Shown here one piece after another: positions 1 through 41,327 of a DNA stretch of 41,327 bases. Position 1 is the first letter of the stretch, and each line of letters starts with the position of its first letter. The notes under the pieces are model-generated. The model saw nothing but the letters and a program-made list of their open reading frames with translations. It had not been told where the DNA came from and did no database searches. This DNA is from Porticoccaceae bacterium (GTDB taxonomy: Bacteria > Pseudomonadota > Gammaproteobacteria > Pseudomonadales > Porticoccaceae). Made by a program: the position numbers and the translations under genes. The stretch lies in the NCBI GenBank assembly GCA_029238255.1, contig JAQWGK010000023.1, forward strand, positions 1 through 41,327. The letters are read 5' to 3'.

Positions 1-830
1 TGGCTCTCCACCTCCAGACGACCAGACATACCGGCAAGGAACTTCAGCTGCGGGTTTTGCACCGTCGCCTCAACTCGATAGCTGCGGGTAACAGGATCGG
101 CCTGATGAGAGAGATAGGTAATTTTTCCATTTAACAGATCACCATTGACCAGCGTTACTCGGGCATCGCTGCCCAGAGAAACCTTACTGATTTCACTCTC
201 GGTGATAACTGCAGTTATTTTTAACGGATCTAGCTCAACGATCTGGGCACAGAGCTGGCCGGGCTGCACAAAGTCCCCTATCTCAACCGGACGACGTTCA
301 ATAATTCCATCAAACGGCGCTTTTATCGACAAGTTCTCAACATCCAAACCGCTGCGCTCAACGGTGACTCGCGCTGCCTCAAGTCGGGTTTTGGCTTGAG
401 CGATCGCCAACTCAGACTGATAACCGCTCTGCTTAAGCCGCAGGGCGCCGTCGTACTCGATCTTCGCCTGAGCCAGTGCCGCTGTGGCGTGCTGGATTCT
501 CTGGGCACGGTCTTCCGCATCAATTTTGCACAGCGTGTCACCGGCCACAACCTGGGCGCCCTCTTCCACAGGGACAGCGATAATTCGCCCCCCTACCTGA
601 GCTTTTACATTGACCACCCGGCTCGCCTCAGTCTTAGCTCGCAGGGATAATCTTGGGCTAAATTTCTCAACCTCTAACCAAGTCGCTTCGATAGCAGTTA
701 GATTCGAATCAACAGATTTTTCGGCATTGCCATCAGTTGTCGGAGAGAGAAATAAACCACTAAATAACCAGAGGAAAATAGCCGCAGCTAGAATTAGGGA
801 AACACGCACATTTCTATTCAAAGATACCAC
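1..830 (-). CDS. RND efflux periplasmic adaptor (HlyD/AcrA-type membrane fusion protein), 5' part only
   Basis: This frame stays open from about 830 to the left edge of the window, so only the N-terminal ~275 residues are present. The translation starts with a short basic stretch and one hydrophobic segment (residues ~5-25, signal anchor or signal peptide). A half lipoyl motif around VNVKAQVGGRI / PVEEGAQVVAGD follows, then an Ala/Gln/Glu-rich coiled-coil hairpin, the second lipoyl half (IKAPFDGIIERRPVEIGDFV) and the start of the beta-barrel domain. This is the order of RND membrane-fusion proteins, which link an inner-membrane pump to an outer-membrane channel. The permease should lie beyond the left edge. 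No ATG is in frame near the start. GTG at 830, TTG at 821 and GTG at 809 are the candidates, and 830 is chosen only because it is longest. The substrate cannot be inferred. Confidence 0.85.
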   Translation of the reverse strand, partial: MVSLNRNVRVSLILAAAIFLWLFSGLFLSPTTDGNAEKSVDSNLTAIEATWLEVEKFSPRLSLRAKTEASRVVNVKAQVGGRIIAVPVEEGAQVVAGDTLCKIDAEDRAQRIQHATAALAQAKIEYDGALRLKQSGYQSELAIAQAKTRLEAARVTVERSGLDVENLSIKAPFDGIIERRPVEIGDFVQPGQLCAQIVELDPLKITAVITESEISKVSLGSDARVTLVNGDLLNGKITYLSHQADPVTRSYRVEATVQNPQLKFLAGMSGRLEVES

Positions 831-1174
831 CCATTATTTATACTTTCACAATCGATTAGATACGATTTATTCATCAGCCTAGTTTACTTGCGCTAATCAT
901 TTAATGTTAGAACCAAAAATCTATCTGCAAACCAAAAAACCTCTTTCGCCCAATTAAAAGTAGTGCACTCGGTAAGGTTTTTCAGCTGAAACAGAACTTA
1001 TATTCTCTGGAAGTACTAGAGATTCTCGCCACTCAACTGTGATGCCAGTGGCAAAATATAACAGTAAAAGGCGCACTATTTGGCATTTTATAGCACTCAA
1101 CTTGAACTGGTAATTGCCATGATGACAATGGGATGACACAAAGCCTGTTAGATCGAAAAAAAGGACTAGGGACC
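831..1174. other. Divergent intergenic region, no gene recognised
   Basis: This spacer lies between the minus-strand RND adaptor and the plus-strand TonB-fusion gene, so it should carry two divergent promoters. It is AT-rich. A TATAAC hexamer at 1057-1062 and a TTGGCA at 1080-1085 are visible, but neither has a convincing partner at 16-18 bp. The only open frame (954-1139, minus, 61 codons) has no recognisable features. Confidence 0.4.
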
Positions 1175-2476
1175 ATGTTAGGGAAAAGGTTAAGGAAAAG
1201 GTTAGGGAAAATAGTTAAGCATAAGCTGGGTAAAGGATTTTTCAGTCAAGGACGCGCATACCTCACCGGCCTTACAATTCTGGGCATTTCGACGCTTTCC
1301 TCTGGCGTCAATGCCGAGCTTATTCTCAATGGCAGCACCATTTACTCAGACCTGGGTAAAGATCAATTTGTTGCGGCGCTGTATACCGAAACCGCCCATA
1401 ACAACCCGCAAGTTATCCAGACCATGGAGAGCGATAAGCGTATGGAAGTCCGTATGCTCAACAACTACTCCAAGCGTCGCTGGGTCAATCTGTGGATGCA
1501 GAGTATTTCAATCAACAATAGCCGTGAAAACTTCTCTGATTCGGCGGAAGAGTTGATTGCTCTGATGCAGGCTCCCAAATCCGCCCCTAAAAAAGGCGAT
1601 GTACTGGAGTATATTTTTTCACCCCAGCAGGGAACATCGATGCGCTTTAATGGCACCGAGTTAATCCCTGATCTATCTGGAGAAGTATTTGGCCTGTTGC
1701 TACGCACCTGGATTGGCGCCATCCCTCCCAGCACCAGCTTTAAAGAACAGATTCTGGGTAATCAGCGCAACAGGGAAGCGCGAAATCTGCTGGAAAGCCT
1801 TAGTCCGGATAAAGAGCGAGTGGCTCTGGCTGCATCCTGGATTGCTCCGCCACCAAAACCCCAACCAACAATAAAGCCTCAGCCAAAGCCAGCAGCTGTA
1901 ACAGCACCAGAAGTTATTGCCGCACAACCAACGTTACCGCCAATAGCCATAGAGGAACCCGCGCCAAAAACGATCTCCGAGGATAAAGTCGCTGAGGTAG
2001 AAAAACCCTCTGCAGATGAGGCCAAATTAGTAGCGGTTAAAGAAGTAACGGCCATGGAAGCGGGGGCTGAAGGTAAGGGTGAAAAAGAGACGACTCAAGA
2101 ACTGGCAGCCACTGAAAATACGGTCGCAGAACAATCAGCCGTTGATAAGGATGAAGAAGACATTGATTTCAATATTGCTGAAGCACTGGCACAGCGCGAC
2201 TACACACCGTTGGTAGTGCAAAAAATCTATCAGAATATCTCCTACCCGAGCCGGGCAGTGTCAAAAAATCAGCAGGGAACTGTTCGTGTTGCCGTACAAA
2301 TTGGCAGATCGGGTGAACTGCAAAGTATTCTGACCACTCAGGCGTCGAAATACAGCAGCCTTAACCGAGCCGCCCTAAAGGCGGTGGAAAAAGCGGCGCC
2401 ATTCCCCGAATTACCAGAGCAGATCAGCGCCGAATTCTTTGAATTAAGTATCCCCATCACCTTCCGACTGGAGTAA
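1175..2476 (+). CDS. Secreted chalcone isomerase-like domain fused to a TonB C-terminal domain
   Basis: The ~433-residue protein has a very basic N-terminus and a hydrophobic segment ending in SGVNA (likely signal peptide, cleavage near residue 47). A domain of about 170 residues follows that resembles the bacterial chalcone isomerase-like family (NGSTIYSDLGKDQF near its start, PQQGTSMRFNG and LLLRTWIGAIPPS near its end). A Pro/Lys/Glu-rich linker of ~110 residues comes next, then a TonB C-terminal fold (ISYPSRAVSKNQQGTVRVAV, SSLNRAALKAVEKAAPFPELP). Classical TonB keeps its N-terminal helix in the membrane. This one appears to be exported, so energy transduction through ExbBD is not obvious. 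The start at 1175 is preferred over 1133 because AAGGA lies 9 nt upstream. The gene stands alone. Its function is unknown. Confidence 0.75.
   Translation: MLGKRLRKRLGKIVKHKLGKGFFSQGRAYLTGLTILGISTLSSGVNAELILNGSTIYSDLGKDQFVAALYTETAHNNPQVIQTMESDKRMEVRMLNNYSKRRWVNLWMQSISINNSRENFSDSAEELIALMQAPKSAPKKGDVLEYIFSPQQGTSMRFNGTELIPDLSGEVFGLLLRTWIGAIPPSTSFKEQILGNQRNREARNLLESLSPDKERVALAASWIAPPPKPQPTIKPQPKPAAVTAPEVIAAQPTLPPIAIEEPAPKTISEDKVAEVEKPSADEAKLVAVKEVTAMEAGAEGKGEKETTQELAATENTVAEQSAVDKDEEDIDFNIAEALAQRDYTPLVVQKIYQNISYPSRAVSKNQQGTVRVAVQIGRSGELQSILTTQASKYSSLNRAALKAVEKAAPFPELPEQISAEFFELSIPITFRLE
1177..1212 (+). repeat. Three 12-bp tandem repeats in the signal-peptide coding region
   Basis: Three near-identical 12-bp units (GTTAGGGAAAAG, GTTAAGGAAAAG, GTTAGGGAAAAT) encode the basic tetrapeptides LGKR, LRKR and LGKI. 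They lengthen the positively charged n-region of the signal peptide. The unit length is a multiple of three, so copy-number changes would keep the frame. Confidence 0.85.
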
Positions 2477-2485
2477 CTAAAGCAT

Positions 2486-2511
2486 CGGGGTGCAGCCCAA
2501 ACTGCACCCCG
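2486..2511 (+). terminator. Hairpin after the TonB-fusion gene
   Basis: A perfect 10-bp GC-rich stem (CGGGGTGCAG / CTGCACCCCG) with a 6-nt loop begins 9 nt after the stop codon. No T-run follows, so it may be a weak terminator or a 3'-end stabilising hairpin. Confidence 0.5.
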
Positions 2512-2557
2512 ACCTCAAGTCGGCTGTCAGAGCCTAAATTTTTAATAGCACCCAGAC

Positions 2558-2586
2558 TGGTCAATTTTTCATCAAGTCGCTATAAT
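2558..2586 (+). promoter_or_regulatory. Candidate sigma-70 promoter of ppa
   Basis: TGGTCA (2558-2563, 4/6 match to -35) and a perfect TATAAT (2581-2586) are separated by 17 bp. The expected transcript start is near 2593, about 60 nt before the ppa start codon. Confidence 0.6.
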
Positions 2587-2654
2587 CCGCGCCACAAATT
2601 TACGATGCACTCTCTTGCACCAAATTCACTACAAACTCTGACGGATTTAAAATC

Positions 2655-3185
2655 ATGAGCTACAACGACATTCCGGCCGGTAAAGACCTGCCCAACGATA
2701 TTAATGTGATTATCGAAATTCCAGCCAATCACGATCCCATCAAATACGAAGTAGATAAAGACAGCGATGCTATTTTTGTTGACCGTTTTGTTGCTACGCC
2801 AATGTTCTACCCAGCCAACTACGGCTATGTACCCCAGACTCTGTCAGAAGACGGTGACCCACTGGACGTATTGGTAGTATCACCTTACCCAGTAGTGCCG
2901 GGCGCAGTTATTCGCAGCCGTGTTGTTGGCGTACTAAAGATGAGCGATGAGTCAGGTATCGATGCAAAGCTTCTCGCTGTTCCTCACACAAAGCTGACTA
3001 AAATCTATGACCACGTTCAAGAGATCGCTGATCTACCTGAACTGCTGCTCAACCAGATCGTTCACTACTTTGAAAACTACAAGGCTCTTGAGCCAGGTAA
3101 GTGGGTAAAAGTTGACGGTTGGGAAGATGCAGAATCTGCACGCGCTGAAGTTATCTCTTCTCGCGAGCGCTACCTGGCTGAGTAA
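2655..3185 (+). CDS. ppa: Inorganic pyrophosphatase, family I
   Basis: The enzyme hydrolyses pyrophosphate to two phosphates in the cytoplasm and pulls nucleic-acid, tRNA-charging and nucleotide-sugar synthesis forward. At 176 residues it has the normal length of the bacterial hexameric family I enzyme. The metal-binding signature DGDPLDVLV is at about residues 66-74, preceded by the conserved block [19 protein letters not shown]. The [22 protein letters not shown]-terminus is typical of gammaproteobacterial Ppa. It is a single-gene unit with a strong candidate promoter upstream and an intrinsic terminator at 3207-3237. Confidence 0.97.
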
Positions 3186-3206
3186 TATCCAGTTGGTAGT
3201 AAGAAT

Positions 3207-3237
3207 AAAAAAACCCAGCCTAGGCTGGGTTTTTTTA
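3207..3237. terminator. Bidirectional intrinsic terminator between ppa and rpoS
   Basis: The perfect palindrome AACCCAGCCTAGGCTGGGTT is flanked by an A-run on the left and a T-run on the right. It can therefore act as a rho-independent terminator for ppa (plus) and for the nlpD-rpoS transcripts (minus). Confidence 0.92.
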
Positions 3238-3294
3238 TAACTCCAATTTTTGATCATCTATGCAGCCTACAAATATAGGCATGCCTGTAAACAG

Positions 3295-4254
3295 CTAGGC
3301 CTCTTCGAGCTCTTCGAATAACACATCACCATTTAAACCATGCTTACGCAATACATCACGTAAACGTCGCAGGGCATCGACCTGAATCTGCCGCACCCGC
3401 TCACGGGTTAAACCGATTTCCAGACCAACCTGCTCAAGGGTCTCTTCCTGATGATGTAACAACCCAAAACGCCTAACTAGCACTTCCCGCTGCTTCTCTG
3501 GAAGCTGAGCCAACCATTCGTTGAGCGCCGACGACAGGTCTTCACCCTCTATTTGCAGCTCCGGACTGAACGAGCCACCGGCAGAAATTGTCTCGACCAG
3601 ACTTTTCTCATTCTCTGCAACCGGAATATCAATGGATGAAATTCGCTCACTGAGGCTGAGAATCTTCAAGACATCGGCAACTGGCTTGTCGACTTCCTCG
3701 GCAATTTCTTCAGGTGTGGGTGTGTGGTCGAGACGCTGAGCCAACTTTCGCGAGGCTCGAACATAGACATTGAGTTCCTTGACCACATGGACTGGCAAAC
3801 GAATAGTACGGGTTTGATTCATCAAGGCCCGCTCAATGGTCTGCCGGATCCACCAGGTGGCGTAAGTCGAGAAACGGTAACCCAGTTCAGGGTCAAATTT
3901 CTCTACGGCTCGCATTAATCCGATATTGCCCTCTTCAATTAAATCGAGCAATTCGAGTCCACGATTAACATAGCGACGGGCGATTTTAACCACTAATCGC
4001 AGGTTGCTTTCAATCATTCGCTTTCTTGCTGATTCATCGCCCTTGAGAAATTTTCGGGCATAGAAGACTTCTTCTTTGGCCGTCAATAACGGCGCGTAAC
4101 CAATTTCTTTGAGATATAAACTGGTTGCATCAATAACTTGATGGCTGATTTCCGACGTGTCAGGTTGACTGTCGGTTGTTCCTACTTGCTGCTCAGCAGC
4201 TAACGCTTGATCCCTCACGTTTGCATCCCCTTTGCATGTTTCTCCATGTTCCAA
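3295..4254 (-). CDS. rpoS: RNA polymerase sigma factor RpoS (sigma-38)
   Basis: This is the general stress / stationary-phase sigma factor. The 319 residues show sigma-70 region 1.2 ([21 protein letters not shown]), regions 2.1-2.4 ([52 protein letters not shown]), region 3 ([14 protein letters not shown]) and region 4 with its helix-turn-helix ([22 protein letters not shown]). RpoS-type rather than RpoD-type is supported by length, the short N-terminus and the position directly after nlpD. As elsewhere, its main promoter may lie inside nlpD. The 116-bp gap after nlpD is AT-rich and could hold a leader for post-transcriptional control. Confidence 0.97.
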
Positions 4255-4370
4255 ATCACCAATCTAGTGACCTATTCTGGAACAGTACCTCTTCCTTTTT
4301 TACATCTACTTCTACAACTTGGTACCAATACTACACCGATTAATCAAATTTATATAATTTTTATTCGCAT

Positions 4371-5147
4371 TTATTTCAAATAAGCTGCTGGGTTAACCGG
4401 ATAACCATCTTTACGTATCTCAAAATGGAGCGTCCCATTGGCCCCCAAACGGGAAATAATCTCCATCTGCTTAACCCTCTGACCCTCTTTAACCATAATT
4501 TGCTGATTATGGGCATAGGCACTTAACAGAATTTCACTGTGCTTGATAATAACCAGCTTGCCATAGCCGCGTAATCCCTCACCGGAGTAGACCACCACAC
4601 CGGGTCCAGCAGAGCGCACCGCAGAGCGGCTAACCGCTTTGATTTTAATCCCTTTGCGCAGATCTTTGGGGTTGTAGGACTCCACTACCTTGCCTTTAAC
4701 CGGCCACTGCCACTGCCAATTGGTTGCAAAATTCACTGTTGGGGACCTGGCCACTGAAGTGGTTTTTGGGGCTCTTTTCGGTGCTTGAACCGTGGCCTGG
4801 GGATTAGTCACAGCAGCGGTTTTAGTCTTTGTGACAACTGTATCAACGGATTTAGCCGAGCTCTTGCTGATCTTGCTGGTATCCAGTGACAGCATCTGCC
4901 CGCGACTGATAGTAAAGGGAGCTCTTATGCCATTGGCACGGGCTAATTTGCGAAAATCCAGATCGTAGCGCCAGGCGATGGAATAGAGTGTTTCACCCGA
5001 CTCAACCTGATGCACCATAATGAGTTTTGAAGGTGGCTGGGCACGACTGCTAACCGGCGCTGGATGATTATTGCTGTACGAGCTACAGCCAGTGATAACC
5101 AGAGTTATCAATACAGGCAATAGTGTCGAAGAATCTAGTCGCAACAA
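4371..5147 (-). CDS. nlpD: NlpD-like lipoprotein, LysM plus degenerate LytM/M23 domain
   Basis: NlpD-type proteins are outer-membrane lipoproteins that activate cell-wall amidases at the division site. A lipobox (LVITGC|SS) follows one hydrophobic segment. A LysM domain follows (HQVESGETLYSIAWRYDLDF ... RGQMLSL), then a Lys/Thr/Ala-rich linker and a C-terminal M23-like domain. That domain lacks the usual zinc-ligand histidine/aspartate near its start (NPKDLRKGIKI instead), as in non-catalytic amidase activators. I place the start at a TTG (5147) because AGGTGGA sits 5 nt upstream. The longer ATG frame from 5192 would overlap the preceding gene by 35 bp. It lies next to rpoS as in most gammaproteobacteria. 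Confidence 0.9.
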   Translation of the reverse strand: MLRLDSSTLLPVLITLVITGCSSYSNNHPAPVSSRAQPPSKLIMVHQVESGETLYSIAWRYDLDFRKLARANGIRAPFTISRGQMLSLDTSKISKSSAKSVDTVVTKTKTAAVTNPQATVQAPKRAPKTTSVARSPTVNFATNWQWQWPVKGKVVESYNPKDLRKGIKIKAVSRSAVRSAGPGVVVYSGEGLRGYGKLVIIKHSEILLSAYAHNQQIMVKEGQRVKQMEIISRLGANGTLHFEIRKDGYPVNPAAYLK

Positions 5148-5157
5148 TTTAGTCCAC

Positions 5158-6099
5158 CTAGAGAGGTTTATCCTGATAGCGAGAACCAACATATTCTAAA
5201 CCGAGCACCAAAATCAAGCCAAACAGCATGGCTGACACACCCAGTAAAGTCTGTGGATCGCCGCCTGTCAGTTGGAAATATTCACTGGGCCAGAGATTTT
5301 GCGATGACAGCACAAGAGTCTTACCTGAATGGCTAGTCATGGAATCGAGCACCTGTTTCCAGGGCCAGATAATATTGAGACTGCCAACCAGAAAACCGCA
5401 CATGGTCGCTATAACGGTGGCCTCATAATGAGCTAGCAACCAGGACAGCAGACGGCTGAAAAACATCAACCCGAGAATTCCACCGAGCCCGAAGACCATT
5501 AGAATATCAATCTGAAAACCGGCAATTGCCCCTATAAATACAGGGTATAGGCCTAATAGAACTAAAATAAATGAACCGGATATGCCGGGCAAGATCATTG
5601 CGCAGAGGGCAATGCTACCGGCAAAAAACATCGTTAAATGAGTACCCTCTAACTGCACTGCCGGTGCCACCGAGATAGCCCATGCAGCGGCTATACCCAA
5701 CACAAACATCAGCCCATCACGCCAGTGGGTAAAGGGGTGCTGACGCAGCAGATAAATCACCGAACCGGCAATCAGCCCGACGAAGAAAGACCACAGCGGC
5801 AGTGGGTGTTCGGCGAGTAAAAACTGCATAACCATTGCCAGTGAGAACAAACTGGTGAGAATTCCACTGAGAAGTACGGCGAGGAAGTTACCGTTAATAT
5901 GGCGCCAGGCAGCGGCCAGTCCCTTTGATCTCAGGACTCTTAAAGCCTCTATATTTAGGGATTTAATCGTGTCGATAAGTTCTATATAGATACCGCTGAC
6001 AAAGGCAATCGTGCCTCCGGATACACCGGGAACTACATCTGCCGCGCCCATGGCGATGCCCTTGAGAAAAAGTAGTAAATTCTGACTAAGGCTGCGCAT
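5158..6099 (-). CDS. popT: DUF368 polyprenyl-phosphate transporter (PopT-like)
   Basis: This 313-residue polytopic inner-membrane protein carries the two internally repeated DUF368 signatures: GIAMGAADVVPGVSGGTIAF near residues 14-33 and ALCAMILPGISGSFILVLLG in the middle. DUF368 proteins were recently shown to recycle undecaprenyl phosphate across the inner membrane, supplying cell-wall and surface-polysaccharide synthesis. The ATG is preceded by CGGAG at 5 nt. The gene sits between pcm and nlpD, where I would expect no gene in E. coli or Pseudomonas. That context joins lipid-carrier recycling with an amidase activator. The function is inferred from the family only. Confidence 0.85.
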   Translation of the reverse strand: MRSLSQNLLLFLKGIAMGAADVVPGVSGGTIAFVSGIYIELIDTIKSLNIEALRVLRSKGLAAAWRHINGNFLAVLLSGILTSLFSLAMVMQFLLAEHPLPLWSFFVGLIAGSVIYLLRQHPFTHWRDGLMFVLGIAAAWAISVAPAVQLEGTHLTMFFAGSIALCAMILPGISGSFILVLLGLYPVFIGAIAGFQIDILMVFGLGGILGLMFFSRLLSWLLAHYEATVIATMCGFLVGSLNIIWPWKQVLDSMTSHSGKTLVLSSQNLWPSEYFQLTGGDPQTLLGVSAMLFGLILVLGLEYVGSRYQDKPL

Positions 6100-6147
6100 G
6101 GTAACTCCGGAAATTATCGCTTTAGCTATTAATTGAGCTTCTTGATA

Positions 6148-6819
6148 CTAGCGTGACAGTCCGCCAAGCAGTGGCACAAATTTAACCCGCTCGACTATCT
6201 CTTCTTCAAACTCGGAACTGCTACCCACTCTGCGCAGGACGCGTAGGTCCTGAACATCGCCAACCCCTACCGGAATCACCAGAATGCCATTGGGTGCCAA
6301 CTGATGGAGTAATTCGTCGGGCACTGCCTGTGGCGCGGCGGTGGTAATAATTCCATTGTAGGGCGCATGTTTCTGCCAACCAAAACTGCCATCGGAGAGT
6401 TCGGCGGTAATATTGCGCAGACCCAGTTTGCGAAAACGCTCTTTGGCCTTGACCAAAAGCGGTTCAATACGCTCTACGGAGTAAACTCGATTAACTAGCT
6501 GAGCCAGTATGGTTGCCTGAAAACCGGATCCGGTACCAATTTCAAGAACCTTATCCAGCGGCCCTTCAGCCAATAATATCTCGGTCATTCTGGCGACTAT
6601 ATAGGGCTGTGACAGGGTTTGAGAAAAGCCAATAGGCAGCGCTGTATCTTCATAGGCGCGGTGAGAGAGTGCTTCATCGAGAAAGATATGGCGCGGTGTC
6701 ACTCGAAATACATCAAGGATTCGCTGATTGCTGATGCCCTGATCTTTTAAACGCTGAATCAGCCGCTCTCGCGTACGCTGCGATGTCATACCAATGCCAG
6801 CTAATTCACTTGAGTTCAC
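6148..6819 (-). CDS. pcm: Protein-L-isoaspartate O-methyltransferase
   Basis: The enzyme uses S-adenosylmethionine to methylate L-isoaspartyl residues and so starts repair of aged proteins. The 223 residues have the family hallmarks: [33 protein letters not shown], the SAM-binding [18 protein letters not shown] motif I and [10 protein letters not shown]. The start is a GTG at 6819 with GAGG 7 nt upstream. It lies upstream of popT-nlpD-rpoS as in the conserved stress block, but surE, its usual partner, is not between it and truD. The 18-aa-longer N-terminus with an internal Met at residue 11 leaves some doubt on the exact start. Confidence 0.95.
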
Positions 6820-6944
6820 TCAATATCCTCTATTTATAAGCCTGCTTGACCAAAGCCGGAAATACACAGACCCATGCAGTTTAAAATTATTCTTTTAATA
6901 CAAGACTTTCATGAAAAGCCTTTAGCTACAAGCCGCTTAATATA

Positions 6945-7925
6945 TCACAGGGCATGAATCTGAGGGCGGAATAATTCAGCCATTTCGCGCAACACCACAG
7001 TCGCATAGCCGCCTCCCGTCAAACCAAAACATATCTCCAACTGATCTTCTGCCAATCGTTTCCAGACTAAATCGGCCGGAACCAATACCGTGGCGCGACG
7101 CTCCTGTTTAAGGCCTGCGTGCTCAAGGGCATAACACCAGTCCTGCCACTCTGCCAATATAGCCTGCTCCAGATCTGCCAACTCACCACCAGCGGCTGAT
7201 CGCCCCCGCCCCCAGAGTGGCGCGCAGGGCTGCTTTTCGAATTCCATTGGCGCGGACCAGTTATCTTGTCGAATACGTTCAGCTAACACCAGATTAAATA
7301 ACCAGGAGCGCGCCGCAGACAAAATCATTCCGGTACCGCGACGATTGCCCTTGAGTTGATCGCGCTCAATCAATGTCTGCGCCTGAACCAGATTGCCGGC
7401 GCTATGACCAAAGCGCTGCTCGCCAAAATAATTGGGAACGCCTTTTTGGGCTATGGTTTCAAGCCGAGTCTCAATCTCCGGAAATTGCTCTTTAAGGGCG
7501 GAAAACTCTCTGAGGACCAACCGAAATTGATTGCCACTATGCATACCGCGACGCAGTTTTTTATTGTGGCGGGCCATGGCAAGTATTTCAAAATCATCGT
7601 GCAATAGCTGATCAGGATTTAGTTCACGACCGGGCAGGTAGAGGCTAAACCACTGAGTGGTGACCGCAAAACGATCCTTAAGACCACAGAAGCTGACATC
7701 ATTGCGCTTAATTCCAGCCAACTGGGAGAGCAATCCGGCAACCCATTGCGTGTTCTGGTCGCGCTTTTTGATATGCAAGAACAGGTGCTCCCCTTCACCG
7801 CTGGGCTCAAAACCTAAAACTTCATCGACCACAAAATCTTCTGGCTGACTGCGATAAACAGCCCGTCCAAACGACTCTGGAAACAGTCGCGGTAGACTCT
7901 GAAATTCAAATTCTTGAGGTTTAAT
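6945..7925 (-). CDS. truD: tRNA pseudouridine(13) synthase TruD, probable AUU start
   Basis: TruD isomerises U13 of tRNA-Glu and related tRNAs. The catalytic motif GLKDRFAVTTQWFSLYLPG (Asp nucleophile), NYFGEQRFG and the C-terminal GLTGGGYATVVLREM are present. The first ordinary start codon is a GTG at 7832, but it would begin inside the conserved motif RSQPEDFVVDEVLGFEPSGEGEHL and remove ~30 essential residues. The frame stays open upstream with good TruD-like sequence (EFQSLPRLFPESFGRAVYRS) and no ATG, GTG or TTG. An ATT at 7925, 17 bp after the ispF stop, gives 326 residues and an N-terminus of family length (about 28 residues before DF in relatives, 30 here). AUU is known as a rare start (infC, pcnB). 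A CTG (Leu of RLFPES) is the alternative. Confidence 0.85.
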   Translation of the reverse strand: MKPQEFEFQSLPRLFPESFGRAVYRSQPEDFVVDEVLGFEPSGEGEHLFLHIKKRDQNTQWVAGLLSQLAGIKRNDVSFCGLKDRFAVTTQWFSLYLPGRELNPDQLLHDDFEILAMARHNKKLRRGMHSGNQFRLVLREFSALKEQFPEIETRLETIAQKGVPNYFGEQRFGHSAGNLVQAQTLIERDQLKGNRRGTGMILSAARSWLFNLVLAERIRQDNWSAPMEFEKQPCAPLWGRGRSAAGGELADLEQAILAEWQDWCYALEHAGLKQERRATVLVPADLVWKRLAEDQLEICFGLTGGGYATVVLREMAELFRPQIHAL

Positions 7926-7942
7926 AGGATCGGTCCGAGAGC

Positions 7943-8416
7943 TTATTTTGCGTTCAGGAGAACCACTGCATGGCAGGCAATACCTTCCTTGCGGCCGGTG
8001 AAACCGAGCTTTTCGGTGGTAGTGGCTTTAATATTAAGCTGATCTAGCTGGCAGTGAATATCAGCACAGAGATTACTGCGCATAGCCGCCAGATGAGGCA
8101 ACATTTTCGGCTGTTCAGCCACTATCGTGATATCTGCATTGCCGAGCTGATAGCCCTTATCATTCATCATCTGGACAACGGCTGTCAGCAGCTGTCGACT
8201 ATCGGCCCCTTTCCACTGCTGGTCGGTATCGGGAAAATGCTGGCCAATATCGCCCAGCGCCAATGCACCGAGAATAGCGTCAATTAAGGCATGGATTAAT
8301 ACATCGCCATCGGAGTGAGCGATAAAACTCTGATGATAGGGAATAGATACCCCACCCAGTATCAGCTTGTCACCGTCGCCAAATGCATGAACATCGTAGC
8401 CATGGCCTATGCGCAT
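7943..8416 (-). CDS. ispF: 2-C-methyl-D-erythritol 2,4-cyclodiphosphate synthase
   Basis: This is the fifth step of the MEP isoprenoid pathway, converting CDP-ME 2-phosphate to the cyclodiphosphate with loss of CMP. The 157 residues start with [12 protein letters not shown], giving the metal ligands Asp8 and His10. The signature [20 protein letters not shown] includes the third metal-ligand His, and [17 protein letters not shown] binds the cytidine. It overlaps ispD by 10 bp, so the two are probably translationally coupled. Together with dispensed outer genes they form the conserved ftsB-ispD-ispF-truD run. Confidence 0.97.
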
Positions 8417-9135
8417 TGTTCCGTCTCCTGATAACCCATAATTGCCTGTGCAATAATCAGATCTTCACGATGGGTAATTTTAATATTGTCGCGACGACCT
8501 TCGATAATCATCGCCTGCTCACCGATAAACTCAATTGCCGAGGCTTCATCGGTTGGCATCTGCTGCCCTTGCAACATGGTTTCAAGGGCTCGGATTAAGA
8601 GCCCGTAGCGAAACATCTGCGGAGTTTGTGCGCCGCGATAATCGCTGCGGTCGAGGGTCTTTTCAATAGAATTCTGGGTCGCGGCCTTTTTTGAACTAAC
8701 TTGCTTAAGCGTATCGCTAATCGGCGTGGCAAGAATACCACCCACTTGATGACCGCCCAGCTGATTAATCAGTTTATTGATATCGGCACTGGTAACACAG
8801 GGGCGCGCCATATCATGCACCAATACCCAGTCATCACTGGCAGCCAGATTACTAAGAGCATGAAGACCTTTTAAAACTGAATGAACCCGTTCAGCGCCAC
8901 CCTCAATAAGCTCAACTCGCGAATCTTGAGTCGCGGAGACCTGAGCCCAGTATTCAGAACGGGTATCGCAGGGCACGAGGATTTTTTTAACCTTGGGGAT
9001 TTCTAACAGCCGACCGAGGGTATGGTCTGCAACCAACCTGTGGCCAATACTATGGAATTGCTTGGCTAGCTCTGCCCCGAATCTCTGACCGGTTCCGGCA
9101 GCAGGGACAATAACCCAGTAGTTAGGGGCGCTCAC
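8407..9135 (-). CDS. ispD: 2-C-methyl-D-erythritol 4-phosphate cytidylyltransferase
   Basis: It couples CTP to MEP in the MEP pathway. The 242 residues show the nucleotidyltransferase N-terminus [20 protein letters not shown], the conserved [11 protein letters not shown] and a C-terminal DEASAIEF / [14 protein letters not shown] block. It overlaps ftsB by 4 bp (ATGA-type junction) and ispF by 10 bp, consistent with one polycistronic transcript. Length and motifs are normal for the monofunctional enzyme. Confidence 0.97.
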
Positions 9136-9440
9136 TGGCTACTCTCCTTGCCGGTCGAACCAGAGAGATTTTTATCAATCACCAAATAGAAGGTTTCACC
9201 CTTTTTGATCATACCCAGATCGGCGCGGGCTTTTTCTTCAATGGCACTGAGATTGTTCTTTAAACTTTCGACATCGGTGGCGATAAGCGCGTTGCGCTCA
9301 CGGAGGGTCTGATTTTCAAGTTCCTGATCTTCGAGCTGGCGATTCAGCTCGGCGCGATGGGCGAGGCTACCCTCACCGACCCACAATCGAAATTGCAGAC
9401 CGGCAAAAAGAACAAGCAAGATAACTAATAACCAACGCAT
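9132..9440 (-). CDS. ftsB: Cell division protein FtsB
   Basis: FtsB is a bitopic membrane protein that joins FtsL and FtsQ in the divisome and helps activate FtsWI septal synthesis. The 102 residues have one N-terminal transmembrane segment (residues ~3-18). A periplasmic leucine-zipper-like coiled coil follows (ELNRQLEDQELENQTLRERN) and then the typical EEKARADLGMIKKGETFY motif. It sits between eno and ispD, the standard location. A hairpin at 9477-9502 separates it from eno. Confidence 0.94.
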   Translation of the reverse strand: MRWLLVILLVLFAGLQFRLWVGEGSLAHRAELNRQLEDQELENQTLRERNALIATDVESLKNNLSAIEEKARADLGMIKKGETFYLVIDKNLSGSTGKESSQ

Positions 9441-9476
9441 AAATGCATTCTATTCGCTTTTGCGGGGTTTGCACAT

Positions 9477-9502
9477 AATCCTGACGGCGAACCGTCAGGA
9501 TT
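9477..9502 (-). terminator. 11-bp hairpin between eno and ftsB
   Basis: A perfect inverted repeat (AATCCTGACGG / CCGTCAGGATT) has a 4-nt loop that reads TTCG on the transcribed minus strand. No T-run follows on the minus strand, so it may be a processing or stability element or a partial terminator that sets ftsB-isp expression below eno. Confidence 0.5.
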
Positions 9503-9510
9503 AACTTTTT

Positions 9511-10868
<1,358 letters not shown>

Positions 10869-10939
10869 TTACTATTTTCTCCAATAATTTTGACTGTTTA
10901 CTGCAATTAAAATGGTTAAATCTACAACTTAATTAATTC

Positions 10940-13449
<2,510 letters not shown>

Positions 13450-13611
13450 TCACGACCCTGTAACCCTAAAATCAATGAATATGAATTCATCTTTTTAAAG
13501 AGTTGAATCTAAAAAATTTGTAATTGTGAAAGGCTTGTTTGACCGTGAAAATGGTCGAGACCCACCCTACCCAAGATGGGAGAGTAGATTAACAGAAAGG
13601 GGTCGCGGATA

Positions 13612-14967
13612 CTACAGAGAGTTTGTCTCCCAGGTGATTTTTAAACCCTCTTCATCAGCGCCACACTGCCAACCCTGACAAACCCATAAATCACCCACAG
13701 CGACCAGCTGCTCGTCAATATAAAAAAGTGGGATTCGCTCTCGCCACCAAGGCTCAAGCGCATATTCCTGAAGTAATTTTTTAAGGCTGTTGGAGCGATC
13801 TCGACCGGCCGGCTGACAGCGCTCACCACCCTGCCGGAAGCGCAGAGTCAGAGCACTCACATCATCGATCCGCAAACCTTCACCGCGAACTGGCTCGGCA
13901 CTCAAACTGGTGCCGTCGGGAAGCACCAACAGCTCATCGGAATGCCAGTACAAACAGGCATCATCCGCCACCTTGGGTCGGCCACTCAAATTTAGCAAAT
14001 AGAGTCGATCGCGATAGCGACAGAACTGAATATTGCCGCGCACCACTTTTGGCTCGCTATCTTCTCGGGCACTGACCAGTGAATTTATAACTTCCTCGAC
14101 AAAGTTCTGGCTGAGCGGAGCAAGCATGTAGAAGCTCGGCCAGTAACGCAGCAGATTTCTCTGGCGCAAGGGTTCGAGCTGATTAAAGTGTTCCAGGGAC
14201 AGTGACAGACCGGCGCGTTCGGGCCTAACATCCATATCTTCCAGATCAGTCCATGCCACAGATTCCGCAAGCTGATCGGCCTCAAGACTGTGTTGAGCCG
14301 AGCGGGTAATACCCTGAATATAGTCGGGCCAGCGTTCGGCCAGAGCTGGAACAACTCGGTGGCGCAGATAATTGCGATCAAACTGCTCCTGCTGGTTACT
14401 CTCATCCTCAATCCAGCCCAGCTGTTTTTCGGCCGCCCAACGCTGCAATGAAGCTTTCGGCCAGCTCAACAGAGGCCTTAATAATTTTCCCAAACCCAGC
14501 GGGCGAGTCACGGGAATCGCTGCCAGACCTTTTGGGCCAGATCCACGCAACAATCGATAGAGCACCGTCTCAACCTGATCATCCGCATGATGACCGAGCA
14601 GCAGGATGCCCTCTTCGATAATAAGCTTTTCAAACACCTTATAACGGGCATCTCGAGCCGCCGACTCAAGACCGCCGCCGACCTCATTAACCGCTACCGA
14701 CTCAGCGTGCAGACGCACCCCCAGAGACTGACAAAACTCGGCGCTGTGCTGTTGCCAGTGATCCGCATTGGCCGACAGGCCGTGATTGATATGCACTGCG
14801 GTAATGTTCTCTGGGGCAATCACCTCGCAGAGCAGGCTCAATAAAACCGTGGAATCAAGACCACCGCTAAGGCCGACTAAAATCTGCGGTGCAGCATCGA
14901 GCTCTTGCCGGTAATCGGCAAATACTGCGCTGGCGGAAATATCGCCAGTTGCTGTTGACCGACTCAA
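13612..14967 (-). CDS. tilS: tRNA(Ile)-lysidine synthase
   Basis: TilS attaches lysine to C34 of the CAU-anticodon tRNA-Ile so that it reads AUA. The N-terminal N-type ATP pyrophosphatase domain has the PP-loop LSGGLDST at residues 33-40. The family motifs HINHGLSANADHWQQH and LLGHHADDQVETVLYRLLRG follow, as do the middle tRNA-binding domain and a C-terminal domain (GERCQPAGRDRSNSLKKLLQEY, VAVGDLWVCQGW). It overlaps the YheU-family gene by 4 bp (14964-14967). In many relatives tilS follows accA; here it does not. Confidence 0.96.
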   Translation of the reverse strand: MSRSTATGDISASAVFADYRQELDAAPQILVGLSGGLDSTVLLSLLCEVIAPENITAVHINHGLSANADHWQQHSAEFCQSLGVRLHAESVAVNEVGGGLESAARDARYKVFEKLIIEEGILLLGHHADDQVETVLYRLLRGSGPKGLAAIPVTRPLGLGKLLRPLLSWPKASLQRWAAEKQLGWIEDESNQQEQFDRNYLRHRVVPALAERWPDYIQGITRSAQHSLEADQLAESVAWTDLEDMDVRPERAGLSLSLEHFNQLEPLRQRNLLRYWPSFYMLAPLSQNFVEEVINSLVSAREDSEPKVVRGNIQFCRYRDRLYLLNLSGRPKVADDACLYWHSDELLVLPDGTSLSAEPVRGEGLRIDDVSALTLRFRQGGERCQPAGRDRSNSLKKLLQEYALEPWWRERIPLFYIDEQLVAVGDLWVCQGWQCGADEEGLKITWETNSL

Positions 14968-15221
14968 GAGTCCGACTCCGATTGCTGCTGTTCAGACTGG
15001 TATTGTTTGAACTGATTGCGGGTTAACAAATTGCAGTTTTCCGTCGCCGGATCGAAGGTAATTAACACATCCCCTCTTTTTAACTGACCTTTGACCTGAT
15101 CGATTTTATCCTCCAGACCGACTTCATAGGAGCCATAGTCGGTACCTTCACGAAGAATAAACTCTTCGATCACCGCACGCAGAACCTCAGAGCTCAATCT
15201 GTCAGCAGGAATTTCAATCAC
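14964..15221 (-). CDS. YheU / UPF0270 family protein
   Basis: This 85-residue protein matches the YheU family: MIEIPADRLSSEVLRAVIEE, FILREGTDYG and a middle block resembling YheU's KVADVKRQLQCGEAVLV (here DKIDQVKGQLKRGDVLI). The C-terminus is Gln/Ser/Glu-rich and longer than in E. coli. The family's function is unknown. Its ATGA overlap with tilS indicates co-translation. Confidence 0.88.
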   Translation of the reverse strand: MIEIPADRLSSEVLRAVIEEFILREGTDYGSYEVGLEDKIDQVKGQLKRGDVLITFDPATENCNLLTRNQFKQYQSEQQQSESDS

Positions 15222-15240
15222 TTAATCTTAACCATTCGTC

Positions 15241-15314
15241 TAATTACTATTAATTACTAGGGAGCGCAGACAGAAGTCTTCCTTTAACTATCCACTAACT
15301 ATCCACTAACTATG
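15241..15314. repeat. Two short tandem repeats upstream of the GcvR-like gene
   Basis: TAATTACTAT and TAATTACTAG lie in tandem at 15241-15260. TAACTATCCAC occurs twice at 15285-15306 and a third, truncated copy follows to 15314. They lie in the divergent promoter region between the YheU-family and GcvR-like genes, so copy number could affect promoter spacing. Confidence 0.8.
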
Positions 15315-15364
15315 CTGCGCATAATAGTGCCATAATCCTTTGCAGTTAAGAGTTGGAGTCAAAA

Positions 15365-15877
15365 ATGAGCAATTATTTAGTATTAACCGTTATCTCTGAC
15401 GATCGCGCTGGCATCGTCGAGCAGGTCGCCCAGACCATTAGTAAATACGATGGCAACTGGATGGAAAGCAGCATGGCGCGTCTGGCGGGCAAGTTTGCCG
15501 GCATCCTGCTAGTTGAGATCGATGCCTCTGCTCAGGAGTCTCTGGAACAGGATCTGGCGGCACTCTCCAGCCAGGGTATCAAAATCACCCTTGAGAACAG
15601 CGGCCCGCAGACCGATGAAGAAGCTCATATTAGCTGTCTGGAAATTGTTGCCAATGACCGCTCTGGAATTGTTGGCGAGATATCCTCTCTGCTGGCGAAA
15701 AATCAGGTCAATCTGGTCTCACTGGAAACCTTTTGTGAGAGCGCACCCATGTCTGCAGGAATGATGTTCTACGCCCATGCCTACACCCAGCTGCCGGAAG
15801 GTATGACTGAGGAACAGCTCACCCACTTACTGGAGAGTCTCTCTGACGATCTGATGGTGGAGGTTGTTGAGGCTTAA
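15365..15877 (+). CDS. ACT-domain protein, glycine cleavage repressor GcvR-like
   Basis: Two ACT domains are visible: [20 protein letters not shown] at residues ~5-24 and [20 protein letters not shown] at about 91-110. This is the architecture of GcvR, which modulates GcvA control of glycine cleavage. Related double-ACT proteins without that role exist. The ATG at 15365 is chosen because GGAG precedes it by 6 nt. The upstream TTG at 15353 lies in that ribosome-binding site. trmL follows after 16 bp, so the genes are probably co-transcribed. Confidence 0.85.
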
Positions 15878-15893
15878 GCCGACCCTGTCACCT

Positions 15894-16358
15894 ATGCTAG
15901 ATATTGTTCTCTACCAACCGGAAATTCCACCGAACACTGGAAATATTATTCGCCTCTGCGCCAATAGCGGTTTTCGCCTGCACTTAATTGAACCGCTGGG
16001 GTTTGATCTGGACGACAAAAAATTGCGTCGCGCCGGACTCGACTATCAGGAGTTTCAGTCAATGAAAGTCCACCCCAACTGGAACGCTTATATCAGCAGC
16101 TGCGCACCAAAAAATATCTATGCCCTGAGTACCAAAGGGACGGTCTGTTATTCATCGGTTAGCTATCAACCTGGCGATGCCCTGCTGTTTGGCCCCGAGA
16201 CCCGCGGCTTACCAGAGGATATTCGCACAGAGATCGGTGCTGACAATGTCTTGCGCCTGCCAATGCAGGAAAACAGCCGCAGCCTCAACCTCTCGAATAC
16301 CGTATCAATTATGGTCTACGAGGCCTGGCGACAGCTGGACTTTTCTGGCGGCAGCTAG
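15894..16358 (+). CDS. trmL: tRNA (cytidine/uridine-34 2'-O) methyltransferase TrmL
   Basis: This SPOUT-class knotted methyltransferase modifies the wobble ribose of tRNA-Leu isoacceptors with S-adenosylmethionine. [20 protein letters not shown] is the classical N-terminus. [12 protein letters not shown] and [20 protein letters not shown] form the SAM-binding knot. The start at 15894 is preferred to the upstream 15864 start, which would overlap the GcvR-like gene and lacks family similarity. The resulting 154 residues match E. coli TrmL in size. Confidence 0.94.
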
Positions 16359-16494
16359 GAGTCACAGGTACTATAGGGCCTCAATAGCTTGTTCCACCGA
16401 ATAATGAATGCAAACCAAATAAGTAAACTGCGAGTACATACTAGCTCTGTATGGAATCTTCAGATTAAAAATCACGAGTAATAAAAGCAAACTA

Positions 16495-17028
16495 ATGACA
16501 GCAAAAATTGGCTTATTTTACGGCAGCTCGACCTGCTACACCGAAATGGCAGGGGAAAAGATCTGCGAGCAGATTAATAGCAACTTTAAAAACAACAGCG
16601 TCAGCCTGCACAATATCGCCGACGTGCCTCTCAGCCTGATGGCGGATTTCGACTATCTGATTTTGGGCATTCCAACCTGGGATTATGGCGAGCTGCAGGA
16701 AGATTGGGAGACCCACTGGGACCAACTTGATAGCATCGACTTCTCTGGCAAAAAAGTTGCGGTCTACGGACTTGGCGATCAGATTGGCTATCCGGAATGG
16801 TTTCAGGATGCGCTCGGCTACCTCTGGGCCAAGGTTAAAAATCAGGGTGCCAGCATGGTCGGCGAATGGCCCAATCAGGGTTATGAATTTAAAGATTCAA
16901 AAGCGCTTACTGCGGATAAACAGCATTTTGTCGGCCTGCCACTGGACGATGAAAACCAGCTCGAATTAACCGATCAATTTATCGCCAGCTGGTGCAGGCA
17001 GATTATCACTGAGTTTGGTACTCTTTGA
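16495..17028 (+). CDS. fldB: Flavodoxin FldB
   Basis: This long-chain flavodoxin binds FMN and acts as a low-potential electron carrier. The 177 residues align closely with E. coli FldB: GLFYGSSTCYTEMAGEKI (phosphate loop), YLILGIPTWDYGELQEDWE, VAVYGLGDQIGYPEWFQDALG and GYEFKDSKAL. The STCYTE phosphate loop, rather than STGNTE, is also an FldB trait. The next gene is an FAD oxidoreductase, which may share the transcript. Confidence 0.95.
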   Translation: MTAKIGLFYGSSTCYTEMAGEKICEQINSNFKNNSVSLHNIADVPLSLMADFDYLILGIPTWDYGELQEDWETHWDQLDSIDFSGKKVAVYGLGDQIGYPEWFQDALGYLWAKVKNQGASMVGEWPNQGYEFKDSKALTADKQHFVGLPLDDENQLELTDQFIASWCRQIITEFGTL

Positions 17029-17074
17029 TTAACGCTAACTAATAAGTAATATCTAAAAAGCGAAGATCTGTCGA

Positions 17075-18349
17075 ATGAGTGAAGCTTCTTTAACCGAACT
17101 GCCCTGGTACCTGGCAAAACAGCCGGCGCAAATAGCCACCAGAGAAATCACCGTTATCGGTGCCGGCATCGCCGGCTGCACCACCGCAGTGGCACTTCAG
17201 CGCCGCGGCTTTAAAGTGACTGTTGTCGACCGTCACCCTCAGGCAGGCTCAGAGGCATCGGGCAATTCCCAGGGCATTGTCTACCCAAAATTATCGCCAC
17301 GGGATGATCTGCTGCCGCAGGTTAATCTGGCCGCAATACAATTCTGCAAAGACTACTACCAACCCTTCTGGGATCGCGGACTGGGTGCCCAGTGCGGCAT
17401 TTTAGTGGTGCCGGAGAGTCCCAAAAAAGCCGCTGACTTTGCCCTGATCAGCCAGCGTTTTGCCGACCGTCCAGAGATAGTTCAATCGGTCGATCATCAA
17501 CAGCTCTGTGAACTGGCAGGTATTCCACTGAATGCTGTAACCGCGCTGTACTTTCCACAGCTCGGCTGGCTACCTCCGGCACTGGTCTGCCAGCAGCTGT
17601 TGCAGATAAATAATATTCCCCTACTACAGGCGGATATTCATCGCCTTGAACGGGATCAAACCACCCATAGTTGGGAGCTCCTGGATGCTCGGGGGCAGAG
17701 TATTCTAAAGACTGAGTCAGTAGTGATTGCCAGCGCCTTTGACTGCAAAAATTTTGCTCAGAGCGAGCATTTACCCTTGCGCAAAATACGTGGGCAGATC
17801 ACTCAACTACCGAGTACGGTCGAGAGCCGACCCTTAAAAACCGTTATCTGTGGTGAGGGTTACTTCACCCCCGCTGTAGATGGACTGCACAGCTGTGGGG
17901 CCACCTACAACAAAGATATTTTCAGCACTGAAGTTCGGGAACAGGATCATCTCACCAATATTGCCCAGATCAGTGCCACCGACCCGGGATTGGCGACAGC
18001 ACTAGGTGAACCGGCAATTGACACCCTTAGAGGGCGCGCTAACTTCCGCTGCACTACGCCGGACTACCTGCCCATTGTCGGTGCCCTGCCCAATGTGCCG
18101 GAGATGCTTGAGGACTATGCAATTTTGCGCAAGGATGCGAAAACTGTGCTGCCGACTCGCGGTAGCTATCTGCCAAATTTATATGTTAATTGCGGGATGG
18201 GATCCCGGGGTTTAAGTTATGCGCCGCTGACCGCTGAAATTCTGGCAACGCAGATTGCCGAAGAGGCATCACCAGTCAATCTCGAACTATTGAAGGCCAT
18301 GCATCCGGCTCGCTTTTTGATTCGCGACTTAAAGCGAAAGCGTATCTAG
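17075..18349 (+). CDS. FAD oxidoreductase equivalent to the MnmC C-terminal domain only
   Basis: In E. coli the fused MnmC converts cmnm5s2U34 to nm5s2U34 with its FAD domain and then methylates it with its N-terminal domain. This 424-residue protein aligns only with the FAD half. It has the dinucleotide-binding VIGAGIAGCTTAVALQRRG at ~27-45, GSEASGNSQGIVYPKLSP, RANFRCTTPDYLPIVGALPN and GMGSRGLSYAPLTAEILATQ. The N-terminal PWYLAKQPAQ resembles the MnmC inter-domain linker. No methyltransferase frame lies upstream, so it is not a local frameshift. The methyltransferase must be elsewhere or absent. Confidence 0.88.
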   Translation: MSEASLTELPWYLAKQPAQIATREITVIGAGIAGCTTAVALQRRGFKVTVVDRHPQAGSEASGNSQGIVYPKLSPRDDLLPQVNLAAIQFCKDYYQPFWDRGLGAQCGILVVPESPKKAADFALISQRFADRPEIVQSVDHQQLCELAGIPLNAVTALYFPQLGWLPPALVCQQLLQINNIPLLQADIHRLERDQTTHSWELLDARGQSILKTESVVIASAFDCKNFAQSEHLPLRKIRGQITQLPSTVESRPLKTVICGEGYFTPAVDGLHSCGATYNKDIFSTEVREQDHLTNIAQISATDPGLATALGEPAIDTLRGRANFRCTTPDYLPIVGALPNVPEMLEDYAILRKDAKTVLPTRGSYLPNLYVNCGMGSRGLSYAPLTAEILATQIAEEASPVNLELLKAMHPARFLIRDLKRKRI

Positions 18350-18359
18350 AAGCTATTCT

Positions 18360-18491
18360 AAAGGGCTCTTTTTAAAGGGCTCTTTTTAAAGGGCTCTTCT
18401 AAAGGGCTCTTCTAAAGGGCTTTGCTAAAGAGCCCCCCTAAAGAGCCCCCCTAAAGAGCCCCTCTAATAGGGCCCTCTAAAGAGCACTGCC
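18360..18491. repeat. Ten-unit head-to-head 13/14-bp repeat array, likely bidirectional terminator
   Basis: Five forward units (AAAGGGCTCTTTTT twice, AAAGGGCTCTTCT twice, AAAGGGCTTTGCT) occupy 18360-18426. They are followed directly by five units in the opposite sense (AAAGAGCCCCCCT twice, AAAGAGCCCCTCT, AATAGGGCCCTCT, AAAGAGCACTGCC) at 18427-18491. GGGCTCTT of each forward unit pairs with AAGAGCCC of the inverted units, giving a long stem with internal loops. The array lies between two convergent genes, and its last unit encodes the C-terminus of the hemerythrin. Confidence 0.9.
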
Positions 18492-18914
18492 CCCATGACG
18501 AGCTATATAGGTAGCGGTGACTGTATCCATGGTGACAATATGATTCACTAGCCACTGCGGGAAATCCTTATCAATATAGCGCTCAAGTCGCTCGGCAGCC
18601 GCCAGATTATGCGTCGACTGCCAAAGCCTGCATTCAATATTCATCGCCCGTAAAAACTGATGATGTTCCAGGCGATGCTTTTCGCGAGCCGGAAATTGGT
18701 ACTGTTCCATATATTTCTCTTCCAGATAGAAGTGGTTCTCCGTATCTGCAAGCAGCTTATCCAGACACCGATCTATGCGTTTTTCAACCAAGCTTAAATC
18801 GGTTTTTCCAATCTCTAAAAGACGCTTAATCTGATTGGCGTCATCAAATGCTTTTCTGTGTTCAGCATTCATAAACTCAAGGTCTACCTGAGGTGTACAA
18901 TCAAAATCTGTCAT
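18477..18914 (-). CDS. Bacteriohemerythrin
   Basis: This is a single-domain hemerythrin of 145 residues that binds O2 (or reacts with NO or peroxide) at a non-haem di-iron site. The metal ligands are visible as His19 (NAEHRK), His61 with Glu65/66 (ENHFYLEEKYM), His80 and His84 (KHRLEHHQF), and His125/Asp130 (NHIVTMD). No signal peptide or second domain is present, so it is cytoplasmic. The stop codon and last residues lie in the head-to-head repeat array. The promoter region contains AGCATT inverted repeats. Confidence 0.92.
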   Translation of the reverse strand: MTDFDCTPQVDLEFMNAEHRKAFDDANQIKRLLEIGKTDLSLVEKRIDRCLDKLLADTENHFYLEEKYMEQYQFPAREKHRLEHHQFLRAMNIECRLWQSTHNLAAAERLERYIDKDFPQWLVNHIVTMDTVTATYIARHGGSAL

Positions 18915-18962
18915 GACCTGCCCCCCTCTGTATCTATCTAAGCACTATAATTTACCAGCAGT

Positions 18963-19018
18963 TTAATGCTTTAGGCTAACAGCATTAATAACCATAGCCG
19001 CTGATAGCATTCAATGCT
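18963..19018. promoter_or_regulatory. Paired AGCATT inverted repeats, candidate operator
   Basis: TTAATGCT (18963-18970) and AGCATTAA (18981-18988) form an 8-bp inverted repeat. AGCATT-C-AATGCT at about 19006-19018 is a second, tighter one. Four copies of the same hexamer in 56 bp between divergent genes suggest a dimeric regulator. The core partly resembles NsrR half-sites, which is speculation. Confidence 0.45.
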
Positions 19019-19122
19019 GATGGACTTTGTCTGTATATGTCTTATCATCCTGCCAATAAATAACCATTAACCAAATACCAGCGCCTATTTAACTGCTATT
19101 TACTGAAAAAGAATACCTGTTT

Positions 19123-19971
19123 ATGAAATATATTGGAGCCCATGTCAGCGCTGCTGGCGGCATTGAAAATGCACCAGTTAACGCCCATAAGATTGGCGCA
19201 ACGGCATTTGCCTTTTTCACCAAAAACCAGCGTCAGTGGCAGGCAAAGCCACTCACCGAGCAGAGTATTGAGGCCTTTAAAGAAAACTGTGCGCTCTACA
19301 ACTTTACCCCGGAACAGATTCTTCCCCATGACAGCTACCTGATCAATCTCGGCCATCCAGAGCCCGAGGGGTTGGAGAAATCACGGCAGGCATTTGTCGA
19401 TGAACTGCAGCGCTGTGAGCAGCTGAGTCTAAAGTACCTCAACTTTCATCCTGGCAGTCACCTGCGCAAGATCTCCGAAGATGAGTGCATTAAAACTATT
19501 AGCGAGTCGATTAATCTGGCTCTGGATGCTACCTCTGGTGTTACCGCGGTAATCGAAAATACTGCTGGTCAGGGCAGCAATCTGGGCTTTAGCTTTGAAC
19601 AGCTGGCGGCGATGATCGACGGTGTCGAAGATAAAACCCGGGTCGGTATCTGCTATGACACCTGCCATGCTTTTGCCGCCGGTTACGATATGCGCAGCAC
19701 CGATGGCTGCGAAAAGGTATTTGCTGATTTTGAGCGCACGGTTGGCTTTGAATATCTCTGCGGCATGCACCTCAATGATTCGCGCTCGGAATTTTCAAGC
19801 AGAGTGGATCGTCACCACAGCCTTGGGCATGGCAATCTGGGCTTAAATGTCTTTCAATTTATTATGCAGGACAACAGGTTTGACGGAATTCCACTGGTGC
19901 TAGAGACCATCGACCCCTCAATCTGGGCCGATGAAATAGATCTGCTGCGCAGTTTTCAGACCGCGGTCTAA
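19123..19971 (+). CDS. nfo: Endonuclease IV (apurinic/apyrimidinic)
   Basis: Nfo cleaves the backbone 5' of abasic sites in base-excision repair using a trinuclear zinc centre. The 282 residues show [75 protein letters not shown] and [10 protein letters not shown], which hold the zinc ligands and active site. Length is normal. Its 3' end overlaps the 3' end of hemY by 4 bp (convergent). Confidence 0.97.
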
Positions 19972-21179
19972 TCTTCCGGAGACTGCTGCGCGGCCATTAA
20001 TCCACGGCGGTAAATATCAGCGCTAGCACCGCTATCTCCAGCCTTTTCAAGCACCTCAGCCAAGGCAATAAAAGCCTCAGTCGATGGCCGCAGTGCCACT
20101 GCCTCAGTCAAATAATCCCGCGCCTTGCCCCAAAAGCTCAGCCGCTGACAGATCAACCCAAGCGCCAACAGTAGATCCGCGTCGTCGCGATGTTTCTGCA
20201 GCCATTTCTCTCCCTGTATTAACTGCTTCTCCGGGGCTTGCGACTGCAGCTGACCAAAGCGTATAACCAGCTGTGGATGCCAGTGGTTATTGAGTGCCTT
20301 GATCAACAGCCCCTGTTGTTTTTCCACCGCACCCAGTCGGCACAGGCTATCGGCATAAACCGCTATCACCTGAGGGTTCTTATGCAGTCTTTTCGGTGTG
20401 TAGTACCAGATATCTTCAAGTAAGGCCTTTTGCTCACTGGCCGGAAGCGCTGGGTCTGCACTGTATTCATCGAGCAGACTGCAGTACACGTCGAGTTCAA
20501 GATTGGTCAGCGCATCACCGCTAACCACCTTATAGTGCTTGAGATCACGGAGTAACTTCTGCAATGGACCCCAGTCCTCAGCCATATAATAGGCATCGGC
20601 CAGAAGTCTCAACAGGCCGCGATCACTGGGCTTTTTGCTGTGCATTGGGCGAAGGATTTGCAGGGCCTCCAAGGGCTTTTCTTCAAGTAATAAAAGCTCC
20701 GCCAAGGCTTTATCCGCAACAGCAGTGCCCTTTGGGTAGGTTATCTTTAAACGCTTTAAGAGTTGTCGGGCCTGATCAATCTGATTATTGTCGGCTGCTG
20801 CTCGGGCAGCAAATAACAGATTAACCACTGGCATCGCCGACTTATCCGCTGACTGGGATAATAATTTCTCCGCCTGTTGCCAGTCATCATCGGCGAACAG
20901 CAATAGACCCTCGGCGGTCTGGTTAATTTTTTTGGCACTGCGACGACTGTTCCACCAGAGTCGGAATCCTCCGGCCCCCGCTATCCAGCGCCAACTCAGT
21001 ATCAACCACAGCAACAGTCCGGTAGCAGTCAGATAAATCAGCAGACCAGTCCAGGCGCTCATCTCAATACTGAAGGTCTCAAAACCAAGCAGGATATAGC
21101 CATTGCCAAACTGTAAAACCCAGACCAGTGCGGCACCGATCAACAGCGACAGCATCAACAGAACAAGCAGTTTTCTCAC
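19968..21179 (-). CDS. hemY: HemY-like TPR inner-membrane protein
   Basis: This 403-residue protein has two N-terminal transmembrane helices ([19 protein letters not shown] and [19 protein letters not shown]). Tetratricopeptide-like helical repeats follow (for example [21 protein letters not shown] and [21 protein letters not shown]). This is the proteobacterial HemY of the hemCDXY cluster. It is not protoporphyrinogen oxidase, although annotations often confuse the two. It is thought to act at late haem-synthesis steps or as a scaffold, but its activity is not established. It overlaps hemX by 4 bp. Confidence 0.9.
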
Positions 21180-22393
21180 TTCTGCTGCTCCCCATCAGTG
21201 ATTCGACTTTGACGCAGATTCAACATAGTCTGAACCGCTGCTATAGAACCGGAGATATCTGGCAGGGGCTGAATAATCTGGCGTTCGCTAAGTGTATTTA
21301 GACGCTCAATCAACGCCTGACTCTGGCTGTTTAATTGGAAATAACGCACTAATAGCGCGGCACTTTTCTCAAGACTGGCGCTGTAAATAATTTGCTCTTC
21401 TCGCAGCAGAGCACTCTGAGCCTGCTCGATTAATAGAAAGAGGTTGTTCTGGATAATAGACTGCTCATTACTGGTCAGCAGCGGTTCGATCCGCTGTTGG
21501 CGTTTTTGGACAACAATCAATTGACCGAGTTTTTGGCTAAAGCGCTCAAAGCTGTTCAGCAGCGATCGGTTCTGTTCCGTATCTGCTTCGGTATCAACTA
21601 TTTCCGGCGTTTTCGATGCTGTGGCTGGCTCAATAACCGAGAGTTGCTTGACCGCCTCGGAGATAGCCTCTAACTCTAGAAAGATGCCCTCTCGGTCAAC
21701 CTTGCCGGCCATTCGCAGTGCCGCTATATCTTGCGCTAGCGCTCTGCGTACGGGCAACAACTCCGGATCGTTAAGCTGAACAAAGATAGTATCGACATTC
21801 TCCAGTATCGCCAGAGGATTTTCGGTACTGCGCTCTACCTGCAAACGCTGATTGGCAAGGCGAATCAGATAGGCTGCCTCAGAGAGCAACCAGTCACCGC
21901 GGCTGGCGGTACCCAGTTGTAAAATGCGTTCGGCCTGAGAGTTTAGCCTTAGATTAATCGAGTAGAGCTGTTCTTGAAGCTGACTTTCGAGCTGGCCAAT
22001 TAACTGCGCCTGCTGCTGAATGGTTTGGCGACTTAGCTGTTGCTGCTGGGTCAGTTTGCGCTCGGTTTCGGCTAGTTCTGCCTGCAGACTATCTGAGATT
22101 CCAACTCTGCTCTCCAACTGAGCCTGCCATTCAGTCCAACCGATCCAGCCGGCAAAACCCAGCGCAGCTATTAACAGAAAAACCAGTAGGGTTTTTAACC
22201 AGGGAAAGGCCTTATCTTTACCAGAGCCTTTAGCGGAACTTTTATCAAAGCCTTTAGCTGAAATTTTATCAGAGCCTTTAGCTGATTTTTTTGGCGATGC
22301 TGCAGGCTTTTCAGGAGCCGTTTTTTTTGGGGCAGGCTCGGAAGTCGATTTATCACTTGCCTGAGGCGCTGTTGTTTTTTTGTCCGTCACCAT
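21176..22393 (-). CDS. hemX: HemX-like membrane protein
   Basis: The 405-residue protein has a Lys/Ser/Pro/Ala-rich cytoplasmic N-terminus, one transmembrane helix (~66-84, TLLVFLLIAALGFAGWIGW), a coiled coil (QAELAETERKLTQQQQLSRQ) and the HemX domain with LSEAAYLIRLANQRLQVE. It is often mislabelled a uroporphyrinogen methyltransferase; no SAM motif is visible. Residues 37-60 hold three near-repeats of SAKGSDKI, SAKGFDKS and SAKGSGKD, encoded by 24-bp DNA repeats at about 22213-22285. Its function is unknown. It overlaps hemY by 4 bp. Confidence 0.9.
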   Translation of the reverse strand: MVTDKKTTAPQASDKSTSEPAPKKTAPEKPAASPKKSAKGSDKISAKGFDKSSAKGSGKDKAFPWLKTLLVFLLIAALGFAGWIGWTEWQAQLESRVGISDSLQAELAETERKLTQQQQLSRQTIQQQAQLIGQLESQLQEQLYSINLRLNSQAERILQLGTASRGDWLLSEAAYLIRLANQRLQVERSTENPLAILENVDTIFVQLNDPELLPVRRALAQDIAALRMAGKVDREGIFLELEAISEAVKQLSVIEPATASKTPEIVDTEADTEQNRSLLNSFERFSQKLGQLIVVQKRQQRIEPLLTSNEQSIIQNNLFLLIEQAQSALLREEQIIYSASLEKSAALLVRYFQLNSQSQALIERLNTLSERQIIQPLPDISGSIAAVQTMLNLRQSRITDGEQQK

Positions 22394-22491
22394 TTTTCCT
22401 CTTGGATCCTGGGGCCCTTTATCTTTTAGGGTTGATTGATTAAAGAGTAGCCCGTGATAGGGTTTCTATGCAACAGGCTAACTCTTAATAG

Positions 22492-23307
22492 CTAACTAAA
22501 AGCCTTATGAACAGCCGCAAGCATAGACTCCGGCAGCGCATTTTTGGCACTAAAAACCTGCCTGTAACCCAAGTCTCGGGCTATTGCGGCAACCCGCTCA
22601 CTGGGAACAACCACTGGGGTGTCGGCAGCTTTTCCCGCCTCGCCCATTGCCTGTATAAGTTCACCACTGTGAGCAATCAGGCAGTCAGTTTCCTGCTGCT
22701 GTGCCAGTGCTAACTGCTCGCTATTAATCACACGTTTGTAGAGTTCGCAGTATTCAACCCGCGCACCTCGCTCAATCAGTGTTTCACCGAGAATTTCCCG
22801 ACCACCGACGCCACGGAAAATAATAATCCGTTGATTGTCTAATTCCTGCAGCGGTTCTAACTTTAATAGCTCTTCGCTATTTTGACGGCCGCGGGGATGG
22901 AGGGCATCAATACCAGCCTGCTTTAACAGTTCAGCAGTGCGCTCACCAACTGCAAAGTAATCAATACCCACAGGAAACATCGGCCAGTATTTATCGATCC
23001 ATTCAAGGGACAGCTCTGCGGCATTACCGCTGACAACTATGGCTTTATGAAAGTTATCCAGCTCGAGAATCTGGTCTTTTATCTTTTGGCTTTTTGGTTC
23101 TGGCTGAGGGCTTTCTTTTTCGAGCTGAGGGCTTTTCTGTTCGAGCTGAGGGCTCTCAACAACAGCCTGAATACTCATCACCGGATAATGAGTGACTTCG
23201 GCACCTTTGTTTTCGAGCATGGTTAATAGCTGATCATCCTGCCGCTGCGGTCTGATCAACAGTAACCGTTTGGCTGCCAAGCTGTTTTTATCAGCGTGAT
23301 CCATCAT
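22492..23307 (-). CDS. hemD: Uroporphyrinogen-III synthase with a repeat insertion
   Basis: HemD closes hydroxymethylbilane to uroporphyrinogen III with inversion of ring D. The weakly conserved family shows as the N-terminal RLLLIRPQRQDDQLLTMLENKGAEVTHYPVM, the FHKAIVVSGNAAELSLEWI block, YFAVGERTAELLKQAG and FRGVGGREILGETLIERGARVEYCELY. Between the first strand block and the second lies a 24-residue insertion (51-74) made of SPQLEQK, SPQLEKE and SPQPEPK repeats, so the protein is about 20 residues long for the family. It overlaps hemC by 1 bp. Confidence 0.92.
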   Translation of the reverse strand: MMDHADKNSLAAKRLLLIRPQRQDDQLLTMLENKGAEVTHYPVMSIQAVVESPQLEQKSPQLEKESPQPEPKSQKIKDQILELDNFHKAIVVSGNAAELSLEWIDKYWPMFPVGIDYFAVGERTAELLKQAGIDALHPRGRQNSEELLKLEPLQELDNQRIIIFRGVGGREILGETLIERGARVEYCELYKRVINSEQLALAQQQETDCLIAHSGELIQAMGEAGKAADTPVVVPSERVAAIARDLGYRQVFSAKNALPESMLAAVHKAFS

Positions 23308-24272
23308 CAGTCGGTTCCGTAAACCTCGGCTAAAATTTCTCCCGCCCCTGCAGCTAGCAGTCGCTCGGCAAGTTCGACACCCAGTGCTGCGGCCGTCTCT
23401 CTGGGACCGGAGATTTCATCTTCAAGAATCACTGAGCCGTCAACACTGCCAACCAGTGCTCGAACTCTTAAATTGTCGCCGCCCACAAGCTCTGAATAAC
23501 AGGCGATAGGCACCTGACAGCCTCCCTGCAAATGGCGGTTGAGCGCGCGCTCTGCGGTCACTCGAGTATGGGTGTCAGGATGATTTAATAAGGCCAAAAG
23601 ATCGAGCGTTGGCTGATCGTTATTGCGGCATTCGATACCCACGGCTCCCTGACCTCCGGCCGGCAAGCACAGGTCTGCCGATAGCCGCGATGCGATTCTG
23701 GGTTCCATACCCAGACGAATCAGACCGGCGCTGGCAAGAATAATTGCATCGTAATCACCAGCATCCAACTTGGCCAGACGGGTATTGACATTGCCGCGCA
23801 GATCTTTAATTTTGAGGTTGGGAAATTTTGCCCGTATCTGACATTGACGGCGCAGACTGGAGGTTCCCACCACTGCCCCATCAGGCAGCTGCTCTAGGGT
23901 TTTGTATTGATTGGAGACAAATGCATCCAGAGGATCTTCGCGCTCACAGATAACCGCCAGTCCAAGTCCCGGTGGAAATTCCATAGGGACATCTTTCATT
24001 GAGTGCACGGCTATATCAGCTCGATCATCGAGCATCGCAACTTCGAGTTCTTTGACAAACAAACCTTTGCCGCCGACCTTGGCCAGTGGCGTATCCAACA
24101 GCACATCGCCTCGTGTGGTCATGGCAACCAGCTGCACATCCAGATCGGGGTTATGTGTTAGTAGTTGAGCTTTAACAAATTCCGCCTGCCAAAGTGCCAA
24201 GGGGCTCTTTCGCGTAGCAATTCGGATTGTTTGGGGTATCGATTGTGGCACTGAAATTCCATCGCTAGTCAT
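23307..24272 (-). CDS. hemC: Porphobilinogen deaminase (hydroxymethylbilane synthase)
   Basis: HemC polymerises four porphobilinogens into hydroxymethylbilane on a covalent dipyrromethane cofactor. Motifs: [54 protein letters not shown] with the catalytic Asp, [12 protein letters not shown] and [10 protein letters not shown] with the cofactor-binding Cys. At 321 residues it is slightly longer than E. coli HemC because of a ~12-residue N-terminal extension. It heads hemCDXY; algR lies 94 bp upstream on the same strand. Confidence 0.97.
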
Positions 24273-24366
24273 TTACAAGATCGACATTATCGACGATTTC
24301 GAGGCTCTTGGGCAGCTCTAAAGAAACTGTTCTAAAAAAAACGCTAAAAAGGGTTTTATTCTATCC

Positions 24367-25086
24367 CTAGAGCTCTGGCAGCAACTGCCGCAGTCTTGAT
24401 TCCATACGTCGGCTGACCACTGGTTTAATGCTGATATCGCGAACCGAGACCGACAGATGACCATCGACAAATAAGAGGCCTTCAATTGCATCTCTCGCCA
24501 CCAGTGCGCTGCGATGAATGCGTACAAAGAGATCGGAAAACTCCTCTTCGATCTCTTTTAAGGTATCCGATAAAACCGCTTCACTGTTTGCCAGATAGGC
24601 AGTGACATATTTTTGCTCGGCCTGTAACAGAAGAATTTTTTTGATTGGAATTAGATCAATACCCTGATGAGTCCGGCTACACAGATGGCGGCGCTGACTT
24701 TTGGGGCGGTGCTCAATCTGGGCTCGGGTCTGGCGAGCAGCGCGTTCAATTGCAGATACCAGTTCGTCGAATTTAACCGGCTTTAAAAGGTAGGCACAGG
24801 CCTGAGCATCGAAGGCACGCAGGGCGAAATCATCAAAGGCGGTGCAAAAAATAACCGCTGGCGGCAAGCTCATTCGAGCTATCACTTTGGCCGCCTCAAG
24901 ACCGTCCATATCCGGCATGCGAATATCCATCAGCACTATATCCGGAGAGCATTTTAGTACTAGCTGAACCGCCTCAAGGCCATTGCTGGCCTGACCCGCA
25001 ATATACACATCAGACATTCTTTTCAGATGATGCTGCAGGCGAATCCTTGCCAGCGGTTCATCATCAACGATCAGTACCTTGACCAC
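24367..25086 (-). CDS. algR: LytTR-type response regulator AlgR
   Basis: The 239 residues form a receiver domain (VLIVDDEP, phosphoacceptor Asp54 in VLMDIRMPDMDG, Lys in YLLKPVKFDEL) and a C-terminal LytTR DNA-binding domain (IPIKKILLLQAEQKYVTAYL, FVRIHRSALVARDAIEGL). The position between algZ and hemC next to argH is the same as in Pseudomonas, where AlgR controls exopolysaccharide, motility and virulence genes. It is separated from algZ by 2 bp. Targets in this organism are unknown. Confidence 0.93.
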   Translation of the reverse strand: MVKVLIVDDEPLARIRLQHHLKRMSDVYIAGQASNGLEAVQLVLKCSPDIVLMDIRMPDMDGLEAAKVIARMSLPPAVIFCTAFDDFALRAFDAQACAYLLKPVKFDELVSAIERAARQTRAQIEHRPKSQRRHLCSRTHQGIDLIPIKKILLLQAEQKYVTAYLANSEAVLSDTLKEIEEEFSDLFVRIHRSALVARDAIEGLLFVDGHLSVSVRDISIKPVVSRRMESRLRQLLPEL

Positions 25087-25088
25087 AA

Positions 25089-26141
25089 TTAACCCTCCAT
25101 TGGTTTAAAGCGCATCCTTGTATGGTAATGATTTTGTTTTACAGTTTCCTGCAACTCTGCCTGCTTATTAAAGAAAATATCGAGACGATAACGCAAGTTA
25201 TTAAGCGCCAGATTGTGCCCTGAGGCGCGGTTAAATAGCGGTTCCGTCTCAAGGCTGTTAACCAGATCAATACAGACCCATTTGCCGTCCCGATAAATCT
25301 TAATATGCAGATAGCCACCGTTTAAGGCTGGCTGTATGCCGTGAAATACCGCATTTTCAATCAGTGGCTGCAGCATCAGCGCCGGCACAGAAATTTTTGT
25401 AATATCTATCTCTATATCCCAGCGGTAGCGCAGACGCTGCTCTAAACGTAACTTCTCAATCTCCAGATACTGTTTGCAGGCATTGACCTCCAGCTGCAAG
25501 CTGACACCACCAGCGCGATCATTTAACGCGTAGCGAAATAAATCACAGAGGTTTTCCAGAGTCTGTTCGGCTTTGTCCGGATCAATCCTGATCAGGCTGG
25601 CCAAACTATTCATGCTGTTAAATAGGAAGTGCGGGCGGATTTTCAACTGCAGAGATTCGATACGCGCCTGCTGGCTGGCACTCTGCTGTTGGCGCAGCCG
25701 ATGCTGCAAATAGAACAGGCGCAGTATAGTCCCCGCGAGTATGGCTGCGATAAGCAGGGTATTGATAACCACCAGAAAATCTAACTGCAATTGGCCACTG
25801 AGTCGATAATTGCTCCACAATTCAGGGATAACAGCGCAGATTGCGGCGGCAATTAGTACCAGAAAGAAATTGATTAATGCGATCTGAGGCAGCGGCAGAC
25901 CCATTAGTCTGGGTCGTGCCTGACATAGAAAGACTGCGCTAAGCAGTGCAGTGGAAAATATTTGCAGGCCAATTTTTGCCAGCAGGGCAAAATTAAAGGC
26001 TGAAATACCGGTGCGCATAAGCGTTAACAGCAGTGTAAATAGCCCGGCGATTAACAATAATTCCATCAATCCGCGCCCCCGACAGAGGTCGGGAATAAAA
26101 TAATCGCCTAATTGGGGCTGTTTTTCTCGGTAATCACTCAT
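25089..26141 (-). CDS. algZ: Sensor histidine kinase AlgZ (FimS), LytS/His_kinase family
   Basis: This 350-residue membrane kinase has four or five predicted transmembrane helices (~28-155), for example [19 protein letters not shown] and [20 protein letters not shown] His_kinase domain follows with the phosphorylated His in [19 protein letters not shown], and then a degenerate HATPase ([15 protein letters not shown]). The C-terminal ATPase lacks an obvious G2 box, as reported for AlgZ/FimS. It is divergent from argH and upstream of algR, its presumed partner. Confidence 0.92.
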
Positions 26142-26170
26142 TCGAGTTATGGCTCATCCCTGTGATTAGC

Positions 26171-26176
26171 TATAAT
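26171..26176 (+). promoter_or_regulatory. Candidate -10 element of argH
   Basis: A perfect TATAAT lies 42 bp before the ATG at 26213. No strong -35 is visible (TTATGG at 26147-26152 with 18-bp spacing, 3/6). It overlaps the start of the longest argH frame (GTG 26162), which argues against that start. Confidence 0.5.
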
Positions 26177-26212
26177 CCTAGCCGCGATATAACAACCGAG
26201 CAAATTAGTCGA

Positions 26213-27640
26213 ATGAGTCAATCTGAGAAAAACACTATGAATAAGCCGTCAGCCCCGAAAACCAATCAGGCTTGGGGAGGCCGATTTAACGAAGCAGTCG
26301 ATGAGTTCGTCGCTCGCTTTACCGCATCTGTCAATTTTGATCAGCGTTTTTATCGTCAGGATATTCAGGGCTCGATCGCCCACGCCAAAATGCTTTGCAG
26401 CGCTGAAGTATTAACGGCTGAGGAGCGCGATCAAATTATTAACGGGCTTGAGGAAATCGAAGCGCAGATTGAGTCTGGCGAGTTTGTCTGGTCTGTGCCC
26501 CTTGAAGATGTGCATATGAATATTGAGGCCGCACTAACCGAAAAGATTGGTATTGTTGGTAAAAAATTACATACCGGACGTTCACGCAACGATCAGGTAG
26601 CCACAGACATTAAGCTCTGGCTGCGCGACCAGATTGACCAGATCGGACCCATTCTGACCCGCTTGCAGCGCGGTATGATCGAGTTAGCGGCCAATGAAGC
26701 TAACACGATTATGCCCGGCTTTACCCATCTGCAAACTGCACAGCCGGTGACCTTCGGTCACCATCTGCTAGCTTGGAATGAAATGCTTGAGCGCGACTAC
26801 AGCCGTCTTCAAGACTGCCGTCAGCGACTTAACCAGAGCCCACTGGGTGCAGCGGCACTGGCCGGAACCACCTATCCGATCAACAGAGAGTACACCGCTG
26901 AGGCGCTATCTTTTGATAAGCCTACAGAAAACTCACTGGACTCGGTTAGCGATAGAGATTTTGCTATTGAGTTCTGCGCTTTCTCGAGCATTTTGATGAC
27001 ACACCTTTCCCGTATGTCTGAAGAATTGGTGCTGTGGACCTCAGCGCAGTTTCAGTTTATTAATCTGCCCGATCGTTTCTGCACCGGCTCTTCGATTATG
27101 CCGCAGAAAAAGAATCCCGATGTGCCGGAACTGGTGCGCGGTAAAACCGGTCGCGTTAACGGTCATTTAATTGCGCTGCTGACATTGATGAAAAGTCAGC
27201 CATTGGCCTACAACAAAGACAATCAGGAAGATAAAGAGCCACTGTTTGACGCTGTGGATACAGTGCGCGATTGTCTGCGCGCTTTTGCCGATATGATTCC
27301 GGCCATTGAGTCACGCAAAGACGAGATGTACGAAGCGGCGCGTCGCGGTTTCTCAACGGCGACGGATCTGGCTGACTATCTGGTGGGCAAAGGTATTGCC
27401 TTTAGAGACTCCCATGAGATTGTCGGTAAGTCTGTGGCCTATGGCATCGCCGAAAATAAGGATCTATCGGAAATGTCCCTTGAAGAGTTACAGCAATTCT
27501 CCAGTGAAATTAGTGCAGATGTTTTTGATGTGTTGACGCTGGAAGGTTCTGTCGCTGCCCGTGATCATCTGGGCGGTACGGCTCCGGCACAGGTTACAGC
27601 CGCAGCGCAGCGTGCTCTGGCAAAACTGGACCTGCGCTAA
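26213..27640 (+). CDS. argH: Argininosuccinate lyase
   Basis: ArgH splits argininosuccinate into arginine and fumarate, the last step of arginine synthesis. Motifs: [78 protein letters not shown] and the fumarase-superfamily signature [13 protein letters not shown] choose ATG 26213 (475 residues). ATG 26237 is also possible and closer to Pseudomonas ArgH in length. The GTG at 26162 would lie inside the promoter. It is divergent from algZ, as in Pseudomonas. Confidence 0.96.
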
Positions 27641-27661
27641 CTGAAAATAATTTAAAGGCTC

Positions 27662-27982
27662 TTAAAAAGAAAACTCAATCGTCTCGCCTGCCTGAGCTTG
27701 GCAGGCTTCGCTCAACATAGAGGTCAGCAGTTCACCGCTGACCGTGTTGCACCACTGATCACCCTCGAGTTTAAAGTGAAAGCCCCCGGATTTAGCCGCC
27801 AGCCATATCTCGCTGACTGCGGACTGGCGCGAGAGAATAATCTGCGAGCCATTGGCTTCACAGGTGATGGTGAGCATTCCGGCGCTATTTTCGTAATCAA
27901 GATCAGCGCCGCTATCATCAATGGTCTCTTCAATTGAGAACATCAGCTCGTCGACTATCTGGTTAAACTGCGCTTCATTCAT
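27662..27982 (-). CDS. cyaY: Iron-sulfur assembly protein CyaY (frataxin)
   Basis: The 106 residues match bacterial frataxin: an acidic first helix (FNQIVDELMFSIEETIDDSGADLDYEN), the sheet strand MLTITCEANGSQIILSRQ, SEIWLAAKSGGFHFKLEGDQW and a final helix. The acidic ridge binds iron and modulates the IscS cysteine desulfurase. It is divergent from lptM-lysA, the common gammaproteobacterial arrangement. Confidence 0.95.
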   Translation of the reverse strand: MNEAQFNQIVDELMFSIEETIDDSGADLDYENSAGMLTITCEANGSQIILSRQSAVSEIWLAAKSGGFHFKLEGDQWCNTVSGELLTSMLSEACQAQAGETIEFSF

Positions 27983-28053
27983 TCTTCTGTTGCCCTTAAG
28001 TTTATTTAATCGCTGTTTGCTGTTGGGTTGCCAAAGCTTGTCTGGTCATATTG

Positions 28054-28082
28054 TTGGTATTGATTGCCGCTGCGGCTATACT
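28054..28082 (+). promoter_or_regulatory. Candidate sigma-70 promoter of lptM-lysA-dapF
   Basis: TTGGTA (28054-28059) and TATACT (28077-28082) are spaced by 17 bp. The expected transcript start is near 28089, 40 nt before the lptM start codon. Confidence 0.6.
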
Positions 28083-28128
28083 TGCCAACTTGTTTCAGGC
28101 GGGTCTATTAAGGCAGGAATTATAAACT

Positions 28129-28329
28129 ATGTACCGACAATTACTTACCCAAATACTGCGAAAAATTATGCTCTCTACTTTCGCAATAACCGCTGCCATT
28201 ACATTAGCTGCCGGCCTGTCTGGCTGTGGCAACAAAGGCGACCTGTACCTGCCGGAAGATAGTGCAAAAACTTTTAGCTCTAATCCGGTTTCTATTAATA
28301 ACAATTTAAATGACCAAAGCGAACTCTAG
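28129..28329 (+). CDS. lptM: LptM (YifL) lipoprotein
   Basis: This 66-residue lipoprotein has a signal peptide and the lipobox LSGC followed by GNKGDLYLP, the hallmark of LptM/YifL. LptM helps the LptD lipopolysaccharide translocon mature and form correct disulfides. AGGA lies 10 nt before ATG 28129; Met14 is an alternative start. It is 6 bp before lysA, so co-transcribed. Confidence 0.9.
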   Translation: MYRQLLTQILRKIMLSTFAITAAITLAAGLSGCGNKGDLYLPEDSAKTFSSNPVSINNNLNDQSEL

Positions 28330-28335
28330 AAAATT

Positions 28336-29595
28336 ATGCACAACGCCGTTACCGCCCAGAATGGGAATCTTTTTATTGAGGGCATAGCTCTCGAAACCAT
28401 CGCCACCCAGTATGGCACGCCTAGCTATGTCTACAGTAAAGCAGCGATCAGCAATAATTTTCTCGCCTATCAGGAGGCTCTTGCCGAAAAAGAGCACCTG
28501 ATTTGTTATGCCGTTAAAGCTAATTCAAATATTGCCGTACTTCAGACGTTGGCCGAGCTTGGCGCCGGTTTCGATATTGTTTCCAGCGGTGAGTTGGAGA
28601 GAGTTTTACGCGCGGGTGGCGACCCTGCCAAGGTGGTATTTTCCGGCGTTGCAAAAACTGCCGATGAAATGCGTCACGCCCTTGAGGTGGGCATTCACTG
28701 CTTTAATGTGGAATCGGAAGCGGAACTGGAGTTGCTCAATGCCACAGCCGCGGCCTGCGATCGCACGGCTGATATCTCGCTGCGAGTTAATCCAGATGTG
28801 GATGCACAGACCCACCCCTATATTTCAACGGGCCTAAAGGAAAACAAGTTCGGTATTGATATCAATCTGGCACCGCTGGTCTATCAGCGTGCTGCGCAGA
28901 TGAGTCATATTAATATTGTTGGTGTCGACTGCCATATTGGCTCGCAGCTTGTGGATACTGATCCTTTTGTGGCGGCTCTTGAGCGCCTGTTGGTACTAGT
29001 AGACCAACTGGCAGAACAGAATATCAAGCTGCAACATATAGATATTGGCGGTGGTCTGGGTGTTCGCTATGAAAGCGAAGAGCCCCCGACAACCGGTGCC
29101 TATATGTCCGAGATCTTGCCACTGCTAAAAGGCCGCAGTGAAACACTGGTTCTCGAACCGGGCAGATCAATTACTGCCAATGCCGGCGTTTTGCTAACTC
29201 AGGTTCAATACCTGAAGAGTAATGGTGAGAAAAACTTCGCCATTGTCGATGGCGCTATGAACGATATGATTCGCCCGGCGCTCTATCAGGCCTGGATGGA
29301 TATTCAACCCGTCAGCACTACCGACGCTGAGACTCATAGCTACGACGTAGTGGGCCCGGTCTGTGAAACCGGAGATTTTCTAGCCAAGGATCGTCAGCTG
29401 GCGATCAGTGCTGGAGATTATTTATGTCTCTATTCTGCCGGAGCCTACGGCTTTGTGATGAGTTCAAATTACAACAGCCGCCCGAGAGCCCCGGAACTGA
29501 TGATCGACGGTGATCAGGTGCATGTTATTCGCCAGCGCGAGAGCATCGAAGACCTGCTTAATGGCGAGCAGTTACTGCCCGCGACACAGGGATAA
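28336..29595 (+). CDS. lysA: Diaminopimelate decarboxylase
   Basis: LysA decarboxylates meso-diaminopimelate to lysine with pyridoxal phosphate. The PLP lysine is Lys61 in CYAVKANSN. Other family motifs are FDIVSSGELERVLRAG, CHIGSQL, DIGGGLGVRYE (phosphate binding), LEPGRSITANAG, VGPVCETGDFLAKDR and GAYGFVMSSNYNSRPR. The 419 residues are the usual length. It sits between lptM and dapF, placing two diaminopimelate/lysine steps in one transcript. Confidence 0.97.
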   Translation: MHNAVTAQNGNLFIEGIALETIATQYGTPSYVYSKAAISNNFLAYQEALAEKEHLICYAVKANSNIAVLQTLAELGAGFDIVSSGELERVLRAGGDPAKVVFSGVAKTADEMRHALEVGIHCFNVESEAELELLNATAAACDRTADISLRVNPDVDAQTHPYISTGLKENKFGIDINLAPLVYQRAAQMSHINIVGVDCHIGSQLVDTDPFVAALERLLVLVDQLAEQNIKLQHIDIGGGLGVRYESEEPPTTGAYMSEILPLLKGRSETLVLEPGRSITANAGVLLTQVQYLKSNGEKNFAIVDGAMNDMIRPALYQAWMDIQPVSTTDAETHSYDVVGPVCETGDFLAKDRQLAISAGDYLCLYSAGAYGFVMSSNYNSRPRAPELMIDGDQVHVIRQRESIEDLLNGEQLLPATQG

Positions 29596-29602
29596 ACCAG
29601 CA

Positions 29603-30433
29603 ATGTTGATGAAATTTACCAAGATGCACGGCCTCGGCAATGACTTTGTGGTGATTGATGCAGTGACACAGAATGTTCGTGTTACCGCTTCGATGGCGCG
29701 CCGCCTCTCTGACCGTAAAACCGGTATTGGCTGTGATCAGGTATTGATTGTCGAACCTCCCTCAGAGCCGGATATTGATTTTAATTACCGTATCTTTAAC
29801 TGTGATGGGGCGGAAGTTGAACAGTGCGGCAATGGCGCTCGCTGTCTGGCGCGCTTTGTGCAGGATCGTCGCCTGACTGGCAAAAATCCGATTCGGGTTA
29901 AAACCTCCAATCGGGTAATTGAGCTGAGAATGGAAAATAAAACACAGGTCGCCGTTGATATGGGTATTCCCGAACTGAATCCGGCCAATATCCCTTTCGA
30001 AGCCGCTGAAAAATCAATGCTCTATGATATTGATGTGGACGGCCAATCACTGCAGATCGCGGCGGTATCTATGGGCAATCCCCACGCTGTGCTTAAAGTC
30101 GACGATGTTGCCCGTGCACCAGTTGCCGAATTGGGCGCTAAAATAGAATCACATTCGCGCTTTCCCAATCGCGTCAATGTGGGCTTTATGGAGATACTCA
30201 GCCGCAATGAAATTAAATTGCGTGTCTTTGAGCGCGGTGTCGGCGAGACCGAGGCCTGCGGCTCTGGCGCCTGCGCAGCAGCAGTGGCGGCACTGGAACA
30301 GGGCTTGGTCGACTCGCCAGTTACCATGCAGCTAACCAGAGGCAACTTAAAAATAGACTGGCAAGGTGAAGGCCATGGGCTGATAATGACTGGCCCGGCA
30401 GCAACAGTTTTTCATGGACGCATAAGAATATGA
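29603..30433 (+). CDS. dapF: Diaminopimelate epimerase
   Basis: DapF converts LL- to meso-diaminopimelate for lysine and peptidoglycan. The two catalytic cysteines are in EQCGNGARC (Cys75) and EACGSGACAAAV (about Cys219). The start at 29603 (MLMKFTKMHGLGNDFVVID) is preferred: AGGG lies 11 nt upstream and it gives 276 residues. The longer frame from 29510 overlaps lysA by 86 bp and adds non-homologous residues. It overlaps the DUF484 gene by 4 bp. Confidence 0.96.
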   Translation: MLMKFTKMHGLGNDFVVIDAVTQNVRVTASMARRLSDRKTGIGCDQVLIVEPPSEPDIDFNYRIFNCDGAEVEQCGNGARCLARFVQDRRLTGKNPIRVKTSNRVIELRMENKTQVAVDMGIPELNPANIPFEAAEKSMLYDIDVDGQSLQIAAVSMGNPHAVLKVDDVARAPVAELGAKIESHSRFPNRVNVGFMEILSRNEIKLRVFERGVGETEACGSGACAAAVAALEQGLVDSPVTMQLTRGNLKIDWQGEGHGLIMTGPAATVFHGRIRI

Positions 30434-31140
30434 GTAAAGACACTAAAACCGAAACTGAAGTTGAAACCAAAACCGAGATCGATCCCAAGGAAAAAATGGT
30501 TCGCGAATTCCTTCGCGACAATCCCAGCTTTCTCGACAAGCATACCGATATCCTTGAGTGCCTTGTGCTGCCGCACAATAGTGGCAAAGCGGTATCTCTG
30601 GTTGAGCGTCAGGTTGGCGTACTGCGCGACCGCAACAAGGAAATGCGCGCACGATTGGACAATATGCTGCAAACCGCCCACGACAATGATCTGCTATTTG
30701 AAAAAACTAAACGTCTGGTTCTCAATCTGCTGGAAGCTAAAAATCTCTCAGCTCTGATTGAGACGGTTTATGACAGTCTTGGCAAGGATTACGGTATTGA
30801 GTTCTCAAGCCTGACTCTGCTCGGGGACGAGAAAAAACTGCCGCGCACCATGGCTCGGGTTTCGACCATGGAAAAAGCCAATGACCGCATTGGCACTCTG
30901 CTAGGTGCCAACCGTGCTGTATGTGGAATTCTGCGTGAAGATGAGATGACTTTTTTGTTTGGCGAAAGAGGCCGCAATGTGGGCTCGGTGGCCGCGGTTC
31001 CTCTCCGTTATGACAATCTCTATGGCATTCTCGCGGTGGGCAACAGCGACCCCAATTTCTACAAGAGCAGTATGGGGACTCTGTTTTTAAGCTATATCGC
31101 CGAGATTCTTAATCGGGTAATCCCCAACCACTTAAAATAA
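30430..31140 (+). CDS. DUF484 (GAF-like) protein
   Basis: The 236-residue DUF484 protein has VREFLRDNPSFLDKHTDIL, the coiled VSLVERQVGVLRDRNKEMRARLDNML and a GAF-like C-terminal domain (VAAVPLRYDNLYGILAVGNSDPNFY). The function of the family is unknown. It is normally followed by xerC in the dapF operon. Here xerC is missing and rnr converges instead. The first 20 residues are a Lys/Thr/Glu repeat (KTETEVETKTE). Confidence 0.92.
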   Translation: MSKDTKTETEVETKTEIDPKEKMVREFLRDNPSFLDKHTDILECLVLPHNSGKAVSLVERQVGVLRDRNKEMRARLDNMLQTAHDNDLLFEKTKRLVLNLLEAKNLSALIETVYDSLGKDYGIEFSSLTLLGDEKKLPRTMARVSTMEKANDRIGTLLGANRAVCGILREDEMTFLFGERGRNVGSVAAVPLRYDNLYGILAVGNSDPNFYKSSMGTLFLSYIAEILNRVIPNHLK

Positions 31141-31162
31141 AGGCTTTTTTTACACCGCCTTT
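31139..31162. terminator. Weak bidirectional hairpin between DUF484 gene and rnr
   Basis: AAAGGC and GCCTTT form a 6-bp stem with a T-rich 12-nt loop and short T-runs on both sides. It overlaps both stop codons. Confidence 0.35.
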
Positions 31163-33642
31163 TAACGTTTGGGCTTTTTGTTGCCCGCCGAAGAACTTCG
31201 TTTCTTGCCCGAACTCGCTGGCGCTGCATTGCGGCGTCTTTTAGAGGTTTTTCCTGCCCCTTTACCTTTGCCGCCAGTACTTGATGGCCCTCGCTTCTTT
31301 TTGCCCTTAGCTTTGCGTTTAGCGTCGTGCTCTCTGGCCATCTCTTTGGCTTTGTCAGAGACCTTAACTTTAGCCGCTTTTCCAGAGCCGGGAGAGACGG
31401 AGGATTTTGGCTGTTCGGCCAGTTCAAAATCGATCTTGCGCTCATCCAAGTTGACCCGCACCACTCTGACTTTCAATTTGTCGCCAAGGCGGAATACTCG
31501 ACCAGTGCGCTCACCGACCATACGGTGCTGAGCGGCTTCGTGATAATAATAATCCTTGGGCAGACCAGTCACATGGATCAAGCCTTCGACATACAGATCA
31601 TCGAGCATAACAAACAGCCCAAATCCGGTAACTGCGCTGACTACCCCGGAGTATTCTTCGCCTACCCGATCCATCAGATATTCACACTTTAGCCAGTTGA
31701 CTACATCTCGTGTCGCCTCATCGGCTCGGCGTTCAGTAACGGATAAATGGGAACCGGTTTCGTCGAGACGTGGCAGTTCGTAGGGATAGATATCCGGCTT
31801 GGCAAGTTCAGTAGCACCTTTAACTCGAACAACACCGGCAACTTTTTTATTGCTGCGGATCAGATAGCGAATAGCTCTGTGCACCAAAAGATCTGAATAA
31901 CGTCTGATCGGTGAGGTGAAATGCGTGTAGGCATCAAAAGCCAGACCAAAGTGTCCGAGATTTTCAGACTGGTAAACCGCCTGACTCATGGAGCGCAACA
32001 TCACTGACTGAATAACTGAGGCGTCATCGCGCTTGCCAACCGACCTTAAAACACGCTGATAGTCTTCAGGTTGCGGTTCGTCACCACCCCCAAGGCCAAT
32101 ACCTAATTCACCAAGGAAATCTCTTAGAGAGGACAGGCGTTCTTCGCTGGGGCCTTCATGGACACGATAGAGAGCCGGGAGCTTGGATTTTTCGAGGAAT
32201 TGCGCAGTGCAGACATTGGCTGCGAGCATACATTCTTCAATAAGGCGGTGAGCTTCGGTGCGCTTTACCGGGATTATCTGGCTTATCTTGCGCTGCCCAT
32301 CAAAGAGGATTCGTGTTTCCTGACTATCAAAGTCGATTGCACCACGTTCATTGCGGCGCTTGTGCAGTCTGGTGTATAGGTCATGGAGAGCGTCTATATG
32401 AGGCAGAATGGCTGAGAACTGATCTCGGGCACCGGAAGACTCGCCACTGCTTCTCTCTTCAATCATCTGCGCCACCTGGGTATAGGTGAGTCGCGCATGG
32501 GAGTGCATTACCGCTTCATAAAACTGGTATTTGGTTACATCCCCTTCACGGTTGACCTGCATCTCGCAGACCATACAGAGTCGATCTTCTGCAGGGTTTA
32601 AGGAACAGAGTCCATTGGAGAGTTTCTCCGGCAACATAGGTACTACATGATTGGGGAAATAAACCGAGTTACCCCGTTCAAAAGCCTGAGTATCCAGCGC
32701 GCTGCCGGGCTTTACGTAATGGGAAACATCGGCAATCGCAACGATTAGCTTCCAGCCACCACGGGGTTTTGGCTCACAGAAAACCGCATCGTCAAAGTCA
32801 CGGGCATCTTCGCCGTCAATGGTCACTAGGGGCAGCTCTCTCAGATCAACTCGAAAATCCTTATCGGTTACATAGTCTGGGATGGCATCGGTTTCTGCCT
32901 TAACGTCGTCATTCCACTGATGGGGAATACCGTAGTTGCGGATCGAGACTTCGATTTCGAGGCCCGGATCCAGATGATCACCCAATACTTCGCTAATCCG
33001 TCCGGTGGGCGGACTATTGCGGGATGGTGCTTCGGTGATATCAACCAGCACAATTTGACCGGCCTGGGCGCTGCAGAGTTGATCTGCGGGAATTAATATA
33101 TCCTGACTGATACGCGGATTGTCCGGACGCACAAAGTGAATACCGCTCTCACAAAAATAACGGCCGACTAATTCTTGAGTTTTGCGTTCGACCACATCAA
33201 CTAGCGTACCTTCGGGTCGTCCACGACGATCCCAGCCAGCGATTCTCAACAGCACTATATCGCCATCAAACACCCGTCGCATCTGACGACTTGAAAGATA
33301 GATATCCTGATCACCACCCTGCAGTGGGGTTACAAACCCATAGCCTTCAGGATGGCCAATAACTCGGCCTTTAACCAGATTCAGCTTATCCAATGTGCCG
33401 TAACCACCAGTTCTATTACTGGCTATCTGGCCATCTCGCTCCATGGCACGCAGGCGGCGGCGCATAGCTTCAACCTGATCCTCATCGACCAGTTTAAGTC
33501 CGGCGCATATTTCTTCGTGGGTCATTGGACCGACACTTTCGTGGAGATAATCGAGCACAAACTCCCGGCTTGGAACCGGACGTTGGTATTTAGCGGCTTC
33601 ACGAGTCGCGTAGGGATCTGTGTTTTTGCTTTTTCGAGACAT
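31162..33642 (-). CDS. rnr: Ribonuclease R
   Basis: RNase R is a processive 3'-5' exoribonuclease that degrades structured RNA and takes part in trans-translation and rRNA quality control. The 826 residues have an N-terminal winged helix (REFVLDYLHESVGPMTHEEI), cold-shock domains, the RNB catalytic domain with the metal-binding DGEDARDFDDAVF, RRYSDLLVHRAI near its end, an S1 domain (EYSGVVSAVTGFGLFVMLDDLYVEGLIH) and a strongly basic Lys/Arg/Gly tail. rlmB, which usually follows, is absent. A separate promoter is visible at 33662-33690. Confidence 0.96.
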   Translation of the reverse strand: MSRKSKNTDPYATREAAKYQRPVPSREFVLDYLHESVGPMTHEEICAGLKLVDEDQVEAMRRRLRAMERDGQIASNRTGGYGTLDKLNLVKGRVIGHPEGYGFVTPLQGGDQDIYLSSRQMRRVFDGDIVLLRIAGWDRRGRPEGTLVDVVERKTQELVGRYFCESGIHFVRPDNPRISQDILIPADQLCSAQAGQIVLVDITEAPSRNSPPTGRISEVLGDHLDPGLEIEVSIRNYGIPHQWNDDVKAETDAIPDYVTDKDFRVDLRELPLVTIDGEDARDFDDAVFCEPKPRGGWKLIVAIADVSHYVKPGSALDTQAFERGNSVYFPNHVVPMLPEKLSNGLCSLNPAEDRLCMVCEMQVNREGDVTKYQFYEAVMHSHARLTYTQVAQMIEERSSGESSGARDQFSAILPHIDALHDLYTRLHKRRNERGAIDFDSQETRILFDGQRKISQIIPVKRTEAHRLIEECMLAANVCTAQFLEKSKLPALYRVHEGPSEERLSSLRDFLGELGIGLGGGDEPQPEDYQRVLRSVGKRDDASVIQSVMLRSMSQAVYQSENLGHFGLAFDAYTHFTSPIRRYSDLLVHRAIRYLIRSNKKVAGVVRVKGATELAKPDIYPYELPRLDETGSHLSVTERRADEATRDVVNWLKCEYLMDRVGEEYSGVVSAVTGFGLFVMLDDLYVEGLIHVTGLPKDYYYHEAAQHRMVGERTGRVFRLGDKLKVRVVRVNLDERKIDFELAEQPKSSVSPGSGKAAKVKVSDKAKEMAREHDAKRKAKGKKKRGPSSTGGKGKGAGKTSKRRRNAAPASSGKKRSSSAGNKKPKR

Positions 33643-33661
33643 AGGACTTCTTTTATCGAGA

Positions 33662-33690
33662 GTTATACTTTGTACTTGCAGCGCAGTCTA
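33662..33690 (-). promoter_or_regulatory. Candidate sigma-70 promoter of rnr
   Basis: On the minus strand TAGACT (-35, 4/6; 33690-33685) and TATAAC (-10, 5/6; 33667-33662) are 17 bp apart. Transcription would start near 33655, giving a very short rnr leader. It lies downstream of the intrinsic terminator at 33729-33768, so rnr and the upstream RNA element appear to be separate units. Confidence 0.6.
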
Positions 33691-33728
33691 AGTCTTATGG
33701 GCGATTGAGTAAAAGAAATTCTCCAGAC

Positions 33729-33768
33729 AAAAAAAACTCGGGCTATCTGAAAGGGGTTCAGGCCCGAG
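33729..33768 (-). terminator. Intrinsic terminator of the tandem GGA-motif RNA
   Basis: On the minus strand CTCGGGC and GCCCGAG form a 7-bp GC-rich stem (loop CTGAACCCCTTTCAGATA, itself able to pair CTGA/TCAG), directly followed by eight Ts. The reverse direction has no T-run, which fixes the direction as minus. It follows no protein gene nearer than the kinase 645 bp upstream, so it implies a non-coding transcript. Confidence 0.9.
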
Positions 33769-33832
33769 GTATAGCAATAACTAATTTAAAAATAAAAGTA
33801 CCGGGAATTGTGAAATCTTAATACTGCTTAAA

Positions 33833-33856
33833 CTTTCAAACTTTCAAACTTTCAAA
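33833..33856. repeat. CTTTCAAA, three perfect 8-bp tandem copies
   Basis: Three exact copies of CTTTCAAA lie between the 3' RNA copy and its terminator. They form an unstructured linker in the predicted RNA and are likely a slippage product. Confidence 0.9.
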
Positions 33857-33863
33857 ATATTAT

Positions 33864-34083
33864 ATTGATTCGCACCATCCCTGGTGCACGACTTCCTGGT
33901 CGCCATGTATTTACAAAATTCTAAAGGTGCAAACTAATTGGCTTTCCTTCCTTAGTGGGTCAACTCCCTGTCAACCCAGCCTCAAGCGTCCTGCTTATTA
34001 GCGCGATCTGTAAAACAGCAGTGTAGGTCTGTTATTCAGTCACCAGTAGAGTCCCTTTATACGCATCATGCTAGGGAATCAAT
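33864..34083 (-). repeat. 220-nt RNA element, copy 1 (3' copy)
   Basis: This copy is bounded by ATTGATTC (5' on the minus strand, 34083-34076) and GAATCAAT (33871-33864), which pair and can extend to about 12 bp. It is clearly similar over its full length to copy 2. It carries the same seven GGA motifs and the GCACC-AGGGAT-GGTGC hairpin. Confidence 0.92.
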
Positions 34084-34099
34084 ACAAATTTTAATCTCA

Positions 34100-34319
34100 A
34101 TTGACTCGCACCGTCCCTGGTGCACGACTTCCTAGTCGCCATCTATTAACACAAATCTAGAGGTGTGAGCTAATTGGCTTTCCTTCCTTAGTGAGTCAAC
34201 TCCCTGTCAACCCAGCCTTAAGCGTCCTGCTTATTAGCGCGATCTGTAAAACAGCAGTGTAGGTCTGTTATTCAGTCACCAGTAGAGTCCCTTTGTACGC
34301 ATCATGCTAGGGAGTCAAT
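34100..34319 (-). repeat. 220-nt RNA element, copy 2 (5' copy)
   Basis: This copy is bounded by ATTGACTC (34319-34312) and GAGTCAAT (34107-34100). Relative to copy 1, one C-G pair of this closing helix replaces a T-A pair, a compensatory double change. Length is identical (220 nt), and the two copies are separated by 16 nt. Confidence 0.92.
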
Positions 34320-34329
34320 ACGAGTTGAC

Positions 34330-34335
34330 ATATTA
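34330..34335 (-). promoter_or_regulatory. Candidate -10 of the tandem sRNA
   Basis: TAATAT on the minus strand would start transcription near 34323, four nt before the closing helix of copy 2. No good -35 is seen, which fits a promoter that needs an activator. I find no clear TGTAAG-N6-CTTACA GacA-type box upstream. Confidence 0.4.
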
Positions 34336-34413
34336 AGAGGGTTTAAAGAAAAAAAATATTACACTGACGAGTTAATACCAAAGGATTAGTCAAACTGCAT
34401 AATTTGCTTTAGA

Positions 34414-36657
34414 TCAATCGAATACAAACCCTTTGATATGCTGGCGGATCTCTTCAACTCTGCTCAGGTTATCCTCAGCATTGAGACTTCCGTAGTCCGC
34501 ACGAAACTGCATAACCAACTCGCGCAGTTCAGACATTCCATATAGACCGGATAAACCCATAAGATCGTGAATAATCCCACGGAGGCTGGCATTTTCACTA
34601 TTGTTCAATTGGTCATCCAATTTGTCCAGGCTTTCATATAGCGCGTTTTTTAGCTCATCTACTGGCACTACGGTTGAAAGCAAGCCCATTCCACTACTTT
34701 CCGGTTGACCTCCGGACTGGGGCAGTACCTTGGTCAGACTGCGAATTAATTTATCCTCATCGACAGGCTTTAGCAGCATCATTTCTGCGCCGGCTTTTTT
34801 CATACTGTTTTCTTCGGTGAGAGTTACATCCGCAGTTAGAGCTATAATTGGCGGGCTATCTCCAGACTGTTGAACAATGGTCTCACAGGCGGTTATGCCA
34901 TCGATCACCGGCATATGGATATCCATCAAAATTACATCGAGGTGCAATTCTTCAGCAATTTTGATCGCCTCAAGGCCATTGTCTGCTGTTAGGCACTTAG
35001 CTCCGTAGGCACTTAGCAGCCGAACAATTAATTTCTGATTAAAGGGGTTATCTTCTGCAACAAGCACTGTAACTCCAGCAAGGGTTTTCTTTACATCGCG
35101 AAGTTCCAGTGGATTGGCAATTTGCGGCAGGGTTTTATCCTTATCAGCCAATGCCAACTGACAGGTAAACGAAAAGACAGATCCATGACCCAGCATACTG
35201 CGCACTTTTATCTCGCCACCCATTGCCTGAACAAGGCTTTTACAGATCGAAAGACCTAAGCCGGCACCCCCAAAGCGCCGATTGATAGAAGTATCCTCCT
35301 GTGAAAACGGGTCGAACAGAACAGGAATTTTTTCTTCTTTAATGCCTTTACCCGTGTCTTCAACTGAGCAGTGCAGAACAATATTTTTATCTTCTGCAGC
35401 TATACAGCTTATGGTGATAGTTACCCCGCCTCGGTCGGTAAATTTAACCGCATTGCTCAGTAAATTACTGATTACCTGGGTGAAGCGAACTGGATCACCG
35501 ATCAGTAATTTAGGCACATTTTCATCAATACTGTAATTTAAAATTAGCCCTCGCTCTTCAGCTCGCGGACCATGAATCGCGAGTAGATCAGCCATCCATG
35601 AGTCAATATTGAAGGAGACTTTTTCAAGGGTAAACCCACCGGCTCGAGCCTTGGAAAATTCCAGAATATCGTCAATCATTGTCAGCAACATATTCGATGA
35701 CATGCTGATAATACGTAGACTTTCCTCGCGCTTCCTGGCATCACTTTCCGCTGCCAACAACTTTGAAAACCCAATAACCGCAGTCAGTGGTGTACGCAAC
35801 TCGTGACTCATTCGCGCCAGAAACTGATCCTGAGCCTCCATTGCATCTTCCAGTTCGATCAATGTAATCTGTAGCTGGGCTGTGGCGCGCGCGACTTCAC
35901 TCTGCATGCGAACGTTGTATTGACGAACACTGGTAGAGAGCTGGTTGATACCTGAAGCCAACTTGCGCAACTCCATCGGCCCCTCTTCAGGGGCAAACAG
36001 ATTGAGATTGCCAGCCTCCATGGTATCGACTGTTTCAGTTAAATTTTCCAGTGGGCGAGATATACTGCGCCCTATTCTCATTGCAATCCAGGCGGCAATC
36101 AGCAGACCTAGGGTCGATACGACAAGCACCGCAAAAATTCCCTCGCGTCTCTGCTCCATCAATATCTCGTCGGTCACAGATACCACCACCCAGCCGAGCA
36201 TCTCAGGCTCTGGAGTTATTCCTTCGTCGTAATCCAGAAGAGATAAATCCTCTCCGGTTATAGGCGCATAGAAATACCAGAGATTATCCGCATAAAAGGG
36301 TTTAATCAGATTATCTTCCTCTTGGCCTTTCACCACCGAGAGATCAAAACTACCAATAGTGACATTGGAGTCCTGATTGAGGTTGTAAAAGGCAAGCCCT
36401 TTAACCGAAGGGATATCAAGCACTGACTCACCGATATCTCTGAGCATTGCCTGATTATTGGAATAGAGAGCGAACTCAGCATTGGAAGACACCTGCTGAA
36501 CGGCAATGCTGCCAATGTTTTTTAGGTTGGCCAACAATACAACACGCTGATTGGAGATCATATAACTGGCTAAAACCATGCACAGCAACGTCAAGGGCAA
36601 TAATGAAGTAATCAGTAGCCTTGAGTGAATACTTGAAAACCTTTTATTCGCAGCCAT
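34414..36657 (-). CDS. BarA/GacS-like tripartite hybrid sensor histidine kinase
   Basis: The 747-residue inner-membrane kinase has two transmembrane helices (~13-34 and ~173-193) enclosing a ~138-residue periplasmic sensor, then HAMP (~194-246). HisKA carries His285 in MSHELRTPLTAVIGF. HATPase has NLLSNAVKF, DTGKGI and GLGLSI. The receiver carries Asp579 in ILMDIHMPVIDG, and a C-terminal HPt domain carries His697 in HDLMGLSGLYG (Met where Lys is usual). The layout and the coiled segment before HisKA (RQYNVRMQSEVARATAQLQ) resemble BarA/GacS. The start overlaps the stop of the substrate-binding-protein gene (TAATG), so the two are coupled. The probable chain ends on the LuxR regulator at 39869. 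Confidence 0.88.
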   Translation of the reverse strand: MAANKRFSSIHSRLLITSLLPLTLLCMVLASYMISNQRVVLLANLKNIGSIAVQQVSSNAEFALYSNNQAMLRDIGESVLDIPSVKGLAFYNLNQDSNVTIGSFDLSVVKGQEEDNLIKPFYADNLWYFYAPITGEDLSLLDYDEGITPEPEMLGWVVVSVTDEILMEQRREGIFAVLVVSTLGLLIAAWIAMRIGRSISRPLENLTETVDTMEAGNLNLFAPEEGPMELRKLASGINQLSTSVRQYNVRMQSEVARATAQLQITLIELEDAMEAQDQFLARMSHELRTPLTAVIGFSKLLAAESDARKREESLRIISMSSNMLLTMIDDILEFSKARAGGFTLEKVSFNIDSWMADLLAIHGPRAEERGLILNYSIDENVPKLLIGDPVRFTQVISNLLSNAVKFTDRGGVTITISCIAAEDKNIVLHCSVEDTGKGIKEEKIPVLFDPFSQEDTSINRRFGGAGLGLSICKSLVQAMGGEIKVRSMLGHGSVFSFTCQLALADKDKTLPQIANPLELRDVKKTLAGVTVLVAEDNPFNQKLIVRLLSAYGAKCLTADNGLEAIKIAEELHLDVILMDIHMPVIDGITACETIVQQSGDSPPIIALTADVTLTEENSMKKAGAEMMLLKPVDEDKLIRSLTKVLPQSGGQPESSGMGLLSTVVPVDELKNALYESLDKLDDQLNNSENASLRGIIHDLMGLSGLYGMSELRELVMQFRADYGSLNAEDNLSRVEEIRQHIKGFVFD

Positions 36658-37643
36658 TACCTAGCCTCCAGGTTAATGCGGTCGCGGTAGAATTGTTCAG
36701 TTTGCAGCTTAATCTTTAAGTTAGCAGCGACGGATCGGTTAAAGTTGAGAGAGTAATGGGTCGGCTTATTTAAGCTGCCAACCTTTGCGCGTGCTGGCTC
36801 CATTAGCCAATCCACTGTGTCTTTAGCAACATCCTCCGGAGCAGAATAAATAGCGGCTAAGGCTCCGGCTTTTAAGTAGCTTTTCGAAAAGGCAATAACA
36901 GGGACTTTGTAGCGATAACTTAGATGCAATATCCACTTGGCCGTGGCGATATTTATTAGCCTGCTGTCAGAGATTGGAATAAAAACATCACTGCGGCTAA
37001 GAACCGGCTCGATCTTGTTGATGGGGTTGTCTTTGGCATTGATGGAAACAAACTTCGGCTGCAAGGCACTGTCAGTAATATACTTGCTTAACTCGGCCTG
37101 CCTGTGGGCTGACGCCGGCCCTAACATCACGCCAACCCCGGATGACTCAGGAACTAGAAACTTAGCTAATCGAATACTGCGCATAACAGGCTGATCCAAA
37201 CAGATAGAGGATACCTGTGCGGCAAATGCAGCATCGGTTGAACCATAGTGTTTTTCTGTCAGCGCTGAGAAGGCATTTTCGGTGATCAGGACACTTAATA
37301 TTGGTGCCTTGGGTCTGTTGCTAAAAACCGTATCAGCCGCTGCCGTGCCTATAGTAACGATAAAATCTGCGGCAGCTAGATCAGCCTTTAGCTCTGGCTC
37401 TGAGCTTCTAAATACTGTATTAAATTCATAGCGCTCGGGGCTCAGTATCTCCAGCTGCTGCTTAACACTATTTAAGACCTCAACATAGTCGGCTGAAGGT
37501 TTACTGGCCACAAACAATATACTGGATTTTCTATCCGCAATTGCATAGCTGCAGGCAAATATAAGCAGAAACAGGCTCGCCAACCAGTACTTAGCTGATC
37601 GGCGAACAGGTTTCATTAACTTATAGGGATTAAATAACGCCAC
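36657..37643 (-). CDS. Periplasmic ABC-type substrate-binding protein
   Basis: The protein has a signal peptide (hydrophobic YWLASLFLLIFACSYAIA) and a two-lobed periplasmic-binding fold of the ABC_sub_bind / TrpX-like family. Visible blocks are SILFVASKPSADYVEVLNSV, DFIVTIGTAAADTVFS, PILSVLITENAF, FLVPESSGVGVMLGPASAH and YKVPVIAFSKSYLKAGAL. No permease or ATPase is nearby. With a coupled kinase downstream and a TonB receptor upstream, it more likely presents a ligand to the kinase sensor than feeds a transporter. GTG at 37643 is given as start; the ATG at 37616 (MKPVRRSAKYW) makes a more usual signal peptide. Confidence 0.78.
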   Translation of the reverse strand: MALFNPYKLMKPVRRSAKYWLASLFLLIFACSYAIADRKSSILFVASKPSADYVEVLNSVKQQLEILSPERYEFNTVFRSSEPELKADLAAADFIVTIGTAAADTVFSNRPKAPILSVLITENAFSALTEKHYGSTDAAFAAQVSSICLDQPVMRSIRLAKFLVPESSGVGVMLGPASAHRQAELSKYITDSALQPKFVSINAKDNPINKIEPVLSRSDVFIPISDSRLINIATAKWILHLSYRYKVPVIAFSKSYLKAGALAAIYSAPEDVAKDTVDWLMEPARAKVGSLNKPTHYSLNFNRSVAANLKIKLQTEQFYRDRINLEAR

Positions 37644-37715
37644 TTTAAACCCAGGGATCTACCCAACAATTCATTTATGTTTGACCATTTTTATTCAAAA
37701 TTTTCCACCCAAAAC

Positions 37716-39833
37716 TTAGGGAAGAGTGACTCTAAAACCAAGAATATATCGAGTTTCAAAGTGAATAGAATCATAAAACTCCTGATAGGAGTCACCAGCA
37801 TTTTGGACAGTCAATGAGACATCTACAGTTGAACGATCCACCTGCCAACTTTTTGCTGCCTTAAGGTCAACTCGTGTGTAACCATCGAGTTTTGAACCAT
37901 CAAAAAAGAAACTTTTTCCCGAATTGTAAGAAATCATTGAACTCAAACTAATACCGCTATCGAGTTGATAGCTGGTAAGCAGGCCCAAAGTATTTTTCAG
38001 ACTTCTTACATCAAGATCTCTAAATTCGACCTCTGGTGCTGACCTATACAATGATTCGCCGTCGATATCTGAATAACTGTAATAAGCGCGTAATAGAAAG
38101 CGGTTGCTTGGCTTATACAGGGTTTGAAATTCGATACCACGAATATCAAGAGTATCGGTGTTATCGCGAATATTGACGAAATTATCCAGATCGGGATAAA
38201 CATCGCGACGCTCACTAATAACATCGCGCAATTGTTCATAATAGAGACGCATATCCAGGCTCAGCGTTCTATCCATAAAATAGCCTGCATAACCCAATTC
38301 GTAACTCTTGAGCTCTTCATTTTTTATATCTGCATCGGAAATACTGCCGGCATCAAGAATAAGATCTCTAAACAATGGATTGCACTCAGGCGCTGTTGAA
38401 TCAGGGCTGCATTCCTGGGGATTCACATAACGGACAACACCTATCTGATTATTTTCAAGCAGAGTTGGCGCTCGGAAACTGCGATTTAGGGCAAACCGCA
38501 ATATATGGTCTTCGCTCAACAGATAGTTTGTCGCAAGCCTGTAAGAGCCATAAACATTAGTGCTATCCCTATCTTCAAGAAGAACACCAGCATTGACAAT
38601 CAACTGCTCGGACTGAGTCCACTCTAAATTTGTATAGGCTCGATAAGAAGTCTCAGTGAGAGAATTGAGAGTATCAAACAGTGATTGGCTTGAGACTCGG
38701 TCATAACGCACTGCTGCTCCAGTCACTGCTCGCAGATTATCCGCAGGCTGAATGGTAGTTCTAAGCTCTACATCCCAACGCTCTGACTCGCCACGATGGC
38801 TTCCATCAAAGATAGTGGTATCTGGCACTGGACCCAGCGGCCAAAAAGGAGAGCTGTCATCGACACCAATAATCTCGGAAATTGTCTGTGCCTGTACATC
38901 ATCATCCAGATCCAGATCATTGTGATAGATAACCAGCTGCAATTTATTGCCCTGTTTATTGAGGCGAGTCCAATTTAGATATTGGTACTGGTAGGACATA
39001 TCACGATTAAAATATTCATCCTCACCAATCCAAAGATCGCTTTCAGTCGCACCAATTTGAAATTCAATATTATCACTTGAACTTGGAGTCCAGAGCCCTT
39101 TAGAAGTCAGGCTAATAGACTCAGAATCATCCTTTATATCAAGTAAATTACCGCGCCACTGGGTATCATCAAATCCATCATTGCCTCTGACACTCAAGGT
39201 TGTTCGGTGATCGACCGCGCCAATTTTTCCGCTATAGCTCAAGGCTGCATTGCGTGTCTGGGAACTACCCACCTGCGAGCGAAAAGACAGGCCTGTATCC
39301 AGTAGCGGTGATCTTGTCACTATATTGATCGAGGCTAAGAAAGCATTACTGCCATCTGCAGCCCCGTTGGCACCGCGAACAACTTCTACATACTCAATGT
39401 CGTCCAGATCGATACCAATGGTTGACCAGGTAACCGCTGAAAATAAAGATTCATAAACCGATCGACCATCTACCTTAACCTCCAGACGCCGCGGGTATTC
39501 ATCACCCAACGCATGGTAGGTCACTCCCCTGCGGCTTCCATTGACATAGTAAGTTTCGAAGCCGGGCACCAGACGAAACAGATCAGCAATATCCACAGCC
39601 GTTGAAGCCTGAATGGTCTGGCGATCAATAATTGTCACAGAAGCCGGAGTCTGAGGAAGCGTCTGCTCCATATGGGTCACACTGCTTACAATTGGGATTT
39701 CAACCAGCAAGTCGTCCTCTGTAAGCATATCTACCTCGCTGGAGGCTATGGCTGAAGCCGTTACAATTGGCGCTGCTATAAAGAGCGCCGCAAGGGGAAG
39801 TCGGTATTTTTTTGCAAGGGTGGTAAAAGACAT
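37716..39833 (-). CDS. TonB-dependent outer-membrane receptor
   Basis: The 705 residues have a signal peptide, a TonB-box-like stretch (LLVEIPIVSSV, 42-52), and a plug domain with TPASVTIIDRQTI, DIADLFRLVPGF, VKVDGRSVYE and IEYVEVVRGANGAADGSNAF. A 22-strand-type barrel follows, ending in ETRYILGFRVTLP with the signature FRAPTLLENNQIG. The substrate is unknown. Two cysteines (ECSPDSTAPEC) in an extracellular loop could form a disulfide. GAGGAT precedes the ATG. It lies 35 bp after the LuxR regulator and 72 bp before the substrate-binding protein, so it is probably co-transcribed with both. Confidence 0.9.
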   Translation of the reverse strand: MSFTTLAKKYRLPLAALFIAAPIVTASAIASSEVDMLTEDDLLVEIPIVSSVTHMEQTLPQTPASVTIIDRQTIQASTAVDIADLFRLVPGFETYYVNGSRRGVTYHALGDEYPRRLEVKVDGRSVYESLFSAVTWSTIGIDLDDIEYVEVVRGANGAADGSNAFLASINIVTRSPLLDTGLSFRSQVGSSQTRNAALSYSGKIGAVDHRTTLSVRGNDGFDDTQWRGNLLDIKDDSESISLTSKGLWTPSSSDNIEFQIGATESDLWIGEDEYFNRDMSYQYQYLNWTRLNKQGNKLQLVIYHNDLDLDDDVQAQTISEIIGVDDSSPFWPLGPVPDTTIFDGSHRGESERWDVELRTTIQPADNLRAVTGAAVRYDRVSSQSLFDTLNSLTETSYRAYTNLEWTQSEQLIVNAGVLLEDRDSTNVYGSYRLATNYLLSEDHILRFALNRSFRAPTLLENNQIGVVRYVNPQECSPDSTAPECNPLFRDLILDAGSISDADIKNEELKSYELGYAGYFMDRTLSLDMRLYYEQLRDVISERRDVYPDLDNFVNIRDNTDTLDIRGIEFQTLYKPSNRFLLRAYYSYSDIDGESLYRSAPEVEFRDLDVRSLKNTLGLLTSYQLDSGISLSSMISYNSGKSFFFDGSKLDGYTRVDLKAAKSWQVDRSTVDVSLTVQNAGDSYQEFYDSIHFETRYILGFRVTLP

Positions 39834-39868
39834 ATAGCTGTTATCCTCGTATTCTTTGTTTTTATTAT

Positions 39869-40540
39869 CTAATCTGTCATCTCTGAATTTTCATCCAGAC
39901 CTAGCTTTTGTCCCAAAATCCCTGCTTGGGTTCGGTTGGTTAAACCCAGTGCGCGCAGCATTGCGCTGACATGCACTTTCACTGTGTTCTCCGATAGATC
40001 GAGATCACGTGCAATCTGCTTATTAGAGCGGCCCTGAGTAATATGCCGCAAAATATCCATCTGCCGCTTGGTTACCAGACCCGAAATAATATCTATATCT
40101 GCCCCGGAATCCACTTCATCCATCACCTTGGCGACATCGGGCATAGACTCTCGCAGTGATTCAGGCACATATTTCTCCCCCTTTAAAGCTCTTGAAATAG
40201 CCTCAAACAGCGCATCTTTAGGCGCAGATTTGGTCACAAACCCGGAAGCACCATAGTCTAGACACTTGCGAATATGGGCAGGGTTTTCAGAGGCGGAAAG
40301 AACAATAATGGGTAGATCCGGGTAGCTCTCACAGAGCATGGCGATAAAGTTAAAGCCGCCACCAGAGCCGGGCATAAATAAATCCACAATAACCAGATCG
40401 ATATTTTCCCGGGCGAGAATCACCAGCGCAGTATCGCCGTGATCGGAGGTTGTTACGTCAATATTCTGGTATTCGTCCTGTAGGGTTGCTTTTAACCCAA
40501 CACAGACAAAGGCGTGATCATCAACTATGAGAACGTGCAT
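39869..40540 (-). CDS. LuxR/NarL-type response regulator
   Basis: The receiver domain (MHVLIVDDHAFVCVGLKATL, phosphoacceptor Asp53 in LVIVDLFMPGSGG, Lys in GFVTKSAP) is followed by a LuxR-type helix-turn-helix (VTKRQMDILRHITQGRSNKQIARDLDLSENTVKVHVSAML). ATG 40540 is the better start: AAGGAA lies 7 nt upstream. The longer frame from 40600 adds 20 non-homologous residues. It has GacA/UvrY-like architecture but with a ~30-residue insert between the domains; orthology to GacA is not shown. It heads the receptor-kinase set and is the likely output of the hybrid kinase. Confidence 0.9.
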   Translation of the reverse strand: MHVLIVDDHAFVCVGLKATLQDEYQNIDVTTSDHGDTALVILARENIDLVIVDLFMPGSGGGFNFIAMLCESYPDLPIIVLSASENPAHIRKCLDYGASGFVTKSAPKDALFEAISRALKGEKYVPESLRESMPDVAKVMDEVDSGADIDIISGLVTKRQMDILRHITQGRSNKQIARDLDLSENTVKVHVSAMLRALGLTNRTQAGILGQKLGLDENSEMTD

Positions 40541-40606
40541 GTTTTCATTCCTTGTTTTCACGTCCCTGCGTGTTTGACTACAGCTAATCCATAGCCACAA
40601 CTAAGC

Positions 40607-40635
40607 ATAATGCCTAAAAAAGTAAAAGCAAACAA
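40607..40635 (-). promoter_or_regulatory. Possible promoter of the LuxR-regulator/receptor/kinase operon
   Basis: On the minus strand TTGTTT (40635-40630) and CATTAT (40612-40607) are 17 bp apart. Both are partial matches, and the transcript would have a ~60-nt leader. Confidence 0.3.
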
Positions 40636-40709
40636 CTAACTCTATACGTTTTCCCATAACCCAATCAATAAAGGATTGGATTTTTCCAGTTTAGGAGCAG
40701 TAGAGAAGC

Positions 40710-41327
40710 CTATAAATCATCCAATGCATCAGTGATAGAGCCCTGCAAGTCGTCGCTGGGGTCAGCTTTCTCTCTGGCGGCCAAGAGTGATATTTCTGCC
40801 TCTTTGGTTTTACCCAAACGTGCATAGCCAATACCGCGGTGGTAGTGAAAAACAGCTACGGAAGGCGCCATCTCTGTTACCTTCTGCAACAAGGGTTCAG
40901 CCACCTCAGGTAGTCCGGACTTAATTAGAGCCCAGGCATAGGTATCCATAAAGTAAGGATTGTCTGAATCAGCAAATCGCTCAGTGAGTTTAACCGCCCT
41001 TTTTATATTTTCCTGGGACTCAAAATCATCAATTAATAGACTGGCGAGATTATTGGCCACTACCTGATGATCGGGATTGGTTACCAGAACATCTTCATAG
41101 AGCTTAAGCGCCTTGGCTTTAGTGCCTGCTTTTTCATAGGATGAAGCGAGAAGCATCTTTAACAGGCCATTATTAGGCAATGCTTTCAAACCGCGTTCAA
41201 AACTGTCGATTGCCGCCTGAAAATCATTTTTGGCGCGATAACTGGATGCCAGCGCCGTGTAGCCCTGAACCCAGCTTGAGTCTTCAGCCAGCCCCAGTTC
41301 AAGTACATTGATTGCCGCGGTATGATC
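40710..41327 (-). CDS. TPR-repeat protein, C-terminal part only
   Basis: The frame runs open to the right edge, so the start is missing. The ~205 visible residues are tandem tetratricopeptide repeats: WVQGYTALASSYRAKNDFQA, LLKMLLASSYEKAGTKAKAL, VVANNLASLLIDDFES, MDTYAWALIKSGLPEVAEPL and VFHYHRGIGYARLGKTKEAE. The last repeats resemble the C-termini of large TPR proteins of exopolysaccharide or PEP-CTERM export systems, but this cannot be decided here. CCAATC/GATTGG (about 40660-40680, 6 bp) follows its stop as a weak hairpin. Confidence 0.85.
   Translation of the reverse strand, partial: DHTAAINVLELGLAEDSSWVQGYTALASSYRAKNDFQAAIDSFERGLKALPNNGLLKMLLASSYEKAGTKAKALKLYEDVLVTNPDHQVVANNLASLLIDDFESQENIKRAVKLTERFADSDNPYFMDTYAWALIKSGLPEVAEPLLQKVTEMAPSVAVFHYHRGIGYARLGKTKEAEISLLAAREKADPSDDLQGSITDALDDL

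Follow-up and report, generated by a model that had tools for sequence, protein, structure and literature searches.

CsrA sponges are usually discussed as an output of GacS/GacA. The locus described here raises the question of whether a tandem, GGA-bearing sequence flanked by a hybrid kinase gene and by rnr is such a sponge, and of what would switch it on. The window (the whole stretch of DNA analysed, 41,327 nt of contig JAQWGK010000023.1, assembly GCA_029238255.1) comes from a Porticoccaceae bacterium, which its named relatives place in the marine SAR92 clade. According to excerpts of PMC10746254, this clade is abundant in coastal seawater and includes cultured strains, and we found the same locus in SAR92 strain H231 (locus L036). 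The initial annotation of the window had proposed a CsrB/RsmX-like regulatory RNA on the minus strand.

Our comparisons point to a CsrA-sequestering RNA of the CsrB/RsmZ type as the most probable reading, with a probability of roughly 0.72. The RNA would function like CsrB/RsmZ while standing outside those Rfam families and outside the usual Gac circuit. About half of the genus combines CsrA with the GGA-loop RNA and a conserved upstream box, and none of its genomes scores for GacA at the level seen in the family, which raises the questions of what can replace GacA there and how duplication tunes the number of sites.

Tandem units between the kinase gene and rnr

Repeat alignment showed two direct copies at 33864-34090 and 34100-34326, each of 227 nt, 93% identical and 236 nt apart from start to start. 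When bounded by their closing helices, the units measure 218 nt with 18 nt between them and follow each other head to tail on the minus strand with the same 236-nt period, so the initial annotation was right about the two direct copies and slightly off in giving 220 nt and 16 nt. The copies have rnr on one side and a BarA-like hybrid kinase gene on the other (Table 1), and the frame scan found no open frame of at least 25 aa inside the repeat, in agreement with the first description. The self-complementary closing helix of each copy was also recovered; the two versions, TTGACTC/GAGTCAA and TTGATTC/GAATCAA, differ by one compensatory change. There is one candidate promoter region and one terminator for both units, and the window's own genome carries the element at a single locus.

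Table 1. Features of the RNA locus and its surroundings in the window
Feature	Position	Strand	Basis or remark
rnr (ribonuclease R), downstream neighbour	31162..33642	-	preceded by a conserved promoter-like sequence of its own, which follows the terminator
Intrinsic terminator, 7-bp stem CTCGGGC/GCCCGAG and eight T	33729..33768	-	by eye
RNA unit 2 (3' copy)	33865..34082	-	architecture as unit 1; compensatory change in closing helix; R1 match 34090-33859, 224.8 bits
GGA of unit 2, first bases	33880, 33896, 33947, 33951, 33967, 33991, 34054	-	positions checked
RNA unit 1 (5' copy)	34101..34318	-	closing helix, 5' domain, GGA-loop hairpins, seven GGA; R1 match 34326-34095, 231.8 bits
GGA of unit 1, first bases (span 34114..34290)	34116 (H6), 34132 (H5), 34183, 34187, 34203 (H3), 34227 (H2), 34290	-	positions checked; conserved alignment columns
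Candidate -10 element TAATAT	34330..34335	-	by eye; TATTAT in many relatives
Conserved CAGTGTAAT block adjoining the inverted repeat	34358..34366	-	24 upstream regions
18-bp imperfect inverted repeat CTAATCCTTTGGTATTAA, putative activator site	34372..34389	-	comparison of upstream regions
Hybrid histidine kinase	34414..36657	-	best NCBIfam model BarA, 435 bits; cut-off of 890 not reached
ABC-type substrate-binding protein (SBP), neighbouring cassette	36657..37643	-	
TonB-dependent receptor, neighbouring cassette	37716..39833	-	
LuxR-type response regulator (RR)	39869..40600	-	no GacA, scoring 82 bits where the cut-off is 280

The Rfam covariance models, run over the whole window at the gathering threshold, gave no match to the RNA. 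At E ≤ 10, the region 33640-34420 gave four matches, none of them from the Csr/Rsm families (CsrB, CsrC, RsmX, RsmY and PrrB_RsmZ). The Infernal comparison with these family models, which had been suggested as a way to recognise the RNA, thus gave no match of these families. The folding z-scores were -1.6 for unit 1 and -2.6 for unit 2 on the minus strand, -2.0 for unit 1 on the opposite strand and 0.09 for a relative (L016). Overall folding energy is modest and gives no preference for the minus strand.

GGA sites and their chance level

Each copy carries seven GGA at positions identical in both, as the earlier count had it; the minus strand of the locus has 14 in all and the plus strand 2. 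The number of motifs is not above chance: shuffled sequences had means of 4.8 and 4.4 for the two copies (p = 0.17 and 0.12), and the count was above chance in none of the 24 units aligned below (p = 0.059-0.65 in shuffles). Since shuffles reach the same level, we dropped the GGA count as evidence.

For GGA in hairpin loops, four per copy were found against about 0.9 in shuffled sequences (p = 0.008 and 0.007 for the two copies, or 0.017 and 0.010 with dinucleotide shuffles), which bears out the remark that several motifs lie in loops. Under mononucleotide shuffling, 19 of the 24 units reached p < 0.05. GGA site 1 was paired (TCCC/GGGA) in two predicted folds. No part of the window has more hairpin-loop GGA than the tandem locus (8 per 468 nt). 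A 400-kb sample of a near relative (G018), counted on both strands with coding sequence included, contained 31 merged stretches with at least four hairpin-loop GGA per 240 nt; the RNA itself was among them with four, and seven others had five to six. As other stretches equal or exceed the RNA, a single sequence alone makes a weak case, and the case for the RNA rests on conservation.

Conserved structure and loops across genomes

We aligned 24 units from 23 genomes (alignment A1), and this alignment is the basis of a covariance model (R1). Left out were L002, which occupies the same place as L001, L013, which is cut by a contig end, and L021, which has an inverted piece at a contig start. In this alignment, six GGA sites were retained by 24, 20, 24, 24, 23 and 24 of the 24 units (83-100%). 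The GGA columns were 97% identical, compared with 76% for the remaining columns, and their conservation was equalled by 8 of 20,000 random sextets of triplets.

Run on A1 unprompted, RNAalifold folded the units into a closing helix, a multi-branch helix and four hairpins whose loops carry GGA. Across the 37 named pairs, 95.4% of the cells were paired, against 27-41% in slid versions, and 14 of the pairs showed changes on both sides. The covariation score was 0.304, compared with 0.196 in shuffles, which do not keep relatedness, and none of 500 shuffles scored as high; for 'further pair types', the shuffles scored no lower.

A loop of the form A(N)GGA(X), 4-6 nt long and closed by C-G, was present in hairpin H3 in 24/24 units, in H6 in 21/24, in H2 in 19/24 and in H5 in 0/24, where the loop is mostly UAGGAN or UUGGAN and falls outside the strict CsrA loop form. 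Repeated A(N)GGA conserved in the loops of short hairpins, by which a CsrA-sequestering RNA is recognised, was found except in a sister group of five genomes described below. According to excerpts of PMC4005645, each of the four RsmZ stem-loops has A(N)GGAX in a loop of 5-8 nt with C-G as the closing pair, and the proposed high-affinity form is a stem with a six-nt ANGGAX loop; excerpts of PMC7652899 give the CsrA SELEX consensus as RUACARGGAUGU, with six-nt loops in most cases. The GGA loops of the RNA resemble these known CsrA/RsmE sites. With covarying GGA-loop hairpins in 23 genomes and CsrA present, the CsrB/Rsm-like class first assigned to the minus strand is the best-supported one, although no Rfam family matches. 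Alignment A1 and model R1 are ready to be used as a new RNA family.

Distribution and copy number of modules

With strict filters at E ≤ 1e-20, R1 matched 24 of 50 same-genus genomes and none of 44 others, and blastn added a contig-end copy in G032, giving 25 genomes with the RNA. The search of related genomes and the covariance model that the initial annotation had called for thus yielded homologs with covarying stems. Two matches at E 0.06-0.09 were treated as chance. Among the 26 genus genomes with no R1 match at E ≤ 1e-20 are the five of the sister group and the one with the contig-end copy. Because the strict filters missed the sister group, divergent copies outside the genus are possible. 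Kinase and rnr both flank the RNA in 20 of the 25 genomes, and one of these neighbours is seen in the other five, which have contig ends. The locus is in the same place wherever its flanks are readable, and blastn homologs occur in many same-genus genomes.

The complete two-unit form was found only in the window's genome. Three of the other 24 genomes have one unit followed by one (L009), two (L008) or three (L005) extra 3' modules, with 13, 19 and 21 GGA up to the terminator, respectively. The rest have one unit as far as the contigs reach, apart from L021, whose contig begins inside the RNA and holds at least two modules. The predicted transcript would thus carry 6 GGA in a one-unit relative, 14 in the window and 21 in the relative with most modules. 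Duplication of a whole domain, as initially proposed, was thus seen in the window's genome only, and three relatives have extra copies of the 3' module. CsrB multiplies single stem-loops, whereas here the sites are multiplied by copying a multi-hairpin module. At positions 1-86 of L021, a reverse-complement piece of the 5' domain is fused to the 3' part of the RNA, which is either an assembly artefact or an inversion at the repeats.

A conserved box upstream and a terminator downstream

Comparison of 24 upstream regions showed an 18-bp imperfect inverted repeat in nearly all of them (absent in L015). Its symmetry extends to 5/9 arm positions in the window and to 7-8/9 at a shared offset in 8 of the 24 loci. 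The adjoining CAGTGTAAT block ends 39 nt (19/24 loci) or 37 nt (5/24) before the RNA unit; it reads TAGAGTAGT in L026, one of the five at 37 nt (measured by hand), and has a one-base change in a few others. The putative transcription start would lie near 34323, and the promoter scan listed no site at the candidate -10 element.

The combined box pattern was found with 0 mismatches in 27 of the 50 genus genomes, always at the RNA locus, and with one mismatch there in two more; it was derived from these loci, so that matches there are partly built in. Elsewhere the pattern gave only one-mismatch matches, about as many as a reversed control; one such match (L180) apparently lies within coding sequence, by eye. 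For the 18-bp repeat in the window's own genome, allowing up to two mismatches, there were 6 matches against 7 for the reversed control, which is uninformative. A second near-perfect 18-bp inverted repeat lies between genes, before a LysE-like transporter gene (G000 C57:47422-47439, L122; by eye), and no GGA-rich RNA was seen beside it, by eye. We also considered a pairing of CAGTGTA in the promoter with UACACUG in the RNA and dropped it, as its variants are not compensated (by eye).

The UvrY site is an 18-bp inverted repeat, TGTAAG-N6-CTTACA, in excerpts of PMC4682653, and the repeat of the window has the same length and a different sequence. The best site of this form upstream of the RNA in the window had 5 of the 12 fixed positions wrong. 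Across the 24 loci, the best sites had 2-6 of 12 wrong, compared with shuffled means of 4.5-4.9, the nearest being L023 (2), L020 and L025 (3 each).

At the other end of the locus, the minus-strand GC stem followed by eight T was confirmed by eye where the initial annotation had placed it. It is absent from the output of the terminator scanner, which is limited to loops of 3-8. Relatives have terminator-like stems of different sequence at the equivalent position (by eye).

CsrA, GacA and the neighbouring genes

CsrA is encoded in the window's own genome, in 42 of the 50 genus genomes and in 85 of 94 overall, and its core is nearly identical between the main and sister groups (ten read). With the GacA/UvrY model at E ≤ 1e-40, none of the 50 genus genomes reached 215 bits, a line of our own choosing (the curated GacA cut-off of 280 is reached by no family member), and four scored 150-157 bits, a level also reached by second paralogs in genomes with a stronger GacA. 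Among eight family members of other genera, five scored 215-243 bits, one gave a partial match of 165 and two gave none. A match was found in 28 of 36 order-level genomes and was lacking in 8. Because of this gap in scores, we call GacA 'lost' in the genus.

A narrower form of the sponge reading is that the adjacent kinase and LuxR-type RR switch the RNA on, and that receptor, SBP, kinase, RR and sponge form a self-contained cassette replacing GacS/GacA. The kinase is BarA-like, and the kinase or a C-terminal remnant of it precedes the RNA in 24 of the 25 genomes, the other one being cut by its contig. The order RR, TonB receptor, SBP, kinase before the RNA was found in 10 of 11 named loci, where no protein of the cassette is more conserved than the RR (76-97%), and the genus-wide lack of a family-like GacA score fits as well. 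The RR was present in 27 of 31 genus genomes with the RNA or the box, compared with 7 of 19 without (Fisher p = 0.0004, uncorrected for phylogeny or linkage and with G033 counted as without). G033 is not judgeable at the locus owing to a run of N, and the missing RR of G008 may be due to the contig start.

Against such a cassette, three genomes (G004, G029 and G039) keep the RNA and a perfect box with no RR at E ≤ 1e-45 and with neither receptor nor SBP beside the RNA, the kinase being represented by a C-terminal piece only. These results indicate that the local kinase/RR pair is not an obligatory switch. In the opposite direction, six genus genomes (G020, G025, G027, G031, G042 and G045) and one of another genus (G054) have the RR and the kinase and lack both the RNA and the box in the interval from kinase to rnr. 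We regard the self-contained cassette as possible, with the balance leaning against it.

Some of the kinase loci are irregular. At L043 (5607-7104), L228 (8641-9456) and L229, the RR, the receptor, the SBP and the front of the kinase seem to have been deleted, and a C-terminal remnant stands before the RNA; in L228 this remnant is in one frame with the start of another gene. We take the genes upstream of the remnant in these three loci to be rimM/trmD-like. At L003 (G017), the kinase is split over tblastn segments 277-511, 512-621 and 614-747, and it may be a pseudogene or reflect sequencing errors.

A divergent sister group

In five genomes (G005, G008, G010, G035 and G043), a divergent RNA occupies the equivalent place behind the same box, and R1 aligned with it from end to end, at E 5.5e-8 to 8.5e-5 in 13 kb. 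The closing helix and hairpins H5 and H6 are kept in this group, with the loops AGGGUA and AUAGAY in 5/5. Three GGA elsewhere are kept in all five RNAs (by eye), and neither the GGA number nor the loop GGA of these RNAs was above chance in shuffles. The initial annotation had set relatives without conserved GGA motifs and hairpins against its own reading: both 3' hairpin loops have lost their GGA in these five genomes, whereas motifs and hairpins are conserved in 23 genomes. The sister-group RNA may thus either have lost part of its affinity for CsrA, or its hairpins may serve another role too. In G048, the box is present with degenerate sequence behind it.

An RNA structured for another protein or for base pairing, with GGA loops that are incidental or serve CsrA in some members of the genus only, would account for hairpins that persist without loop GGA in the sister group. 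It would also accommodate A1 columns 64-74 (CCUACACUGC, 5' domain), which are almost invariant, belong to the most conserved parts of the alignment and are explained neither by CsrA nor by a clear helix. In most of the 23 genomes, however, the loops retain GGA where the stems vary, and they look like known CsrA/RsmE sites, so we consider this alternative unlikely.

Relation to rnr

Its shared strand, its place immediately upstream and the terminator at its end would suit the RNA as a regulated leader (a 5' UTR with a terminator) of rnr. Between terminator and gene (33642-33729), however, the window has the promoter-like sequence TACTC...CATAGACT, which is kept in the same-genus loci reaching it, with or without the RNA (by eye), and was not seen in G054. 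In six of the seven genomes named above that have RR and kinase and neither RNA nor box, all but G054, it follows directly after the kinase (by eye), which argues against the RNA as the leader of this gene, and we rejected this very improbable reading.

We give next to no credence to a mobile or repeat element with MITE-like inverted ends in place of an RNA gene: its inverted ends and tandem copies would suit one, but there is a single locus per genome at a fixed place, the ends covary as a helix, and phage and plasmid records gave no match to the RNA (nor did viral contigs, which carry little weight as they were compared with one 36-base near-exact pattern only).

Proposed mechanism and comparison with known systems

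For the CsrA-sequestering RNA, we infer transcription, CsrA binding, titration and an activator along the following lines. The transcript would be an independent regulatory RNA, about 590 nt long and read from the minus strand, starting at a promoter just past the kinase gene and ending at the intrinsic terminator ahead of rnr. Each unit would offer GGA in the loops of short hairpins together with single-stranded GGA, and each CsrA dimer would occupy two such sites and thereby be drawn away from its mRNA targets, in the manner of CsrB/RsmZ. A second copy of the unit or of the 3' module would give more sites per transcript. The conserved upstream box would bind an activator that switches the RNA on, and since GacA was not found in the genus, this would not be canonical GacA. 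More tentatively, at a little under even odds, we picture a rewired Csr circuit in which the genus lost GacA and kept CsrA, many members use a lineage-specific sponge with its own activator site, the dose is set by copying whole modules within one transcript, and one sister group has shed GGA from two loops.

The view that this lineage had no described Csr RNA agrees with the literature matches listed, none of which concerns a Csr RNA in SAR92 or the Porticoccaceae, and no paper joining SAR92 and CsrA was found; most subscription papers were outside the scope of both searches. The closest comparisons are with RNAs of other groups. PrrB/RsmZ, RsmX and RsmY of Pseudomonas likewise have short A(N)GGA loops closed by C-G and single-stranded GGA (PMC4005645, excerpts), and they have an upstream activator site (UAS; PMC7911923, excerpts), for which the upstream repeat of the window is a different sequence. 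They also differ from the RNA described here, which has no Rfam match, a 218-nt unit inside a closing helix and no GacA of family-like score in its genus. CsrB and CsrC of Enterobacterales likewise carry many GGA in one long RNA, 22 in CsrB and 14 in CsrC (PMC11882849, excerpts).

Csr RNAs of single lineages are known as well, namely Pf1-Pf3 of Pseudoalteromonas, which were tested at the bench (PMC11882849, excerpts), and CsrR1/CsrR2 of Alcanivorax (PMC9788540, excerpts). By their descriptions, their site numbers and neighbourhoods differ from those found here. In P. brassicacearum, the dosage is likewise raised by tandem duplication, of rsmX-1 and rsmX-2 (PMC7911923, excerpts). These are two separate genes with an activator site each, whereas one box and one terminator were found for both copies in the window.
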